Below, piece after piece: positions 1-64,000 of a stretch of 64,000 nucleotides of DNA. The notes beneath the pieces are model-generated. The model did not search any database. It saw only the letters and a program-made list of their open reading frames with translations, and was not told where the DNA came from. This stretch comes from Hufsiella ginkgonis (lineage in GTDB: Bacteria > Bacteroidota > Bacteroidia > Sphingobacteriales > Sphingobacteriaceae). The DNA is taken from assembly GCF_009834915.1 (NCBI RefSeq), contig NZ_WVHS01000001.1, forward strand, positions 1,240,001 through 1,304,000, given 5' to 3'. The stretch's first letter is position 1. The number at the start of each line of letters is the position of its first letter. Made by a program: the position numbers and the translations under genes.

Positions 1-1936
1 TGCCGGTAGGTATGCGGTAAAACTGCTCGAATATCCTGGTGAGCTGGTCGCGGTTCATCCCGATACCCTTATCGGCCACCCGGATCAGCAGGTTTTTGCC
101 TGTATTCAGCGTGGTGATGGTAATTTCCGGGTCGTCTTTGCTATACTTAATGGCGTTATCTACCAGGTTAAAGATCACGTTGCTCAGGTGAAGCTCGTCG
201 CCGTTGATCACCGATTTCTGCGCATCGAGGTTGAGTGTCAGCCTGGCATTTTTCTTGTTCAGCTGCAGGCCCATGCTATCGATCACGGCCGACACCAGGT
301 CATTCATTTCCACCGGCTTATGCTCCAGCTTGAGGTCTTCTTTGTCGATCTTGGCGATGTTTAACACCCGCTCTATGTGGTTGCCCAGGCGAACGTTTTC
401 GTCGTAAATAATGCCTGCCAGGCGACTAATGCGGTTGCGGTCCTCGGTAATTTCCGGGTCTCTCAACGCCTCACTGGCGATCATGATGGTGGCCACGGGG
501 GTTTTAAACTCGTGCGTCATGTTGTTGATGAAGTCCGTTTTCATTTCCGAGATCTTCTTCTGCTTCAGGATCGAGTGGATGGTATATCCAAAACAGAACA
601 GCAGCACCAGCAGCAGTGCACCCGAAGAGCCCATCATGGCACTCATCTTCGAAAGGATCACATGGTTTTTATCCGGGAAGGCGATAGTGAGCAGGCCGCC
701 GTCGCCAACAATATCTCCCGGGAAAAGCTTGGTTTGATACGTATTTTGAGGAATATACGGTTCCTTGTTCGATATCTTGGTAAAGATCATGGAATCGCTC
801 TTTGCCGAAGCCACTTTAAAGTTATAAGCGATATTGATGTCGCGGCTTTTCAGCTCCGACCGCAGCAGCGAGTCGAGCAGGTTCTTTTTAACACGTTTGG
901 CCAGCGGAACATTCACATGCTCGAAATCGGCCACCAGCGCCTGGAAAGCGTTGCGGTTACGCTTCTGCTTCACAAAGTTGCTCACGCGCGAAACTTCTTT
1001 GGGACGGTTCTTCTGGTCTTCCTCCAGGATCGGAAGGCTTACCTGCGAGATCCTCGGCTTGGTAAGAAACAGTACCCTTGCCTGGCCATGGTCCATGGCG
1101 ATATATTTGGCGAGCGAGTCCCTGCGGGGACCAACGCGAATGGATTCCCGGGTGATGGCCACGGGTGGCGGAACCACGCGCGTTTCCTGGTAAACCCTGC
1201 CGGTAGCATCTTCTACCTGGAACACATCCATGCGGAAATTTACTTTCACTTCCTCGTCTTCGTTATCCGGCGCCACGTCCATTTGCGAGCTTACCACCGG
1301 GAAACGGCTGCGGATAATACTGTCGGAGATCTTGAATAAGCTATCCGATTTAAATTGCTCATACTGCAGCAACCGGGCATATCGTTCTCCCGAAACGCCG
1401 TTCCTGAAGGTAATGTTCTTCCCCGTCAGCGCGCTGAGGTTTACCCGCGCCGGCATGTTGCGTACCATCGAAACACTTCGCGTACCGGGTTTAATGATCC
1501 CAGATCCCGTTGCCTGGCGCAGGTTACTAAGCCCCAAAAGAATATTGCGGGTGGCCGGCAAAAGATTTCCATAGCCTGTTACACGTACAAGGGTAGTGTC
1601 CGGCGGGTAAATGCGACCCGTTGCCGGCTGTACCGGGTCGCTTACCGGTTCAGCTTTCAGTACGGGCCTGTTCTTAGAGCGTACCACCTGCAAATCCATC
1701 GCTTTGCGGTCGAGCACCATCTGGCGCTCCTGGCGCTCTTTACTGTCGAGGAAGCTAAACACGTCCTGTTTCTCCAGTTTGGTGACCACGTTGGCCAGTG
1801 CGCCCTTCACCGATTGGTTAAAAAGCGCTGTCTGCAGCTGGTATGACTCGCGCATGAAATACACCTGCATAGCCATCACGCCGAGCAGTGCAATACTCAT
1901 TGAGCCAATGATCAGACTGATACTTTTCGTTTTCAT
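1..1936 (-). CDS. Sensor histidine kinase (3' end cut by window edge)
   Basis: This reverse-strand frame stays open from an ATG at 1936 to the window edge, giving 645 residues without a stop. It has an N-terminal membrane segment (about residues 5-27) and a sensor region without a recognisable domain. A second membrane segment lies near 430-450 (GALLLVLLFCFGY). The dimerisation/phosphoacceptor H-box is NNMTHEFKTP with His475, the N-box reads FNLVDNAIKYS, and the G1 box is DKGIGM with Asp622. The remaining ATPase end lies outside the window. It would autophosphorylate on His475 and pass phosphate to a response regulator, which probably lies beyond the left edge. A TATTTTTG box lies 7 nt before the start codon. 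All forward-strand frames here are shadows. Confidence 0.93.
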   Translation of the reverse strand, partial: MKTKSISLIIGSMSIALLGVMAMQVYFMRESYQLQTALFNQSVKGALANVVTKLEKQDVFSFLDSKERQERQMVLDRKAMDLQVVRSKNRPVLKAEPVSDPVQPATGRIYPPDTTLVRVTGYGNLLPATRNILLGLSNLRQATGSGIIKPGTRSVSMVRNMPARVNLSALTGKNITFRNGVSGERYARLLQYEQFKSDSLFKISDSIIRSRFPVVSSQMDVAPDNEDEEVKVNFRMDVFQVEDATGRVYQETRVVPPPVAITRESIRVGPRRDSLAKYIAMDHGQARVLFLTKPRISQVSLPILEEDQKNRPKEVSRVSNFVKQKRNRNAFQALVADFEHVNVPLAKRVKKNLLDSLLRSELKSRDINIAYNFKVASAKSDSMIFTKISNKEPYIPQNTYQTKLFPGDIVGDGGLLTIAFPDKNHVILSKMSAMMGSSGALLLVLLFCFGYTIHSILKQKKISEMKTDFINNMTHEFKTPVATIMIASEALRDPEITEDRNRISRLAGIIYDENVRLGNHIERVLNIAKIDKEDLKLEHKPVEMNDLVSAVIDSMGLQLNKKNARLTLNLDAQKSVINGDELHLSNVIFNLVDNAIKYSKDDPEITITTLNTGKNLLIRVADKGIGMNRDQLTRIFEQFYRIPTG

Positions 1937-1943
1937 CCAGTTA

Positions 1944-1951
1944 CAAAAATA
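1944..1951 (-). promoter_or_regulatory. -7 promoter element of the histidine kinase
   Basis: TATTTTTG matches the Bacteroidota -7 consensus TAnnTTTG and ends 7 nt before the kinase ATG, so the transcript would have almost no leader. I see no convincing -33 TTG at the right distance. Confidence 0.4.
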
Positions 1952-2026
1952 CGTAAGCGCTTAAATGTCAGCAGATGTTTAACACTTTTTAACAATCCGT
2001 TAACATGTGAGGAAAACGGGGGCTTG

Positions 2027-2034
2027 TAATTTTG
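2027..2034 (+). promoter_or_regulatory. -7 promoter-like element upstream of the exported T9SS-type protein
   Basis: TAATTTTG fits TAnnTTTG in the gap between divergent genes and would give a leader of about 45 nt for the gene starting at 2086. No clear -33 TTG is present, so support is modest. Confidence 0.3.
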
Positions 2035-2085
2035 GGTTTAGGTTTGATGTTGGAGGACGTCAAATCGCTAACATAACGAACGAAT

Positions 2086-3000
2086 ATGAAAAAGATCACA
2101 TTATTAGTCGGGGCCGCCATTATGATCCTGTATTCAGGCGCCCACGCACAGCAGAAAAAACCGGTGAATAAGTATATCATCATCGCCAATGGCGACACCA
2201 TCATCAATGGAAAAGATGTGGATAACCTAAGCCTCGAAGAAAAAAAGGCGCTGCTAAAGGATTTCTTCCATGCAGACAACGGCCACATCGAGATCGGCGG
2301 AACGGGGATCATCGTGCAGCGCGACGGCAGAGATACCCTTCTGCTCCGCGGGCTCCGCAACCGGCCATACATTAGCCGGTTAAACCGCGACAGCCTGTTT
2401 TCGCGCTTTAAGGACGACAGCCTGCGCAAACGTATCTACGCTTATATAGATACGATGCGCAACGGCGCGCATGTCAGCGTAATTCGCCCGGGTGATACCG
2501 GCGACCGCATCCCGAACATGATCAGGCCGGGTGATCCGCGCGTTTACGCTTATCGCTCACCCATGCCGCGTGCCAATGACCGAGTAACCGGCGGTTCCCT
2601 GTTCGCACCGGGCGGCAGTAATACACAATCTTTCACTTACCGCAATACGGATAAAAACGGGTATAGTACTTCTGTAAATTTCCGTATCGGCGAAGCCCGG
2701 AAAGAACTGGCAGACAAGATCACCGGCAGTACAACGGCCAATACCACGCTCGATGTAACCGATCTTACGCTGTTCCCTAACTTTTCTTCGGGGAAGATCA
2801 CCCTGTCTTTTACCCTTTCGGGGAAGGGCGCAACCGAGGTAAAACTGCTCGATACCGACCTCCAGCCTGTTTATACGGATAAGCTGGCTTCGTTTACCGG
2901 AACTTACGCAAAACAGGTAAACATGCCCAAAAACGGCTTGTATTATCTTGCGGTAAACCAGGGAGGAAAATGGTTTGTGAAAAGGGTAGTGAAGGAGTAG
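2086..3000 (+). CDS. Exported protein with T9SS-type C-terminal sorting domain
   Basis: This is a 304-residue protein with a clear signal peptide (residues 1-21, cut after AHA). The middle region is charged and rich in Asp and Arg, with no family I recognise. The last ~79 residues (from 226) begin LTLFPNFSSGKITLSF and end GLYYLAVNQGGKWFVKR. That pattern resembles the type A C-terminal domain used by the type IX secretion system (FPNPxxG... GxYxl.v..g). The expected path is Sec export followed by T9SS-dependent translocation and surface anchoring. The Asn-Phe in place of the usual Asn-Pro is a small deviation. It is divergent from the histidine kinase and may be one of its targets, but that is inference from position only. 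Confidence 0.8.
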   Translation: MKKITLLVGAAIMILYSGAHAQQKKPVNKYIIIANGDTIINGKDVDNLSLEEKKALLKDFFHADNGHIEIGGTGIIVQRDGRDTLLLRGLRNRPYISRLNRDSLFSRFKDDSLRKRIYAYIDTMRNGAHVSVIRPGDTGDRIPNMIRPGDPRVYAYRSPMPRANDRVTGGSLFAPGGSNTQSFTYRNTDKNGYSTSVNFRIGEARKELADKITGSTTANTTLDVTDLTLFPNFSSGKITLSFTLSGKGATEVKLLDTDLQPVYTDKLASFTGTYAKQVNMPKNGLYYLAVNQGGKWFVKRVVKE

Positions 3001-3089
3001 TCAGTTGTCAGTAGCCAGTGATCAGTTCCTGTCCCCGCGCTTAAACGTTTCGCAGGAACTGACAACTGATCACTGGCTACTGACAACTG
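3001..3089. repeat. Palindromic heptad repeat, copy 1
   Basis: The left arm (3002-3031) is built of 7-bp units CAGTTGT, CAGTAGC, CAGTGAT, CAGTTCC. The right arm (3053-3089) is its reverse complement with one extra unit. The 21-nt centre contains CCCGCGC. It fills the whole gap between two convergent genes, so the transcript could fold into a strong hairpin that stops transcription from both sides. Seven related copies occur elsewhere in the window. Confidence 0.85.
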
Positions 3090-3455
3090 TTAAAACGGCA
3101 AATCGTCGTCTTCACCCGGGGCGGCGCTAATGTCTACCGGGGCGGCATATTCTGGTTGTGAAGCCGGGGCGGCTCCGCTCAGCACATTGATGCGCCAAAC
3201 CACCAGGGTGTTAAAGTAGGAGGTTTTTCCGTTCCGGTCGGTCCATGGGCGGCCGCGAAGGTTAAAAAACACTTCAACCTGGTCGCCTACTTTTAACGGG
3301 TCGAACAGGTTCACTTTATCCTGGAGTGCTTCAAATTTGATGAATTCAGGATATTGCGGGTTCTCCGCATATTCTATGATCAGTTCTCTTTTTTTAAATG
3401 TCTCGCTTACATTGGCAACTGCCGCTATCTCGTGTACTTTTCCTTTTAGTTCCAT
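3090..3455 (-). CDS. DUF3127 domain protein
   Basis: This 121-residue protein matches the Bacteroidota DUF3127 family, which has an OB-fold-like sequence. Typical features are an N-terminal MELKGKVHEI strand, the segment KVGDQVEVFFNLRGRPW (about 75-91), a FNTLVVWRI strand and an acidic tail ending DDDLPF. The acidic DDDLPF tail resembles the protein-interaction tail of SSB. A single-stranded DNA-binding role is plausible but is inference. ATG start at 3455. It stands alone, convergent with the exported protein across repeat copy 1. Confidence 0.88.
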   Translation of the reverse strand: MELKGKVHEIAAVANVSETFKKRELIIEYAENPQYPEFIKFEALQDKVNLFDPLKVGDQVEVFFNLRGRPWTDRNGKTSYFNTLVVWRINVLSGAAPASQPEYAAPVDISAAPGEDDDLPF

Positions 3456-3515
3456 GGCTGTATCGGTTTAAAAATCAAATCTCCCAAATTTTATTGATTA
3501 ACTTCGCACATTCTT

Positions 3516-4682
3516 ATGCAAGTTTTCCACAACAAGAGCAAAATCATCCTGACCTGTAACAAACGTTTATCCGCCTACCTGGCGGAGGAAGTGACGGCGC
3601 TCGGGTTTGAAATAAAACGCAGTTTCGGCACCGGCCTGGAGCTGGAAGGTACCGTAACAGATACCATTCCGCTAAACCTTAACTTACGGTGTGCCAGCCA
3701 GATACTGTACTCTATCAAGAGTTTTACGGCCGAAAACCCGGCCCGTTTATACAAGGAGCTGATGGAGATCCCATGGGAAGAGCTGATCGATGTGAACGGC
3801 TATTTTTCGGTCACTTCCAATGTGGATAACGAGACGATCACCACCCCGTTGTTTGCCAATGTAAAAGTGAAGGATGCCATTGCCGACCGGTTTAAGGAAA
3901 AGAAAGGGATCCGCCCGAACAGCGGCCCCGACCAGAATAAAACCGTGATCCACCTGTACTGGAAAGACGACTTTGCCGAAATATTTCTCGATACCTCCGG
4001 TGAGACGCTCGCCAAACATGGCTACCGGAAAATTCCCGGGAAGGCGCCCATGCTGGAAGCCCTGGCAGCTTCCACTATTATGGCAAGCCGATGGGACCGC
4101 AACTCGCCATTCGTAAACCCGATGTGCGGGTCGGGTACGCTGGCCATCGAAGCCGCGCTGCTGGCCACCAACCGGGCGCCCGGGCTTTACCGCATGAACT
4201 ATGCGTTTATGCACATCATCGGTTATGAAGAACAGGCCTTTTTTACCGAACGCCGCAAGCTGAAAGACCAGGTACTTAAAACCGCGGCGGTAAAGATCGT
4301 TGCCAGCGACCTTTCTGAAGACGCCGTGGAGGTGGCACGCAGGAATGCCAAAACCGCCGGCGTAGACCAGCTGATCGACTTCCAGGTCTGCGACTTTGCA
4401 GATACCATCGTACCCGAAGAAAGCGGTACGATCTTTTTTAACCCCGAATACGGCGAGCGCTTAGGCGTACACACCAAGCTGGAGGCCACTTATAAACGCA
4501 TGGGCGATTTTATGAAGCAAAGCTGCAAAGGATATAACGGGTACATTTTTACGGGCAATCCCGACCTGGCTAAAAAGATCGGGCTGAAGGCATCGAGAAA
4601 GATCGAATTTTATAATGGTAAGCTCGACTGCCGGTTACTGGAATACGAATTGTATGATGGAACAAGAAGACCTATAGAATGA
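3516..4682 (+). CDS. THUMP-domain class I SAM-dependent RNA methyltransferase (RlmL/YpsC-like)
   Basis: A 388-residue protein of the THUMP plus methyltransferase family that makes N2-methylguanosine in 23S rRNA (RlmL N-terminal half, YpsC type). The THUMP region covers roughly residues 45-160. The SAM-binding motif NPMCGSGTLAIEAA begins near 201. The catalytic motif is NPEYGER at 309-315, where most relatives have NPPYG. Substrate specificity cannot be read from the sequence. Its stop codon overlaps an ATG (ATGA at 4679) that opens a short reading frame, suggesting translational coupling to what follows. Confidence 0.9.
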   Translation: MQVFHNKSKIILTCNKRLSAYLAEEVTALGFEIKRSFGTGLELEGTVTDTIPLNLNLRCASQILYSIKSFTAENPARLYKELMEIPWEELIDVNGYFSVTSNVDNETITTPLFANVKVKDAIADRFKEKKGIRPNSGPDQNKTVIHLYWKDDFAEIFLDTSGETLAKHGYRKIPGKAPMLEALAASTIMASRWDRNSPFVNPMCGSGTLAIEAALLATNRAPGLYRMNYAFMHIIGYEEQAFFTERRKLKDQVLKTAAVKIVASDLSEDAVEVARRNAKTAGVDQLIDFQVCDFADTIVPEESGTIFFNPEYGERLGVHTKLEATYKRMGDFMKQSCKGYNGYIFTGNPDLAKKIGLKASRKIEFYNGKLDCRLLEYELYDGTRRPIE

Positions 4683-4798
4683 AACTCCTCCTTACTCTCA
4701 TCTGTTTTGTGCTGACCGGCTTTACCGCTACCCCTGGAGGCCGTAGTGCTCCCAACCATGTACTGCTTATATTACCAAAAACATCGGTTACCAATTGA
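4679..4798 (+). CDS. Small ORF with signal-peptide-like start, ATGA-coupled (possible gene remnant)
   Basis: A 39-codon frame opens at an ATG overlapping the methyltransferase stop and ends 10 nt before the HD-protein start. It begins MKLLLTLICFVLTGFTA, a typical signal peptide or membrane segment, followed by about 20 ordinary residues. The coupled start and clean hydrophobic leader argue that it is, or was, translated. The abrupt end suggests a truncated exported protein as readily as a real small membrane peptide. No family recognised. Confidence 0.35.
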   Translation: MKLLLTLICFVLTGFTATPGGRSAPNHVLLILPKTSVTN

Positions 4799-4808
4799 GA
4801 TAATACGC

Positions 4809-5453
4809 ATGGACCTTATCTCACAGACTATTTCTTTCGTAAAAAGCAGCCTTAAAAACGCCGAATCCGGCCATGACTGGTGGCACATAGAACGTGTATG
4901 GAAAAACGCCAGGCTCATCGCGCAAAGCGAAAATGTAAACCTGGTAGTTGTTGAGCTTGCCGCTTTACTGCATGATATCGCCGACAGCAAATTCCACGAC
5001 GGCGACGAGGAGATCGGCCCGGAAACCGCGGGGAAGTTTCTCCGCTCTATCGGCGTCGAAGCCGAAACGATTACGCATGTGCAGCAGATCATCCGCCACA
5101 TGTCGTTCAAAGCAAGTTTCGGCGAACGCCTCTTTAGTTCTAAAGAGATGGAGGTAGTACAGGACGCTGACCGTTTAGATGCCATCGGCGCCATCGGAAT
5201 TGCCCGTGCCTTTACGTATGGCGGCTATAAAAACCGGGAGCTCTACGATCCCGGGATGCCCCCCAACCTGGATATGACCAGGGAGCAATACAAGCACAAC
5301 GCCGCTCCTACCATCAATCATTTTTATGAGAAGCTCCTGTTGCTGAAAGACAAAATGAATACACCGGCCGGCCGCAAAATTGCAGCGTCCCGGCATCAAT
5401 TTATGTTAACGTACCTGGAACAGTTTTACGCAGAGTGGAACGGTGAGGTTTAA
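4809..5453 (+). CDS. HD-domain phosphohydrolase
   Basis: A 214-residue protein of the HD superfamily (YedJ-like). The metal ligands are visible: His26 in HDWWHIERV, the HD pair His55-Asp56 in LLHDIADS, and a later Asp in QDADRLDAIG. The family hydrolyses phosphate mono- or diesters, often of nucleotides; the substrate here is unknown. I chose the ATG at 4809 (MDLISQT) because the frame upstream starts with a GTG inside the small ORF and has no family similarity. It is convergent with the anti-sigma gene, and the two stop regions overlap by 4 nt. Confidence 0.88.
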   Translation: MDLISQTISFVKSSLKNAESGHDWWHIERVWKNARLIAQSENVNLVVVELAALLHDIADSKFHDGDEEIGPETAGKFLRSIGVEAETITHVQQIIRHMSFKASFGERLFSSKEMEVVQDADRLDAIGAIGIARAFTYGGYKNRELYDPGMPPNLDMTREQYKHNAAPTINHFYEKLLLLKDKMNTPAGRKIAASRHQFMLTYLEQFYAEWNGEV

Positions 5454-6832
5454 AACTTAACGGTAACCGTTACGGTTTCGGGCTTGCCAGACCCTGCGGG
5501 GTTCCAGCGCGGACCTTCTTTGATAAGCCGGATGGCTTCGGCATTGCAGGCGTCCGTTAACCCGCGAATGATCTTGAAGCCGCTTAAGTCGCCATTGTTT
5601 CCTACCAGGAATTCCACACGTACGTTTCCGGTAACCCGATCCTGCCCGGCGGGTTTACGGAGGTTCTCGCGGAGGTATTTTTCGTAGGACGCCCCGCCAG
5701 GCGCCGGTGCAGCAGGCCCGGAGATCCCGGATATGCTGCCTGTCATTTCCTGCTTTTTCTGTGTTCCGAATCCCACAGCTACCTCCGAAAGCGATCTGGG
5801 ATCCGCCTTTAATTTCACATCCACCGGTTTGCCCGGTTCGGCGTTCACCTCGTCACTTTCATAACCTATATACGAAATCCGGAGCTTCGCTTTAGTGACG
5901 CCATTGATGGAGAATTCGCCCGAAGAATTGGTGGTTACTCCCCGGTTGGTCCCTTGCACCCGTACAGAAACACCGGGAAGCGGTAAGCCGTCGCCGGCGT
6001 CTACTATCCGGCCAAAAATCCCGCCACCGTCTATCATCACGCCTGCAACCCTGCCCTTAAGCGCCTGGTTTAGCACCGGCTCCTGTTTTTTGGCGAGCAG
6101 GGATTCGGCCAATGCCAGCCTATCGGCTTCTGTGGTATCTTTTTTTAAGGGAGGAGCCATCGCCGGCGATTGCGTGATGGCAAAATCGGCCATACCTTCC
6201 GGGGATTTCGTTTCAGCTTTCTTTTCTGCGAGCTTATTGACGCTTTCTGGTGAGCTTGTCCCGAACGCCACTACCGCATTTTCGGTCTCCGTGCTTGCCG
6301 CAATTACCGGTTGTGGCTTTGGCGCGCGTGCTTTTAGCCTGGCAAACGCCGCCTTTCTTCCAGGCGCCGCATTGCCGTTAACCGTACCGGCAGCAGTAAC
6401 CGGCTCTGTTACCGAAACATGGTCGGGCGCTGCCGGAAGTGGCGTTATTACCGCTGCCGGCGCTTTAGCCATCCCGCTGCCCGTCTTTTGGGTTGCCGCC
6501 ATATTATTTGCCGGCGGTTGAGACCGCATCCAGAAAAGAATACCTACCGTGATAAACATCAGGCCCGCGGCGGCGGCGATGCTCAGGCGCTGCCAGCTAA
6601 AGAAAAATACGTTCTTCTCTTCCTGCTGCGCAGCGATCCTTTCTTCCAACTGTCGCTGAAGGATGCTTAGCTGGTGGTCTATCTTTTTGTTCGCGAAGCT
6701 ATAGCCCTCTATGGCATCGGCCAGGAACGGATCGTCCAGCGCCTCCCGCTCAAGCGCATGCATTTGCTTCGCATCGAGTTTGCCCTCAAGATACTGCTGA
6801 ATTAAAATTGTATTTATCCCTTTATTCTCCAC
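5450..6832 (-). CDS. Anti-sigma-like membrane protein with carboxypeptidase-like and TonB C-terminal domains
   Basis: A 460-residue protein. Residues 1-75 are a cytoplasmic helical part like Bacteroidota anti-sigma factors, with one membrane segment at about 83-102. A long Ala/Pro/Thr-rich periplasmic linker follows. Next comes a carboxypeptidase-regulatory-like beta-sandwich (GRIVDAGDGLPLPGVSV to about 345) and then a stretch LSEVAVGFGTQKKQEMTG that mirrors the SusC TonB-box junction. The last ~85 residues are a TonB C-terminal domain (GNVRVEFLVGNNGDLSGF). The start is GTG at 6832, overlapping the sigma-factor stop by 11 nt. The likely role is to hold the ECF factor and sense or energise an outer-membrane partner; the TonB end could itself contact receptors. 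The combination is unusual (see findings). Confidence 0.85.
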   Translation of the reverse strand: MENKGINTILIQQYLEGKLDAKQMHALEREALDDPFLADAIEGYSFANKKIDHQLSILQRQLEERIAAQQEEKNVFFFSWQRLSIAAAAGLMFITVGILFWMRSQPPANNMAATQKTGSGMAKAPAAVITPLPAAPDHVSVTEPVTAAGTVNGNAAPGRKAAFARLKARAPKPQPVIAASTETENAVVAFGTSSPESVNKLAEKKAETKSPEGMADFAITQSPAMAPPLKKDTTEADRLALAESLLAKKQEPVLNQALKGRVAGVMIDGGGIFGRIVDAGDGLPLPGVSVRVQGTNRGVTTNSSGEFSINGVTKAKLRISYIGYESDEVNAEPGKPVDVKLKADPRSLSEVAVGFGTQKKQEMTGSISGISGPAAPAPGGASYEKYLRENLRKPAGQDRVTGNVRVEFLVGNNGDLSGFKIIRGLTDACNAEAIRLIKEGPRWNPAGSGKPETVTVTVKF

Positions 6833-7400
6833 TGTTCTTCTCCATACAAATTTTAAGGTTCCGTTTACCGTTTTGAATATAGCTCTTCACCTTGTTCATA
6901 TCAAAACCGGTTATTCCGGCCACTTCTTTATAACATTTCTGCTCCAGGTAAAACAACCTGATGGTGAGCTTCTGTTCCTGGGGCAGCGTTTCTATACACT
7001 TTTCCATCTGCGATAACTGCTGCTCGCGCCCCGGATCTATATCATGATGCAAAAATGCATCATTTTCCATAGAATGTTCGTCTAATGAGGAAGTTGGATG
7101 CTTTTCCGACTGCCGGAGCGCCATCAAACAATGATTACGGGCCAGTGTATACAGCCAGCTTTTAAAATTGGATACTTCATGTACGCGCAGTTTGTTTACC
7201 AACTGTTCGAAAATCTGCATCACTGCATCCTTACTTTCCTCTTCGTCTTTAAAATATTTGAGGCACAGGCCATATACCAGCGGCATATACTTCTCATACA
7301 GCGCACCCAGTAACTTCAGGTCGCCGGTACGACGGTACTCTGCCAGCATCCATGGCTCGTCTCTTTGCTGTTTATCGGGCGTATTCTTAATAAATTTCAA
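6822..7400 (-). CDS. ECF-type RNA polymerase sigma factor
   Basis: A sigma-70 family factor of about 192 residues. Region 2 is visible in YMPLVYGLCLKYFKDEEES and SNFKSWLYTLARNHCL, and region 4 in LPQEQKLTIRLFYLEQKCYKEVA followed by a helix-turn-helix. The open frame extends to a TTG at 7430, but a -7-like box (TATACTTG, 7435-7428) sits there. I therefore prefer the TTG at 7400 (MKFIKNTPDK); the first ATG is at 7349. Its stop overlaps the anti-sigma start, so the two are translationally coupled. The divergent VWA gene is a candidate regulon member, which is inference. Confidence 0.88.
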   Translation of the reverse strand: MKFIKNTPDKQQRDEPWMLAEYRRTGDLKLLGALYEKYMPLVYGLCLKYFKDEEESKDAVMQIFEQLVNKLRVHEVSNFKSWLYTLARNHCLMALRQSEKHPTSSLDEHSMENDAFLHHDIDPGREQQLSQMEKCIETLPQEQKLTIRLFYLEQKCYKEVAGITGFDMNKVKSYIQNGKRNLKICMEKNSGE

Positions 7401-7497
7401 TGCGGCGGCTGTCCAGTAATCACAAATCAAGTATAAATAATTTATCCGGATTTATGGAAATCACAGAACAGCCACATCCGATAAGAAACGAAGAACT

Positions 7498-9393
7498 ATG
7501 AAAAAGCTTATCTTACTGCCTCTTTTACTGATTCTTACCGTCGTGGGTTTCGGACAGGGGCAAACCCGTACTGTTTACGGAACCGTTACCGATGCTAAGG
7601 ATGGATTGCCGCTGCCGGGCGTTTCCATATTAATTAAAGGGACCAGGACCGGGGTTAGCAGCGGTGCCGACGGAAAGTATACCCTTACCGTGCCGCAGAA
7701 AGGAGCTAAACTGGTGTTCGCGTTTGTGGGTTACATTACGCAGGAGGTTGCCGTTTCGAAAAGCGACAGCATTCATGTCTCGATGAAAGCAAGTGACGTC
7801 TCCCTCAGCGAAGTGATCGTGGTGGGATGTTGCACACAGCAGAAGCAGGCCGTGGTTGGAGCTGTAAGCAATATTCAGATCCGCGGATTTTCGGTGATGC
7901 CCATTTCCGGTGATGTGAGGGCCTACGACCTCGTACAAAATAACGAATCATACGGAAGCACCGGGGAGAATCGCTTCCGCGATGCGAAAAAACAACCGCT
8001 TTCTACCTTCGGGATCGATGTAGATGCAGCCTCCTACAGCAATATCCGCCGTTTTGTAAATAGCGGGCAGCTTCCGCCGGCCGATGCCGTGCGTGTAGAG
8101 GAAATGATCAATTACTTTAACTACGATTACCCGCAGCCGGAGAATAGCGAACCGTTTTCGGTAAATACCGAGATTTCCACCGCACCATGGAATACCAAAC
8201 ACAAATTGGTAAAGATCGGCCTGCAAGGCAAAAAAATAGATGAAAGCAAGCTTCCTGAATCGAACCTGGTGTTCCTGGTAGATGTTTCGGGCTCGATGAG
8301 CGCGCCGAACAAGCTGCCGCTGGTGCAATCGTCGCTGCGGATGTTGACGGACAAACTGCGTCCCAACGATAAAGTGGCGATCGTAGTGTATGCGGGTGCA
8401 GCGGGTATCGTGCTCCCTTCTACCAAAGGTGATGAGAAACAAAAAATTAAAGATGCACTGAACCGGTTAAGCGCGGGCGGATCCACAGCCGGCGGCCAGG
8501 GTATTGCGCTGGCCTACCGCACCGCGCAGGAAAACTTCATAAAGGGCGGCAACAACCGGGTGATCCTGGCTACCGACGGCGATTTTAATGTGGGCGCTTC
8601 CAGTGATAACGACATGCAGAAGCTGATTGAGGAAAAGAAAGAAAGCGGCATTTTCCTTACCGTTCTTGGCTACGGGATGGGCAACTACAAAGACAGCAAG
8701 ATGGAGATCCTGGCAGATAAAGGAAACGGCAATTATGCATACATCGATAATATCAGCGAAGCGAACAAGGTGCTGGTGAACGAGTTTGGCGGCACTCTTT
8801 TTACCATTGCAAAAGATGTAAAGCTGCAGCTCGAGTTTAACCCCGCCAAAGTAAAAGCGTACCGGCTCATCGGCTATGAGAACCGCCTCCTGCGCAAGGA
8901 GGACTTTAACAACGATAAAAAGGATGCCGGCGATATGGGGTCGGGCCATACGGTAACTGCTTTATACGAAGTGATCCCTGTGGGCGTAAAAAGCGAGTTC
9001 GCAACGGAAGCAGACGACCTGAAATACCAGGAGGAGCAACCCGTAAAGCTAACCAACAAAGCAGCCGCCAACAGTAACGAGCTTTTTACCGTAAAGCTTC
9101 GCTACAAGAAACCTGATGAGGCCGGAAGCAGGCTGATAGTAAAAGCGGTGATCGATCAAAATATTTCGTGGAACAAAACATCAGATGATTTCCGGTTTTC
9201 GGCCGCAGTTGCTGGTTATGGCATGTTGCTTAAGAAATCTGACTTTAAACAGGAGGCTACGTTCGACAAAGTGATCGAATGGGCACAAGCCGCAAAAGGC
9301 GCCGATACGGAAGGCTACCGGGCCGAGTTCCTTAAAATGGTGAAATCGTCGTCGCTGATGGCTAAAGACCAGCTCGCTGCGTCGAAAGAATAA
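7498..9393 (+). CDS. Exported VWA-domain protein with carboxypeptidase-like N-terminal domain (YfbK-like)
   Basis: A 631-residue protein. A signal peptide (1-20) is followed by a carboxypeptidase-regulatory-like domain (GTVTDAKDGLPLPGVSI, about 27-105). Then comes a SusC-like junction reading LSEVIVVGCCTQQKQ and SNIQIRG (about 105-133). A YfbK-type N-terminal segment covers about 155-240 and the von Willebrand A domain starts near 255, with MIDAS DVSGSMS (Asp262). A DUF3520-like C-terminal region completes it. VWA domains bind protein ligands through a metal ion. It is divergent from the sigma/anti-sigma pair. The Cys-Cys in place of the usual Tyr-Gly of the SusC motif is odd and could form a disulfide. 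Confidence 0.88.
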   Translation: MKKLILLPLLLILTVVGFGQGQTRTVYGTVTDAKDGLPLPGVSILIKGTRTGVSSGADGKYTLTVPQKGAKLVFAFVGYITQEVAVSKSDSIHVSMKASDVSLSEVIVVGCCTQQKQAVVGAVSNIQIRGFSVMPISGDVRAYDLVQNNESYGSTGENRFRDAKKQPLSTFGIDVDAASYSNIRRFVNSGQLPPADAVRVEEMINYFNYDYPQPENSEPFSVNTEISTAPWNTKHKLVKIGLQGKKIDESKLPESNLVFLVDVSGSMSAPNKLPLVQSSLRMLTDKLRPNDKVAIVVYAGAAGIVLPSTKGDEKQKIKDALNRLSAGGSTAGGQGIALAYRTAQENFIKGGNNRVILATDGDFNVGASSDNDMQKLIEEKKESGIFLTVLGYGMGNYKDSKMEILADKGNGNYAYIDNISEANKVLVNEFGGTLFTIAKDVKLQLEFNPAKVKAYRLIGYENRLLRKEDFNNDKKDAGDMGSGHTVTALYEVIPVGVKSEFATEADDLKYQEEQPVKLTNKAAANSNELFTVKLRYKKPDEAGSRLIVKAVIDQNISWNKTSDDFRFSAAVAGYGMLLKKSDFKQEATFDKVIEWAQAAKGADTEGYRAEFLKMVKSSSLMAKDQLAASKE

Positions 9394-9609
9394 TCGTATG
9401 ACTAGGCGCGGCAGCCACCGTTTTTTGTGACGCGGAGGACGCAAAGTTTCGCGGTCTTTCTTTGTTTGCTTTCAATGAAAGTGACGTTTGGCCCGTTTTC
9501 CTTTTTTAATTGTGGGCTTTTTATTAAAAATTTGAACCGGAGATATACGGGTACGGGCAATAATTTGCCGAAAGATATGTTATCTTCATCTGGTACTAAA
9601 TCTAATTCG

Positions 9610-10362
9610 ATGAAACTTTTCAAATTACTATTAATAGCCGCCGCCTTATCATCTTCGTTCACGTCGAGTGCACAGTTTAAGCTCGGTGATGCTTTAAAAA
9701 AGGCCGCATCCTCGGTAAGCAGCCCATCGGCTACGGAGATCGGCGCCGGGTTAAAAGAAGCCCTGGAAGCGGGCGTTTCGGCAGGCGCCGACCGTTTGTC
9801 GGCAAAAGATGGCTTTCTTGGCAACGCCGCGGTAAAACTTCTTTTTCCGCCCGAAGCACAAAAGATCGAAAAGACTTTGCGCGGACTTGGAATGAACAAG
9901 CTTTGCGACGATTTTGTAACGAGCATGAACCGTGCCGCCGAAGAAGCGGCCAGGGAGGCAAAGCCGATCTTTATTTCCGCTATTAAACAGATGAGCATTA
10001 AGGATGCATCGAACATCCTGCTGGGGGGACAAAAAGATGCCGCAACCCAGTACTTCAAAAACGTAACCACCAGCCAGCTTAAGGCGGCATTTACGCCCGT
10101 GATACAGAGCAACCTCGAAAAAACCGGCGCAACCAGGTATTGGGCTGATGTAACTGCGGCCTATAATAAAGTGCCGTTGGTTAAAAAAATAAATACCGAT
10201 CTTACCGACTACGCCACTCAAAAATCGGTAGACGGATTGTTCCACGAAGTAGCCGAAGAAGAGCTGAAGATCAGGACCAGCAGCGGCGCCCGCACTTCGC
10301 CACTGCTGCAAAAGGTGTTCGGCTATGCCGATAAAAGCAGTAACGGCGTAACGATCAATTAG
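9610..10362 (+). CDS. DUF4197 protein, exported (paralogue 1)
   Basis: A 250-residue member of DUF4197, a family of unknown function. I chose the ATG at 9610 because it gives a good signal peptide (MKLFKLLLIAAALSSSFTSSA, then Gln). The open frame further upstream has no signal and no similarity. The conserved core includes SATEIGAGLKEALE, DRLSAKDGFLGN, AVKLLFPPEAQK and a C-terminal DGLFHEVAEEE ... LLQKVFGYAD. A rho-independent terminator follows, and the next gene is a close paralogue. Confidence 0.88.
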   Translation: MKLFKLLLIAAALSSSFTSSAQFKLGDALKKAASSVSSPSATEIGAGLKEALEAGVSAGADRLSAKDGFLGNAAVKLLFPPEAQKIEKTLRGLGMNKLCDDFVTSMNRAAEEAAREAKPIFISAIKQMSIKDASNILLGGQKDAATQYFKNVTTSQLKAAFTPVIQSNLEKTGATRYWADVTAAYNKVPLVKKINTDLTDYATQKSVDGLFHEVAEEELKIRTSSGARTSPLLQKVFGYADKSSNGVTIN

Positions 10363-10382
10363 TACGGATTCGTGGATAAAAT

Positions 10383-10416
10383 AAAAAGGCTGTCACCAAA
10401 AAGGCAGCCTTTTTTA
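10383..10416 (+). terminator. Rho-independent terminator after DUF4197 paralogue 1
   Basis: AAAAAGGCTG (10383-10392) pairs with CAGCCTTTTT (10405-10414) around a 12-nt loop and runs into a T tract. It separates the two paralogues into different transcription units. Confidence 0.8.
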
Positions 10417-10477
10417 TTGACGGCAATTTGCTCTTAAACCTTTATCATCCATTGGTGTTCAACAAAAAAAGAGTCTC

Positions 10478-11212
10478 ATGAAAATCATCATCCGTACCAC
10501 CTCGCTGGTTTGCATTCTACTGTTCGCCAGTTGCGAAACACTTAACCAGGCCGCCGGCGTGCTTTCACAGGCAGGCATCAATCCAAGTGCCACCGAGATC
10601 GCGCTGGGTTTAAAACAGGCCCTGGAAGTAGGTACCGGCAACGGCTCCGACCGGTTATCCGCCAAAGACGGGTTTCTTGGTAACCTGGCCGTAAAGATTC
10701 TTTTCCCGCCGGAAGCACAGAAAGTAGAAAAAACTTTACGGAGCGTAGGACTTGGAAGCCTCGCCGATAACGTGATCACCAGCCTTAACCGCGCAGCCGA
10801 AGATGCGGCCACCGAAGCCAAACCGATCTTCGTTTCGGCCATTAAGCAAATGACCATAAACGATGCGGTAAATATCCTCCTGGGGAACCAGAACGATGCC
10901 GCCACTCAATATTTTAAACGCGTAACCAGTGCGCAGCTAGCCGCTAAATTTAATCCGATAATTACCAATAGTCTCGGCAAAGTGGGCGCCACTAAGTATT
11001 GGAGCACCGCTATGACGAGTTACAACAAGATCCCGCTGGTTACCAAAATAAACCCCGACCTTGACGATTACGTTACCCAAAAAGCGATCGATGGGTTGTT
11101 TTACGAAATAGCAGGGGAGGAATTAAAGATCCGGACCAATATTTCGGCGAGGAGCACCACGCTGCTGCAGCGGGTATTTGGGTATGCCGACCAGAATAAA
11201 GCGAAGCAATAG
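10478..11212 (+). CDS. DUF4197 lipoprotein (paralogue 2)
   Basis: A 244-residue DUF4197 protein closely similar to the gene just upstream over almost its full length: the same SATEI, RLSAKDGFLGN, LFPPEAQK, TQYFKRVTSAQL and VFGYAD blocks. Unlike its neighbour it carries a lipobox (LLFASC, Cys19), so it should be a membrane-anchored lipoprotein while paralogue 1 is soluble. Function unknown. It is convergent with the DUF885 gene, with only 6 nt between the stops. Confidence 0.88.
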   Translation: MKIIIRTTSLVCILLFASCETLNQAAGVLSQAGINPSATEIALGLKQALEVGTGNGSDRLSAKDGFLGNLAVKILFPPEAQKVEKTLRSVGLGSLADNVITSLNRAAEDAATEAKPIFVSAIKQMTINDAVNILLGNQNDAATQYFKRVTSAQLAAKFNPIITNSLGKVGATKYWSTAMTSYNKIPLVTKINPDLDDYVTQKAIDGLFYEIAGEELKIRTNISARSTTLLQRVFGYADQNKAKQ

Positions 11213-11218
11213 TTTCGG

Positions 11219-13009
11219 CTACTGTTTCTTTGCCCAATCATCCATTTTCCTTTCAACGATGGCGAGCGGCATGCAGCCGTCTTTCAACAGCTCGTCGTGG
11301 AAAGCGGCGATCTTAAATTTCGGCCCCAGCTCCTTTTCATATTTTGCGCGCAGTTCGCGGATCTTTAATGCGCCGATCTTATAGGAAAGCGCCTGTCCAG
11401 GGATGGCCATGTAGCGCTCGATCTCGGCGGTGGCGCCGGCTTCGTCGATCGCTTCATTATCGGTCATGTATTTTATAGCTTCTTCGCGCGTCATGTTTTT
11501 TGTATGCATACCTACGTCGACCACCAGGCGGATGGCCCGGTGCATCTCGTCGCCCAACGCACCCAGGTATTGGTACGGGTTGGTGTACAAGCCCAGTTCC
11601 CTGCCTAGTGACTCGCAATACAGTGCATAACCCTCGCCATAGGCGCCATACCAGCTAAACCGGCGAAACCTGGGAAGCCCGGTATTTTCCTGCTGAAGCG
11701 AAATCTGGTAATGATGACCCGGGATCGCCTCGTGCAGGAACAGTGATTCCATGCCCGAGGTGATGTTAAATTTGGCAGCATCCAGGATCGGCACGTAAAA
11801 AATGCCCGGTCTCGAACCGTCGGGTGCGCCGGGCATGTACTCTGCGCTGGCGGATGCCGCGCGGAACGCCTCGGTTTGCCGGATCTCGAAGGGTGATTTA
11901 GGTACGCGGCTATACATTTTCTTCAAACTTGGCTCCATGGTTTTATGGATGGCACGAAAAGCATCGAGCACTTCTTCCGGTGTTTTGTATGGCATCAGTT
12001 TCCGGTCGTTCCTGATAGACGCAAAAAACGACTGCAGGTCGCCCTGGTAGCCCACGGTCGTTTTCACCTTTTCCATTTCCCGGCGGATCCGCTTTACCTC
12101 GGCCAGGCCGGTCTGGTAAATCGTTTCCGGGGTTTTATCGGTAGTGGTCCAGTATTTAACCAGGTAAGCATAGATCTCCGCGCCGTTGGGTTGGGCCGAT
12201 TGACCGGTAGTTGGACGGGATTTTACCAGGTATTCAGTTTTCAGGAAATCCGCAAGCTGCTTGTAGGAAGGCACTAACTCGGTGAGGATCGATTGCCTGT
12301 AAGCTTCCGTAAGCCTTGCTTTGTCGGCGGCGCTGATTTCTTTCGGAAGCTTATTAATAGGTCCGTAAAAAAGGCTTTTCGCCGGATCGGTAACCACCAT
12401 CGCTTCCATTTGCGGGATCATTTTTTCCACCAGCGCCCTTGGCAGTACCACGCCCCCCGCCATCCCTTTGCGAAAATTAACGATCGCCGAGTCCGTCCAC
12501 AACGAAAAGGCTTTTACTCTTTCCAACCAGTTTTCGTAATCCTTTACTGTTTTAAAGGGCTGCGAGCCCTCGCCCGAGCCCAGTTGCCCCATGGTGAGGG
12601 GCAGTCCCCAGAATTGCTGGAACGGGATCATGTACGAAGTTTGCGGCCCGTCGCCCTGGTCTGTAAGGCCTAGCGATAGTCCTTTCAGCTTCATTTCCAT
12701 CGTGTATTTAAAAATGTCGAAGCTGATCCGGTCGTTTTCATTAAGCTCTTCGCGGTTATATTCATTTACCTTGTCGAGGGATTCCTGGTAAAAGCTTTTC
12801 AGCGAATCGCGGAAAACCGCGGTCTGGTCGTTGGGCAAAAGGTTGTTGTACCGGTTATCGCCCTGTGCGGTGGCGTCAAGCGGGTACAGGCGCGAACGGG
12901 TTTCCCAATACTTGTCGAACAAGTCATTTAGTTGTTTATCAGGCATGGCAGGTTTTTGTTTGCAGGCGGCCAGCGCGAAGAGCGCCCAGGCAAGGTGCTT
13001 CAGTTTCAT
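11219..13009 (-). CDS. DUF885 family lipoprotein (putative metallopeptidase-like)
   Basis: A 596-residue protein with a lipoprotein signal (ALAAC, Cys16) and full-length similarity to DUF885. The family hallmark HEAIPGHH is present at residues 426-433 and looks like a zinc-binding HExxxGHH site. Downstream, GEGYALYCESLGRELG fits a third ligand region. DUF885 proteins are suspected peptidases of the thermolysin-like clan, but substrates are mostly unknown. Expected location is the periplasmic face of a membrane. It stands alone, with a 125-bp gap upstream. Confidence 0.88.
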   Translation of the reverse strand: MKLKHLAWALFALAACKQKPAMPDKQLNDLFDKYWETRSRLYPLDATAQGDNRYNNLLPNDQTAVFRDSLKSFYQESLDKVNEYNREELNENDRISFDIFKYTMEMKLKGLSLGLTDQGDGPQTSYMIPFQQFWGLPLTMGQLGSGEGSQPFKTVKDYENWLERVKAFSLWTDSAIVNFRKGMAGGVVLPRALVEKMIPQMEAMVVTDPAKSLFYGPINKLPKEISAADKARLTEAYRQSILTELVPSYKQLADFLKTEYLVKSRPTTGQSAQPNGAEIYAYLVKYWTTTDKTPETIYQTGLAEVKRIRREMEKVKTTVGYQGDLQSFFASIRNDRKLMPYKTPEEVLDAFRAIHKTMEPSLKKMYSRVPKSPFEIRQTEAFRAASASAEYMPGAPDGSRPGIFYVPILDAAKFNITSGMESLFLHEAIPGHHYQISLQQENTGLPRFRRFSWYGAYGEGYALYCESLGRELGLYTNPYQYLGALGDEMHRAIRLVVDVGMHTKNMTREEAIKYMTDNEAIDEAGATAEIERYMAIPGQALSYKIGALKIRELRAKYEKELGPKFKIAAFHDELLKDGCMPLAIVERKMDDWAKKQ

Positions 13010-13134
13010 TGCAAGATCGGTTAGGCGGCTAAACTAGGTAAAATCTATTTATCAAGGTGTAATAATGGGGTAATACATGTCCTCCATTCAGTCAGCAAAA
13101 TATTGCAAAAACGCCTTTTTTATCCAGCAAAAAT

Positions 13135-13551
13135 TTAAAATTTTCTTGTTTCCATATAGGTTTGCAGGATAATTACAGCCGAAACGGTGTCAACCAGCGC
13201 CTTATTCTTCCGGTCGGATTTTTTAAGGCCGCCTGCCAGCATGGCTGCGGAAGCCATTTTCGAGGTAAACCGCTCGTCGGCCATATCGACCGGGATGGCC
13301 GGGAAGTTCTTTTTAAGTAACGTCACAAATCCGCGTACATGCTGTGCCGATTGCGATTCCGTACCGTCCATCTGCTTTGGTTCGCCCACTACAAACCGTT
13401 CTACCGGCTCGGCAAGCAGGTACTTTTTCACGTAGTCGATCACATCTTTGGGATGCACCGTTTCCAGCCCGGTAGCGATGATCTGCAGGGGATCGGTTAC
13501 GGCGATGCCGATGCGTTTGGTGCCGTAATCGAAGGCCATGAGTCGGGGCAT
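13135..13551 (-). CDS. ruvX: Holliday junction resolvase-like / pre-16S rRNA nuclease YqgF
   Basis: A 138-residue RNase H-fold protein of the YqgF/RuvX family. The first catalytic Asp is Asp8 in FDYGTKRIGIA. Further blocks are FVVGEPKQMDG, DERFTSKMA and the C-terminal Asp in KALVDTVSAVIIL. In E. coli the protein matures the 5' end of 16S rRNA. ATG start at 13551. It is divergent from the holB-like gene across repeat copy 2. Confidence 0.93.
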   Translation of the reverse strand: MPRLMAFDYGTKRIGIAVTDPLQIIATGLETVHPKDVIDYVKKYLLAEPVERFVVGEPKQMDGTESQSAQHVRGFVTLLKKNFPAIPVDMADERFTSKMASAAMLAGGLKKSDRKNKALVDTVSAVIILQTYMETRKF

Positions 13552-13569
13552 AATTTTTTGGTTAGGAGG

Positions 13570-13641
13570 TCAGTATTCGGTGATCGGTCTTTTTACGGCG
13601 CCATAAAGGTACTGATAACTGTTCACTGGCCACTGATAACT
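13570..13641. repeat. Palindromic heptad repeat, copy 2
   Basis: Right-arm units, read on the reverse strand, are CAGTGGC, CAGTGAA, CAGTTAT, CAGTACC. The left arm is shorter. The centre reads TTTTTACGGCGCCATAAAG and is itself near-palindromic around GGCGCC. It lies between the divergent ruvX and holB-like genes, about 20 nt from the latter's start. Confidence 0.8.
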
Positions 13642-13662
13642 TTTTTTCCCTATTTTGCGGCT

Positions 13663-14805
13663 ATGCAGTTTCGTGAGATCATTGGACAGGAGGAAACTAA
13701 GAAACACCTTATCCAAACGGTGAAGGAGAACCGGGTAAGTCATGCCCAGTTGTTCCTTGGTCCGGAGGGAAGCGGTAGTTTGCCGCTCGCGGTAGCGTAT
13801 GCGCAATATATTTGCTGTGAGAGCAAAGGGGAGAACGATAGCTGCGGCGAATGCGGCTCATGCCGGAAATACCTGAAGCTGATCCACCCGGACCTTCATT
13901 TTTCGTATCCTTTTTTTGCGAGGCACAAAGATGATACCGCCATTACTTTTCTCGCCGAATGGCGAAACGTTTTTTTGGAGAACCCTTACCTGGGCATTGA
14001 TGACTGGCGCAACCAGTTCGACGCCGAAAATAAGCAGGCGAACATCAATATCGCAGAATGTCACCAGATCATTCATAAACTGAGCCTCAAGCCCTTCGAG
14101 TCGGAATATAAGGTGCTGATCATGTGGTTGCCGGAATACCTCGATAAAGAAGGCAATACGCTGCTGAAGGTAATTGAAGAGCCGGCACAAAAAACGTTGT
14201 TCCTGCTGGTGGCGCAAAACAGCGACCAGATATTGAATACCATCCTGTCGCGCACGCAGCTGGTGAAGATTAACCGGCTGGAAGACCGTGTGATCCGCGA
14301 GACGCTGGTGAACCGGCACCACGCAGACGAAAACCGTGCCGCGCGGATCGCCTACCTGAGCGAGGGAAACTACCAGGCGGCTTTGCGGCAGCTGAACGAA
14401 GAGGTGAACAATAACTTCGATCTTTTTATAAAGTGGCTGCGCTTATGCGTGTCGAACCAGGTTGCGCAGGTAATAGACCACGTAGATGTGATCGCTAAGC
14501 TTGGCCGCGAAAACCAGAAAGGCCTGCTGCGGTATGGCATCAAGCTGATCCGCGAAAGCATCATGATCCTCTCTGGAGCAAACAGCCTTGTGCACCTTAC
14601 TTCAGAAGAGCTGGAGTTTGTTACCAGGCTGAGTAATGCCATTAACCTCGCCAAGGCCGAGGCGCTGATCGTTGAAATGGAACGGTCGCATTATCACGTT
14701 GAGCGAAATGCGAACCCGAAAATTCTGTTTTTAGATGTATCTTTACTTTTTGTTAAAATTTTAAAGTTTAACACGCTCCCGAAAGGGACTCAATATATAA
14801 CCTGA
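13663..14805 (+). CDS. holB: DNA polymerase III delta' subunit-like ATPase
   Basis: A 380-residue clamp-loader protein of the AAA+ fold. The ATG at 13663 (MQFREIIGQEE) matches the family start; the frame upstream runs antisense to ruvX. The Walker A region reads LGPEGSGSL (32-40) and lacks the ATP-binding Lys, as expected for the non-hydrolysing delta' subunit. A zinc module has Cys at 51/52, 61, 64 and 67. IEEPAQKTLFLL and SRTQLVKI correspond to the Walker B and sensor areas. It is followed after 3 nt by the PSP1 gene. A near-consensus -7 box (TATTTTG) lies a few nt before the start. Confidence 0.9.
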   Translation: MQFREIIGQEETKKHLIQTVKENRVSHAQLFLGPEGSGSLPLAVAYAQYICCESKGENDSCGECGSCRKYLKLIHPDLHFSYPFFARHKDDTAITFLAEWRNVFLENPYLGIDDWRNQFDAENKQANINIAECHQIIHKLSLKPFESEYKVLIMWLPEYLDKEGNTLLKVIEEPAQKTLFLLVAQNSDQILNTILSRTQLVKINRLEDRVIRETLVNRHHADENRAARIAYLSEGNYQAALRQLNEEVNNNFDLFIKWLRLCVSNQVAQVIDHVDVIAKLGRENQKGLLRYGIKLIRESIMILSGANSLVHLTSEELEFVTRLSNAINLAKAEALIVEMERSHYHVERNANPKILFLDVSLLFVKILKFNTLPKGTQYIT

Positions 14806-14808
14806 ATT

Positions 14809-16227
14809 ATGGGATGCGGAAGTTGTTCAACAGGCGGATGTACGCCTGCAGGCTGCAAAAGTAACGGCTCGTGCCTTACTAATGGCTGCAGTAAACTCGA
14901 TGTATATGATTGGCTGTCGGATATGGACATGCCATCCAATTATAAAGCTTTTAACGTCGTTGAAGTTAAATTTAAGGGCTCGCGCAAGGATTTTTACATC
15001 AACCACGAACATATTTACCTGGAACAGGGTGAGTTGGTGGTAGTAGAAACCACTACGGGCGGCTATGATATCGGCCATATTTCCCTTACGGGCGAACTGG
15101 TACGCATGCAGATCCGCAAAAAGCACCTGAAACTGGAGGATGTTACCAAAAAGATCTATCGCCGTGCCAGCCCGGCCGACGTAGATAAATGGAAAGCCGC
15201 AAAAGATGCTGAATGGGAAACCATGCACCGTGCCCGCAAACTGGCGCTTGAGCTGGGTCTTTCGATGAAGTTAAGCGATGTGGATTACCAGGGCGACAAA
15301 ACGAAAGCTACTTTCTACTATACGGCAGAAGGACGGGTCGACTTTCGTGAGCTGATCAAAAAAATGGCAGAAAACTTCCGTATCCGGATAGAAATGCGGC
15401 AGATCGGCATGCGGCAGGAAGCAAGCCGCCTCGGCGGGATCGGCTCCTGCGGGCGTGAGCTTTGCTGCTCCACATGGCTCACCGATTTTAAAACGGTATC
15501 TACTTCTGCCGCGCGCTATCAGAACCTGTCGCTGAATACGCTTAAGCTCGCCGGCCAGTGCGGGAAACTGAAGTGCTGCCTGAACTACGAGCTGGATACC
15601 TATATGGATGCCCTCAAAGACATTCCCGATAATGTAGACCGGCTGGAAACAAACATCGGGACCGCCAGGCTGCAGAAAACCGACATCTTTAAAAAACTGA
15701 TGTGGTTTAGCTACCCGAACGACGAAAACTGGATCCCGCTGAAGATAAAACGTGTAAAAGAGATCCAGCAAATGAACAAGGAAGGCGTAAAACCCGACGA
15801 CCTGAAGGAAGAAGCGGCCGAAATAAATACACCTGTTGTTGCCAAAGTACTGGACTACGAAAACGTGGTTGGGCAGGACAGCCTTACCCGACTCGACGAG
15901 AAAAACCGCAACAAGAACAGGAATAAGAGCCGCAATAAAAATAAGGCCGGGCAAGGTAATAACCGTCCCGGCGGGCAGCCTGAAAAGCAACCGGGAGCCG
16001 GTGTGTCTGAAATGCCGCCGCGCCAGCAGCAACAGAATAAGCCACCGCAACAAAACAGGCCGCAGCAGCAGCGCCAGCAACAACAACCGCGGCCACCAGA
16101 ACAACAACCGGGAGCACAGGCACCCCGCGATCCGAACGGCCCTGAACGGCAAGGCGGAAGTAACAATCGCAACCGCAATAACCGCAGAAATAAAAATAAT
16201 AACCGACAGAAACCACCAACCGAGTAA
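14809..16227 (+). CDS. PSP1-domain (RicT/YaaT-like) iron-sulfur protein with low-complexity tail
   Basis: A 472-residue protein. The N-terminus is Cys-rich (Cys 3, 6, 11, 16, 22, 27). A PSP1 domain follows, with the conserved Cys clusters CGRELCC and CGKLKCC near residues 218-265. These resemble RicT (YaaT), which coordinates Fe-S clusters and affects RNA turnover in Bacillus. From about residue 360 the protein becomes a long low-complexity tail, first Asn/Arg/Lys-rich, then Gln/Pro-rich, then Arg/Asn-rich again. It sits between the holB-like gene and gldH, an order I associate with Bacteroidota, and its stop overlaps the gldH start (TAATG). Confidence 0.88.
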   Translation: MGCGSCSTGGCTPAGCKSNGSCLTNGCSKLDVYDWLSDMDMPSNYKAFNVVEVKFKGSRKDFYINHEHIYLEQGELVVVETTTGGYDIGHISLTGELVRMQIRKKHLKLEDVTKKIYRRASPADVDKWKAAKDAEWETMHRARKLALELGLSMKLSDVDYQGDKTKATFYYTAEGRVDFRELIKKMAENFRIRIEMRQIGMRQEASRLGGIGSCGRELCCSTWLTDFKTVSTSAARYQNLSLNTLKLAGQCGKLKCCLNYELDTYMDALKDIPDNVDRLETNIGTARLQKTDIFKKLMWFSYPNDENWIPLKIKRVKEIQQMNKEGVKPDDLKEEAAEINTPVVAKVLDYENVVGQDSLTRLDEKNRNKNRNKSRNKNKAGQGNNRPGGQPEKQPGAGVSEMPPRQQQQNKPPQQNRPQQQRQQQQPRPPEQQPGAQAPRDPNGPERQGGSNNRNRNNRRNKNNNRQKPPTE

Positions 16228-16703
16228 TGCGTAACCGGCGAATGCTGCACCTGGCCGGCCTGCTGGCTTTTTTGCTACAGGCCGCTTCTTGTACCGATAG
16301 TGCACTGGTCGACACCAACAAACCGATCAGCAACCGTAATTGGAGCTATATTAATAAGATAACGGTACCGGTGACCATCACAGATGCGTCAAAAAATTAC
16401 CAGGTTTCGTTTAATCTCAGGCATACCTCCGACTATAAATACTCGAACATTTTTATCGTGTTAAGCCTTACCGGGCCGGGCTTGACTCCCTATAAACAAC
16501 GAAAGGAATTTCAGCTCGCCTGGCCCGACGGCGAATGGCTTGGAAGCGGATCCGGCAACCTGTATAGCTACCAGATGCCGTTAACTGAAACGTTCCGCTT
16601 CCCCGCAAAGGGCACTTATACCTTTGTGATCGAACAAAATATGCGGGATAACCCGTTGCGGGAGATCAGCGACGTGGGCCTGCGTGTAGCGCCAATTGAA
16701 TAG
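16227..16703 (+). CDS. gldH: Gliding motility lipoprotein GldH
   Basis: A 158-residue lipoprotein (lipobox ending LQAASC, Cys22). Its body matches GldH: SNRNWSYINKITVPVTITD, a central YKYSNIFIVL strand and a C-terminal YTFVIEQNMRDNPL ... DVGLRV. GldH is needed for gliding in Flavobacterium. Related non-gliding species keep it, so it signals lineage more than proven motility. Start ATG overlaps the PSP1 stop; no downstream partner on the same strand for 65 nt. Confidence 0.87.
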   Translation: MRNRRMLHLAGLLAFLLQAASCTDSALVDTNKPISNRNWSYINKITVPVTITDASKNYQVSFNLRHTSDYKYSNIFIVLSLTGPGLTPYKQRKEFQLAWPDGEWLGSGSGNLYSYQMPLTETFRFPAKGTYTFVIEQNMRDNPLREISDVGLRVAPIE

Positions 16704-16768
16704 TAAATAATTTTCAACATCTCAACATTTTCCCTACTTTTACCCTATCTTTTCTATAGACTAAAAGA

Positions 16769-17494
16769 ATGGTGGATAACGGACCCGGTCAATTACATGC
16801 AAAGCTCGACTCGCTGCACTCCTTGGCGGTATTACCCCCGCATGAATGCCTCGCCGTGCTGGCGCATGAGTTTTCGGGGAAGATCGTATTCTCCACCAGT
16901 TTTAGCTGGGAAGACCAGGTGATTGCACATATGATCCTTGCAGCGAAGTTACCCGTGAAAATCTTTACGCTGGATACGGGTCGCCTGTTCGAAGAAACCA
17001 ACTACGTATGGAGCCGCACCAACGAGCAATACCAGACACGCATCGAAGCTTATTACCCCGATGGAAAATCTGCCGAAAGCTTTGTAAGCGCTCACGGTCC
17101 TAATTCTTTTTACGAAAGCCTCGAAAACCGGAAAGCGTGCTGCTATATTCGCAAGGTAGAACCGTTACGCCGCGCACTGGCTGGAAATGAGCTCTGGATC
17201 ACCGGTTTGCGTGCCGAACATTCTCCCGAAAGGGAAAACCTGCCCCAGATTGAATGGGATGAGGGAAACAACATTATTAAGTATCATCCCATCCTCCACT
17301 GGAGCACAGAAGAAGTTAAAAGTTTTATTTACGAACACGGCATCCCATACAATACCCTGCATGACAAGGGCTTTGTAAGCATCGGCTGCGCACCCTGCAC
17401 ACGTGCGGTAAGACCGGGTGAGGATTTCAGGGCCGGCCGCTGGTGGTGGGAAAATAAAGAAACAAAAGAGTGCGGTTTACACGCACATTCATGA
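16769..17494 (+). CDS. cysH: Assimilatory adenylyl-sulfate (APS) reductase, CysH family
   Basis: A 241-residue CysH-family reductase. It has the paired cysteines of the [4Fe-4S] type (Cys124-Cys125 in KACCYIRK and Cys207/Cys210 in GCAPCTR) and the C-terminal catalytic KECGLH (Cys235). The four cluster cysteines mark the form that usually reduces APS directly rather than PAPS. That agrees with the absence of a cysC kinase next to it. It reduces activated sulfate to sulfite with thioredoxin. First gene of a cysH-cysD-cysN series; cysD follows after 12 nt. Confidence 0.93.
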   Translation: MVDNGPGQLHAKLDSLHSLAVLPPHECLAVLAHEFSGKIVFSTSFSWEDQVIAHMILAAKLPVKIFTLDTGRLFEETNYVWSRTNEQYQTRIEAYYPDGKSAESFVSAHGPNSFYESLENRKACCYIRKVEPLRRALAGNELWITGLRAEHSPERENLPQIEWDEGNNIIKYHPILHWSTEEVKSFIYEHGIPYNTLHDKGFVSIGCAPCTRAVRPGEDFRAGRWWWENKETKECGLHAHS

Positions 17495-17506
17495 TCGTTA
17501 AAATAC

Positions 17507-18415
17507 ATGGTTCCTTTTAAATTGGATTACTTAGATCTGCTCGAATCAGAATCTATACATATTATGCGGGAAGTAGCGGGTCAGTTTGAACGGCCGGCCT
17601 TGCTGTTCTCCGGCGGTAAAGACTCCATTACCCTGGTACAACTTGCGCTTAAAGCCTTCAAACCCGGGAAGATCCCTTTCCCGCTGGTGCACATCGACAC
17701 GGGGCATAACTTTCCCGAAGCACTTGCATACCGTGACAGGCTGGTGGCCGAAACCGGTGCGAAATTGATCGTTCGCTACGTGGAAGATACCATTAAAGCA
17801 CGCGGCCTGAAAGAGCCTGTGGGCAAGTTTGCTTCACGGAATGCGCTGCAGGCTTATACATTGCTCGACACCATCGAGGAATTCGGCTTCGACGCCTGTA
17901 TCGGCGGCGCCCGGCGCGATGAAGAAAAAGCCCGCGCCAAAGAACGGATATTTTCTGTGAGAGATGAGTTTGGGCAATGGGACCCGAAAAAACAACGCCC
18001 CGAACTCTGGAACCTGTACAACGGTAAGATCCACAAAGGAGAAAACGTACGCGTATTCCCTATAAGTAACTGGGTGGAAATCGACGTATGGAATTATATA
18101 AAACGGGAAGGCATCGACCTTCCTGAAATTTACTTCTCCCACGACCGCGAAGTACTGGTGCATAACGAACACCTGGTAGCGGTTTCGCCGTTCATCCGGA
18201 TAGATGACGGAGACGTGATCGTTACCAAACGCGTGCGCTATCGTACCGTGGGCGACATGACCTGCACCGCGGCGGTGGAGTCGACCGCAACCACCATCGA
18301 CGATATTGTGGCGGAAATTAACCTCACCAGCATCAGCGAACGCGGCGAAACCCGTATAGACGACCAGGTTTCGGAAGCGGCAATGGAGGATAGGAAAAAG
18401 AATGGATATTTTTGA
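17507..18415 (+). CDS. cysD: Sulfate adenylyltransferase subunit 2
   Basis: A 302-residue CysD protein. The PP-loop is LLFSGGKDSITLV (about 31-43). Other family blocks are HIDTGHNFPE, GARRDEEKARAKER and the C-terminal RYRTVGDMTCTAAV. With CysN it makes APS from ATP and sulfate, driven by GTP hydrolysis. It ends with the usual MEDRKKNGYF tail. A heptad repeat separates it from cysN. Confidence 0.96.
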   Translation: MVPFKLDYLDLLESESIHIMREVAGQFERPALLFSGGKDSITLVQLALKAFKPGKIPFPLVHIDTGHNFPEALAYRDRLVAETGAKLIVRYVEDTIKARGLKEPVGKFASRNALQAYTLLDTIEEFGFDACIGGARRDEEKARAKERIFSVRDEFGQWDPKKQRPELWNLYNGKIHKGENVRVFPISNWVEIDVWNYIKREGIDLPEIYFSHDREVLVHNEHLVAVSPFIRIDDGDVIVTKRVRYRTVGDMTCTAAVESTATTIDDIVAEINLTSISERGETRIDDQVSEAAMEDRKKNGYF

Positions 18416-18421
18416 GAGTAA

Positions 18422-18499
18422 TCAGCTATCAGCCGCCAGCTATCAGCTCCTTTATGGTGCTAACAAGAGCTGACGGCTGATAGCTGATAGCTGATAACT
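18422..18499. repeat. Palindromic heptad repeat, copy 3 (inside the cys operon)
   Basis: Left units are CAGCTAT, CAGCCGC, CAGCTAT, CAGCTCC. The right arm on the reverse strand reads CAGCTAT, CAGCTAT, CAGCCGT. The centre is TTTATGGTGCTAACAAG. It fills the cysD-cysN gap and ends 7 nt before the cysN ATG, so it would be part of an operon mRNA and could modulate or attenuate cysN expression. Confidence 0.85.
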
Positions 18500-18506
18500 T
18501 AAAAAA

Positions 18507-19748
18507 ATGGATTTACTCAGATTTATAACCGCAGGCAGTGTTGATGACGGCAAAAGTACCCTCATCGGTCGCCTGTTATACGATACCGGCTCGATTAAGG
18601 TCGACCAATTGCAGGCGATTAAAAAACAAAGCAAAAACAAGGGCGAAGGCGAAATCGATCTCGCATTGTTTACCGACGGGCTGAGGGCGGAGCGCGAACA
18701 GGGAATTACCATCGATGTGGCTTACAAGTATTTCTCTACCGGGAAAAGAAAGTTCATTATTGCAGACGCACCGGGACATATACAGTATACCCGGAACATG
18801 GTTACGGGCGCGTCCAATTCCGAACTGATCATTATCCTGGTAGATGCCCGCAACGGCGTGGCTGAACAAACCCGCCGGCATACCATTATCGCTTCACTGC
18901 TTAAAATCCCGCATGTGGTGGTGGCGGTGAACAAGATGGACATGGTGAATTATTCGGAAACGGTATTTACCGGTATCGTGGCCGACTATAGCCTGATGGC
19001 CCGGCAGCTCGGGCTGGGCGAGGTAACTTTCATCCCGCTCAATTCATTGGACGGCGATAATATCGTAACCGCATCTGCTAAAATGCCGTGGTATACCGGG
19101 GTTACGCTGCTCGATTTCCTGGAAAATGTAAACGTGGTAGAAGATATCAATTTTACCGAACCGCGTTTCCCGGTACAGTATGTGATCCGGCCGCAATCAG
19201 AAGACCTGCATGACTATCGGGGCTATGCGGGTAAGATCATCAGTGGGACCTATAAAAAAGGCGACCGGGTAGTGGTACTGCCGGATGAGCTTTATTCGGA
19301 GATCGACGTGATCGAGATCAACGGTGAGGAAGTGGCCGAAGCTTTCGCACCGCAAAGTGCCGTACTGCGCTTAAAGGACGATATCGACATCGCCCGGGGC
19401 GATGTGATCGTAACGCATGATAAACAACCGGTAACCACCCGCGAATTTGAGACCACGCTCTGCTGGATGGGCAGCAAACCCCTCGCCGAAGGCAATAAAT
19501 ACCTGCTGCAGCTCCATAGCCGTGTGGTGCGCTGCGTAATAAAGGAAATCCTCTATAAACTGGATGTAAATACGCTCGAAAAACAAACCAACATATCGTC
19601 TATCGGGTTAAATGATATTGCCCGCGTATTGGTTAAAACCGCCGATCCGGTTGTTTTCGACAATTACAGCGAACTGCGTGTAAATGGAGGAGCTATCCTG
19701 ATCGATGAAACAGCCTATACCACGGTAGCCGGTTGTATGCTGGGCTAA
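18507..19748 (+). CDS. cysN: Sulfate adenylyltransferase subunit 1 (GTPase)
   Basis: A 413-residue elongation-factor-like GTPase. The P-loop is GSVDDGKST (10-18), with DAPGHIQYTRNM for the G3 region and NKMDMV for G4, followed by EF-Tu-like beta-barrel domains. CysN couples GTP hydrolysis to APS synthesis by CysD. Its length is that of a stand-alone CysN, without a fused CysC kinase. Last gene of the cys series. Confidence 0.95.
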   Translation: MDLLRFITAGSVDDGKSTLIGRLLYDTGSIKVDQLQAIKKQSKNKGEGEIDLALFTDGLRAEREQGITIDVAYKYFSTGKRKFIIADAPGHIQYTRNMVTGASNSELIIILVDARNGVAEQTRRHTIIASLLKIPHVVVAVNKMDMVNYSETVFTGIVADYSLMARQLGLGEVTFIPLNSLDGDNIVTASAKMPWYTGVTLLDFLENVNVVEDINFTEPRFPVQYVIRPQSEDLHDYRGYAGKIISGTYKKGDRVVVLPDELYSEIDVIEINGEEVAEAFAPQSAVLRLKDDIDIARGDVIVTHDKQPVTTREFETTLCWMGSKPLAEGNKYLLQLHSRVVRCVIKEILYKLDVNTLEKQTNISSIGLNDIARVLVKTADPVVFDNYSELRVNGGAILIDETAYTTVAGCMLG

Positions 19749-19809
19749 CTCACTGGGATTGTCGCACATACAACTTTTCGTAAAATTTCGTTAAGTTTAA
19801 TGAATTTTA

Positions 19810-19816
19810 AAGGAGG
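19810..19816 (+). promoter_or_regulatory. Strong Shine-Dalgarno of the DUF4175 gene
   Basis: AAGGAGG sits 5 nt upstream of the ATG at 19822. Most starts in this window have no such motif, in line with the weak use of Shine-Dalgarno pairing in Bacteroidota. Confidence 0.6.
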
Positions 19817-19821
19817 TTGGT

Positions 19822-22800
19822 ATGCATGTTTCTACTAATTATGACCGTCTGATTGGTAAAATCGACGAATTCATCCGGAAATACTACCTGAATAAGATCG
19901 TTCGGGGTAGTATTTACCTCGCAGCATCGCTTTTCGCGAGTTATATTCTTGTTACATTGGCAGAATATTACGGAAATTTCAGCCCCCTGGTAAGAACATT
20001 ATTATTCTACTCCTTTATCGGGTTGAATATTTTTATCCTGGCCCGGTGGATCGTTATCCCGGGGCTCTCCTATTTCCGCCTGGGGAAAAGTCTCTCGTAC
20101 GACCAGGCTTCTGCCATCATCGGTACAAACTTCAGTAATGTGCAGGACAAACTGCTGAATACCCTGCAGCTTAAAAAACTTGCCGGCGAAAATCCCTCAA
20201 GAAGCAGCCTGATCGAGGCAGGGATCGACCAGAAGATCGCGGAGCTAAGCCCTGTACCATTTGCATCGGCTGTAAAGCTGAAAGAAAACCGGCGATATAT
20301 TAAATACGCAGCCGTGCCTTTCCTGGTGATACTGGTAATTGCCTTTACCGCTCCCTCTATTTTTAGCGAAAGTACCGAACGCTTGCTTGCCTACAACAAG
20401 AAGTTCGTTAAAAAAGCGCCTTTTAGCTTTGTGATCCTGAATGACAAGCTTTCTGCCGTACAAGGGGAAGATTTCGTACTGGAAGTAAAATTAACCGGCA
20501 ACGAGATCCCGCGTGATATTTACGTGGAAGACGGTCCGAATACTTTCAGGCTTGATAAAGAATCGATCGTAAAATTTTCTTATACGTTTAAGAACGTACA
20601 GCAAACCAAGAACATCAGGCTGCATGCGGGCGAGTTTTCCTCGGATGATTATACCCTGAACGTAAAAAAGCGTCCGTCGCTGATGAATGCCGACGTGTAC
20701 CTGGAATATCCCGCTTATCTCGGAAAACAAAACGAAACGGTAAGCAATGCCGGCGACCTGATCGTACCCGCCGGTACCCGTATCAACTGGACCTTTAAGA
20801 CCCAGAATACCAGCTCTATACGCCTGGGAATCAGTGATAGGATAGTAAACCTTCAGCCGTCAGGCAATAATGGGTTTAAGTTTGGCTACCGTGCCATGAC
20901 ATCGGGAAACTACTTCATCCTTCCGGAGAATAACGAGGTAACGAATTCTGATTCGGTATCTTACAAATTAGATGTGATCCCTGACCTTAGTCCGGTTATC
21001 GAGATGAATGAGCAGGCGGATTCGGTGAATACCAAGGTGCTTTACTTTGTTGGCCAGGTAAACGACGACCACGGTTTTTCCCGGCTTAACTTTAATTACC
21101 GCGTACTAGATCCTTCGGCCACTACCAAAAATAACGTAAAGGCTGTGCCCTTTCAGAAGAACGGGCTTCAGAGCAATTTCTTTTTTGCCTGGAACACAGG
21201 CGACATCCAGGTTAAACCCGGGGAACAACTGGAATACTATTTCGAGGTATTTGACAACGACGGGGTAAATGGCCCTAAATCGAGCCGGACTGCGGTAAAA
21301 ACCATGCGCCTGCCTACCGAGGCTGAAATGCAGAAGGCGATCGAAGCATCGTCTGAAGCCGTGAAAAACCAGATGGAACAGGCGATCAGGAAGGCTTCGC
21401 AGATTGAAAAGGATGCCAAAAAGATTAACCAGGACCTGATGAACAAAAAGGAGCTTTCGTTTGAAGAGAAGAAACAGATCGAAAAGCTGCTCGAAAAACA
21501 GTCAGAGCTGGAAAACCTGGTGAAGAACATCCAGAAAGAAAACAAGCAGAATAACTTCAACCAGCAAAATCAGAACCGGGAGCAAAGCAAGGAATTGTTG
21601 GAGAAACAAAAGCAGATCGAAGACCTGTTTAATAACGTGCTTGATGAAAAAACGCGCGAAATGTTGAAGAACATTCAGCGTATGCTGGAGCAGAACAACA
21701 AAAACATGACCCAGCAGGAGCTTTCCAAAATGCAGATGGATAATAAATCGCTGCAGAAGGAGCTCGACCGTATCCTGGAGCTTTATAAGCAACTCGAGTT
21801 TGATCAGAAACTGGCCCAAACCATCGACCAGCTGAAAGAGCAAGCTAAAGAGCAGAAAAAGCTGAGCGAGCAGTCCGCGCCAAAAGATAAAGACGGCACG
21901 AAAGATAAAGATGCCGCAAAAAATAAGGATGAATCTGGCAAAAATCCTCAGGATCAGGCAGATAAAAATAAAAACCAGGAAAAACCTGACTCGCAGAGGC
22001 AAAAAGAGGCCGATGCGCAAAAGCAGCAGAACCAGGACGCACAGAAGCAACCAAATGCCGATCAACAAAAGCAAAATGCTGCACAGGAACAGAAAAAGTT
22101 AACACCTGAAGAACAAAAGCAAAAACAGGACGAGCTAAATAAGGCTTTTGAGGACCTTAAAGAGCAGTTGAAAGAACTTGAGAAGAAAAATGAAGAGCTG
22201 AGCGACAAGGGAAACTTTAAAAATCCAGAAAACCAGCAGGAAAAGATCCAGCAACAGCAACAGCAAAGCTCAAAGAATCTCGAGAAAAAGGACATGAGGA
22301 AAGCTTCGGAAAGCCAGGAAGATGCGGCCGAGGAAATGGAGAAACTCTCCGAAAAGCTCGAGCAGATGCAACAAGAGCAGGAAGAACAGGAAAACGAGGT
22401 AAATATGCAGGACCTGCGCGAAATTCTCGATAAACTGGTGACCTCTTCCTTCGACCAGGAAAAAGTGATGCAGACGCTTAAAAACACCCGTACTGGCGAT
22501 CCCAGCTATGTTAACCTAACTCAAAAGCAGAAAGACATCCTGGATAACCTCAAATCGGTACAGGACAGCCTGTATGAGCTAAGCAAGAAAGTGCCGCAGA
22601 TACAGTCGGTGGTAAATAAAGAGATCAGGGATATTAACCTGAATATACAATCGGCATTGAGCCTGCTGGCCGAGCGTCGCACACCGGAGGCAAGCAGCGC
22701 CCAGCAATATGCCATGACGGCCATTAACAACCTGGCATTAATGCTAAGCGAGGCCCAGGAGCAGATGCAAAATGCGAAACAGCAAAAAGGAAAGCCAGGC

Positions 22801-23409
22801 AAAGGAAAGAGCAAACGGCCAAGCTTATCGCAATTAAGCAAAATGCAGCAGCAGTTAAATCAAAACATGCAGAAAGCCCGTGAACAGATGCAGCGTGAAG
22901 GGCAGCAACCGGGTCGCCAGCCAGGGCAACAACCAGGGCAACGTCCCGGACAAGGACAGGGCCAGGGTAACGGGCAGATGAGCGAGCAACTGGCACGAAT
23001 GGCCCGGGAGCAGCAAATGATCCGCCAGGCATTGCAGGAAATTAACCGGGAGCAAAATAAAGACGGGAAAAACGGGTTGGGAAATCTTGATCAAATGGCC
23101 AAAGAGATGGAACAATCTGAAACGGATCTCGTAAACAAGAGAATTCAGCAGGAAACGCTAATCAGGCAACAGGAAATCCTTACCAAGCTGCTTGACGCAG
23201 AAAAAGCGGAACGCGAAAGAGAGGAAGATAATAAGCGCGAAAGTAAAGAGGGTAAGGATATGGCTCCGAACTATAAACTGGTGCTTGAGCAATATAAGAA
23301 GATTAAACAACGCGAAACAGAATTATTAAAGACGGTTCCGCCATCGTTGAACTCCTTTTATAAAATTAAAGTTGGCGATTATTTTAAATCTTTAAATTCA
23401 GGTAAATAG
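19822..23409 (+). CDS. Large DUF4175 family membrane-anchored coiled-coil protein
   Basis: A 1195-residue DUF4175 protein. It has hydrophobic segments near residues 29-50, 56-78 and 155-175, then an extracytoplasmic beta-rich part to about 490. From about 497 it is a very long Gln/Glu/Lys-rich coiled coil. A Pro-Gly-Gln repeat tract lies at about 1029-1053 (PGRQPGQQPGQRPGQ). The function of the family is unknown; the shape suggests a stalk or scaffold. A perfect Shine-Dalgarno AAGGAGG (19810-19816) lies 5 nt before the ATG, which is unusual in Bacteroidota. The RsbW-like gene starts 2 nt after its stop. Confidence 0.88.
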   Translation: MHVSTNYDRLIGKIDEFIRKYYLNKIVRGSIYLAASLFASYILVTLAEYYGNFSPLVRTLLFYSFIGLNIFILARWIVIPGLSYFRLGKSLSYDQASAIIGTNFSNVQDKLLNTLQLKKLAGENPSRSSLIEAGIDQKIAELSPVPFASAVKLKENRRYIKYAAVPFLVILVIAFTAPSIFSESTERLLAYNKKFVKKAPFSFVILNDKLSAVQGEDFVLEVKLTGNEIPRDIYVEDGPNTFRLDKESIVKFSYTFKNVQQTKNIRLHAGEFSSDDYTLNVKKRPSLMNADVYLEYPAYLGKQNETVSNAGDLIVPAGTRINWTFKTQNTSSIRLGISDRIVNLQPSGNNGFKFGYRAMTSGNYFILPENNEVTNSDSVSYKLDVIPDLSPVIEMNEQADSVNTKVLYFVGQVNDDHGFSRLNFNYRVLDPSATTKNNVKAVPFQKNGLQSNFFFAWNTGDIQVKPGEQLEYYFEVFDNDGVNGPKSSRTAVKTMRLPTEAEMQKAIEASSEAVKNQMEQAIRKASQIEKDAKKINQDLMNKKELSFEEKKQIEKLLEKQSELENLVKNIQKENKQNNFNQQNQNREQSKELLEKQKQIEDLFNNVLDEKTREMLKNIQRMLEQNNKNMTQQELSKMQMDNKSLQKELDRILELYKQLEFDQKLAQTIDQLKEQAKEQKKLSEQSAPKDKDGTKDKDAAKNKDESGKNPQDQADKNKNQEKPDSQRQKEADAQKQQNQDAQKQPNADQQKQNAAQEQKKLTPEEQKQKQDELNKAFEDLKEQLKELEKKNEELSDKGNFKNPENQQEKIQQQQQQSSKNLEKKDMRKASESQEDAAEEMEKLSEKLEQMQQEQEEQENEVNMQDLREILDKLVTSSFDQEKVMQTLKNTRTGDPSYVNLTQKQKDILDNLKSVQDSLYELSKKVPQIQSVVNKEIRDINLNIQSALSLLAERRTPEASSAQQYAMTAINNLALMLSEAQEQMQNAKQQKGKPGKGKSKRPSLSQLSKMQQQLNQNMQKAREQMQREGQQPGRQPGQQPGQRPGQGQGQGNGQMSEQLARMAREQQMIRQALQEINREQNKDGKNGLGNLDQMAKEMEQSETDLVNKRIQQETLIRQQEILTKLLDAEKAEREREEDNKRESKEGKDMAPNYKLVLEQYKKIKQRETELLKTVPPSLNSFYKIKVGDYFKSLNSGK

Positions 23410-23411
23410 GT

Positions 23412-23843
23412 ATGATAGAAACACGGATAGCTCAATTACCGGATACGGATTTGTATACTCTTCAGCTTCCTTCTAAGTCAGAGAGCCTGGTTACCGTGGA
23501 AAACTTCATCGAAAAGATCAAAGATCGGTATTCGATTGATGAAGACACCTACGCCAACATACTTACCTGCCTTAGCGAAGCGGTAATTAACGCCGTTATC
23601 CACGGTAATAAAGAGGACCCCTATAAAAAGGTCTTTATGAACCTCGAAGTACAACATAAAAAGCTCATCATTACCATTGCTGACGAGGGTCCCGGGTTTG
23701 ATTATCACAATATCCCCGACCCTACCGACCCGGAGAACCTCGAAAAACTTACCGGTCGTGGAGTTTTCATTATTAAGCAGCTTGCAGACCAATGTATTTT
23801 CAACGGTCCCGGTAACGAGTTAGAGCTTCACTTTAAGATTTAA
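23412..23843 (+). CDS. RsbW-like ATP-binding protein (anti-sigma regulatory kinase fold)
   Basis: A 143-residue GHKL ATPase of the HATPase_c_2 group. The N-box is EAVINAVIHGN, the G1 box DEGPGF and the G2 region GRGVFIIKQLAD. RsbW-type proteins phosphorylate anti-sigma antagonists. No such antagonist or partner sigma lies next to it, so its target is unknown. It is tightly packed between DUF4175 (2-nt gap) and ybeY (stop and start overlap at 23843), so the three are probably one operon. Confidence 0.88.
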   Translation: MIETRIAQLPDTDLYTLQLPSKSESLVTVENFIEKIKDRYSIDEDTYANILTCLSEAVINAVIHGNKEDPYKKVFMNLEVQHKKLIITIADEGPGFDYHNIPDPTDPENLEKLTGRGVFIIKQLADQCIFNGPGNELELHFKI

Positions 23844-24274
23844 TGGCGGTTCAAAAGATCAATTTTTTCCAGGAGGAGATAAAATACCCGGTTAAAGACA
23901 AAGCGTTATTGCGCGCATGGATCACTGACACGCTGCGTGCCGAAGGAAAATCCTTAGGCGATCTTAACTTTATCTTTTGTACAGATAGTTACCTGCTTTC
24001 TATCAACCAGCAATACCTGGACCACAACACGTATACAGATATTATCACGTTTGATAACGGCGGGATTGAAAACCAGGTGGCCGGCGATATATTCATTAGT
24101 GTAGACCGTATCCGCGAAAATGCATCGTTGTTCGGCGTCTCCGAGCGCGAGGAGCTGCACCGGGTGATCATCCATGGAACCCTACACCTGGTAGGTTATG
24201 GTGATAAGTCAGTTAAAGACAAAAAACTGATGACCAGCAAGGAGGATCAGTACCTCGCATTACGCACATTTTAA
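23843..24274 (+). CDS. ybeY: Endoribonuclease YbeY (rRNA maturation factor)
   Basis: A 143-residue YbeY protein acting in 16S rRNA 3'-end processing and 70S quality control. The metal motif normally reads H-x3-H-x5-H; here it is HGTLHLVGYGD with His111, His115 and Asp121, so the third ligand is Asp. I believe this is common in Bacteroidota YbeY. ATG overlaps the preceding stop. Confidence 0.93.
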   Translation: MAVQKINFFQEEIKYPVKDKALLRAWITDTLRAEGKSLGDLNFIFCTDSYLLSINQQYLDHNTYTDIITFDNGGIENQVAGDIFISVDRIRENASLFGVSEREELHRVIIHGTLHLVGYGDKSVKDKKLMTSKEDQYLALRTF

Positions 24275-24347
24275 CCAGCCATCCCTATACTTCTTTATAT
24301 TAAACAAGCTCTGCCTGTTCTACAGCCTTTACACTACAATATTTGTG

Positions 24348-24355
24348 TATTTTTG
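24348..24355 (+). promoter_or_regulatory. -7 promoter-like element upstream of the ABC-F gene
   Basis: TATTTTTG matches TAnnTTTG and would give a leader of about 55 nt. No convincing -33 TTG seen. Confidence 0.35.
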
Positions 24356-24412
24356 CGTTTTGTTTAACACCTGCAGGGTTCTGTTTCCTGGTACCTTGCA
24401 TTTTATAAGATC

Positions 24413-26260
24413 ATGAGCAGTATCCTTTCTACCGAGCAACTCGGACATTCATTTAACGACACCTGGCTATTTAAAGACCTGACTCTTGGGCTGGCAAAGG
24501 GTCAGCGTTTTGCGCTGGTAGGCTATAACGGCGCCGGTAAATCTACTTTGTTAAAAATACTTGCAGGTAAGTTGGCGCCCGTCCTTGGGAAAGTAGTACA
24601 GGAGCGCGATATTAAAATAGGCTACCTGGAACAGGATCCTGATTTTGCCGGCCAGAAAACAGTAGGCGACTTTATCTACAGCGCCGATAATACCCAGCAA
24701 CTGCTCATTCGCCGTTACGAAGAGCTATTGGAACAAGAACATCCCGACGAGGACCTGCTTCAGGAATTAACCACCGAGATCAGTGAACAAAATGCCTGGG
24801 AATATGAACATGCCATTAAAACGATCCTCGACCGGTTATCCATTAACAAACCTGACCAGCTGATTGGCAGCTTATCGGGCGGGCAACGCAAGCGGTTAGC
24901 ATTGGCCAAGTTGCTGATCGATGATCCCGATGTTTTCATACTCGACGAGCCAACCAATCACCTGGACATCGAAATGATCGAATGGCTGGAAAGTTTTCTT
25001 ACTACCGGCAAAAAAACCATCCTGATGGTAACGCATGACCGGTATTTCCTGGATAATGTATGTACTCAGATCTATGAGCTCGAGTTTGGGAAACTCTATG
25101 TGTACCGCGGCAACTATAGTTACTTCCTTGAAAAGAAAGCAGAACGTGAGGCAGAAAATGCCACTGCACTTCAAAAAAATACAAACCTGTTAAAGAAGGA
25201 GCTGGAGTGGATGCGTCGTCAGCCGCAAGCCCGTGGTACCAAATCGAAATCCAGGATAGATGCGTTCTACGAGTTGGAGGACAAGACGAAGAATCAGAAT
25301 AACAAATCACGGGTAGAGCTAAGTATTACGGTAGCACGCCAAGGTAACAAAATCCTGGAGCTGGAACATGTAAACAAAGCTTTTAACGGTGTAACAATAA
25401 TAAACGATTTTAATTACGTATTTAAAAAAGGTGACCGTATCGGCATAGCCGGAAGAAATGGTTCCGGGAAATCTACGCTGCTTAACCTGATCACAGGAAA
25501 ATTTTCACCGGATACTGGTCAAATCATAAAGGGTGAAACTACTATTTATGGGTATTACAGCCAGGGAGGTCTTTCGTTTAAAGAGAATGAACGCGTATTA
25601 GATATCGTAAAGAACGTTGCAGAATATATCCCGATGGCTGATGGAAAAACCATTTCCGCTTCCCAGTTGCTTACACATTTCTTATTTCCGCCATCCAAAC
25701 AATACGGAATGGTTAGCAAACTCAGTGGCGGGGAAAAAAAACGTCTCCATTTAATGCGTGTGTTAATGACGAATCCCAATTTTCTAATCCTGGATGAGCC
25801 TACTAATGATCTTGATATCGATACATTGAATGTACTCGAGGAGTTTTTGGAAAAATTCACAGGTGTTTTATTAGTGGTATCGCATGACAGGTACCTAATG
25901 GATAAGTTATCTGATCAGTTATTCATTTTTGAGGGGGCTGGTCATATTCGTATTTATTCAGGTAATTATTCTGAATATAGGTATGAAAAAGAGAACATCA
26001 AGACAGATGCTAAGCCCAAGGAAATACAAGTAAAAACAGCACCATTACCGGTAAAAAATAAGCTTAGCTATAAAGAACAAAAAGAATTAGATACGTTGGA
26101 TGAACAGATCGGGAAGCATGAAGCGATGATAGCCAGCCTAAATGACCGTATGTTAATGCTTACCGATGCCAATGAACTCATCGCGGCAGCTAATGAAGTA
26201 TCCGCTTTAAAAGAGAAGTTGGAAGAAATGACAATTCGTTGGATGGAACTTAGCGAATAA
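24413..26260 (+). CDS. ABC-F family ATPase (ribosome-associated)
   Basis: A 615-residue protein with two ABC cassettes and no membrane segments. Cassette 1 has Walker A GYNGAGKST, signature LSGGQRKR and Walker B FILDEPTNHLD. Cassette 2 has GRNGSGKST, LSGGEKKR and FLILDEPTNDLD. A charged linker with an Arg/Lys-rich stretch (WMRRQPQARGTKSK) joins them and a C-terminal coiled coil ends the protein. It resembles Uup/YdiF-type ABC-F factors that act on the ribosome E-site. Codon usage turns AT-rich in the second half, the beginning of the AT-rich stretch that surrounds parS. Confidence 0.92.
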   Translation: MSSILSTEQLGHSFNDTWLFKDLTLGLAKGQRFALVGYNGAGKSTLLKILAGKLAPVLGKVVQERDIKIGYLEQDPDFAGQKTVGDFIYSADNTQQLLIRRYEELLEQEHPDEDLLQELTTEISEQNAWEYEHAIKTILDRLSINKPDQLIGSLSGGQRKRLALAKLLIDDPDVFILDEPTNHLDIEMIEWLESFLTTGKKTILMVTHDRYFLDNVCTQIYELEFGKLYVYRGNYSYFLEKKAEREAENATALQKNTNLLKKELEWMRRQPQARGTKSKSRIDAFYELEDKTKNQNNKSRVELSITVARQGNKILELEHVNKAFNGVTIINDFNYVFKKGDRIGIAGRNGSGKSTLLNLITGKFSPDTGQIIKGETTIYGYYSQGGLSFKENERVLDIVKNVAEYIPMADGKTISASQLLTHFLFPPSKQYGMVSKLSGGEKKRLHLMRVLMTNPNFLILDEPTNDLDIDTLNVLEEFLEKFTGVLLVVSHDRYLMDKLSDQLFIFEGAGHIRIYSGNYSEYRYEKENIKTDAKPKEIQVKTAPLPVKNKLSYKEQKELDTLDEQIGKHEAMIASLNDRMLMLTDANELIAAANEVSALKEKLEEMTIRWMELSE

Positions 26261-26268
26261 AATTATAA

Positions 26269-26284
26269 CGTTCCACGTGGAACA
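26269..26284. other. parS-like site 1 (ParB binding)
   Basis: CGTTCCACGTGGAACA matches the parS palindrome TGTTnCACGTGnAACA at every specified position except the first base. It lies 8 bp after the ABC-F stop codon and 8 bp before site 2. Confidence 0.75.
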
Positions 26285-26292
26285 TAATAACG

Positions 26293-26308
26293 TGTTCCAC
26301 GTGGAACA
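26293..26308. other. parS site 2 (ParB binding), perfect palindrome at the mnmG start
   Basis: TGTTCCACGTGGAACA is a perfect 16-bp palindrome and a full match to the widely conserved ParB-binding consensus. Its last base is the A of the mnmG ATG. parS sites cluster near replication origins, so this pair is a strong position marker. Confidence 0.85.
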
Positions 26309-28185
26309 TGGATAGAAATACCATGTTTGACATATATGATGTAATTGTTGTGGGAGCCGGACATGCCGGTTGCGAAGCTGCTGCTGCTGCTGGGAACCTG
26401 GGTTCGAAAGTGTTATTGATAACCATGAATATGGGGACAATTGCACAAATGAGTTGTAATCCCGCTATGGGTGGTGTAGCGAAAGGGCAAATTATACGTG
26501 AGATCGATGCTATGGGCGGATATTCAGGTATTATTGCAGACAAAACGAGTCTCCAATTTCGCATGTTGAACCGATCAAAAGGCCCGGCTATGTGGAGTCC
26601 GAGAGCTCAAAATGATCGCATGCGGTTTGCTGAAGAATGGCGTCTCACATTGGAAAGTATTTCCAATGTTGATATGTGGCAGGATACCGTGATCTCCATC
26701 CTTACCGACGGCGACCGGGTGATCGGCGTTAAAACATCATTAGGTATAGAGATCAAGGCCAAAGCAGTAGTATTAACAAATGGAACATTTCTTAACGGTG
26801 TGATCCATATTGGTGAGAAAAAATTTGGGGGCGGACGTACCGCAGAAAAAGCTGCAACAGGTTTAACAGAACAGTTATTAACACTGGGTTTCGAAGCAGG
26901 GAGAATGAAAACGGGTACTCCCCCACGCGTAGATGGTCGTAGCCTCGATTATACTAAAATGGAAGAACAATGGGGAGATGAACAACGCGGACGTTTCTCT
27001 TATACCGATGTAGACCTTCCAAAAGAACAAAGGTGCTGTTGGATCACTTACACAAATACGGCAGTACATGAAACTTTAAAAGAAGGCTTCGAAAAATCAC
27101 CGATGTTTACCGGGAGAATAAAAGGACTTGGACCAAGATATTGCCCTTCTATCGAAGACAAAATAAACCGTTTTGCCGAACGCGACAGGCACCAGATCTT
27201 TGTAGAACCGGAAGGATGGAATACCGTTGAAATCTATGTGAATGGGTTCTCTACCTCTTTACCTGAAGATGTACAATACCGGGCGCTAACCAAAATTCCC
27301 GGCTTCGAAAAGGCCAGGATGTTTCGTCCCGGCTACGCTATCGAATATGACTTTTTCCCACCAACCCAACTGTACCTGACATTGGAAACTAAACTGGTAA
27401 AAAACCTTTTCTTCGCCGGGCAAATTAACGGAACCACCGGCTACGAAGAAGCTGCAAGCCAAGGCTTCCTTGCAGGTATTAATGCCCATCAAAAAGTAAA
27501 CGATCTCCATGAGCTCATTATGAAACGCTCAGAATCGTATATCGGCGTACTGGTGGATGACCTAGTAACTAAGGGCACGGAGGAACCTTACCGCATGTTT
27601 ACTTCACGTGCCGAACACCGGCTATTGCTAAGACAGGATAACGCAGACGTTCGACTCTCTCCAATCGGGCATGAATTAGGATTAATATCCGATGAGCGGC
27701 TGACTAAAGTTAAGGATAAAGTTCGCGGCTCAGCTGATATCGTAGCTTTTACTAAAGCACATTCCATAGATCCGGCATCTATTAACAGTTACCTGGAAAC
27801 CCTGGACACTTCAGCCCTGTCGCAAAACATCAAATTATTTCAACTCATTTCAAGACCCCAAGTAGGTTTAAACGAATTGAGCCAGGCATATCCCGCGCTC
27901 GCTGCACATCTTCAAAACTTTTCACCGGAAACAATTGAAGATGCCGAAATCGCTATTAAGTATGAAAGTTACTTTGAAAAAGAACACGAAATAGTAAGTA
28001 AGATGAAAAGGCTCGAAGACCGGGAAATAAAGCAGGAATTTAACTACCATTCGTTAGTATCCTTGTCGAAAGAAGCCCGGGAAAAATTGATGAAAATTAA
28101 ACCCAGGACTTTAGGGCAGGCGTCGAGAATTTCGGGAGTATCACCATCTGATATTTCCGTTTTAATGGTACATCTCACCCGGTAA
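26308..28185 (+). CDS. mnmG: tRNA uridine 5-carboxymethylaminomethyl modification enzyme, FAD subunit
   Basis: A 625-residue MnmG (GidA). The FAD-binding motif is [16 protein letters not shown] (about 14-29). Further blocks are [40 protein letters not shown] and [18 protein letters not shown]. With MnmE it installs the cmnm5 group on wobble uridine of several tRNAs. Start is ATG 26308 or the ATG at 26323 (MFDIYDV), which is closer to the usual family start. If 26323 is used, parS site 2 lies wholly upstream of the coding region. The gene is AT-richer than the window average. Confidence 0.95.
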
Positions 28186-28279
28186 ATAATTAAATAATTG
28201 ACTATCAGATAGTTAGTTGTTTAATTTAATGAACGTAAATAAAGCCGCAAAACACATTATTTTAAAATAAGAATCATCT

Positions 28280-29953
28280 ATGTCATCCAAACTCAAAAGT
28301 TTGTTAAAACGCCTAAAAATGGCCAATTTTCAAAGAGACAACTTAGAGTTAAATTTATTTATCGCTTTTTTTTTAATAATATCATTTCTCGCGGCATGTG
28401 CAAGCATTCAACAACCCACAGGTGGTGCGAGAGACCGGACGCCGCCTAAAATTCTTAAGGAGTATCCCAAAAACCTGAGTCTCAATTTTAGCGCAAAAAA
28501 GATCGAGATAACTTTCGACGAATATTTCAAGCTCGCTAACGAATCAAAAGAAATCAGCATTTCGCCGGCACTCGACAAAAACCCCATTTTTAAAACTAAG
28601 GGAAAAACACTCGTCATAGATCTCCAGGACACGCTCGAAAGGAACACGACCTATACCATCAACTTTGGAAAAGCGATAGTAGACTATAACGAAGGAAATA
28701 TCCTAAAAAACTATAGCTACGTTTTTGCGACAGGGAATGTAATCGATTCACTTAGTATTTCAGGAACTGTTTATAATGCGGTTACCAAGAAACCCGAAAT
28801 GGAAACCACCGTTTTACTTATCCCGATTAAACAAGACACTATTTTTGGAAAGAGACCGGCGAACATATTTTCCATCACCGATTCTTCGGGAAATTTCTCA
28901 CTCAAAAATCTTCGCGGAAATACTTACAAGATCTACGCCCTTAAAGAGCAAGGTGGCGACCGCATTTACAATTCAACTAACGAGCTGATCGGTTTCCGAA
29001 AAGACTCCATCGTACTCAAAGAAAATATCACCGGTATTAAGCTCGAAGTATTTAAAGAGGATCCCGTTAACTTCCGGATGGATCGCAAAATGCAGCCCGA
29101 CGGCCACTACCTGTTCACCTTTAACTATCCGCTTAAAAAACCGTCCGTCACGCTCCTTAAACAACCTGAGCTCGACCGGACAAAATTTGCAGAATTCAAC
29201 AAGCCGGGGGATTCACTGAATCTCTGGCTACCTAAAATAACTTATGATACGCTCGACGTAGCTTTTTACGACCAGGGTAAAGGACTCGATACCATCACGC
29301 TTCGACGCAACGAAAAAGACAAATACAACTACACCGTTAATATTTCCGATAACGTAGAAAACGGCAAGATCAGGCAGCGACGCGATATCTATCTTACCCT
29401 ATCCGCTCCCATCTCCGCGGTAGACGATTCCAAAATTTCCGTGCTCGAAGATTCTATTCCACTTGCAAACGTGGAGTTTAATAAAGATACGTCTTCCATA
29501 CGCCGGTACAGCCTAAAATATAACTGGCGTAATAAAAAGAAGTACGTTCTTAAAATTGAAGAAAATGCCTTTACGAGTATTAACGGCGGAAAAAACAAAG
29601 CATATAAAAAAGATTTTATAATGGATCCCGACCTTAACTATGGTGATTTAATATTCAATACCAGGTTGCCGGATAGCATCTCCTCTTCATTTATCGTTCA
29701 ATTGATAAAGAATGAGAAAGATATCGTTCGAACGAGTATCGTTACCAAAAGCTCAAACATCACTTTTGCGGGCCTGGCGCCTGATAGCTACACTGTTCGT
29801 GTTATTTATGACACCAATAACAATGGCAAGTGGGATACGGGGAAAGTGAAAGAAAAGCTCCAGCCGGAAATGATCTGGAACTATGATAAGACCATGACGG
29901 TACTTGCTAACCGCGACCTGGAAGAACCGCTCACAATTCCTAAGACTCCATAA
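28280..29953 (+). CDS. Lipoprotein with N-terminal bacterial Ig-like domain
   Basis: A 557-residue protein. A basic N-terminus and hydrophobic stretch end in a lipobox (ISFLAAC, Cys40 from the ATG at 28280). An alternative ATG at 28319 would shorten the leader. After the Cys comes QQPTGGARDRTPPKIL and an Ig-like domain of the SbsA/Big_5 type (IEITFDEYFKL, TLVIDLQDTLERNTTYTINFG) over about residues 55-150. A carboxypeptidase-like beta-sandwich follows near 160-235. This is a common Bacteroidota surface lipoprotein architecture of unknown role. It converges on the carbonic anhydrase gene, overlapping it by 14 nt. Confidence 0.85.
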   Translation: MSSKLKSLLKRLKMANFQRDNLELNLFIAFFLIISFLAACASIQQPTGGARDRTPPKILKEYPKNLSLNFSAKKIEITFDEYFKLANESKEISISPALDKNPIFKTKGKTLVIDLQDTLERNTTYTINFGKAIVDYNEGNILKNYSYVFATGNVIDSLSISGTVYNAVTKKPEMETTVLLIPIKQDTIFGKRPANIFSITDSSGNFSLKNLRGNTYKIYALKEQGGDRIYNSTNELIGFRKDSIVLKENITGIKLEVFKEDPVNFRMDRKMQPDGHYLFTFNYPLKKPSVTLLKQPELDRTKFAEFNKPGDSLNLWLPKITYDTLDVAFYDQGKGLDTITLRRNEKDKYNYTVNISDNVENGKIRQRRDIYLTLSAPISAVDDSKISVLEDSIPLANVEFNKDTSSIRRYSLKYNWRNKKKYVLKIEENAFTSINGGKNKAYKKDFIMDPDLNYGDLIFNTRLPDSISSSFIVQLIKNEKDIVRTSIVTKSSNITFAGLAPDSYTVRVIYDTNNNGKWDTGKVKEKLQPEMIWNYDKTMTVLANRDLEEPLTIPKTP

Positions 29954-30455
29954 ACCACCCGGAATACATGATGTAATTATCCGGTAACCTGATCAGCAAC
30001 TTGCATTGTTCTTCGGTTAACGGCTTAATTTTTCGTGCCGGTGTACCTGCATAAAGATACCCTGATTCGCAGAGCGCATTCTCCAGCACTACTGCGCCTG
30101 CCGCTATAATACAAAAAGGTTCCACCACGGCATTATCCATCACGATAGCACCCATTCCTACCAACACGTTATCATGCAACGTACAGCCATGTACAATAGC
30201 GCTGTGACCGATCGATACGTTATTGCCTATCACCGTAGCTGCCGCCTGGTAGGTGCAATGGATCACCGCATTATCCTGGATATTGGTATGATCGCCAATC
30301 TTAATGTAATTTACATCCCCACGTACTACCGCGTTAAACCAAACCGAGCACTTTTCGCCCATCGTTACATCGCCAACAATTGTCGCATTTGGCGCAATAA
30401 AGCACTCGGTCCCGAAAACCGGGGATTTATCTTTTACAGGTAAAATAACAGCCAT
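29940..30455 (-). CDS. Gamma-class carbonic anhydrase family protein
   Basis: A 171-residue left-handed beta-helix protein with hexapeptide repeats. The three zinc histidines of the gamma class are present: His66 (NAVIHC), His84 and His89 (IGHSAIVHG). The ATG at 30455 (MAVILPV) is preferred over a TTG four codons upstream. Many relatives (YrdA/PaaY type) hydrate CO2 weakly or not at all, so activity is likely but unproven. The 3' end overlaps the convergent lipoprotein gene by 14 nt. Confidence 0.92.
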   Translation of the reverse strand: MAVILPVKDKSPVFGTECFIAPNATIVGDVTMGEKCSVWFNAVVRGDVNYIKIGDHTNIQDNAVIHCTYQAAATVIGNNVSIGHSAIVHGCTLHDNVLVGMGAIVMDNAVVEPFCIIAAGAVVLENALCESGYLYAGTPARKIKPLTEEQCKLLIRLPDNYIMYSGWFMES

Positions 30456-30522
30456 GTGGTACTTCAAAAATCAATTACATATTATTACCTTAGTCGCCGC
30501 AGAACAATTTTACCTGTAACCT

Positions 30523-30595
30523 GCAGCAATAGCTCAGCTGGTAGAGCATTAGTTTCCCAAACTAAAGGCCGCGGGTTCGAATCCCGTTTGCTGCT
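30523..30595 (+). tRNA. tRNA-Gly (CCC)
   Basis: A 73-nt cloverleaf. The acceptor stem GCAGCAA/TTGCTGC has 7 pairs. D-arm GCTC...GAGC, anticodon stem TTAGT/ACTAA with loop TTCCCAA (anticodon CCC at 30556-30558), T-arm GCGGG-TTCGAAT-CCCGT. The discriminator base is T, as expected for Gly. CCA is not encoded. Confidence 0.95.
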
Positions 30596-30615
30596 CACTG
30601 TCCGGCTTAATTAGC

Positions 30616-30658
30616 AAAACTGCCAGGTCTGTCCCTCCGGGTATGACCTGGCAGTTTT
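30616..30658. terminator. Bidirectional terminator between tRNA-Gly and nadA
   Basis: A perfect 14-bp inverted repeat (AAAACTGCCAGGTC, 30616-30629, with its complement at 30645-30658) has a 15-nt loop. A/T runs lie on both sides, so it can stop both the tRNA transcript and the convergent nadA transcript. Confidence 0.85.
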
Positions 30659-30664
30659 ATTATA

Positions 30665-31657
30665 TTACAAGCCCAGCCTGGCCGATATCTCCAGCATCCT
30701 TTCAATCGGTACCCGTGCACGTTCTATAATATCCATTGGCACAGTAACTTCCGGCAATTCATTCTTCATACACAGGTAAAGCTTCTCGAGCGTATTCCGC
30801 TTCATATGCGGGCAATCATTACAAGCACATAAATTGTTCGGCGGCGCCGGGATAAACACCTTACCGGGATTAGCCTTCTCCATCTGGTGAAGTATACCGC
30901 TTTCTGTAGCTACGATGAACTCCTTTGCCGGGTGATCCATCGTGTACTTCAGCAAGCCGGTGGTGGAGCCGATATAATCCGCCATCTTTAATATCACTTC
31001 CTCGCATTCGGGATGAGCGATAAATTTCGCCTCCGGATGCCGTTCCTTCAGCTTTACGATCCTTTGCTGCGAGAATATTTCATGCACCATACACGCGCCG
31101 TTCCACAATACCAGGTCGCGCCCGGTTTTCCGGGCAACATAAGCGCCCAGGTTGCGATCGGGACCAAAAATGATCTTCTGCTCCTTCGGAAGGCTTTCTA
31201 CAATTTGTACCGCATTCGAGGAAGTACAAACGATATCGCTCAAAGCCTTCAGCTCTGCGGTACAATTTACGTAGGTGATAACGAGATGATCCGGGTAGTT
31301 CTCTTTAAACTTTGCAAAGAGGTGCGGCGGGCAGCTGTCTGACAATGAACACCCGGCCTTAACATCAGGCAACAGCACCTTTTTGTAAGGTGAGAGTATC
31401 TTGGCGGTTTCGGCCATGAAATGAACGCCGGCGAAAACGATAATGTCTGCATCAGTTTTCGCCGCTTCCTGCGAAAGCCCGAGACTATCGCCAATGTAAT
31501 CGGCAATATCCTGTATATCAGGCTCTTGATAATAGTGCGCAAGAACAACGGCATTCTTTTCCCTTTTTAATTTCTCAATCTCATCAAACAGATCCAGGCT
31601 TGGATCGATGGGTTCCTCAACAAAACCCTTGATATTTATTTCTGCTAAAGTATCCAT
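30665..31657 (-). CDS. nadA: Quinolinate synthase
   Basis: A 330-residue NadA that condenses iminoaspartate with dihydroxyacetone phosphate to quinolinate using a [4Fe-4S] cluster. Family blocks are [46 protein letters not shown] and the C-terminal [14 protein letters not shown] chose the ATG at 31657 (MDTLAEIN); the frame upstream begins with a TTG. It is divergent from nadB across the AT-rich 412-bp gap, so both steps of NAD ring synthesis flank that gap. Confidence 0.96.
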
Positions 31658-32069
31658 TTCCCAACGATTCAATAATTACAATATCTTTTAAAATATCCTT
31701 TATTAAGAGTTATTAGCGTGTTAGTAATGTGAAGAAAGTGACTGTTTAAGTTTTGGTTTTTTTGTTTTGAGGAATTTATCCACAGGAAATTAACATTTTC
31801 GTTAGGTTATCGCATTGATTACCAATTCTTTTTTATTTGCAACAAAAAACTATAAAACTTATATGTGCAATGAATGTTCGGGTGTAAAACGTTAATATCT
31901 TTGTTTTTCGTGCTCAAAACTAATGTATAAAACGTGGTAAAAAGGGAGAAAAACGGTACTTATACACATCTTGACATTTTATTAAACTTCTATCAATACA
32001 AAATTAACATCTTTATACCGGTTATTAACAGTGGCGCGGTAAGCTGAATGTTATATTATATATTTTTCC
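31658..32069. other. AT-rich non-coding gap with DnaA boxes (candidate replication origin)
   Basis: These 412 bp between divergent nadA and nadB contain no gene. They are markedly AT-rich and hold two perfect DnaA boxes, TTATCCACA (31776-31784) and TTATACACA (31960-31968). A one-mismatch box, TTATTAACA, is at 32022-32030. Long A/T runs lie in between and could act as the unwinding element. parS lies 5.5 kb away. Absence of dnaA and the lack of a clear gene-orientation switch argue for caution; promoters for both nad genes must also lie here. Confidence 0.45.
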
Positions 32070-33656
32070 ATGGAGCATGTTGATTTCTTAGTTGTAGGTT
32101 CGGGAATAGCCGGACTTAATTTTGCCCTTAAGGCAGCAAAACATGGTAAGGTACTGATAGTTACAAAAGCAAATGCCGATGAATCTAACACCAAGTACGC
32201 GCAGGGGGGCGTAGCTGTCGTTGTGGATAAAGAAGATTCTTTCGACAAACACATCGAAGATACCCTGGTGGCGGGCGATGGTTTATGTGATAAACACGTA
32301 GTAAGCATCGTTGTGGAAGAGGGCCCGGCCCGCATCCAGGAGATCATCGACTACGGTACCAATTTCGACATGACCAACCAGGGGCTTTTCGACCTGGCAA
32401 AAGAAGGCGGTCACTCAGAACACAGAGTGCTTCATTATAAAGACATTACAGGTTTCGAGATAGAGCGTGCCTTGCTGGAACAGATCAACAGCGATCCTAA
32501 TATCTCCATTCTCACCCACTATTTTGCCATAGAGCTGATCACGCAGCACCATTTAGGAAAATTTGTGGATAAAAGTTCCGGGGACATTACCTGTTATGGT
32601 ATTTATGCCCTTAATACACGGAATAACTCTGTGGAAAAGATACTGTCGCGGGTAACCGTCATGGCTACCGGGGGCGCCGGGCATATTTATTCGAACACCA
32701 CCAATCCCATTATAGCCACGGGCGACGGGATCGCAATGGTTTACCGCGCTAAGGGAAAAGTGCGCAATATGGAATTTATCCAGTTTCATCCTACCGCACT
32801 TTATAACCCGGGCGAATACCCTTCTTTCCTGATATCCGAAGCGGTAAGAGGTTTTGGCGGCGTGTTAAAAAGACGCAACGGCGATGAATTTATGCATTTA
32901 TATGATGAACGGCTTTCCCTTGCCCCCAGGGATATCGTTGCACGTGCCATAGATTCGGAAATGAAAATTTCCGGCGATGATTTCGTTTACCTTGACATCC
33001 GGCACCGTTCGAAGAAAGATATCCTTTCTCATTTTCCTAATATTTATGCAAAATGCCTCAGCATCGGGATTGATATGACCCGCGATATGATCCCCGTTAC
33101 GCCAGCCGCTCATTATATGTGCGGAGGCATTATGGTGGATGAGCATGGAAGATCGTCTATCAGGAGAATGTACGCTTGTGGAGAATGTTCTTCCACCGGC
33201 TTGCATGGAGCAAACAGGCTCGCTTCCAATTCCTTACTGGAAGCTACCGTTTTTGCACACCGCATTTTCGAAGATGCCGTTATGGCATTTAAAGATTATG
33301 AGATCCCGTCTGATATACCCGAATGGGATGAAACAGATACCCAACTGCTGAATGAAGATATCCTGGTTACCCATAACCTGCGCGAAACACAAAAGATCAT
33401 GAGCGACTATGTGGGTATTGTACGGTCAGATTTCAGGCTCGAACGCGCCATGCGGCGATTGGGTCTTTTATATGATGAAACTGAATCCTTTTATAAAAAG
33501 ACCAAGTTATCTGTAAAGCTTTGCGAACTGCGGAATGTGATCCAGACAGCTTACATTGTAATAAAATCCGCGATGTTAAGAAAAGAAAGCAGGGGATTGC
33601 ATTTTACCACCGATTATCCTGATCACCGGGAGGACCCGAAGGATACGATATTTTAA
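32070..33656 (+). CDS. nadB: L-aspartate oxidase
   Basis: A 528-residue flavoprotein of the succinate dehydrogenase/fumarate reductase type. FAD motif VVGSGIAGLNFALKAA near the N-terminus. Further blocks are YAQGGVAVV, GGHSEHRVLHYKDITG, QFHPTALY and the active-site region HYMCGGIMVDEHGRSS, followed by YACGECSSTGLHGANRLASNS. It oxidises aspartate to iminoaspartate for NadA. ATG at 32070. Confidence 0.96.
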   Translation: MEHVDFLVVGSGIAGLNFALKAAKHGKVLIVTKANADESNTKYAQGGVAVVVDKEDSFDKHIEDTLVAGDGLCDKHVVSIVVEEGPARIQEIIDYGTNFDMTNQGLFDLAKEGGHSEHRVLHYKDITGFEIERALLEQINSDPNISILTHYFAIELITQHHLGKFVDKSSGDITCYGIYALNTRNNSVEKILSRVTVMATGGAGHIYSNTTNPIIATGDGIAMVYRAKGKVRNMEFIQFHPTALYNPGEYPSFLISEAVRGFGGVLKRRNGDEFMHLYDERLSLAPRDIVARAIDSEMKISGDDFVYLDIRHRSKKDILSHFPNIYAKCLSIGIDMTRDMIPVTPAAHYMCGGIMVDEHGRSSIRRMYACGECSSTGLHGANRLASNSLLEATVFAHRIFEDAVMAFKDYEIPSDIPEWDETDTQLLNEDILVTHNLRETQKIMSDYVGIVRSDFRLERAMRRLGLLYDETESFYKKTKLSVKLCELRNVIQTAYIVIKSAMLRKESRGLHFTTDYPDHREDPKDTIF

Positions 33657-33701
33657 AAAAACGGATCCTGATCGTTTTTCTAAATTGTTAATAACTCTTT
33701 A

Positions 33702-34928
33702 ATGGCCAGGTTTCAATTCTATAAAAGCTACAGCAGTATTATCTGGTTATTAACAGGCATTGCAGCGGGAAGTATTGTAGGCTTGTTATTTGGAAAAAAA
33801 ATTGAGGTGATAAAACCCCTGGGCGATATCTTCCTCAACTTGCTTTTTACAGCCGTTATCCCTTTGGTTTTCTTTGCGGTAGCGTCGGCCATTGCCAATC
33901 TCGACAGGTCAAATAAGATCAGCCGGGTAATGGGGATCATGACACTGGTTTTCCTGGGCACCGTGTTAATATCTGCATTCCTTACCATTGTTGCAACGTG
34001 GGTATTTCCCATCCACCAAACTATTCCCAACACCGGGTTACCCGGAGAAATCCACACCGTGGATAACTTTGGAGACCAGCTTACTACCTTGTTAACAACC
34101 AGCGAGTTTTTCAACCTGCTGTCGAGGAAAAGCATGCTTTCTTTACTTATATTTTCCACATTAACGGGTTTCGCCTGTTTGCATGCGGGAGAAGGCGGAG
34201 CTTCATTCCGGCAGTTCCTGGTATCTGGCAACGAAGTAATGAAAAGCCTGGTGGTTATTATCATGAAACTGGGCCCACTGGGTTTAGGATCTTACTTTGC
34301 GTACCAAACCGGGGTGTTTGGTCCTGAGCTTTTTGGAACCTATGCCAGGTCGATGGCGTTGTACTACGGTTTTGGGATCTTTTATTTTTTCGTGTTCTTC
34401 AGTTTATACGCTTTTATTGCCGGGGGTGTGGACGGAATAAAAAAATACTGGCGAAATAACATCGTCCCGTCCGCCACCGCGGTAGGAACATGCAGCAGCA
34501 TAGCCACTGTTCCGGCTAACCTCGAAGCATCGAAAAATATGGGAGTGCCACCGTACATCGCCAACATCACCGTCCCCTTGGGCGCCACGCTGCATAAAGA
34601 CGGATCGAGCATCAGTTCCATCGTAAAAATGGCTGTCGTTTTCGGCATGTTTGGCAAGGATTTTACAGGAGCCGACACGATCCTCATCGCCCTCGGGATT
34701 ACCGTTCTGGTGAGTATTGTAGAGGGAGGCATTCCTAACGGCGGTTATATCGGCGAACTTCTCATGATCTCTGTTTACGGCTTTCCGCCGGAAGCATTGC
34801 CGCCGGCTATGATCATCGGTACACTGGTAGATCCGTTGGCGACTTTACTGAATTCAACCGGCGATACGGTGGCCGCAATGATGATCACCCGGTTTTCGGA
34901 AAAACGCGTATTACCACCCGGTGACTGA
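33702..34928 (+). CDS. Dicarboxylate/amino acid:cation symporter (SDF family)
   Basis: A 408-residue protein with eight or so membrane helices and two re-entrant loops, typical of the GltP/DctA family. Landmarks are LLFTAVIPLVFFAVASAIANL in the third helix, the Ser-rich loop around CSSIATVPANLEASK, PLGATLHKDGSS, and the second loop with DPLATLLNSTGDTVAA. It probably imports glutamate, aspartate or C4-dicarboxylates with Na+ or H+. The exact substrate cannot be read. It follows nadB after 45 nt. Confidence 0.92.
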   Translation: MARFQFYKSYSSIIWLLTGIAAGSIVGLLFGKKIEVIKPLGDIFLNLLFTAVIPLVFFAVASAIANLDRSNKISRVMGIMTLVFLGTVLISAFLTIVATWVFPIHQTIPNTGLPGEIHTVDNFGDQLTTLLTTSEFFNLLSRKSMLSLLIFSTLTGFACLHAGEGGASFRQFLVSGNEVMKSLVVIIMKLGPLGLGSYFAYQTGVFGPELFGTYARSMALYYGFGIFYFFVFFSLYAFIAGGVDGIKKYWRNNIVPSATAVGTCSSIATVPANLEASKNMGVPPYIANITVPLGATLHKDGSSISSIVKMAVVFGMFGKDFTGADTILIALGITVLVSIVEGGIPNGGYIGELLMISVYGFPPEALPPAMIIGTLVDPLATLLNSTGDTVAAMMITRFSEKRVLPPGD

Positions 34929-34940
34929 CCGACGAATAAA

Positions 34941-35201
34941 ATGAAATATAGGCTTACTCCGTTTTTCGTGCTTTTTATCCTACTCTTCCTGTACGGCGTT
35001 AGGTTTTTTGTGCTGCAAACTGACGTTAAAGGCTTTGGCAAACTTTTCGGGGCGATTTACATCACCTTAGCCATGGTGCTCTTTATTTCCGACAGGTTAA
35101 TGGCAACGAAAAAAATGGAGTATAAAAAGTTAATCTTATCCCAGTTCGTCTTATTGGCGATTATGGCCGTGATCACCTTTTTTGTGTTTAAAAACTCATG
35201 A
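34941..35201 (+). CDS. Small three-helix membrane protein
   Basis: An 86-residue protein with three hydrophobic segments (about 6-24, 34-51, 64-82) and short Lys-rich loops. No family recognised. Its stop overlaps the start of the next gene (ATGA), which in turn overlaps the L,D-transpeptidase gene, so the three are very likely translated together. Confidence 0.75.
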   Translation: MKYRLTPFFVLFILLFLYGVRFFVLQTDVKGFGKLFGAIYITLAMVLFISDRLMATKKMEYKKLILSQFVLLAIMAVITFFVFKNS

Positions 35202-35914
35202 AGATCTCCGGGTTAATCGGCGTTGTTTGTATGATCGTTAGCGGCGGAATGACTACGATTGCGCAGCCGCCGCATTGCGGCAAGATGGTCAGCATAAAAA
35301 AGTTTTATCTTTTTTATGACGAAAATCCTTACAAAAGTGATGCTTCGCTAAAAGACATATCCCCTGCTTTTTCGGAGGTAGATTCTTTCGCTAACGACCG
35401 GCTGGTACAAAAAAAGGAGGTCAGGTCTAATTCAAACGACCGCAAAATAACCTACTTCTACAACAAAAAAGGGCTCTTGGTAAAAGAGATGAGCAACTGG
35501 CCGCATGATATGCGATGGGATTCTATTGTATACCAGTATGATGCACAAAACCGGATGACCCGCCGTTATGTATACGCAGAAGATATGCCGATGGAAAATA
35601 AATATGCGTACAACGGCGGTACCCGGTACGAAAGCGTGTACGTTGGACCGGGTAAACCGCTGGTGTATACCAGGATAAAAGATCCAAAGAATGCTGATAC
35701 TACGATAGATACATTCACAGATACCAATGGCAAACCTGGAAAGATCATTCGCATCACCGACAAATACGGAAATGAAGTCTATTTCTCCAGTTCCGCCTCA
35801 ACGCTGGTTTACCAGAATGTGTACGATGCCTGCGGAAATCTTATTATAAAAAGAACCGTGGATAACGGGAAAGTACTGTTTGTAGAAACCTGGGAAATTA
35901 AGTACGAACCATGA
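35198..35914 (+). CDS. Exported protein of unknown function with YD-repeat-like strands
   Basis: A 238-residue protein with a signal peptide (about 1-22, ending TTIAQ). The body has recurring Tyr/Asp beta strands such as ITYFYNKKGLLVKE, IVYQYDAQNRMTR and NVYDACGNLIIKR. These recall the YD (RHS-type) repeats found in many Bacteroidota exported proteins. No catalytic motif is visible. Coupled to both neighbours by 4-nt ATGA overlaps. Confidence 0.75.
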   Translation: MKISGLIGVVCMIVSGGMTTIAQPPHCGKMVSIKKFYLFYDENPYKSDASLKDISPAFSEVDSFANDRLVQKKEVRSNSNDRKITYFYNKKGLLVKEMSNWPHDMRWDSIVYQYDAQNRMTRRYVYAEDMPMENKYAYNGGTRYESVYVGPGKPLVYTRIKDPKNADTTIDTFTDTNGKPGKIIRITDKYGNEVYFSSSASTLVYQNVYDACGNLIIKRTVDNGKVLFVETWEIKYEP

Positions 35915-36621
35915 TCAGCTTCTTCTTAAGCGCAATTCTCGCTTTAATTACGCCGGCGGCGGAAAAGGCTTTGCCGGCGGCATGCGAGCAACTGGTCGTT
36001 GTTAAAACCGGCGATTGGAACCACACCCGGGGAACACTCAGCGGTTATTACAAAGTGAACGGTAAATGGGAAAAAGCCTTCACTTCTTTTTCCATTGTTG
36101 TTGGCAGAAGCGGGTTAGCCTGGGGAAACGGCCTTCAGCCGGAAAGCTGGACAAAAGGAAAAATAAAGAAGGAAGGCGACGGAAACGCACCCGCAGGAAT
36201 TTTTCCGCTTACCCGGTTGTTCAGCTATGCCGGGATCACCTCGAAACTGCGTTCGATAAAGGTAGATGACCATACTTTCTGCGTCGACGATACGGCTTCG
36301 GCCAATTATAACCGAATAGTAAATACCGACACGCTTTCTAAAAACTGGACTTCCGCAGAAACCATGCGCCTCAAAACCGATGGGTATAAATATGGTATCG
36401 TGGTGGCTTACAATACCGAAACTCCGGTGGCCGGTAACGGTTCGTGCATCTTTATGCATATCTGGAAAGATAACGCCAGCCCCACGGCGGGCTGTACCGC
36501 CATGACCGAAAGAAATATGCTCCGGCTGATCGCGTTCCTGGATAAAACCAAGTACCCGTTGCTGGTGCAGCTGCCGGCGCACACCTATAAAAAGTACCGT
36601 GGCGAATACGGTCTCCCTTAA
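35911..36621 (+). CDS. L,D-transpeptidase family protein
   Basis: A 236-residue exported protein with an N-terminal hydrophobic leader and a YkuD-like catalytic domain. The signature His and Cys are 12 residues apart: FMHIWKDNASPTAGCTAM with His183 and Cys195. Such enzymes make 3-3 crosslinks in peptidoglycan or attach proteins to it. This version belongs to the YbiS/ErfK-like group with an NGSCIFMHIW strand. The start is coupled to the preceding exported protein, suggesting a shared envelope task. Confidence 0.88.
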   Translation: MISFFLSAILALITPAAEKALPAACEQLVVVKTGDWNHTRGTLSGYYKVNGKWEKAFTSFSIVVGRSGLAWGNGLQPESWTKGKIKKEGDGNAPAGIFPLTRLFSYAGITSKLRSIKVDDHTFCVDDTASANYNRIVNTDTLSKNWTSAETMRLKTDGYKYGIVVAYNTETPVAGNGSCIFMHIWKDNASPTAGCTAMTERNMLRLIAFLDKTKYPLLVQLPAHTYKKYRGEYGLP

Positions 36622-36654
36622 ATTTCGCAACTTTGTACCTTCATAAAAAAACCT

Positions 36655-37704
36655 ATGTTTGAAAATAGCGAGCGCACCGATCTGAAAAATCTCGGCGAAT
36701 TTGGCCTGATAGAGCACCTGACCAAAAATATTAAACTGTACGATCCCAGCACCACCCGTGGTGTGGGCGATGATGCTGCAGTGCTGGATTTTTCGGGAAA
36801 GAAGACGTTGGTGTCGACAGATCTTTTGTTGGAGGGCATTCACTTCGACCTCGCTTATACCCCCTTAAAACACCTGGGATATAAAGCGATCCAGGTAAAC
36901 CTGAGTGATATTTATGCCATGAACGGCATTGCTTCGCAAGTTACGGTTTCGTTAGGCTTGTCGAGTAAGTTCCCGTTAGAAGCGGTCGAAGAACTATATA
37001 GCGGGGTGCTTCTTGCCTGCGATCAGTACCAGGTAGACCTGGTAGGCGGCGATACTTCCGCTTCTAAACAAGGACTCGTAATTAGCGTTACCAGCATCGG
37101 CTATGCCAGCGAAAAAGACATTTGTTACCGCAATACCGCGGGAGAAGGCGACCTGCTTTGCGTTTCCGGCGATCTCGGCGGCGCTTACCTGGGGCTGCAG
37201 CTGCTCGAACGCGAAAAACAGATCTTTTTAGAAAATCCTAACATCCAGCCAGATCTTGAAGGAAAAGACTACATCATCGAGCGTCAGTTGAAACCGGAGG
37301 CAAGGAAAGACATCGTAAAATTGCTTGCCGACCTGGGAATTAAACCTACCGCGATGATCGATGTTTCCGACGGCCTTGCTTCAGAGATCCTGCATATCTG
37401 CAAACAGTCTGGCAAAGGATGCACCCTTTACGAGGAAAAGATCCCCATCGATCCCATGACCTACGAAACCGCCCGTGAGTTTGGCATTGACCCCACCGTT
37501 TGCGCGCTCAATGGCGGCGAAGATTACGAACTGCTCTTCACCATTGGCCAGTCTGACTACGAAAAGATCAGGAACATGCCCGATATTTCGGTCATTGGCC
37601 ATATAACCGATAAGGCGTCGGGTGCAAACATGGTCTCAAAATCCGGAAATTCGCACGGGATAAAGGCGCAGGGATGGAACGCGTTTAAGAATAGCCACTC
37701 ATAA
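36655..37704 (+). CDS. thiL: Thiamine-monophosphate kinase
   Basis: A 349-residue ThiL of the PurM/AIR synthase fold. Landmarks are GVGDDAAVLDFSGKKTLVSTDLLLEG, the Asp-rich LVGGDTSASKQGLV, MIDVSDGLASEILHI and GGEDYELLFTI. It converts thiamine monophosphate to the diphosphate cofactor. ATG at 36655. Confidence 0.95.
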   Translation: MFENSERTDLKNLGEFGLIEHLTKNIKLYDPSTTRGVGDDAAVLDFSGKKTLVSTDLLLEGIHFDLAYTPLKHLGYKAIQVNLSDIYAMNGIASQVTVSLGLSSKFPLEAVEELYSGVLLACDQYQVDLVGGDTSASKQGLVISVTSIGYASEKDICYRNTAGEGDLLCVSGDLGGAYLGLQLLEREKQIFLENPNIQPDLEGKDYIIERQLKPEARKDIVKLLADLGIKPTAMIDVSDGLASEILHICKQSGKGCTLYEEKIPIDPMTYETAREFGIDPTVCALNGGEDYELLFTIGQSDYEKIRNMPDISVIGHITDKASGANMVSKSGNSHGIKAQGWNAFKNSHS

Positions 37705-37712
37705 CTCCTCAG

Positions 37713-38369
37713 TTACAATTCTGCGATCACCGTAATCCCTCCCTTTACCACTTCACCGATCTCTACGTTGATCTTGGTGCCGATAGGGAGAAAAACGTCT
37801 ACACGGGAGCCAAATTTAATAAAGCCGAACTGGTCTCCTTGTTCCGCTTTATCGCCTTCCTTTACATACCATACGATCCGGCGTGCCAGCGCACCTGCAA
37901 TTTGCCTGAAGAGCACCGTAACGCCCTGGCTGTTTTCTACCGCAACAGTGGTACGCTCATTTTCGGTAGATGACTTAGGATGCCATGCTACAAGATATTT
38001 CCCCGGGTGATACTTGAAATATTTAACAATTCCCGATACCGGGTGCCGGTTTACGTGTACGTTTATGGGCGACATAAAAATGGATACCTGGATCCTCCTG
38101 TCCTTTAAATATTCGGTTTCCGTGGTTTCTTCAATCACCACTACTTTACCATCGGCCGGGCAAATCACGTGTTTTTCGTCCTGCGCTACCTTTATAAAAG
38201 GGCTTCTGAAAAACTGGACGATGATAACGAACAGGACAAAAGACAGCGTATACAAGATCCATTGGATCGCCGGGCTATCCGGCAGGTAATAATGCGCTAC
38301 GGCATTGAGCACAAAAATTACGAGGATGGTAAGGGCGAGCGAGGTATACCCTTCTTTATGGAACGTCAT
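37713..38369 (-). CDS. psd: Phosphatidylserine decarboxylase family protein
   Basis: A 218-residue PSD of the short (archaetidylserine decarboxylase-like) type. An N-terminal hydrophobic pair of helices (about 10-53) anchors it. VICPADGKVVVIEE and the His-containing MSPINVHVNRHPVSG follow. The self-cleavage site lies in IKFGSRVDVFLP, where the Gly-Ser bond gives the pyruvoyl group. It makes phosphatidylethanolamine. Located downstream of hpt on the same strand (38-nt gap). Confidence 0.93.
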   Translation of the reverse strand: MTFHKEGYTSLALTILVIFVLNAVAHYYLPDSPAIQWILYTLSFVLFVIIVQFFRSPFIKVAQDEKHVICPADGKVVVIEETTETEYLKDRRIQVSIFMSPINVHVNRHPVSGIVKYFKYHPGKYLVAWHPKSSTENERTTVAVENSQGVTVLFRQIAGALARRIVWYVKEGDKAEQGDQFGFIKFGSRVDVFLPIGTKINVEIGEVVKGGITVIAEL

Positions 38370-38407
38370 CAGTTAGGTTTTATAGATCAATAGGTTAATT
38401 ACTGGTA

Positions 38408-38959
38408 TTATGTTTCGCTGGGCACGGCAACGGCACGGTAAATATCTTTCAGGTTGCGGCCAAGCCCGTTGTAATCGAGGCCGTAGCCTACCACGAAATC
38501 GTTCGGAATTTCGAAAGCCACGTAATCGAGCTCTTCTATTTCATGCTGCATCGATTGTGGTTTTACCAGCAGGCTGCATACGGCAATGGAAGCAGGTTCA
38601 AGCTGCTTTAGTTCAGTTAACAGGTGATCCATCGTGATACCGGTATCCACGATGTCCTCAACGATAATCACATCGCGTTTACGCAGGTCTAGCTCCAGGC
38701 CGATCACTTTTTTTACCCTGCCGGTAGAAGAATCGCCCTCGTAGGACGACACCTTGATAAAAGTGACTTCAGAAGCGATCTCGATCTCCTTCATCAGGTC
38801 AGCCAGGAAGAGAAAGCTGCCGTTTAACACCCCGATGAACACCGGCACGCGGCCCTCATAATCTACATTAAGTTGGATCCCGATCAGGCGTATCCGTTTT
38901 TTGATCTGCTCATATTCAATCATGAGCTCGAATTCTTTATCGTCTACCTGTATCTTCAT
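38408..38959 (-). CDS. hpt: Hypoxanthine phosphoribosyltransferase
   Basis: A 183-residue purine salvage enzyme. The PRPP-binding loop reads DVIIVEDIVDTGITM (about 93-107). Upstream are VFIGVLNGSFLFLADL and the flexible loop VSSYEGDSSTG. Downstream are VAFEIPNDFVVGYGLDY and YNGLGRNLKDIYRA, typical of HPT. It makes IMP or GMP from the base and PRPP. Confidence 0.94.
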   Translation of the reverse strand: MKIQVDDKEFELMIEYEQIKKRIRLIGIQLNVDYEGRVPVFIGVLNGSFLFLADLMKEIEIASEVTFIKVSSYEGDSSTGRVKKVIGLELDLRKRDVIIVEDIVDTGITMDHLLTELKQLEPASIAVCSLLVKPQSMQHEIEELDYVAFEIPNDFVVGYGLDYNGLGRNLKDIYRAVAVPSET

Positions 38960-39043
38960 ATATGATTGGTAAAATTAGGGAAAGAATAGGGGAAGGCAAT
39001 ACTTTCCCGGTAAAAGACAAAAAAAAACCATAATATAGACGTT

Positions 39044-39814
39044 ATGACAGTCCCCATTATCCAGATCCGTAATCTCGGCAAATCGTATGGTACCAAGCAG
39101 GTACTCAAGAATATAAACCTCGATGTTTCCCCCGGGCAGATCATCGGCTACATCGGTCCCAACGGCGCCGGGAAATCCACCACCGTGAAAATCCTGATCG
39201 GCCTCATCGCCGATTTTGAAGGCGAGATCCTGATCTCCGGCAAACCGCTCCGCGAAAATGTGATCGATATCAAACGCACCATCGGCTATGTGCCCGAAAA
39301 TGCGGAGATCTACGAGGTGCTTACCCCCATGGAATACCTTGATTTTGTAGGAAAGCTGCAGGGAATGGATGAAAGCCTGATCCGGCAGCGCGCAACTAAG
39401 ATGCTGGAAAATTTTGGCCTTCGGCCGAATATGGATCAGCGCATGGACACGTTCTCCAAGGGGATGCGCCAGAAAGTGATGCTGATCTCGGGCATCATTC
39501 ATAACCCGCAGATCATTGTGCTCGACGAACCGCTGTCGGGGCTCGATGCCAATGCCGTTATCATGGTTAAAGAGATCATTTCGCGCCTTGCGAAGGAAGG
39601 TAAAACGATCTTCTACTGTTCACACATGATGGACGTGGTAGAAAAAGTGTCAGACCGTATCGTGCTCATTAACAACGGCGAGATCATCGCACACGGCACC
39701 TTCGAGGAGCTGAAACAAAACAGCGGGCAGTCGCTCGAAAGTATTTTCGCACGCCTCACCGGGAAAGAAGATATCGGCGATTCTGCCGGTGCATTTTTAG
39801 ACGCCTTCGAGTAG
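39044..39814 (+). CDS. ABC transporter ATP-binding protein
   Basis: A 256-residue ABC ATPase of the ABC-2 exporter type. Walker A GPNGAGKSTTV (about 39-49), signature FSKGMRQKV, Walker B IIVLDEPLSGLD and H-loop CSHMMD. The permease-like gene starts 6 nt after its stop, so the two form a two-gene exporter. Cargo unknown. Confidence 0.92.
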   Translation: MTVPIIQIRNLGKSYGTKQVLKNINLDVSPGQIIGYIGPNGAGKSTTVKILIGLIADFEGEILISGKPLRENVIDIKRTIGYVPENAEIYEVLTPMEYLDFVGKLQGMDESLIRQRATKMLENFGLRPNMDQRMDTFSKGMRQKVMLISGIIHNPQIIVLDEPLSGLDANAVIMVKEIISRLAKEGKTIFYCSHMMDVVEKVSDRIVLINNGEIIAHGTFEELKQNSGQSLESIFARLTGKEDIGDSAGAFLDAFE

Positions 39815-39820
39815 CACCGT

Positions 39821-41521
39821 ATGAATAAGCTTATAATCAATTTTATTATGCTGTTTAAGCCGCTGTTCACGAAAATGGGTGTGGATACGCAACAGCTCCG
39901 CGTGATCCTTGAGGTAAAGCTCCTCATGGACGACCGCCGGCCTTACAACCAGATGCGCCGGGCGCATAAACAGAAAAAGGACACCAAAAACACCTCGCTG
40001 TTAGCCATGTTTTTCCTTGCGCTGATGGGATGTTTCATGATCTTTCTCCTCACCATGGGCAACCCACTGCTGGGGCATACCTTGTATCTCAGTATGTTCA
40101 TGATCATGATGGCCCTTACGCTGGTGTCTGACTTTACCAGCGTACTCATCGATGTGCGCGATAACTTCATCATCCTGCCACGGCCGGTGAACGACAGTAC
40201 CTTTACCACTTCAAGGATCCTGCATATCACCGTGCACGTGTTTAAGATGCTGATCAGCATCGGCCTGCCCGGGTTGATTTACGTTGTTATCACAGACGGC
40301 CCGCTGGGAGGCATCGCTTTTTTTGTCGAGATCATCGCCACTACGCTGTTTTCCATCTTCGTGGTAAACATGATCTACCTGCTGGTATTAAAAGTATCGT
40401 CGCCCGAAAAATTCAAGAACTTTATCTCGTATTTCCAGATCTTCGTTTCCATCTTCGTGTTTGCCGGTTACCAGGTGCTGCCACGCATCAGTACGCGTAT
40501 GGACCTGCATGGTATCAACCTCCTGGCGTATAAGCTCGCTTATGTGTACCCGCCGGTTTGGTTTGCGTCGTTTTACGATACCATTAGTCACCCGGAAACA
40601 TTCGCTGTCGCCAAACTGGTAATGGGTGTCATTGGGATCATCGTCCCCTTTGTAACTATTTTTATCGTGGTAAGGTACCTTGCACCGGGTTTTAACCGCA
40701 AACTTTCGGCTATCGCCGGAAGCGGAAGCGAGCCGGAACCGCAGCTTGTTACAACTACAGGAGCCGCAGCCGTTAAAGAGCCGGCGACTTTTGTAAGCAA
40801 CCTGTCCAAATTTCTTTGTAAAGATCCCGTGGAGCAGGCCGGTTTTAAACTCACCTGGTGGTTAACTTCCCGCTACCGCGATTTTAAGGTGAAGGTGTAC
40901 CCCTCATTCGCCTATGTACCCGTGTATTTTGTGTATTACGTATTTTTGGGAAAAGGCAGCGGCCGAAATGATCCGCGGTCGCCGGAAATCACAGAAGGCC
41001 AGGGCTACCTGCTCCTCACCTACCTCACCAGCTTTGTCATTCTGACCGTACTTAGCCAGATCTCGCAATCAGAAAAATATAAGGCTGCCTGGGTGATGTT
41101 TTCCACACCGCATAACCGGCCGGGGAAGATCGTTTCGGGCATGTTCAAAGCAGTGATGTTGAAATACTTTGTGCCGTTCTACCTGGTAGTGAGCATCTTC
41201 GGATTGTTTTTGTGGGGGCCGGTGATTATTAACGACCTTGTGCTGTCGTTTTTCAACATCCTGGTGTACGGTGTTATCCTGGCAATTATTAATGTTACCT
41301 ACCTGCCGTTTTCGCAGCCCGCAGTTACCGAAGGAGGTAAGACCTTCGCCAGGTTCCTGGTGATGTTCGTGATCTTTATCCTGGGCATGGCGCACTATGC
41401 GTTAAGTCGCTGGGAGTGGGCGATCAATACCGGCGCAGTATTTTCCATTCTCCTTTTTTGGGTGCTTTTCCACTATTTCAGTAAACGGGATTGGAAAGCG
41501 ATGGAGGCAGATTACGGGTAA
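39821..41521 (+). CDS. Multi-pass membrane protein, probable permease of the ABC exporter
   Basis: A 566-residue protein with about twelve hydrophobic segments in two blocks, around residues 55-290 and 365-560. They are separated by a loop containing a Thr/Ala-rich stretch. I do not recognise a named family; the position directly after an ABC ATPase and the fold pattern make it the likely permease partner. Transport direction and substrate are unknown. Confidence 0.78.
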   Translation: MNKLIINFIMLFKPLFTKMGVDTQQLRVILEVKLLMDDRRPYNQMRRAHKQKKDTKNTSLLAMFFLALMGCFMIFLLTMGNPLLGHTLYLSMFMIMMALTLVSDFTSVLIDVRDNFIILPRPVNDSTFTTSRILHITVHVFKMLISIGLPGLIYVVITDGPLGGIAFFVEIIATTLFSIFVVNMIYLLVLKVSSPEKFKNFISYFQIFVSIFVFAGYQVLPRISTRMDLHGINLLAYKLAYVYPPVWFASFYDTISHPETFAVAKLVMGVIGIIVPFVTIFIVVRYLAPGFNRKLSAIAGSGSEPEPQLVTTTGAAAVKEPATFVSNLSKFLCKDPVEQAGFKLTWWLTSRYRDFKVKVYPSFAYVPVYFVYYVFLGKGSGRNDPRSPEITEGQGYLLLTYLTSFVILTVLSQISQSEKYKAAWVMFSTPHNRPGKIVSGMFKAVMLKYFVPFYLVVSIFGLFLWGPVIINDLVLSFFNILVYGVILAIINVTYLPFSQPAVTEGGKTFARFLVMFVIFILGMAHYALSRWEWAINTGAVFSILLFWVLFHYFSKRDWKAMEADYG

Positions 41522-41541
41522 ACGCTGCGTGGGCAGTTAAA

Positions 41542-43716
41542 TCAGGGATTGTTTTTCTTTTCGAGCTCCTTAAGCCTTTTCTTTTCTTCTTTTTCCTGCT
41601 TCCTGGCATCGCGGCGTTCTTTCCGTTTTTGAGCGCCGGTTTTAACCGTGTCTTTGGGCGCCACTTTTAATTTATCGAGATCATGGATGCTAATGGTATC
41701 CATCTTCTTTTCCGGGTTCAATACTCTTTTCAAAAAAGACTCGGGATCTTCGTCCCGTTCATCCGCATTGTTAAACAAGGTAGAGTCGCTCGCGGTCGAA
41801 TCTGCCGGCGCGATCAGCGTGCGCAAACTTTCTTTTAAACGTACGTTATAGAAACCATAACCGGAGGTATCCGGGGCAGTAAGGCCCCTGCGTGCCATCA
41901 GTCCCCCGATCATCCTGAAATAACCGGCCAGTCCGGGACGAAGGCTGCCATCCGGCTCGAAAAAGTATAGCCCTTTTTTTGGTTTGGGTACGATGCTCGC
42001 CAGGAAAATACTTTCGCCGAGCGATAGCTGGGAGGCGTGTTTACCGAAGTAGTAATTAGCCGCTTCACCGATCCCATACACATTGCGGCCCCACTCGATC
42101 AGGTTCAGGTAAGCCTCAAGCATTTTGGATTTGGTAGTTACACGGTTGTTCTCGATCAGCCAAACGATCAGCGCTTCATCAATTTTGCGGAGCAGCGTTT
42201 TTTGGCGACTGAGGAACACGTTCTTTACCAACTGCATCGATATGGTGCTTCCGCCTTGCTTAAACGCCTTTTTCTTAAAATTGGTGGCGATCGACCTGCG
42301 GAAAGCAAGCTCCACAAAACCGTGGTGACTAAAAAAGGAAGGGTCTTCGGCTGTCAGCACCGCATTGCGAAGGTCGGGCGCAATACCCTCAAGCGGTATA
42401 AAGTTCGGGTTTTTCGGACCGATCTCGATATCGCGCATCGGTTTTCCATCTTCATAAGGCGTATATACGAACGGGCTGTTGATCTTTTGGAAATTCGTTT
42501 TACCCCATTTTATGATCTTAAAATCGCGCTTGTTCAGCGAGGAATTAAATTGAACGCTATCCGGAAGCGCCCCGTCGAGGTACAGGCTCAGGTCATATTG
42601 TAGCTGCCCTGATACCTTGATGCCTTCCAGCGTCTCAAATAAGCCCGGGGGGAAAGCGTTGAAAATCTCCTGCGCGTCCTGGTAGCCGGTATGCAGTTTC
42701 AGTTCGTAGATCTTTTTCCTGGTAAGCGTGTATTTTAAGTATGGGTTGGCACGAATGTTTTTTAACCGGATCACTGAGGAACTGTCAAGTGCAACAAAAT
42801 TTTCGCCCACGGTGAAGTTCGCGTCGATAGCGCCGGTTGGCACCAGGATATCGGTGGACGATAATTTCGGATGGTTCACCACCAGGTTCCTCACTGCCCA
42901 GGTTCCCGAAACATGCAGCTCGTCCCCATCACGCTCCGCTTCGTTCAGCCGCACATTAATGGTGTCGAAACTTACCTTCAGCTTGTATTTCTTTTCGATA
43001 ACCGGCAGCGACACTTTCTTCCCATCGGCAAACAGGCGCAGGTCGAACAGCTTTTGATCAGGCTCTGCGGGGCCGTCGAGATGCCAGGTAGCTTCGCCCT
43101 TGTTCAGGATGATGGTCGACTTCAGGTATCCGTCATCAATCACCGCGCCGGGGGTAAAAAAACGCAGCGTATCTTTGTCGTCGCGGAATACGAAATCGAA
43201 ATTCTTGATATCCAGGTCGTCAGGTACCTTGTTCAGCACCGTGTTGAGGAGGTTATCGGCCAGATCGGCCAGGCTCGAACGGCTGCTCTCGCTGGTATTT
43301 TTCTTTTTCCTGCGAAAGAGGAAATCGTAATTGCTTACGCTATCCTTCTTAACGAGGTTGATCTTTCCCGACGCTAATTTCAGCTCAGCAAGCTTTACTT
43401 CCCCGAACAAAAGCGGCATCAGCTTAACGCCAACGCGCAGGTTCCGGATCAATGCCAGGCTGTCCCGCTGTGCCGGAACTGCCGAGATCTCGTCGAACAA
43501 TACCACGCTCAGTCCATCGAAACGTGGATTTTTGATCTGTACGTCCAGGTTATAGTCCGCCTTCGCTTTGCGAATGATGCGGGCAACGGTCGATTGCAGG
43601 ATAGACTCGCGTTTTACGAAGATGACGGTTACGCCCACCAGCATCAAAAAAAACAGCACGCCAATAATTATACCGGTAATTTTCAGGACTTTAGGCGGAA
43701 CTCGGGGAATATGCAT
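41542..43716 (-). CDS. AsmA-like domain fused to GT51 peptidoglycan glycosyltransferase
   Basis: A 724-residue protein. A single membrane anchor (about 11-33) is followed by a beta-rich region (about 40-400) that resembles the N-terminus of AsmA-type proteins: VQIKNPRFDGLSVVLFDEIS, LRVGVKLMPLLFGEVKLAEL, LASGKINLVKKDSVSNYDF. A GT51 domain (about 440-620) comes next, with the catalytic TAEDPSFFSHHG (Glu457), QGGSTISMQLVKN (487-499) and NLIEWGRNVYGIGEAA. There is no transpeptidase domain, so it would only polymerise glycan strands from lipid II. A charged Lys/Glu tail ends the protein. The fusion is unusual compared with MtgA or class A PBPs. Confidence 0.87.
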   Translation of the reverse strand: MHIPRVPPKVLKITGIIIGVLFFLMLVGVTVIFVKRESILQSTVARIIRKAKADYNLDVQIKNPRFDGLSVVLFDEISAVPAQRDSLALIRNLRVGVKLMPLLFGEVKLAELKLASGKINLVKKDSVSNYDFLFRRKKKNTSESSRSSLADLADNLLNTVLNKVPDDLDIKNFDFVFRDDKDTLRFFTPGAVIDDGYLKSTIILNKGEATWHLDGPAEPDQKLFDLRLFADGKKVSLPVIEKKYKLKVSFDTINVRLNEAERDGDELHVSGTWAVRNLVVNHPKLSSTDILVPTGAIDANFTVGENFVALDSSSVIRLKNIRANPYLKYTLTRKKIYELKLHTGYQDAQEIFNAFPPGLFETLEGIKVSGQLQYDLSLYLDGALPDSVQFNSSLNKRDFKIIKWGKTNFQKINSPFVYTPYEDGKPMRDIEIGPKNPNFIPLEGIAPDLRNAVLTAEDPSFFSHHGFVELAFRRSIATNFKKKAFKQGGSTISMQLVKNVFLSRQKTLLRKIDEALIVWLIENNRVTTKSKMLEAYLNLIEWGRNVYGIGEAANYYFGKHASQLSLGESIFLASIVPKPKKGLYFFEPDGSLRPGLAGYFRMIGGLMARRGLTAPDTSGYGFYNVRLKESLRTLIAPADSTASDSTLFNNADERDEDPESFLKRVLNPEKKMDTISIHDLDKLKVAPKDTVKTGAQKRKERRDARKQEKEEKKRLKELEKKNNP

Positions 43717-43842
43717 GGAGGTTGTAGGTAATTACTCAATAACTGCTTTGTTAAAAAAACGTTTTATGAGCCAGAATTATTTCCAGAATGTAAATATCTG
43801 CAAAAACATAGGGTAAACAAGTTCTTTACAGGGAGGGTTTAG

Positions 43843-43850
43843 TAAATTTG
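43843..43850 (+). promoter_or_regulatory. -7 promoter element of mrp
   Basis: TAAATTTG matches TAnnTTTG and ends 18 nt before the mrp ATG, giving a short leader. The -33 region has only a weak TTC/TTTA match. Confidence 0.4.
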
Positions 43851-43868
43851 CGTTTTCACTCATATAAA

Positions 43869-44960
43869 ATGATCACAAAGGAACAGGTTTTGCAGGCGCT
43901 GAGTCACGTGGAAGAACCGGATTTAAAGAAAGACCTGGTTACGCTAAACATGATCGAGGGGATAGAGATCAACGGGAACAACATCCGCTTCTCGGTTATT
44001 TTAACTACCCCGGCCTGCCCGTTAAAGGCTATGATAGAAAATGCCTGCCGCAACGCCATCGCATACTTCGTGAGCAAAGAGGCGGAGGTCATCATTAATA
44101 TGACTTCGCGCGTTACCACCCGGGCCAACGCTACGCTGCCGAATATCCGGAATATCATTATCGTTTCTTCCGGGAAGGGCGGGGTAGGGAAATCGACGGT
44201 TTCTGCAAACCTGGCATTGGGACTTCAAATGACCGGGGCGTCGGTAGGTTTGATCGATGCCGATATTTACGGGCCGTCTATCCCCACCATGTTTGGCCTC
44301 GAAGGGGAGCGCCCGTTATCCGTACAGGGGCCTGACGGTAAAGCGCGCATCCTCCCCATCGAGCGTTTCGGGTTAAAACTGTTGTCCATCGGTTTCTTTA
44401 CCGACCCGGAGCAGCCGGTTCCCTGGCGGGGGCCGATGGTTTCTACTGCCGTGAAACAACTTTTTAACGATGCCGATTGGGGCGAACTGGACTACCTGGT
44501 GGTCGACCTTCCTCCGGGCACGGGCGACATCCACATCACGCTTACACAAACGTACCCCATCGCGGGAGCGATCATCGTAACAACACCGCAAAAAGTAGCC
44601 TTGTCCGACGTGCGTAAAGGGATCGGGATGTTTATGATGAACGCCATTAATATCCCGGTACTGGGCATCGTAGAAAACATGTCGTACTTTACTCCTGCAG
44701 AATTGCCCGGCAACAAGTATTATATTTTCGGAAGCGGTGGCGGGCAAACGCTGGCCCAACGGTATGATGTGCCGTTCCTGGGCGAGATCCCGCTGGTTAA
44801 AAGCATCAGCGATGCGGGCGATGCAGGCCGTCCCGTGATCATGGAAGCGGGCAACCCGATGGCCGAAGCATTTAAAGCGCTCGCCGCGAAGGTGGCCCAG
44901 CAGGTGTCGATCCGGAACTTGGAAGTGCGGCAGATGAATCCGGCGCCGGCGGCGATATAA
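43869..44960 (+). CDS. mrp: Mrp/ApbC-type Fe-S cluster carrier P-loop ATPase
   Basis: A 363-residue protein. The N-terminal MIP18/DUF59 domain (about 1-85) precedes a ParA-like ATPase with the deviant Walker A SGKGGVGKST (101-110), DADIYGPSIPTMFG and DLPPGTGDIHITLTQ. It carries and delivers [4Fe-4S] clusters. I chose the ATG at 43869 rather than a TTG 7 codons upstream because the latter overlaps the region just after the promoter box. NifU-domain gene follows 54 nt downstream, fitting a shared Fe-S role. Confidence 0.94.
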   Translation: MITKEQVLQALSHVEEPDLKKDLVTLNMIEGIEINGNNIRFSVILTTPACPLKAMIENACRNAIAYFVSKEAEVIINMTSRVTTRANATLPNIRNIIIVSSGKGGVGKSTVSANLALGLQMTGASVGLIDADIYGPSIPTMFGLEGERPLSVQGPDGKARILPIERFGLKLLSIGFFTDPEQPVPWRGPMVSTAVKQLFNDADWGELDYLVVDLPPGTGDIHITLTQTYPIAGAIIVTTPQKVALSDVRKGIGMFMMNAINIPVLGIVENMSYFTPAELPGNKYYIFGSGGGQTLAQRYDVPFLGEIPLVKSISDAGDAGRPVIMEAGNPMAEAFKALAAKVAQQVSIRNLEVRQMNPAPAAI

Positions 44961-44991
44961 TTGCGCCGAAACTTTGTATATTCGATTTATG

Positions 44992-44999
44992 TATATTTG
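44992..44999 (+). promoter_or_regulatory. -7 promoter element of the nifU-like gene
   Basis: TATATTTG matches TAnnTTTG 15 nt before the ATG at 45015. It suggests the gene has its own promoter besides read-through from mrp. Confidence 0.4.
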
Positions 45000-45014
45000 T
45001 AAAATTTGATTATT

Positions 45015-45293
45015 ATGGATTTGTTGGCCAGAGTTGAAGGTGCATTGGATACGATCCGACCATATTTAGAAGCAGATGGTGGTAACGTCTCTGTGGAAGA
45101 GATCACGCCCGGTAACATCGTGCGCCTGAAACTGCTTGGGGCTTGCGGCTCCTGCCCCATGAGCTTCATGACCCTGAAAGCGGGGATCGAAGAAGCGATT
45201 AAGCGTTCGGTACCCGAAATAGAAGGCATCGAAGCAATAAACCTTACAGACGCAGACGATCCAAATGCGGTGATGCCTACCCGGGTGGGTTAA
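45015..45293 (+). CDS. NifU C-terminal domain Fe-S scaffold protein
   Basis: A 92-residue protein consisting of a single NifU-like domain (Nfu type). The cluster cysteines are Cys44 and Cys47 in GACGSCPMSFMTLKAGIE. It holds a [4Fe-4S] cluster for transfer. The ATG at 45015 is preferred over a TTG three codons upstream. Located just after mrp. Confidence 0.93.
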   Translation: MDLLARVEGALDTIRPYLEADGGNVSVEEITPGNIVRLKLLGACGSCPMSFMTLKAGIEEAIKRSVPEIEGIEAINLTDADDPNAVMPTRVG

Positions 45294-45378
45294 TGGCGTA
45301 CCTGTCGACGTAACAACGTTAACATTTAACAGTTTTTAACGATTGGCTAGCATGGTTTTTGATAGTTTTACGGCGTAA

Positions 45379-46020
45379 ATGAAACGGATATTCCTTTTTC
45401 TTCTTGTTCTCGCCGGCTTCGCCGGATCCTCCCATGCGCAGGAGAAGAAACTGGTACAGGTATCGGGGATCATTTATAATGCGGATTCTATCCAGGCAAT
45501 TGTGCCATATGTAACGGTGATCAATAAGTCGCGGAATAACCAGTCGTTCCCGGCCAATTACCAGGGGTATTTTTCTTTTGTAGCCAGCGAGGGCGATACG
45601 ATCGTTTATTCGGCTATCGGGTACCGCAAAGAAGCGCTGGTGATCCCGGCCGGTTTACCCGACATGAAGTACACCGTACTGGTTAAAATGAAACCCGAAT
45701 CCATTACATTGCCGGTAGTAAGCGTTTATCCCTGGGCAAGTGTCGATGAATTTACCCGTGCATTTATGACGCTGAAGCTGGCAGACGATGACCTGCTGAT
45801 CGCCAAAAAGAATGTGTCGGCGGCAAGCCTGGCAGCGCTCTCTAAATCGCTTCCGCGTGATGGGCAGGAAATGAATGTGTTTAACTTCCAGAACAACCAC
45901 ATCAACTTAACGAATAAACACATGAACCAGCGCGGCGCCAATCCGCTGATGAACCCGTTTGCCTGGGCAGCGTTTATTCAACAGATCACCCAGGGCGATA
46001 AAAGCCGCGGGGGTAATTAA
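45379..46020 (+). CDS. Exported carboxypeptidase-regulatory-like protein
   Basis: A 213-residue exported protein. The signal peptide is MKRIFLFLLVLAGFAGSSHA. A beta-sandwich related to carboxypeptidase regulatory-like domains follows (VSGIIYNADSIQAIVPYVTVINKSRN ... YFSFVASEGDTIVYSAIGYRK, to about residue 108). The C-terminal half is helical, with an Asn/Met-rich stretch. Unknown role; such domains often sit in outer-membrane or periplasmic proteins of this phylum. Convergent with def. Confidence 0.82.
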   Translation: MKRIFLFLLVLAGFAGSSHAQEKKLVQVSGIIYNADSIQAIVPYVTVINKSRNNQSFPANYQGYFSFVASEGDTIVYSAIGYRKEALVIPAGLPDMKYTVLVKMKPESITLPVVSVYPWASVDEFTRAFMTLKLADDDLLIAKKNVSAASLAALSKSLPRDGQEMNVFNFQNNHINLTNKHMNQRGANPLMNPFAWAAFIQQITQGDKSRGGN

Positions 46021-46037
46021 TCCCACCCTGTTTTCTC

Positions 46038-46607
46038 TTACCGCTTTCTTTTTTGCGCGGGGAACCTCATTTTGTACTCTACCTTTATCAAGCCTTTCGA
46101 AATGGAATCGAGGCGGCTCTTAAGCATCGTTTTGCGTAAAGGGGATAGCTTGTCGACAAAAAGTTTTCCTTCAATATGGTCGTATTCGTGTTGAATTACG
46201 CGGGCGGCGAGGCCGGTATAGGTTTCTGTGTGCAACGCAAAGTTTTCATCGAGGTAAGAAATGGTCACTTTCGATTTCCTGCTGATGTCTTCACGGATAT
46301 CCGGAATGCTCAGGCATCCCTCGTTAAAATCCCAGTTTTCGCCGCTTTCTTCGGTGATCTGCGCATTGATGAATACTTTCTTGAAATCTTTCAGCTGTGC
46401 ATCGTCTTCCGCAAATGGCGAAGCATCGATCACGAACAGCCGGATAGCCAGCCCTACCTGGGGTGCGGCTATACCAACACCATGTGCGGCGTACATAGTT
46501 TCGAACATGTTGCCGATCAGCTGTTGTAAACCAGGATAATCGCTGCCGATGTCTTCGGCTTTTTTTCTTAAAACGGGATCTCCGTAGGCGATAATGGGTA
46601 ATTTCAT
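46038..46607 (-). CDS. def: Peptide deformylase
   Basis: A 189-residue deformylase removing the formyl group from new proteins. All three motifs are present: GVGIAAPQ (43-50), EGCLSIP (96-102, metal ligand Cys98) and QHEYDH (139-144). ATG at 46607. A -7 element TATCTTTG on the same strand at 46657-46664 may give it its own promoter after the M16 gene. Confidence 0.96.
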   Translation of the reverse strand: MKLPIIAYGDPVLRKKAEDIGSDYPGLQQLIGNMFETMYAAHGVGIAAPQVGLAIRLFVIDASPFAEDDAQLKDFKKVFINAQITEESGENWDFNEGCLSIPDIREDISRKSKVTISYLDENFALHTETYTGLAARVIQHEYDHIEGKLFVDKLSPLRKTMLKSRLDSISKGLIKVEYKMRFPAQKRKR

Positions 46608-46669
46608 AACGAGAAGTATTCAAACACAGAACGTTAGTTCTGGCGTTAACAATCGGCAAAGATAATATT

Positions 46670-47902
46670 TTACTCTTTAAGGGGATCGAAAACCAGCGTA
46701 GTAAACCGTTCCGGATCGAACACCTCGTTGGCGATTTCCAGCAGCTGGGGAGCTGTAACGGCGTTCACGCGGTCAAAAACCTCCTCCAGCGAATCTACGC
46801 GACCGTAATCCACCAGGCTTTTCGACATCGAGATCAGGAGGCTCATCCTGTTCTCTTCGCCCAGCGCGATCTGCCCGATAAACCGCTTTTTCGCCTGGTG
46901 AAGCTGCGTAACTCCCAGACCCTGTTCACGTAATTTACGAAGCTCGCGCTGCACCAGTTTCAGCGCTTTATCCTTTTTCTCCGGGTCGGTGCCAAAATAA
47001 ACGGAGAACATGCCGGTATCGCTAAAAGGCGCATAACTCGACTCGATGGTGTAGGCGATGCCATATTTTTCGCGGATCTCCAAGTTTAACCTCGAGCTCA
47101 TGCCGGTTCCGCCCAGCAGGTTGTTCAACAGTAGCAAGCCGGTTTTGTTCTTGTGGTGCAGGTTGTAGGCGAGGTTGCCGGTTACGCAGTGAGACTGTGA
47201 GATCGGCTTCTTTTCGTGGTACGTGGCAGGACGGTACAAAACGGGCGCTATCCTGTTTTTGGAGGTATCATTTTCCTTTACGGCGCCAAACAAGCGGCTC
47301 ACCAGTTTTTTAAGCTTTTCTAACGGGTAGTTGCCCAGTACGCCGATCACAATGCCGTGGGTATTGTAATTAGCTGAAAGGAAGCGCAGAATATCATCGC
47401 GCGTAAAGCGCTGTACACTTTCGGTTTTACCCAGGATGTTGTTCCCCATCGGGTGCCCTTCATAAACAAGTCCGTCGAAATCGTCGTAAATGGCATCTTC
47501 GGGTTGGTCCTGGTAAGAAGCGATCTCGTCGAGTATTACCCCTTTTTCTTTTTCCAGCTCATCCTCCGGGAAAACGGAATGAAAAACGAGGTCCTGGAAG
47601 AGGTCCAGCGCACGTTCCAGGTGTTCCTGTAAAAAAGAAGCGTGTATGCAGGTATATTCCTTGGTGGTATAGGCGTTCAGGTCTGCACCCACCAATTCGA
47701 GGCGGTTGAGGATCTGGTTGGTGTTGCGGCGTTCGGTACGCTTGAAAAAAAGATGCTCGATAAAATGGGCCAGCCCGGGATCGCCCTCTGCTTCATCTCT
47801 CGACCCGGCATTGATGAGGATGCATGCATGCGCGATGTTGGAGAGCGCCGGCTTGTGTAATAAACGGATCCCGTTGGGCAGGGAAAAAACTTCATAATCC
47901 AT
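46670..47902 (-). CDS. M16 family zinc peptidase
   Basis: A 410-residue peptidase of the insulinase/processing-peptidase family. The inverted zinc motif is HFIEH (His46, Glu49, His50), with the downstream Glu in the ELEKEKGVILDEIASY region. A second M16 domain contains LNNLLGGTGMSSRLNLEIREKYGIAYTI. Single-chain length matches bacterial PqqL/MPP-like enzymes that cleave small peptides. No signal peptide, so cytoplasmic. The -7 box lies only 4 nt before the ATG. Confidence 0.93.
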   Translation of the reverse strand: MDYEVFSLPNGIRLLHKPALSNIAHACILINAGSRDEAEGDPGLAHFIEHLFFKRTERRNTNQILNRLELVGADLNAYTTKEYTCIHASFLQEHLERALDLFQDLVFHSVFPEDELEKEKGVILDEIASYQDQPEDAIYDDFDGLVYEGHPMGNNILGKTESVQRFTRDDILRFLSANYNTHGIVIGVLGNYPLEKLKKLVSRLFGAVKENDTSKNRIAPVLYRPATYHEKKPISQSHCVTGNLAYNLHHKNKTGLLLLNNLLGGTGMSSRLNLEIREKYGIAYTIESSYAPFSDTGMFSVYFGTDPEKKDKALKLVQRELRKLREQGLGVTQLHQAKKRFIGQIALGEENRMSLLISMSKSLVDYGRVDSLEEVFDRVNAVTAPQLLEIANEVFDPERFTTLVFDPLKE

Positions 47903-47906
47903 CGGG

Positions 47907-47914
47907 CAAAGGTA
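47907..47914 (-). promoter_or_regulatory. -7 promoter element of the M16 peptidase (leaderless)
   Basis: On the reverse strand TACCTTTG fits TAnnTTTG and ends 4 nt before the ATG, predicting a leaderless or near-leaderless mRNA. The -33 region falls inside heptad repeat copy 4; a TTG lies at a 23-bp spacing. Confidence 0.5.
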
Positions 47915-47919
47915 GGGAA

Positions 47920-48018
47920 TCAGCGGTCAGCTTTCAGCAATCAGCCGCCAGCAATCAGCCGTAAGCGTTCAGCCGTCAGCTTTGTGATAGCGACATAAGG
48001 AGCTGATTGCTGGCCGCA
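47920..48018. repeat. Palindromic heptad repeat, copy 4 (longest arm)
   Basis: Left-arm units are CAGCGGT, CAGCTTT, CAGCAAT, CAGCCGC, CAGCAAT, CAGCCGT, AAGCGTT, CAGCCGT, CAGCTTT: nine heptads in register. The centre is GTGATAGCGACATAAGG and the right arm is short (AGCTGATTGCTGGCCGC). It fills the gap between the M16 start and the msrA stop. Confidence 0.8.
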
Positions 48019-48020
48019 GA

Positions 48021-48668
48021 TCACTTCTTCTTCATCGTCAGCTTACACTCCCTTTTAAATTTCTCGAAGCGTGGCATCGAAACGGCTTGCACGTATCCCT
48101 GGCTCGGGTTGTATTGCACGTAGTTCTGGTGGTATTCTTCTGCGCGGTAAAAGGCGGTAAGCGGTGATATTTCGGTAACGATGGCACTTTTAAAGGTCGG
48201 TGTGTATTTGCGTACCGCCTGTTTGGCGAGCTCGCCTTCTTCTTTAGTGAGGTAAAAAATGGCGGAGCGGTAGGAGGTTCCCCTGTCTGGACCCTGGCGG
48301 TTCAGCGTAGTAGGGTCGTGCGACGTAAAGAAAGCATCCAGCAACTGGCTGTAAGAGATCTTTTTTGGATTATAATATACCAGCACGGTTTCGGCATGGC
48401 CGGTTGTTTCAGAACATACCTCTTCATAGGTCGGGTTTTTTGTTTTGCCGCCGGCGTAACCGGATACGGCAGAATCAACCCCGGCCAACTCCTCGAAAAT
48501 ATGCTCCGAGCACCAGAAACATCCTTCGGCAAATGCCGCGATCGCTTTTCCCTGCGGCGCCACGAGCTTTACGGCGTACACCTTATTTTTATTTTGTACT
48601 AACAAGCTCCACGAAGCGAGCAGCAATACCGCCGCGATAACAGACAGGTAAAAAACAGACTTTTTCAT
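48021..48668 (-). CDS. msrA: Exported peptide-methionine (S)-S-oxide reductase
   Basis: A 215-residue MsrA. The catalytic motif is GCFWCSEHIF with nucleophile Cys50 and Cys53. SGYAGGKTKNPTYEEVCSETTGHAE and the C-terminal EYHQNY follow. Unlike most MsrA it begins with a signal or membrane anchor (residues 1-24), so it should repair oxidised methionines in the periplasm. Confidence 0.93.
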   Translation of the reverse strand: MKKSVFYLSVIAAVLLLASWSLLVQNKNKVYAVKLVAPQGKAIAAFAEGCFWCSEHIFEELAGVDSAVSGYAGGKTKNPTYEEVCSETTGHAETVLVYYNPKKISYSQLLDAFFTSHDPTTLNRQGPDRGTSYRSAIFYLTKEEGELAKQAVRKYTPTFKSAIVTEISPLTAFYRAEEYHQNYVQYNPSQGYVQAVSMPRFEKFKRECKLTMKKK

Positions 48669-48831
48669 ATCACAATCTTTAACGCAATTTACGCAACAAT
48701 ATGGCGGGTGGTTTGTCCATTGAATGTAAAAACGCCGAGCGCATTACTAATGCGTTAAATGTTAAACTCTGTTAAATTTAACGCCCCTCTCCCGGTAAGA
48801 TTCTACCTTCGCCTGTCCCTCAATAATGTGA

Positions 48832-48862
48832 TTGACGGATACACGTAATTAACTTATCTTTG
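48832..48862 (+). promoter_or_regulatory. Promoter of bamD (leaderless)
   Basis: A TTG at 48832-48834 and TATCTTTG at 48855-48862 are separated by 20 bp, a good fit to the Bacteroidota -33/-7 pattern. The -7 box ends 4 nt before the bamD ATG, so the transcript would start at or within a few bases of the start codon. Confidence 0.55.
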
Positions 48863-48866
48863 CAGG

Positions 48867-49769
48867 ATGTTTAAAAACAAGCAGTTAGTTTTATTGGGCC
48901 TGATCGTTTTATTTCTGTCGGGCGCTATCGGCTGTAAAAGTAAATTCGAGAAGCTGCGCACGGGCACGGATGTACCGAAAAAGTACCAGGAAGCAATTCG
49001 CCTGTACAATAAAAAGAAGTATTCCAAGGCGCTCTTGTTGTTCGACGACCTGATGCAGCGCTACCGCGGGATGTCGGAAGCCGAAGACCTTTCCTACTAC
49101 TTTGCATATACCAACTACCGGCTGCGCGATTATACCACCGCCCGTTACCAGTTTAAGGTTTTTGCCGATACCTACCCGGGAAGCTCCAGGGCCGAAGAGT
49201 GCCGGTTTATGTCGGCTTACTGCTACTACCTCGAGTCGCCGAACTTTTCGCTCGACCAGGAGAACACCCAGAAAGCCATCGAATCCCTCCAGCTCTTTAT
49301 CAACCTCTATCCCAAAAGCGAGCGGGTGGCCGAGGCCAGCAAGCTGATCACCGATCTTCGCGACAAGCTGGAAGCGAAAGCCTACGCCAACGCGAAGCTA
49401 TATTTTACCACTGGTGGCTACAATCCTGAAAATTACCGGGCCGCCGTGATCGCTTTCCGCAACGTATTGCGCGATTTTCCGGATACGCGTTATGCCGAAG
49501 AAATGGAACTGCTGGCCATCCGCTCGCAGTACCTTTACTCAAAAAACAGCTACGAAACCAAGCAGGAAGAACGGTTTAACGAAGCCATTACCATGGCAGG
49601 TGATTTTGCCGACAAACATCCGCAGAGTAAATTGTTAAAAGACGTACAGGAGGTGAGCAAAGATGCCCAGGCAGGTATCGTGGCGGCTAAAAAGTTCATC
49701 GCCCTGCAGGAAGCCGAAATGAAAGCACGCATGGCAGCACGTGATACTACTGCCAGGAAAAATAAGTAA
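48867..49769 (+). CDS. bamD: Outer membrane protein assembly factor BamD
   Basis: A 300-residue lipoprotein (lipobox SGAIGC, Cys23) made of tetratricopeptide-like repeats: YQEAIRLYNKKKYSKALLLFDDLM, DYTTARYQFKVFADTYPGSSRAEE, TQKAIESLQLFINLYPKSERV. It is the essential lipoprotein partner of BamA for inserting beta-barrels. It is followed by rpoZ, coaBC and DUF4835, an order I associate with Bacteroidota. Confidence 0.93.
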   Translation: MFKNKQLVLLGLIVLFLSGAIGCKSKFEKLRTGTDVPKKYQEAIRLYNKKKYSKALLLFDDLMQRYRGMSEAEDLSYYFAYTNYRLRDYTTARYQFKVFADTYPGSSRAEECRFMSAYCYYLESPNFSLDQENTQKAIESLQLFINLYPKSERVAEASKLITDLRDKLEAKAYANAKLYFTTGGYNPENYRAAVIAFRNVLRDFPDTRYAEEMELLAIRSQYLYSKNSYETKQEERFNEAITMAGDFADKHPQSKLLKDVQEVSKDAQAGIVAAKKFIALQEAEMKARMAARDTTARKNK

Positions 49770-49780
49770 ACAACGAAATT

Positions 49781-50107
49781 ATGAGCAATACCAAAACTTC
49801 GACCACCCCTACATCAACCGTAACACGTGATGTGCGCCAGCTGGATAAAGAAACCGGCAATATTTACGAGTCGATCGTGATTATTTCAAAACGCGCGAAC
49901 CAGATCGCCAACAATATGAAAGAAGAGCTTCATGGAAAGCTGTCTGAGTTCTCATCGTCGAACGACAACCTGGAAGAGATTTTTGAAAACCGCGAGCAGA
50001 TCGAGATCTCTAAACATTACGAGCGTTTGCCAAAACCTACGCTGGTAGCGGTTGACGAGTTCCTGCACAAAAAAGTTTACTACAGGAACCCTTCGAAGGA
50101 AGCATAG
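49781..50107 (+). CDS. rpoZ: RNA polymerase omega subunit (Bacteroidota type)
   Basis: A 108-residue RpoZ/Rpb6-like protein. The core GNIYESIVIISKRANQIAN (about 26-44) matches the conserved omega helix that clamps the beta' tail. The rest (FENREQIEISKHYERLPKP, VYYRNPSKEA) is typical of the phylum. It starts 11 nt after bamD. Confidence 0.9.
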   Translation: MSNTKTSTTPTSTVTRDVRQLDKETGNIYESIVIISKRANQIANNMKEELHGKLSEFSSSNDNLEEIFENREQIEISKHYERLPKPTLVAVDEFLHKKVYYRNPSKEA

Positions 50108-50113
50108 TAGTAC

Positions 50114-50190
50114 CGGTTATCAGTAGTCAGTCATCAGTTCTTGTATGACGCTTTAACGGAACCGGCTGCTGATAACCGACCACTGATAAC
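50114..50190. repeat. Palindromic heptad repeat, copy 5
   Basis: Left units are CGGTTAT, CAGTAGT, CAGTCAT, CAGTTCT. The centre is TGTATGACGCTTTAACGG. The right arm on the reverse strand reads CAGTGGT, CGGTTAT, CAGCAGC. It lies between rpoZ and coaBC and ends 3 nt before the coaBC ATG. Confidence 0.8.
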
Positions 50191-50193
50191 TCA

Positions 50194-51378
50194 ATGAACA
50201 TTATCCTCGGCATCTGCGGAAGCATAGCCAGCTATAAAGCGGCCACCCTGGTACGTTTGCTGGTGAAATCCGGTGCCGCGGTGAAGGTGGTAATGACCCC
50301 CGACGCCACGCATTTTATTACCCCGCTTACCCTTTCTACCCTTTCTAAAAACCCGGTGCTGGTTGAATATGCCAACGCTCAAACCGGCGAATGGAATAAC
50401 CATGTTGAGCTGGCGCTGTGGGCCGATTACCTGGTTATCGCCCCGGCCAGCGCAAACACCCTCGCCAAAATGGCCAACGGGCTTTGCGATAACCTCCTTA
50501 CGGCGGTATACCTTTCTGCCAAATGCCCGGTGTATGTCGCTCCCGCAATGGACCTCGATATGTGGAAACATGCATCTACCCAGGCAAACGTGGGTCGCCT
50601 GCAATCCTATGGCAACATCCTCATCCGCCCGGGTTACGGCGAGCTGGCCAGCGGCCTCACCGGCGAAGGAAGAATGGCGGAGCCCGAAGAGATCGCGGCG
50701 CTTCTTGATGGCGAAATAAGAAAAAAACTGCCGCTGAGCGGTAAAAAAGCCCTGGTTTCTGCCGGGCCTACATACGAAGCGATAGACCCGGTACGTTTTA
50801 TCGGAAATCATTCTTCCGGGAAAATGGGTTACGCCATCGCGGCGGAATTGTTGCGGAACGGCGCGGAGGTCACGTTGGTAAGCGGACCGGTATCGATAAC
50901 CGCCGAACCGGGAATAAAGGTGGTCCGTGTTACCTCTGCCGCAGAAATGCTGGAGCAGATGAGCGCACATTTCCCGGCCGCCGATATTACCATTATGAAT
51001 GCCGCGGTAGCAGATTACCGCCCGGCCACCGTTGCCGGGCACAAGATTAAAAAGAACGACGAAGAGTTCTCGATCCCCCTGGTTAAAACCACGGATATTC
51101 TTGCGAATTTGGGGCAGTTGGAACGGGGGAACCGTTTACTGATCGGCTTTGCCCTCGAAACAGAGCATGAAGAGGAGAATGCCATTAAAAAGATCCGGAA
51201 AAAGAACCTCGACTTTATCGTGCTCAATTCGCTTCAGGACGAAGGAGCTGGGTTTAAAGGCGATCAGAATAAGATCACGATCATAGACCGTGAGTTGAAT
51301 AAAGTAACCTACGGGCTTAAATCGAAACAGGAAGTGGCACACGATATACTCATAAAAATTCTGGAGGTAATGGCATGA
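50194..51378 (+). CDS. coaBC: Bifunctional phosphopantothenoylcysteine decarboxylase/synthetase
   Basis: A 394-residue CoaBC. The N-terminal flavoprotein CoaC half has GSIASYKA, VIAPASANTLAKMANG and PAMDLDMW. The CoaB half starts near 185 with VSAGPTYEAIDPVRFIGN and HSSGKMGYAIA. It performs two steps from 4'-phosphopantothenate to 4'-phosphopantetheine in CoA synthesis. Its stop overlaps the DUF4835 start (ATGA). Confidence 0.95.
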   Translation: MNIILGICGSIASYKAATLVRLLVKSGAAVKVVMTPDATHFITPLTLSTLSKNPVLVEYANAQTGEWNNHVELALWADYLVIAPASANTLAKMANGLCDNLLTAVYLSAKCPVYVAPAMDLDMWKHASTQANVGRLQSYGNILIRPGYGELASGLTGEGRMAEPEEIAALLDGEIRKKLPLSGKKALVSAGPTYEAIDPVRFIGNHSSGKMGYAIAAELLRNGAEVTLVSGPVSITAEPGIKVVRVTSAAEMLEQMSAHFPAADITIMNAAVADYRPATVAGHKIKKNDEEFSIPLVKTTDILANLGQLERGNRLLIGFALETEHEEENAIKKIRKKNLDFIVLNSLQDEGAGFKGDQNKITIIDRELNKVTYGLKSKQEVAHDILIKILEVMA

Positions 51379-52271
51379 TCAGGCGATTCGTGATGTTCGT
51401 TTTCGTTTTTTTGACAGCCGCGCAGCTCCGGGCACAGGACCTTAACGCCCGTGTGCAGATCTTGTCCACCCAGATCCAGAATACCAATAAGCGGTCGTTC
51501 GATGCGCTCGAAAGCACCATCCGCGAATTTCTTAACAACCGCAAATGGAGCGCCGACGCGCTGCAGCCCCGCGAGCGGATCGATTGCAGCTTCGTGATAA
51601 ACATTACGTGGTACGATGGCTCGTCGCAGTTCCTCGCCGATGCGCAGATCCAGTCGAGCCGACCCATTTACGGCACCACCTATAACAGTACGCTGCTAAA
51701 CATCAGCGACAAGGATTTCGGCTTTACGTATGCCGAGGGACAGCCGTTAGACTACTCTGACCAGAACTTTATTAATAACCTGAGCTCCCTGCTGGCTTTT
51801 TATGCCTACACCATCGTAGGAATGGATTACGACAGCTTTTCGCGCTATTCAGGCACCCCTTATTACGTAAAAGCGCTGGGTGTGGTAAACAACGCGCAAA
51901 ATGCCTCCTTCCCCGGCTGGAAAGCCTTTGAGAGCCTTAAGAACCGGTACTGGCTTTCGGAAAACCTCAACAATAAAGCATTTAACCCGATCCGCGAGGT
52001 GCTGTATGATTATCACCGAAATGGGCTCGATATCATGGCGGGTAACCAGGCAAAGGGACGCAAGGAGATCATCGGCCTCTTGCCGCAGCTGCAAAAGATC
52101 GATAAACAGAAACAGGGCGCTATGCTTAACCAGGTTTTCTTTACCGCAAAAGCAGACGAGCTGGTAAACATTATCGGCTCCGCCGACCCGCAGGATAAAG
52201 TGAAAGCCTATAACCAGCTGGTGGAGCTCGATCCGGCCAACCTTGCCAAGTACCAGGCGCTAAGAAAGTAA
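51375..52271 (+). CDS. DUF4835 family exported protein
   Basis: A 298-residue exported protein (signal peptide about 1-21, ending RAQ) of DUF4835. Hallmarks are LNARVQILSTQIQNTNKRSF, ERIDCSFVINITWY, SSRPIYGTTYNSTLLN and AFYAYTIVGMDYDSFS. Function unknown. It normally follows coaBC in Bacteroidota and precedes recN; here no recN follows. Confidence 0.92.
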   Translation: MIRRFVMFVFVFLTAAQLRAQDLNARVQILSTQIQNTNKRSFDALESTIREFLNNRKWSADALQPRERIDCSFVINITWYDGSSQFLADAQIQSSRPIYGTTYNSTLLNISDKDFGFTYAEGQPLDYSDQNFINNLSSLLAFYAYTIVGMDYDSFSRYSGTPYYVKALGVVNNAQNASFPGWKAFESLKNRYWLSENLNNKAFNPIREVLYDYHRNGLDIMAGNQAKGRKEIIGLLPQLQKIDKQKQGAMLNQVFFTAKADELVNIIGSADPQDKVKAYNQLVELDPANLAKYQALRK

Positions 52272-52282
52272 CGCCGCCCAGG

Positions 52283-53025
52283 CTAGCCGCCGCCGGCCGG
52301 CAGCCAGCGGCTTTCCAGCCTCATCCGGTAACAGTTCATGGCGGTTTCTCCCAGCTTATCTACTAGTTTATAATTCGCTATAGCGCCAACGGCAGCACCG
52401 ATCACCGGGATCAGTTGGGCCATTTTAGCCAGGTCTATATAATCGCGGTATTCCTGCTGGAAAGTGCGCCAGTCGAATCATCAACATTTTCTGGCAGCGT
52501 GGCAGCGTAGGCATCCCAGCCGGCTATATATTGCTTATAGATCGCGTTTCGCCGTTCCTGGCTCGAAAAGGCCAGTTGGAACACGTAGAGAATATACACG
52601 CGTTCTTTATATTCCTTTACGTCAAACCCGTACAGCGAGGCTATCTCGAACAGTAATTTAAGCTTAATTCCCAGCAGCAGCGGGAAATCTGCCAGGCCCC
52701 ACAAAATGCCGCCCGCGCCCGTAAGCGCTCCTTCCGCGGCTGCGGTATGGCGATAGTTTTCGATCTTGCTGCGCACCAGCGCCTCCGTAAGCTCGGGCGA
52801 GCTAACTTTCGCCGGCCTCGCCGTGAGGTGCTTCGACCCGAAAAGCACCAATTGGACCATCTTCCGGATGGCAACCGTAATGGCGTGGTGTACCTTACCA
52901 GGGATAAGGTTATTTACCTTGTTCTGTACGCCCCTGGAAATGCGGTCGCCCAGGGATGGCTTCCGCCGCATTTTTTGCTGCCATTGGCGGAGGGCCGCTT
53001 GTACGAGGGAAAGGTAAGTGATCAT
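52283..53025 (-). pseudogene. EcsC family protein, frameshifted
   Basis: The frame from the ATG at 53025 encodes an EcsC-type protein (GVQNKVNNLIPGKVHHAITVAI, EGALTGAGGILWGLADFPLLLGIKLKLLFEIASLYG) but derails after PENVDD and stops at 52435. The missing C-terminus (FDWRTFQQEYRDYIDLAK, LIPVIGAAVGAIANYKLV) is intact in the next frame down to a TAG at 52283. One base added at about 52476-52477 (AA to AAA on the forward strand) restores a 247-residue protein. So this is either a very recent 1-bp deletion or a sequencing error. EcsC proteins are membrane-linked and their function is poorly known. Confidence 0.85.
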
Positions 53026-53026
53026 G

Positions 53027-53094
53027 GGTTATCAGTTATTAGCCTTTTTGTAAGACGTTTTAAGGGACTGATCACTGACAGCCGGCAACCGGGC
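53027..53094. repeat. Palindromic heptad repeat, copy 6 (degenerate)
   Basis: Units GGGTTAT and CAGTTAT lead into the centre TTTTTGTAAGACGTTTTAAGGG. The right arm on the reverse strand contains CAGTGAT and CAGTCCC plus eroded units. It fills the gap between the EcsC start and the rfbB stop. Confidence 0.65.
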
Positions 53095-53095
53095 A

Positions 53096-54148
53096 CTACC
53101 TGTTCGTATATTGTTCTTCGTAATACGATTGATAATGGCCGGAGGTCACATCGTTTAGCCACGCCTCGTTGTCGAGGTACCATTGCACGGTTTTCTCCAG
53201 GCCCTCTTCAAATTGCAGGCTTGGGGTCCAGTTCAATTCGCGTTGAAGTTTCGACGAGTCGATCGCATAGCGGAGGTCGTGCCCGGCGCGGTCCGTTACA
53301 AAAGTGATCAGCTTTGCGGAAGTTCCCTCCGTTCGACCCAGCTTCTTATCCATTACGCGGCAAAGCAAATGGATAAGGTCGATGTTTTTCCACTCATTAT
53401 GACCGCCGATATTGTAGGTATCGCCGGCTTTAGCGTTGTGAAAGATCACATCGATGGCACGCGCATGATCTTCTACCCACAGCCAGTCGCGGATGTTTTC
53501 GCCCTTGCCATATACCGGCACCGGCTTATCGTTCCTGATGTTGTTTATTGCCAGCGGGATCAGCTTCTCGGGGAAATGGTACGATCCATAATTATTGGAA
53601 CAGTTGGATATCACGTTATTCATGCCGTACGTATCCTGGTAGGCCCGTACAAAATGATCGGAGCTTGCCTTCGAGGCTGAATACGGGCTATGCGGATCGT
53701 AAGCCGTTGATTCGGTGAACATGCCGGTTTCGCCTAATGTGCCGTACACCTCATCGGTAGAAACATGGTAAAAGCGTTTGTTATCGTAATCGCCTTTCCA
53801 GCTTACACGTGCGGCATTCAGCAGGTTTACGGTACCCACCACGTTGGTCATCACAAAATCTACCGGGCTGGTGATCGAGCGGTCAACATGCGATTCGGCG
53901 GCGAGGTGGATCACCGCATCAAAACCCTCGTCCTCAAACAACGCGTCGATAAAAGGTGCATCCACGATGTCTCCTTTCACAAAGTGATAATTCGGGCTGT
54001 TCTCAATATCCTTCAGGTTCGCCAGGTTACCGGCGTAGGTAAGCTTATCGAGGTTTACGATGGTATAATCAGGGTAGGTGGTTACGAAACGGCGCACCAC
54101 GTGCGAGCCTATAAAGCCGGCGCCCCCGGTGATGAGGATTTTTTTCAT
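53096..54148 (-). CDS. rfbB: dTDP-glucose 4,6-dehydratase
   Basis: A 350-residue SDR-fold enzyme. The NAD motif is TGGAGFIGSHVV near the N-terminus. HLAAESHVDRSI, the catalytic YSASKASSDHFV (Tyr and Lys) and NCSNNYGSYHFPEKLIPL follow. It makes dTDP-4-keto-6-deoxyglucose for rhamnose-type sugars. rmlA/C/D partners are not in the window. Confidence 0.94.
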   Translation of the reverse strand: MKKILITGGAGFIGSHVVRRFVTTYPDYTIVNLDKLTYAGNLANLKDIENSPNYHFVKGDIVDAPFIDALFEDEGFDAVIHLAAESHVDRSITSPVDFVMTNVVGTVNLLNAARVSWKGDYDNKRFYHVSTDEVYGTLGETGMFTESTAYDPHSPYSASKASSDHFVRAYQDTYGMNNVISNCSNNYGSYHFPEKLIPLAINNIRNDKPVPVYGKGENIRDWLWVEDHARAIDVIFHNAKAGDTYNIGGHNEWKNIDLIHLLCRVMDKKLGRTEGTSAKLITFVTDRAGHDLRYAIDSSKLQRELNWTPSLQFEEGLEKTVQWYLDNEAWLNDVTSGHYQSYYEEQYTNR

Positions 54149-54154
54149 AGCTTT

Positions 54155-54236
54155 TAGTTATCAGTTGCCAGTTATCAGTTGTCAGTTCCTTTACGGCGCC
54201 ATACCGGCACTGATTACTGACAACTGATCACTGATG
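54155..54236. repeat. Palindromic heptad repeat, copy 7
   Basis: Left units are TAGTTAT, CAGTTGC, CAGTTAT, CAGTTGT, CAGTTCC. The centre is TTTACGGCGCCATACCGG. The right arm on the reverse strand reads CAGTGAT, CAGTTGT, CAGTAAT, CAGTG. Located between the rfbB start and the galE stop. Confidence 0.85.
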
Positions 54237-54237
54237 A

Positions 54238-55266
54238 CTACGTTATCGGGTTCTCCTTAATATACTGCTCCCATTTCCAGGCCGAGCTCATCATTTCAGG
54301 CAAGCCGTAAGCAGCTTTCCAGCCTAATACCTGTTCGGTTTTGGTTACGTCGCCCCATACCTGTTCTACATCTCCGGGACGACGCGGACCGATCTTATAA
54401 TCGAGCTTTACGCCGGTAGAGGTTTCGAAGGCGTTTATCACTTCCAGTACCGAGCTTCCGGTGCCGGTACCCACGTTAAAGGCCTCGTAGTTCGATCCGG
54501 CGCTTTTTTGTTCCAGGCGCCGGATGGCGGCCACATGCGCTTTTGCCAGGTCGACCACGTGAATATAATCGCGGATACAGCTGCCGTCGGGCGTGTTATA
54601 ATCATTACCGTAAACGGTGATGGGCCCCCGTTTGCCAATAGCGCTTTGGGTAATAAACGGTACCAGGTTTTGTGGTACGCCGATAGGCAGTTCGCCTATG
54701 GTGGCAGAATCATGCGCCCCGACCGGGTTAAAGTAACGCAGCGAAATAAAGCGGTAATTGGCGTTAACTTTAGCGGTATCCACCAGGATCTCTTCGCAGA
54801 TCTGCTTGGTATTGCCATAGGGCGACTCTGCTTTTTTTACAGGCGCTTCCTCGGTTACCGGGAGGCGGTCCGGTTGCCCGTAAACGGTGCACGACGAAGA
54901 GAAAACCAGGTCCACATCACGGTTAGCGAAAGCGGTTAACAGGTTTATTAACGAGTAAAAGTTGTTCCGGTAGTACTTTACCGGGTACTGTACCGATTCG
55001 CCTACCGCTTTGTAGGCGGCGAAATGGATCACTCCGCTGATGCCTTCGTGCCGTGCCACAAAATCGATCACCAGCGCCTCGTCGGCCAGGTCGAGTTGTT
55101 CAAACTGCGGACGAATACCGGAAATAGCCGTGATCTGGTCGAGAATGCCGATACTCGAATTGGAAAGGTTATCGATGATCACTACATCGTACCCGGCTTT
55201 TTGTAGCTCTACTACGGTGTGTGAACCAATGTATCCTGTTCCGCCCGTTACCAGAATTGTGTTCAT
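54238..55266 (-). CDS. galE: UDP-glucose 4-epimerase
   Basis: A 342-residue GalE. NAD motif TGGTGYIGSHTVVEL, SSSCTVYGQPDRLPVTE, catalytic SPYGNTKQICEE (Tyr and Lys) and RYFNPVGAHDS with the C-terminal LGWKAAYGL. Interconverts UDP-glucose and UDP-galactose. It starts 2 nt after the stop of the UDP-xylose synthase gene, so both are one unit with ugd. Confidence 0.95.
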   Translation of the reverse strand: MNTILVTGGTGYIGSHTVVELQKAGYDVVIIDNLSNSSIGILDQITAISGIRPQFEQLDLADEALVIDFVARHEGISGVIHFAAYKAVGESVQYPVKYYRNNFYSLINLLTAFANRDVDLVFSSSCTVYGQPDRLPVTEEAPVKKAESPYGNTKQICEEILVDTAKVNANYRFISLRYFNPVGAHDSATIGELPIGVPQNLVPFITQSAIGKRGPITVYGNDYNTPDGSCIRDYIHVVDLAKAHVAAIRRLEQKSAGSNYEAFNVGTGTGSSVLEVINAFETSTGVKLDYKIGPRRPGDVEQVWGDVTKTEQVLGWKAAYGLPEMMSSAWKWEQYIKENPIT

Positions 55267-55268
55267 AG

Positions 55269-56258
55269 TTATTTGTTATACGTCGTAAAATCTTTATGGT
55301 CGATCTTATCAATCAGTTCCTGGGGAAGCGACTTAAAATATTCGTAAGTGATCTTTAATCCCTCCTCCCGCGAAACCTTCGGCTCCCAGCCAAGAATGGT
55401 ACGTGCCTTGGTGATATCGGGGCGGCGTTGTTTCGGATCGTCAGTAGGAAGTTCCTTGTACACCATTTTTTGTTTCGTTCCGGTAAGCTTAATGATCTCC
55501 TCGCCAAACTCTTTAATGGTGATCTCGCTCGGGTTACCGATATTTACGGGGTAAGCATAATCACTTAACAGGAGGCGGTAGATCCCTTCAATAAGGTCTG
55601 AAACATAGCAGAATGAACGTGTTTGCGAGCCATCGCCGAAAACGGTAAGATCTTCGCCCCGGATCGCCTGGCCGATGAACGCGGGCAGTACGCGTCCGTC
55701 GTTAAGCCGCATACGCGGGCCATACGTATTAAAAATACGCACAATACGGGTTTCAACGCCATGGAAGGTGTGGTAAGCCATGGTAATAGATTCCTGGAAA
55801 CGCTTAGCCTCATCATAAACGCCGCGCGGGCCTACGGTATTTACGTTGCCCCAGTATTCTTCAGGCTGCGGGTTAACAGAAGGATCGCCATAGATCTCGG
55901 AAGTAGAAGCGATAAGCATCCTGGCTTTTTTCGCTTTCGCCAAACCTAACAGGTTATGTGTTCCCAACGAGCCTACTTTCAGGGTCTGGATAGGGATCTT
56001 CAGGTAGTCGATCGGGCTTGCGGGCGAGGCGAAATGCAGGATGTAATCCAGCTCCCCGGGTACGTGTACGAACTTCGATACATCGTGGTGGTAGAATTCG
56101 AAATTTTCCAGTTTAAACAAATGCTCTATGTTGCGGAGGTCGCCGGTGATGAGGTTGTCCATCGCAATTACATGGCAATCTTCTGCAATAAACCTGTCGC
56201 AAAGATGCGAACCCAAAAACCCGGCGGCCCCGGTGATCAAAACACGTTTTCTGCTCAT
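55269..56258 (-). CDS. UDP-glucuronate decarboxylase (UDP-xylose synthase)
   Basis: A 329-residue SDR enzyme of the UXS type. [51 protein letters not shown], the catalytic [12 protein letters not shown] and [17 protein letters not shown] are all close to UXS signatures. It oxidatively decarboxylates UDP-glucuronate to UDP-xylose. Its start overlaps the ugd stop (ATGA), which supplies the substrate. Confidence 0.93.
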
Positions 56259-57568
56259 GATGTTATCGTCTGACGTCCAATGCTGTTGTAGTAGTATCCG
56301 CGGTCTATCATTCGCTGCAGGTCGTATAAGTTCCGGCCGTCAAATATTACGCGCGCCTTAAGGGCGTTTTCCATGCGGTCGAAATCCGGGGTCCTGAACA
56401 GCGGCCACTCGGTAACGATAATGAGGGCGTCAGCGCCCGCCAGCGCATCGTACGGGTCTTCTGCATAACCGATCATATCGCCTTTGGCGCGGCGTACATT
56501 TTCGATCGCTTCCGGGTCGTAGGCTACCACCTGGGCGCCTTCTTTCACCAGCTCATCAATAATATAGAGCGCCGGCGCTTCGCGGATGTCGTCGGTATCG
56601 GGCTTAAATGCCAGTCCCCACAACGCGAACTTTTTGCCTCCGAGGCCTTCTTTATAGTATTTCTTCATTTTATCAACGATCACCGTTTTCTGGCGCTCGT
56701 TCACCTCCATTACAGAGTTAAGGATCTTAAAGTTGTAGTCGTACTCGCTCGCCGATTTTGCCAGCGCCTGTACGTCTTTCGGGAAACAGCTTCCGCCATA
56801 GCCAACACCCGGGAAGAGAAATCGTTTGCCGATGCGCGCATCCGAGCCGATGCCGCGGCGCACCATGTCTACATCCGCATTCACCAGCTCGCATAAATTA
56901 GCGATCTCGTTCATGAACGTGATCTTGGTGGCCAGGAACGAATTGGCTGCGTACTTGGTCAGCTCCGAAGAGCGCTCGTCCATAAATATTACCGGGTTGC
57001 CGGATCTTACGTAGGGCGCGTAAAGTTCCTCCATCAATTTCCGGGCGCGGTCACTGCGGGTACCCACTACTACGCGGTCTGGTTTCATAAAGTCATCTAC
57101 CGCTACGCCCTCGCGCAGGAATTCGGGGTTCGAAACCACGTCGACCACCACTTGCGTATGGGCTTCGAAAACGGCTTTCACTTTATCGGCCGTGCCAACG
57201 GGAACGGTAGACTTGGTAACTACCACTTTGTAATCTTTTACCAGCTGGGCGATGTTTTTAGCGGCGCCGAGTACGTAACTAAGGTCGGCGGAGCCGTCGC
57301 CTCCCGGCGGAGTGGGCAAGGCCAGGAAGATGATCCTGGCTTCTTCGATCGCGCCGGCAAGCTCCGTGGTAAACGTAAGCCGCTTTTGCGCGATGTTTCG
57401 TTGAAAGAGCAGATCGAGCCCTGGCTCGTAAATAGGGATCTCTCCCTGTTTCATCTTTGCCACTTTCTCTGCATTTATATCAACGCAGATCACATCGTTC
57501 CCGGTTTCGGCAAGGCATGTACCAGTCACTAAACCCACATAACCAGTTCCTACGACTGCAATTTTCAT
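56255..57568 (-). CDS. ugd: UDP-glucose 6-dehydrogenase
   Basis: A 437-residue dehydrogenase. NAD motif [41 protein letters not shown], the catalytic GGSCFPKD (Cys) and the C-terminal [18 protein letters not shown]. It oxidises UDP-glucose to UDP-glucuronate. It heads the ugd-uxs-galE unit, and a 170-bp gap upstream holds no gene. Confidence 0.95.
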
Positions 57569-57738
57569 TTGTATAATTTGTTTTTAGGGATAATAAGCTT
57601 TTATAGATAATTAGCACGTTACGTGAAACAAAAAGGATTGTTCCATAAATAATCCTGGTGCGGCTTTTTCCGATGTTAATTCGCAGGCGAGAAGATTAAA
57701 CATAACTTTGGCGAATATAATTAATTAAGCAAATAGGA

Positions 57739-58998
57739 ATGCTGTTTTTTTACAACCTGGGAATTGCACTTTATACCGCGCTGCTTTGGGTCCTGCAGTT
57801 TTTTAACCCAAAAGCGAAAAAGTGGGTAAAGGGCCGCGAAGGGTTGTTGCCCGCTATCGCGAAAGCGTTGCAAGACGCCCCGCCCCGGTCGACCCTCTGG
57901 TTCCATTTTTCCTCGTTGGGCGAGTTTGAACAGGGGCGCCCCGTGCTGGAGCAAACCCGGCAGGTCATGCCGCAGAAACGGCTGGTCGTTACCTTTTTCT
58001 CCCCTTCGGGTTACGAGATCAGGAAGGGCTACCCGCTGGCCGACCACGTGTTTTACCTGCCCACCGATACCGAAGCACATGCGGAGGCGCTTCTCAGCCT
58101 GCTCGATCCGGAATTCGCGGTGTTCACTAAATACGATTACTGGTACCATTATTTTAACGGGCTCCGCCGGCGCGGGATCCCGTTATATGTGATCTCTGCC
58201 ATTTATAACGAAAAGCAGTCTTTCTTCCGCTGGTACGGTTTTTTTTCCCGCCGGATGCTGGCACTCGTTACCCATATTTTTGTGCAGGACCAGCAGAGCC
58301 TCGCGCTGCTAAAAACCATTGGCATCAACCAGGTTGCCGTAAGCGGCGATACCCGTTTCGATCGCGTAGCGCACCTGGCGCAGGCCGCCAAAAGCTTCCC
58401 GGCGGTACAGGATTTTGCCGGCGGCTCCCCGGTACTTATCGCCGGCAGCACCTGGCCCAAAGACGAAGAGCTGATCAAATCGGTTGTTTCATATCTTCCT
58501 GGCTGGAAGTTCATAATCGCCCCCCACGAGATCGGTGAAAGCAGGATCCTGGGCATCGAATCCCTCTTCGCCGGTTACGGCACCATAAAATTCCAGGAAC
58601 CGGATAACTCCAATGCCAGCGTATCTATAAACACCCGACGTCCAACGCCTAACGTATTAATCATCAATAACATCGGCCTCCTGTCTTCGCTCTACCGATA
58701 TGCCTCGCTGGCGTATATCGGTGGCGGTTTCGGCGCAGGCATACACAATACGCTGGAGGCTGCTACCTTTAACCTGCCGGTGATCTTTGGCCCGAATTAC
58801 CAGCGCTTCCGTGAAGCGAGGGACCTGGTTTCTCAGAAAGCCGGGTTTTCTGTCGCCACCACCGAAGAGCTTGCAGCCGTGATCGAAACCCTGAAAGAGC
58901 CCGCGACCCGCATCGCCGCAGGCAAAAAAGCAGGCGATTATGTACGCGAAAATACGGGGGCGACAGCGGTTATTTTAAAACACATCCTCACCCCTTAG
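57739..58998 (+). CDS. waaA: 3-deoxy-D-manno-octulosonic acid (Kdo) transferase
   Basis: A 419-residue GT30 glycosyltransferase. An N-terminal membrane anchor (about 1-22) and WFHFSSLGEFEQGRPVLE with the acceptor-activating Glu62 define the first domain. The nucleotide-binding half has AGSTWPKDEE, PHEIGESRI and YIGGGFGAGIHNTLEAA. It transfers Kdo to lipid A precursors on the inner face of the inner membrane. Its 3' end overlaps the convergent hemH gene by 11 nt. Confidence 0.94.
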   Translation: MLFFYNLGIALYTALLWVLQFFNPKAKKWVKGREGLLPAIAKALQDAPPRSTLWFHFSSLGEFEQGRPVLEQTRQVMPQKRLVVTFFSPSGYEIRKGYPLADHVFYLPTDTEAHAEALLSLLDPEFAVFTKYDYWYHYFNGLRRRGIPLYVISAIYNEKQSFFRWYGFFSRRMLALVTHIFVQDQQSLALLKTIGINQVAVSGDTRFDRVAHLAQAAKSFPAVQDFAGGSPVLIAGSTWPKDEELIKSVVSYLPGWKFIIAPHEIGESRILGIESLFAGYGTIKFQEPDNSNASVSINTRRPTPNVLIINNIGLLSSLYRYASLAYIGGGFGAGIHNTLEAATFNLPVIFGPNYQRFREARDLVSQKAGFSVATTEELAAVIETLKEPATRIAAGKKAGDYVRENTGATAVILKHILTP

Positions 58999-59998
58999 CC
59001 AGCGCTGCCAGCCCCTCTATCCACGTCGGGTGATCGTTAAGGCTTTCCACCAGTTGTACCTCTTCGCCGCCAAGGTGCCTGAATTCATCACGGTATTCCA
59101 CGCTTACCTCGTAAACGGTTTCCAGGCAATCGGCCACAAAAGCCGGGCAGAGCACCAGCAGGCGTTTCACGCCCTTTTTAGCAAGCTCGGCAAGCACTTC
59201 GCTGGTATATGGTTTTACCCAGGGATCATTGCCCAGGCGCGACTGGAAGCACACGGTGTAGCGGTCGCGGTTAAGGCCGAGCTTTTGGGCAATGAGCCTT
59301 GCGGTATCGTACGACTGGGCCGAGTAGCAAAATTTATTTTCGTTGGTAAGGGCATCGCAGCAATCGGCCGACTTGAGGCAATGCCGTGCAGAATAATCGG
59401 ATTTAGCGAGTTGCCTTTCGGGCAGTCCGTGAAAGCTGAACAGGACATGGTCGTACGTTTCTGGCTGGTATTTAAGCGCGTTTTCGGCAAACGTGTCTAT
59501 CATCGGCGCCAGGTCGTGAAACGAGTTCACAAACGAGATCTGCGGGATGGTGAGCCATTCGGAAACCAGCTTCATCACTTTTTCGAGTACCGAGCCGCTG
59601 CTGGCCGACGCATACTGCGGGAACATGGGGATCACCCGGATGCTTTCTACCAATCCCGAGCGTAGGTTGGCCAGCGCCGTTTCGATGGAAGGGCTCTGGT
59701 AGCGCATGGCCAGTTCTACCTGGTACCCGTCGCCGAGCCGCTGCTGCAGCAACTCTTTCTGCCGGAGGCTGTAATAGAGCAAGGGCGAACCTTTTTCGGA
59801 CCAGATCTCTTTGTAAAGTTTGGCGGATTTCGGTCCGCGGAAGGGCACGATCACACTTTTTACCAGCAACGCACGCCCCACGGGGTTAATATCGAGCACA
59901 CGCGCATCCATTAAAAATTCATCAAGGTACTTGCGTACATCGGGTACAGAAGGACTATCGGGTGTGCCGAGGTTAACGAGGAGGATTCCTTTTTTCAT
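58988..59998 (-). CDS. hemH: Ferrochelatase
   Basis: A 336-residue HemH. LVNLGTPDSPSVPDVRKYLDEFL at the N-terminus, AMRYQSPSIETALANL, MFPQYASASSGSV, the active-site FSFHGLPERQ (His) and CFQSRLGNDPWVKPYT. It inserts iron into protoporphyrin IX. ATG at 59998, with a heptad repeat just upstream. Confidence 0.96.
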   Translation of the reverse strand: MKKGILLVNLGTPDSPSVPDVRKYLDEFLMDARVLDINPVGRALLVKSVIVPFRGPKSAKLYKEIWSEKGSPLLYYSLRQKELLQQRLGDGYQVELAMRYQSPSIETALANLRSGLVESIRVIPMFPQYASASSGSVLEKVMKLVSEWLTIPQISFVNSFHDLAPMIDTFAENALKYQPETYDHVLFSFHGLPERQLAKSDYSARHCLKSADCCDALTNENKFCYSAQSYDTARLIAQKLGLNRDRYTVCFQSRLGNDPWVKPYTSEVLAELAKKGVKRLLVLCPAFVADCLETVYEVSVEYRDEFRHLGGEEVQLVESLNDHPTWIEGLAALAKG

Positions 59999-60005
59999 TT
60001 ATTTT

Positions 60006-60090
60006 TAGCTGTCAGCTATCAGCCGTCAGCTATCAGCTTCTATCCCGGCGCAAGGAATGCGCAGATAGCTGACGGCTGCGGCCGATAGCC
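60006..60090. repeat. Palindromic heptad repeat, copy 8
   Basis: Left units are TAGCTGT, CAGCTAT, CAGCCGT, CAGCTAT, CAGCTTC. The centre is TATCCCGGCGCAAGGAATG. The right arm on the reverse strand includes CAGCCGT and CAGCTAT. It lies upstream of hemH; the remaining ~180 bp to the crtW stop show no gene or clear signal. Confidence 0.8.
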
Positions 60091-60270
60091 AGGATTCAAA
60101 CTAACCCCGAAAGCCGGCAAATATTGTCGCTTCACAGGCTATAATTTCGTTTAAAATTACCAGATCGTTTGATAATGTTCACCGGACGATCCCGCGGCAA
60201 AGGTAACTTTTATTAATGACGACGTTGACCCGGCCTATGTAAGCGATCCCTTTTTACTGGCCGATGACGG

Positions 60271-60933
60271 TTACGCCTTAAGCTTCCACAGTTGCCACCA
60301 GGGCACGGCGGGTTGTTCGTGGTGCTCCAGGTGATAGCCAAAGAAATAGCAGGAAAGAAAGGCGGCCAGGTGATTTTTCCGCTGGGTGCGCGAGTGATGT
60401 TTGTTTTCGTGCTCGCCATGGTGCGGCAGCCAGGTGCCGAAATAAAATAGCTGCAGCGTACTTAATAACGACGGCAGCACCCAGAATAATAACAGGTTTT
60501 TTTCAGGAAACCATACTTTAAGCAGGTTGAACAAGACAGCCATTGCGGCTATCTGCCACCACGAAATATAGGACGCGATAAAACCGGCATACCAGGGCCA
60601 GAACTTTCCCGGGTGATGGTCCGGGTCGTCGCCGGTATGTACATAACGGTGGTGTTCGTGGTGTTTGCGATAGAGTTTCCGGTAGGGAAACAGGGCGTAC
60701 AAAAGCGTGCATAACTGCCCGGTAAAACTGTTTATTGCGCGGTTGGACGAAACTGTTCCGTGCATGGCATCATGTGCGGTAATAAACAGGCCTGTATAAA
60801 GGTGCGCCTGTATGAGCACCGCGGCATATACGAGCGGGTCGGTCCACGAGAAATCCCGTGTGAGCAGGAACGCCAGGCTGAATGCCCAGGTACTTACCAG
60901 GAGTGTTGCGATGAGCAGGCCCTGATACTTCAT
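60271..60933 (-). CDS. crtW: Beta-carotene ketolase, CrtW type
   Basis: A 220-residue membrane di-iron enzyme. The histidine clusters are in the CrtW arrangement: FITAHDAMHGTV (His54, His58), RKHHEHHRYVHTGDDPDHH (from 89), FGTWLPHHGEHENKHHSR (from 165) and GYHLEHHEQPAVPWWQL (from 199). CrtW adds a 4-keto group to beta-ionone rings. Length and motifs suit CrtW better than a lipid desaturase. It follows ispH after 9 nt and belongs to a carotenoid cluster. Confidence 0.88.
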   Translation of the reverse strand: MKYQGLLIATLLVSTWAFSLAFLLTRDFSWTDPLVYAAVLIQAHLYTGLFITAHDAMHGTVSSNRAINSFTGQLCTLLYALFPYRKLYRKHHEHHRYVHTGDDPDHHPGKFWPWYAGFIASYISWWQIAAMAVLFNLLKVWFPEKNLLLFWVLPSLLSTLQLFYFGTWLPHHGEHENKHHSRTQRKNHLAAFLSCYFFGYHLEHHEQPAVPWWQLWKLKA

Positions 60934-60942
60934 CTGTTACGG

Positions 60943-61806
60943 TTAAAAGGCTTCGAGGGCATCCTTTACTTCCTGCATCAGCCACATGGGCGTAGAGGTG
61001 GCGCCGCAGATCCCCACCTTATCATAGGGCTTAAACATCGAGCGGTCGAGCTCGGCTGCATTAGAAATAAAGCAGGTATTTGGATTGTGTTTCAGGCAAA
61101 CTTCATACAGCACTTTGCCGTTGGAGGATTTTTTACCCGAAACAAATACGATCTTATCGAAATCTTTCACGAAATCCCGCAGCTCTTCGTCGCGGTTCGA
61201 TACCTGGCGGCAGATCGTGTCGTTGGCCTTTACCTCGTAACCGCGTCGGATCAGCTCCTCTTTAATGGCATAAAACTTCTCCGTGCTTTTGGTGGTCTGG
61301 CTATAAAGCGTAAAGCTTTCGGGGAGCTGCGCTTTGTCCAGTTCCGAAATGTCCTGGAACACCAGCGCCTGGTTGTCGGTTTGCCCCTGCAGGCCGATCA
61401 CCTCGGCATGGCCATGTTTACCAAAGATCAGGATGTTCTCCTTGCCTTCGTGCGAGTTCTTGATACGGTTCTGCAGTTTAAGCACTACCGGGCAGGAGGC
61501 GTCTATGAGGGTAATGTTGTGTTCCAGCGCCAGGCGGTAGGTTTCGGGGGCTTCGCCGTGTGCACGGATGAGTACTTTTTCGTGGCTCAGGTTCTTCAGG
61601 TCGTCGTGCGAAATGATGCGCAGGCCCTTGGCACGGAGGCGCTCCACTTCCTCGTCGTTGTGCACGATGTCGCCCAGGCAATACAAGTAACCGTCTTCTT
61701 CCAGGATCTCCTCGGCCATATCGATGGCGTACACCACGCCGAAGCAAAAACCGGAGGAGCTATCGATGGTAACCTGCAGGTGATGGGATTGGTCGGTGGT
61801 GATCAC
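60943..61806 (-). CDS. ispH: 4-hydroxy-3-methylbut-2-enyl diphosphate reductase
   Basis: The last enzyme of the MEP pathway, giving IPP and DMAPP. The three cluster cysteines are in SSGFCFGVV, DASCPVVLK and GICGATSTP. CLGDIVHNDEEVERL and AHGEAPETY are further family blocks. I chose a GTG start at 61806 (ITTDQSHHLQVTIDSSSG): the open frame continues only to a TTG at 61878 and a TATTTTTG promoter box at 61830-61837 lies between them. Related enzymes begin a few residues before the IDSSSG strand. It sits between carotenoid genes, a sensible place for precursor supply. Confidence 0.92.
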   Translation of the reverse strand: MITTDQSHHLQVTIDSSSGFCFGVVYAIDMAEEILEEDGYLYCLGDIVHNDEEVERLRAKGLRIISHDDLKNLSHEKVLIRAHGEAPETYRLALEHNITLIDASCPVVLKLQNRIKNSHEGKENILIFGKHGHAEVIGLQGQTDNQALVFQDISELDKAQLPESFTLYSQTTKSTEKFYAIKEELIRRGYEVKANDTICRQVSNRDEELRDFVKDFDKIVFVSGKKSSNGKVLYEVCLKHNPNTCFISNAAELDRSMFKPYDKVGICGATSTPMWLMQEVKDALEAF

Positions 61807-61829
61807 GGTAGTTATATGATTATTAAACG

Positions 61830-61837
61830 CAAAAATA
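61830..61837 (-). promoter_or_regulatory. -7 promoter element of ispH
   Basis: TATTTTTG on the reverse strand fits TAnnTTTG, 23 nt before the GTG at 61806. It supports the shorter start and a separate promoter for ispH-crtW. Confidence 0.45.
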
Positions 61838-61896
61838 CGAAAATGTTTTGGGGATGGGTGTGGAGAATGTATGGTCAAAAGAAGGGCATTCCAAAC

Positions 61897-62544
61897 TTAA
61901 AATTTTGCCAGCGCTGCAAAAAAAACCAGTTGCACTAAATATAGCGTTGCCGCCGCCAGGTTCCTTGGTTGCTGCACTAACCGTCCCCATATCACCAGCA
62001 TGATAAATGAAACCACCAGCCAGGCCACATAATTTTGCACCGGCACGTGGTTATCCTCCCAGCGCCAGTAATTATATTTAACCGCTACGGGCTCGATCAG
62101 GCGGTCGAGTGCAGCCAATAGCATCGCCCCGGCAAATGCCGCCAGCCACCTGTTCTTTATCCCGAGATAAGCCGTTACCGCGCCCGCGCCGCAAACCAGC
62201 AGCACCCAGTTCAGCCCGATGAGCAGCGGCACCCCGCCTGCCTTAACGCCAAGCGTGCTTCCATAGGCATAGTGACCAAAAATAACGCCCGTTTTAACGC
62301 CGGCAAGCTCTACCAGGAAGCCCCCGGTGTATACCAGACTTACGGCCCGCCAGAAACGGTGGTTCCGCTCCCGTTGGTCGGCGATCAATAAACCTCCCAT
62401 CAGCAGCAGGTGAAAAGGCACGATCGCGAGGAACAGGCTCTCGGTATCCGCAAGAAGGAAGCCCGCTAGTCCTACCGCATGAAACAGCACCACCAATGCG
62501 GCCGCACCATATCTTTTCACGAAGCGATCTTGCGGCCTTTCCAT
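61897..62544 (-). CDS. cruF: CruF-type carotenoid biosynthesis protein (C-1',2' hydratase family)
   Basis: A 215-residue integral membrane protein with six or seven helices, of the CruF/DUF422 family. Landmarks are GVIFGHYAYGSTLGVKAGGVPLLIGLNW, LLAALDRLIEPVAVKYNYWRWEDN and VPVQNYVAWL. Members add water across the terminal double bond of acyclic carotenoid ends. ATG at 62544, overlapping the stop of the upstream glycosyltransferase gene by 28 nt. Confidence 0.88.
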   Translation of the reverse strand: MERPQDRFVKRYGAAALVVLFHAVGLAGFLLADTESLFLAIVPFHLLLMGGLLIADQRERNHRFWRAVSLVYTGGFLVELAGVKTGVIFGHYAYGSTLGVKAGGVPLLIGLNWVLLVCGAGAVTAYLGIKNRWLAAFAGAMLLAALDRLIEPVAVKYNYWRWEDNHVPVQNYVAWLVVSFIMLVIWGRLVQQPRNLAAATLYLVQLVFFAALAKF

Positions 62545-63608
62545 GTGGCTGATCGGGATAAATGATGTTTTATAGATAATATGGCGATGACGAGCAATGC
62601 CACCATCTGCAGCGGGTGCAGCAATACGTTCAGTGCCAGGTTCTGCCCGGCGCTGAGCGATGAGAGGATGCGCGACAGCACGATCAGCGTAAGCGCAAAG
62701 AACAACAGCGACAGGTCGAGATATATAGCGATAAAAACTGGCCCGGCCATTACCAGCATCAGGTAGATCAGCAAGCCGGGAATACTGTTAGAAAACCCCG
62801 CCAGCAGGTTTTTGCTGAACCCATTCAATGCCTCGAACAGGCCGGTGTACATGCGGCAGGAAATATGCCCGTTGGCAAGTAACGCTTCCCCCCGCAAACC
62901 ACCGGCTTTTACGAGGCGCATGATAGCGATGTCTTCGGCCACCTGCTGTTTTACCTGCTCATGCCATTGGTGACGATGATAATCGCTTGCCTCAAAAAGC
63001 ATGAACTGGCCGCTGGCCGCAGCGAAAGCAGGGTTTGCCGACAACCTTACCAATCTTAAAGGCAGCAGGTTAAGCAGGATAAAATGCATCAGCGGTACCA
63101 CCAGCCGTTCGCCCGCCGTAACCATCACCTGGTTGGTGAACAGGCTTAGCAGCGATAAGCGAAGCAGCTTGATGCGGTGTACCGAGTGATTGATCAGCCC
63201 GGCGCCGACGGTTTCATCCGCGTCCAGGAACAGGAGGTACTTTCCACGCGCCAGGCCGGACAGCTGGTGGCAGGCGTAGTTTTTCCCGAGCCAGTTTGCT
63301 GGAAGCGGTTTCCCGGGGATCACGGTAATGCGGGGATCGTGTTTTGCAAATGTTTCGCAAACAATGGCAGTTTGGTCGGTAGAGCCATCGTCGAGAATCA
63401 GTACCTCGAAATTTTCGTAATCCTGGTCGAGCAGGGATTGAAGCAGCCGCCCGATGTTCTTTTCCTCGTTGCGTACGGGAATGAGCACGGAAACAAGGTC
63501 ATGGTACTGCCTGGGCGACCCCGTGAGTTTCGGGTTAGAGATATAATTGAACAGCGTAACGGTGAACCGCAGGATCAGGAAAAAGAAGATAATATAAAAG
63601 AGGACCAT
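62517..63608 (-). CDS. Family 2 glycosyltransferase of the carotenoid cluster
   Basis: A 363-residue membrane GT2. N-terminal helix (1-20); nucleotide-sugar motifs SVLIPVRNEEKNIGRLL, LILDDGSTDQTA, LFLDADE and an acceptor region AEDIAIMRLVKAGG. Three or four helices near the C-terminus. NWLGKNYACHQL and the overall layout match GT2 enzymes next to CruF (CruG type) that glycosylate a carotenoid hydroxyl. It follows the acyltransferase gene after 3 nt. Confidence 0.85.
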   Translation of the reverse strand: MVLFYIIFFFLILRFTVTLFNYISNPKLTGSPRQYHDLVSVLIPVRNEEKNIGRLLQSLLDQDYENFEVLILDDGSTDQTAIVCETFAKHDPRITVIPGKPLPANWLGKNYACHQLSGLARGKYLLFLDADETVGAGLINHSVHRIKLLRLSLLSLFTNQVMVTAGERLVVPLMHFILLNLLPLRLVRLSANPAFAAASGQFMLFEASDYHRHQWHEQVKQQVAEDIAIMRLVKAGGLRGEALLANGHISCRMYTGLFEALNGFSKNLLAGFSNSIPGLLIYLMLVMAGPVFIAIYLDLSLLFFALTLIVLSRILSSLSAGQNLALNVLLHPLQMVALLVIAILSIKHHLSRSATWKGRKIAS

Positions 63609-63611
63609 TAT

Positions 63612-64000
63612 TTACACCGTGATTTTCGCTTGTTGCAGCCGTGCATTTTCGTAATGCTTGTTATATGCGTCGTTGATCAGTGCCAGGCTTGTCTCCGTTG
63701 CAGGCATCCATTGTTCCAGGTAACAGGTAACGGACGGCTTACGGTGCTGGAAATAATCAACGAACAGCGAGGCAAAAAGGTATTGAAAATTTGCGGCCGA
63801 ACGACTCACCAGTTGTAACAATCCTTTTTCAAACCGGATGTGGTGCGCGTGACCCGAATGCAGTTTCCCCTGCGGGAAAATGAGCACGAGGTTTTCCGGG
63901 TCATCCAGCAGCCGGGCCGCAAACTCCAGTGAAGTGAGGAGATCTCTTGATCGCTTTTTCACCGAAAATGCCCCGAGATACTTAAAGAACCACACTTTCC
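63612..64000 (-). CDS. PlsC-type acyltransferase, C-terminal part (cut by window edge)
   Basis: Only the last ~129 codons are in the window; the frame is open to the right edge. KVWFFKYLGAFSVKKRS and LDDPENLVLIFPQGKLHSGH match the substrate-binding blocks of 1-acylglycerol-3-phosphate acyltransferase-like enzymes; the HxxxxD motif must lie outside. A GTG at 63995 is probably internal. In this cluster it could acylate a carotenoid glycoside, but a phospholipid role is equally possible. Confidence 0.82.
   Translation of the reverse strand, partial: KVWFFKYLGAFSVKKRSRDLLTSLEFAARLLDDPENLVLIFPQGKLHSGHAHHIRFEKGLLQLVSRSAANFQYLFASLFVDYFQHRKPSVTCYLEQWMPATETSLALINDAYNKHYENARLQQAKITV

Follow-up and report, generated by a model that had tools for sequence, protein, structure and literature searches.

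The nadA-nadB gap

The window analysed here is a stretch of 64,000 nucleotides (C1:1240001-1304000) of a draft Sphingobacteriaceae genome of 5.21 Mb in 25 contigs. Its own contig is 1.59 Mb long, and the locus of interest lies at 1.272 Mb. At this locus, nadA and a gene for a nadB-like FAD protein diverge from a common gap, which is bordered by the nadA ATG (minus strand) at one end and the nadB ATG (plus strand) at the other (Table 1). The FAD protein is probably L-aspartate oxidase, as its place beside nadA suggests. An Rfam scan of the window returned one tRNA and nothing else.

Our sequence scan agrees with the original prediction that this AT-rich gap holds two perfect DnaA boxes in the same orientation and a third box with one mismatch. 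We numbered five sites and followed them through an alignment of 26 distinct gaps of 390-420 bp from relatives and the window. All 26 rows have ACA as the last three bases of sites I, II and IV. At site II, the relatives mostly carry TTACTAACA, TTATTAACA or TTTTCAACA. Site III, perfect in the window, ranks 304 of 343 in conservation, and six of the 26 rows (the window included) are one mismatch from TTATCCACA there. Site IV is the best conserved stretch of the gap; it has three to five mismatches to TTATCCACA and is therefore no recognisable DnaA box. Sites resembling site V are present in most aligned rows with small shifts in spacing, and the eight of 26 rows that could be scored without alignment gaps all end in ACA.

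Table 1. Features at and around the nadA-nadB gap (window positions)
Feature	Position	Strand	Remarks
Two parS-like 16-mers just before mnmG	26269..26308	none	pattern scan with TGTTNCACGTGNAACA
mnmG (gidA)	26308..28185	+	neighbour of the predicted origin in the available text of two Flavobacteriaceae papers (PMC12843772, PMC11278836)
nadA, quinolinate synthase	30665..31657	-	PF02445
Candidate oriC, AT-rich nadA-nadB gap	31658..32069	none	412 bp, G+C 0.28
Least stable 50-100 bp of gap, candidate unwinding element	31666..31766	none	stability scan
Site I, conserved box-like, TTACTAACA	31719..31727	-	2-5 mismatches to TTATCCACA across rows
Site II, perfect DnaA box TTATCCACA	31776..31784	+	0-3 mismatches across rows
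Site III, perfect TTATnCACA box TTATACACA	31960..31968	+	position not conserved by alignment
Site IV, AAATTAACATCTTT	32001..32014	+	3-5 mismatches to TTATCCACA
Site V, TTATTAACA	32022..32030	+	one mismatch to TTATnCACA; 21 bp after site IV
nadB-like FAD protein	32070..33656	+	probably L-aspartate oxidase from its place beside nadA

Two further copies of TTATCCACA lie inside nadB on the minus strand (32222-32230 and 32564-32572). On inspection of all 88 genomic positions by eye, those at 31776, 32222 and 32564 are the only case of three copies falling within 800 bp. The copies inside nadB fall on V-V-D-K and F-V-D-K codons; TGTGGATAA was present in 26 of 44 VVDK loci compared with GTGGATAA in 30 of 91 VD[KN] elsewhere, a difference too weak to call.

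DNA stability

To assess how readily this DNA would open, we scanned a sample of 854,936 bases (~855 kb) of the genome's own DNA for stability. The least stable 400 bp of the sample was 31631-32030, comprising most of the gap and 27 bp of nadA; the AT-rich, easily opened DNA typical of a bacterial oriC is thus present at the 400-bp scale. Within the gap, the candidate unwinding element ranked 22 of 85,289 at 50 bp and 93 of 85,084 at 100 bp. DnaA-trio repeats beside boxes are a feature of the Bacillus-type basal unwinding system. In a crude scan for runs of this motif, written as (TA[AG])3, we found 7 in the family gaps compared with 10.7 in shuffles, and none in the window gap.

parS-like sites and mnmG

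The original prediction placed a parS about 5.5 kb from the gap, and a scan with TGTTNCACGTGNAACA found a parS-like pair at 5.35 kb, with one copy carrying one mismatch (26269-26284) and the other perfect (26293-26308). In the whole 5.21-Mb genome only one other place lies within one mismatch of the pattern, and the pair before mnmG are the best copies. The further remark that genes on the left point toward the gap holds for the immediate ones, mnmG and the Big_5 gene. In G007, G011, G017 and G028, four of the five relatives searched whole, the nearer copy of a parS-like pair was found 5.7-6.1 kb away from where nadB starts; the whole-genome search of the fifth, G016, found no such site near the gap. 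Of 20 named family loci extending beyond mnmG, 19 have a parS match before it, and L070 lacks one. A parS-like site near the candidate origin, as in ParB-parS partition loci, is therefore the rule here, with G016 and L070 as exceptions. Elsewhere in the window, a Pfam "ParA" match (43848-44960) is of the NUBPL/Mrp iron-sulfur kind (PF10609 and PF01883) and no partition ParA.

Conservation across the family

The nearest named nadB relatives of this genome are a Sphingobacteriaceae MAG, Daejeonella, Mucilaginibacter and Pedobacter. Membership of Sphingobacteriaceae was checked for Mucilaginibacter, Daejeonella and Albibacterium, and the remaining named relatives, Pedobacter included, we take to belong to the same family. 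Among 53 close loci (L022-L074), 51 have a divergent nadA-nadB gap, and in the other two (L042 and L060) the sequence ahead of nadB is just 473 and 237 bp long. Together with the window this gave 52 gaps, 49 of them distinct when identical gaps are counted once, with some loci coming from the same organism. Gap length ranged from 393 to 611 bp and was 407-414 bp in 23 of the 52; the gap of G007 measures 411 bp.

We counted boxes in the 49 distinct gaps against shuffled gaps, a comparison that ignores kinship although related gap sequences are not independent. The strict box TTATNCACA occurred 29 times compared with 2.1 in shuffles (reversed control, 5 vs 2.5), and TTATNMACA 79 times compared with 9.3. 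The relaxed form TTWYNMACA occurred 178 times compared with 35.2, and its reversed control was also raised (50 vs 34.4, maximum 47). A strict box is present in 19 of the 49 gaps and TTATNMACA in 40. The DnaA-box cluster of a bacterial oriC is thus found in the window gap, as two strict boxes and one TTATTAACA, and 30 of the 49 family gaps contain no strict box. The gap of G016 has three strict boxes, whereas G028 has none, with two TTATTAACA and one TTTTAAACA, and G007 has none, with TTTTCCACA and TTTTTAACA. In the last two gaps, therefore, degenerate boxes would either be enough by themselves or need assistance from some other factor, and this choice is the most interesting point about them. 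The 13-mer of site IV, AATTAACATCTTT, occurs once in the window's own 5.2-Mb genome and in none of the 38 genomes searched more than twice; nine of its 28 places lie in the gap, corresponding to nine of 24 family genomes.

Gene order around the gap differs in the window. Compared with 49 of the 50 relatives that have an LbH match, the window carries the block from nadA through the gap to nadB (30665-33656) in reverse at the same site, while the flanks are otherwise unchanged, with mnmG, Big_5, LbH and tRNA-Gly on one side and the SDF, YkuD and AIRS genes on the other. LbH lies on the nadB side in those 49 family loci and on the nadA side in L071. L050 has a gap identical to that of L071 and an AIRS gene next to nadB, and its block is probably inverted likewise. 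Block orientation was not readable in L022 and L057, which stand outside the LbH count. An origin firing forks both ways should tolerate such an inversion harmlessly. In G007 (G007:C1:956374-957959), nadB matches in two pieces (residues 1-48 and 43-528) whose starts are not in one frame, a possible frameshift.

GC skew and the position of dnaA

Skew was calculated from sampled 20-kb stretches of G028 (n = 40), G007 (n = 40) and G016 (n = 20) and from 43 pieces of the window's own contig. In G028 (complete, 4.40 Mb), a fit that assumes the terminus to lie opposite the origin put the latter at 320 kb, and the gap lies at 317.3 kb, rank 1 of 221 grid positions by GC and keto skew alike. All 14 samples in the stretch that begins 222 kb before the record start of this genome and ends at 320 kb had negative raw GC skew, and between 320 and 900 kb it was positive in 11 of 12. 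The gap of G007 ranked 3 of 217 by GC skew, 44 kb off the best place, and 8 by keto skew. On the window's own contig, the GC change point fell at 1.24-1.36 Mb (best 1.36), and none of 2000 permutations was as good; keto skew preferred 1.28-1.36 Mb and also allowed 1.04-1.06 Mb (14 of 2000 permutations as good). Skew on this contig is weak, with means of -0.012 and +0.025, and resolves to ~100 kb. In G016, the gap ranked 109 of 197 (GC) and 156 of 197 (keto), and the skew looks scrambled. A negative-to-positive change of GC skew at the site was thus found in three of four genomes, with G016 against. The original prediction had staked itself on a skew minimum close to the gap; on these sampled stretches it held up in the window's own contig, G028 and G007, and it failed in G016.

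A dnaA neighbourhood, common at bacterial origins and not universal, is missing here, as the original prediction had remarked: the only DnaA-family match in the genome lies at C1:8393-8878, ~1.26 Mb from the gap. It reads as a protein of 475 aa with GGRDHSTV in its C-terminal part, which we take to correspond to GGRDHTTV of E. coli. The distance from dnaA to the gap is 0.73 Mb in G028 and 11 kb in G016. The latter locus (G016:C1, L152) thus combines a close dnaA and a gap with three strict boxes with the misfit in skew and no parS found nearby.

We considered the dnaA locus itself as the origin and set it aside, since in G028, whose dnaA lies at 1047 kb, skew shows no change there: the samples flanking it, at 880 and 1100 kb, are both positive. 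This skew argument comes from G028; in the window's genome, contig C1 begins 8.4 kb before the dnaA match. Boxes disfavour the dnaA locus as well: among the 100 of 228 matches listed, there are two strict boxes in the first 20 kb of C1 and none within 2.9 kb of the dnaA match, the nearest being ~3.0 kb away.

Box frequency in the genome

The original prediction called two perfect boxes in so short a stretch unlikely by chance and proposed that box density be checked elsewhere. Rarity was borne out, with ~0.04 strict boxes expected per shuffled family gap (2.1 per 49 gaps); uniqueness was not, for 55 of the 41,927 overlapping 412-bp windows from the sampled own DNA, a count that takes in the gap itself, had two strict boxes. 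TTATCCACA is found at 88 places genome-wide compared with 22 for the reversed pattern. Because TTATCCACA is common in this genome, box count by itself is insufficient as proof. Two further 412-bp stretches of the sampled own DNA likewise contain at least three TTATNMACA. Clusters of near-boxes at C1 ~320.7 kb and ~724.5 kb were rejected, having a G+C of 0.46-0.50 and lying away from the skew change.

A candidate origin unlinked to dnaA

From sequence, this Sphingobacteriaceae bacterium very probably uses the nadA-nadB gap as its chromosomal origin (oriC), as many of its relatives seem to do. The original proposal is thereby supported by skew in the own contig, G028 and G007, and by conservation in the family, where the gap recurs with its boxes and a parS nearby. 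We read it as a DnaA-type oriC unlinked to dnaA because of its boxes, low stability, the skew, conservation, linkage to parS and the absence of these elements in distant loci (see below). Several observations weigh against this reading: the misfit of G016, the lack of strict boxes in the gaps of G028 and G007, whose skew speaks most clearly for the origin, the distance of sites I and IV from TTATCCACA, the raised reversed control of the relaxed box and the weak skew of the own contig. In such an origin, DnaA made from the gene 1.26 Mb away would bind an array of strict and degenerate boxes, and the AT-rich DNA would open, perhaps on the nadA side. Helicase would then be loaded and two forks would depart in opposite directions. 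ParB, presumed to bind the parS pair 5 kb from the gap, would afterwards segregate the newly copied origins.

A stronger form of this reading, which we regard as doubtful, is that the family origin is built mainly on the fixed degenerate sites (TTACTAACA, TTATTAACA, and AAATTAACATCTTT with a TTATTAACA 21 bp beyond it) and not on canonical boxes, with AATTAACATCTTT read by an origin binder other than DnaA or by a DnaA of relaxed code.

Alternative explanations

The conserved sites might instead be promoter or operator parts of nadA and nadB under a regulator of the NAD pathway, with the origin itself within tens of kilobases, for example at parS and mnmG. Skew cannot separate places 5 kb apart, and sites I, IV and V lie 40-70 bp before a start codon, where promoter parts are possible, with site I reading toward nadA and sites IV and V toward nadB. 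The motif TANNTTTG, which we take to be the Bacteroidota promoter motif, is somewhat more frequent in the gaps than in shuffles (76 vs 54.3, maximum 68; 60 of the 76 lie on the minus strand), with three in the window gap. Spaced -33/-7 promoter pairs, on the other hand, show no excess (5 vs 8.8), strict DnaA boxes are 14-fold enriched in the family gaps, and the low counts of AATTAACATCTTT in each genome imply that it is no genome-wide promoter motif.

To determine whether these elements accompany nadB or its neighbourhood, we compared the family with 56 distant nadB loci (L075-L130, 58-65% identity) from Chitinophaga, Sediminibacterium, Taibaiella, Dyadobacter and others, or from organisms named only as Bacteroidetes. 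Just one of the 56 contains nadA (L126, on the same strand as nadB), and parS was found in none of the 56, several of which are short. In the 200 bp before nadB, strict boxes numbered 0 in the 55 distant loci with sufficient sequence compared with 16 in 50 distinct family loci, and relaxed plus-strand boxes numbered 2 compared with 47. AATTAACATCTTT within two mismatches was present in 0 of 55 distant loci compared with 32 of 50 family loci (25 within one), and none of 53 shuffled family sequences came within one mismatch of it. The distant loci compared are less AT-rich before nadB (G+C 0.40 vs 0.27 in the family), which leaves the promoter explanation some room. Because the distant loci lack the elements and the family shuffles lack the 13-mer, the elements go with the neighbourhood and not with nadB as such, although they may form a family-specific nad operator. 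On balance, a purely nad-regulatory role for the sites is improbable.

It is far less plausible still that DnaA binds the gap as a gene regulator or titration site without starting replication. The boxes do lie between two divergent genes and TTATCCACA is common in the genome, but the origin fitted from skew coincides with the locus in G028 and lies close to it in G007. The gap also keeps a similar length in many genera, and its DNA is of low stability. That the gap is simply an AT-rich spacer with accidental boxes is hardly credible: paired strict boxes do recur in the 55 overlapping own windows, but enrichment over 49 distinct gaps (kinship ignored), fixed positions and the agreement with skew all argue against it.

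Comparison with known origins

The classical oriC, as in Escherichia coli and Bacillus subtilis, has TTATnCACA boxes, AT-rich DNA of low stability and a change of skew, with parS nearby in Bacillus. The nadA-nadB gap shares its TTATnCACA boxes, low-stability DNA, skew change and parS vicinity with this type, and differs from it in having no dnaA nearby, many degenerate boxes (TTATTAACA, TTACTAACA) and no excess of DnaA-trios. Like the sites of ParB-parS origin segregation, the pair before mnmG matches TGTTCCACGTGGAACA, represents the genome's best copies and lies near the skew change.

In Flavobacteriaceae, the available text on Mariniflexile litorale (PMC11278836) and Algorimicrobium (PMC12843772) gives an Ori-Finder origin at mnmG that agrees with GC skew. 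That of PMC11278836 places the origin away from dnaA, although in its figure legend the labels of oriC and ter are swapped, and one of the two papers states that the dnaA position mismatched GC skew. As far as these texts go, our candidate resembles both predictions in lying near mnmG and being consistent with skew, and that of PMC11278836 in being unlinked to dnaA. Unlike those computed calls, the box-bearing gap here is nadA-nadB, 3.5-5.4 kb from mnmG, and it is conserved in many relatives.

Our literature search recognised no paper placing an origin at nadA-nadB, and a database prediction may exist. The putative oriC is an object of a familiar kind whose location, to judge from that search, is new, and its support, drawn from sequence, is good. 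The new details are its placement in many genera, the fixed degenerate sites and, in the window, the reversal of nadA, gap and nadB in place.

Records of circular genomes are often rotated so that they begin at dnaA. Should the origin here lie elsewhere, any replichore map, gene dosage or read-depth estimate of growth rate that takes dnaA as the origin would be wrong for Sphingobacteriaceae. A short, conserved origin would also be a tool for building replicating plasmids for relatives of Pedobacter and Mucilaginibacter, and would let one test which degenerate boxes the DnaA of Bacteroidota reads.
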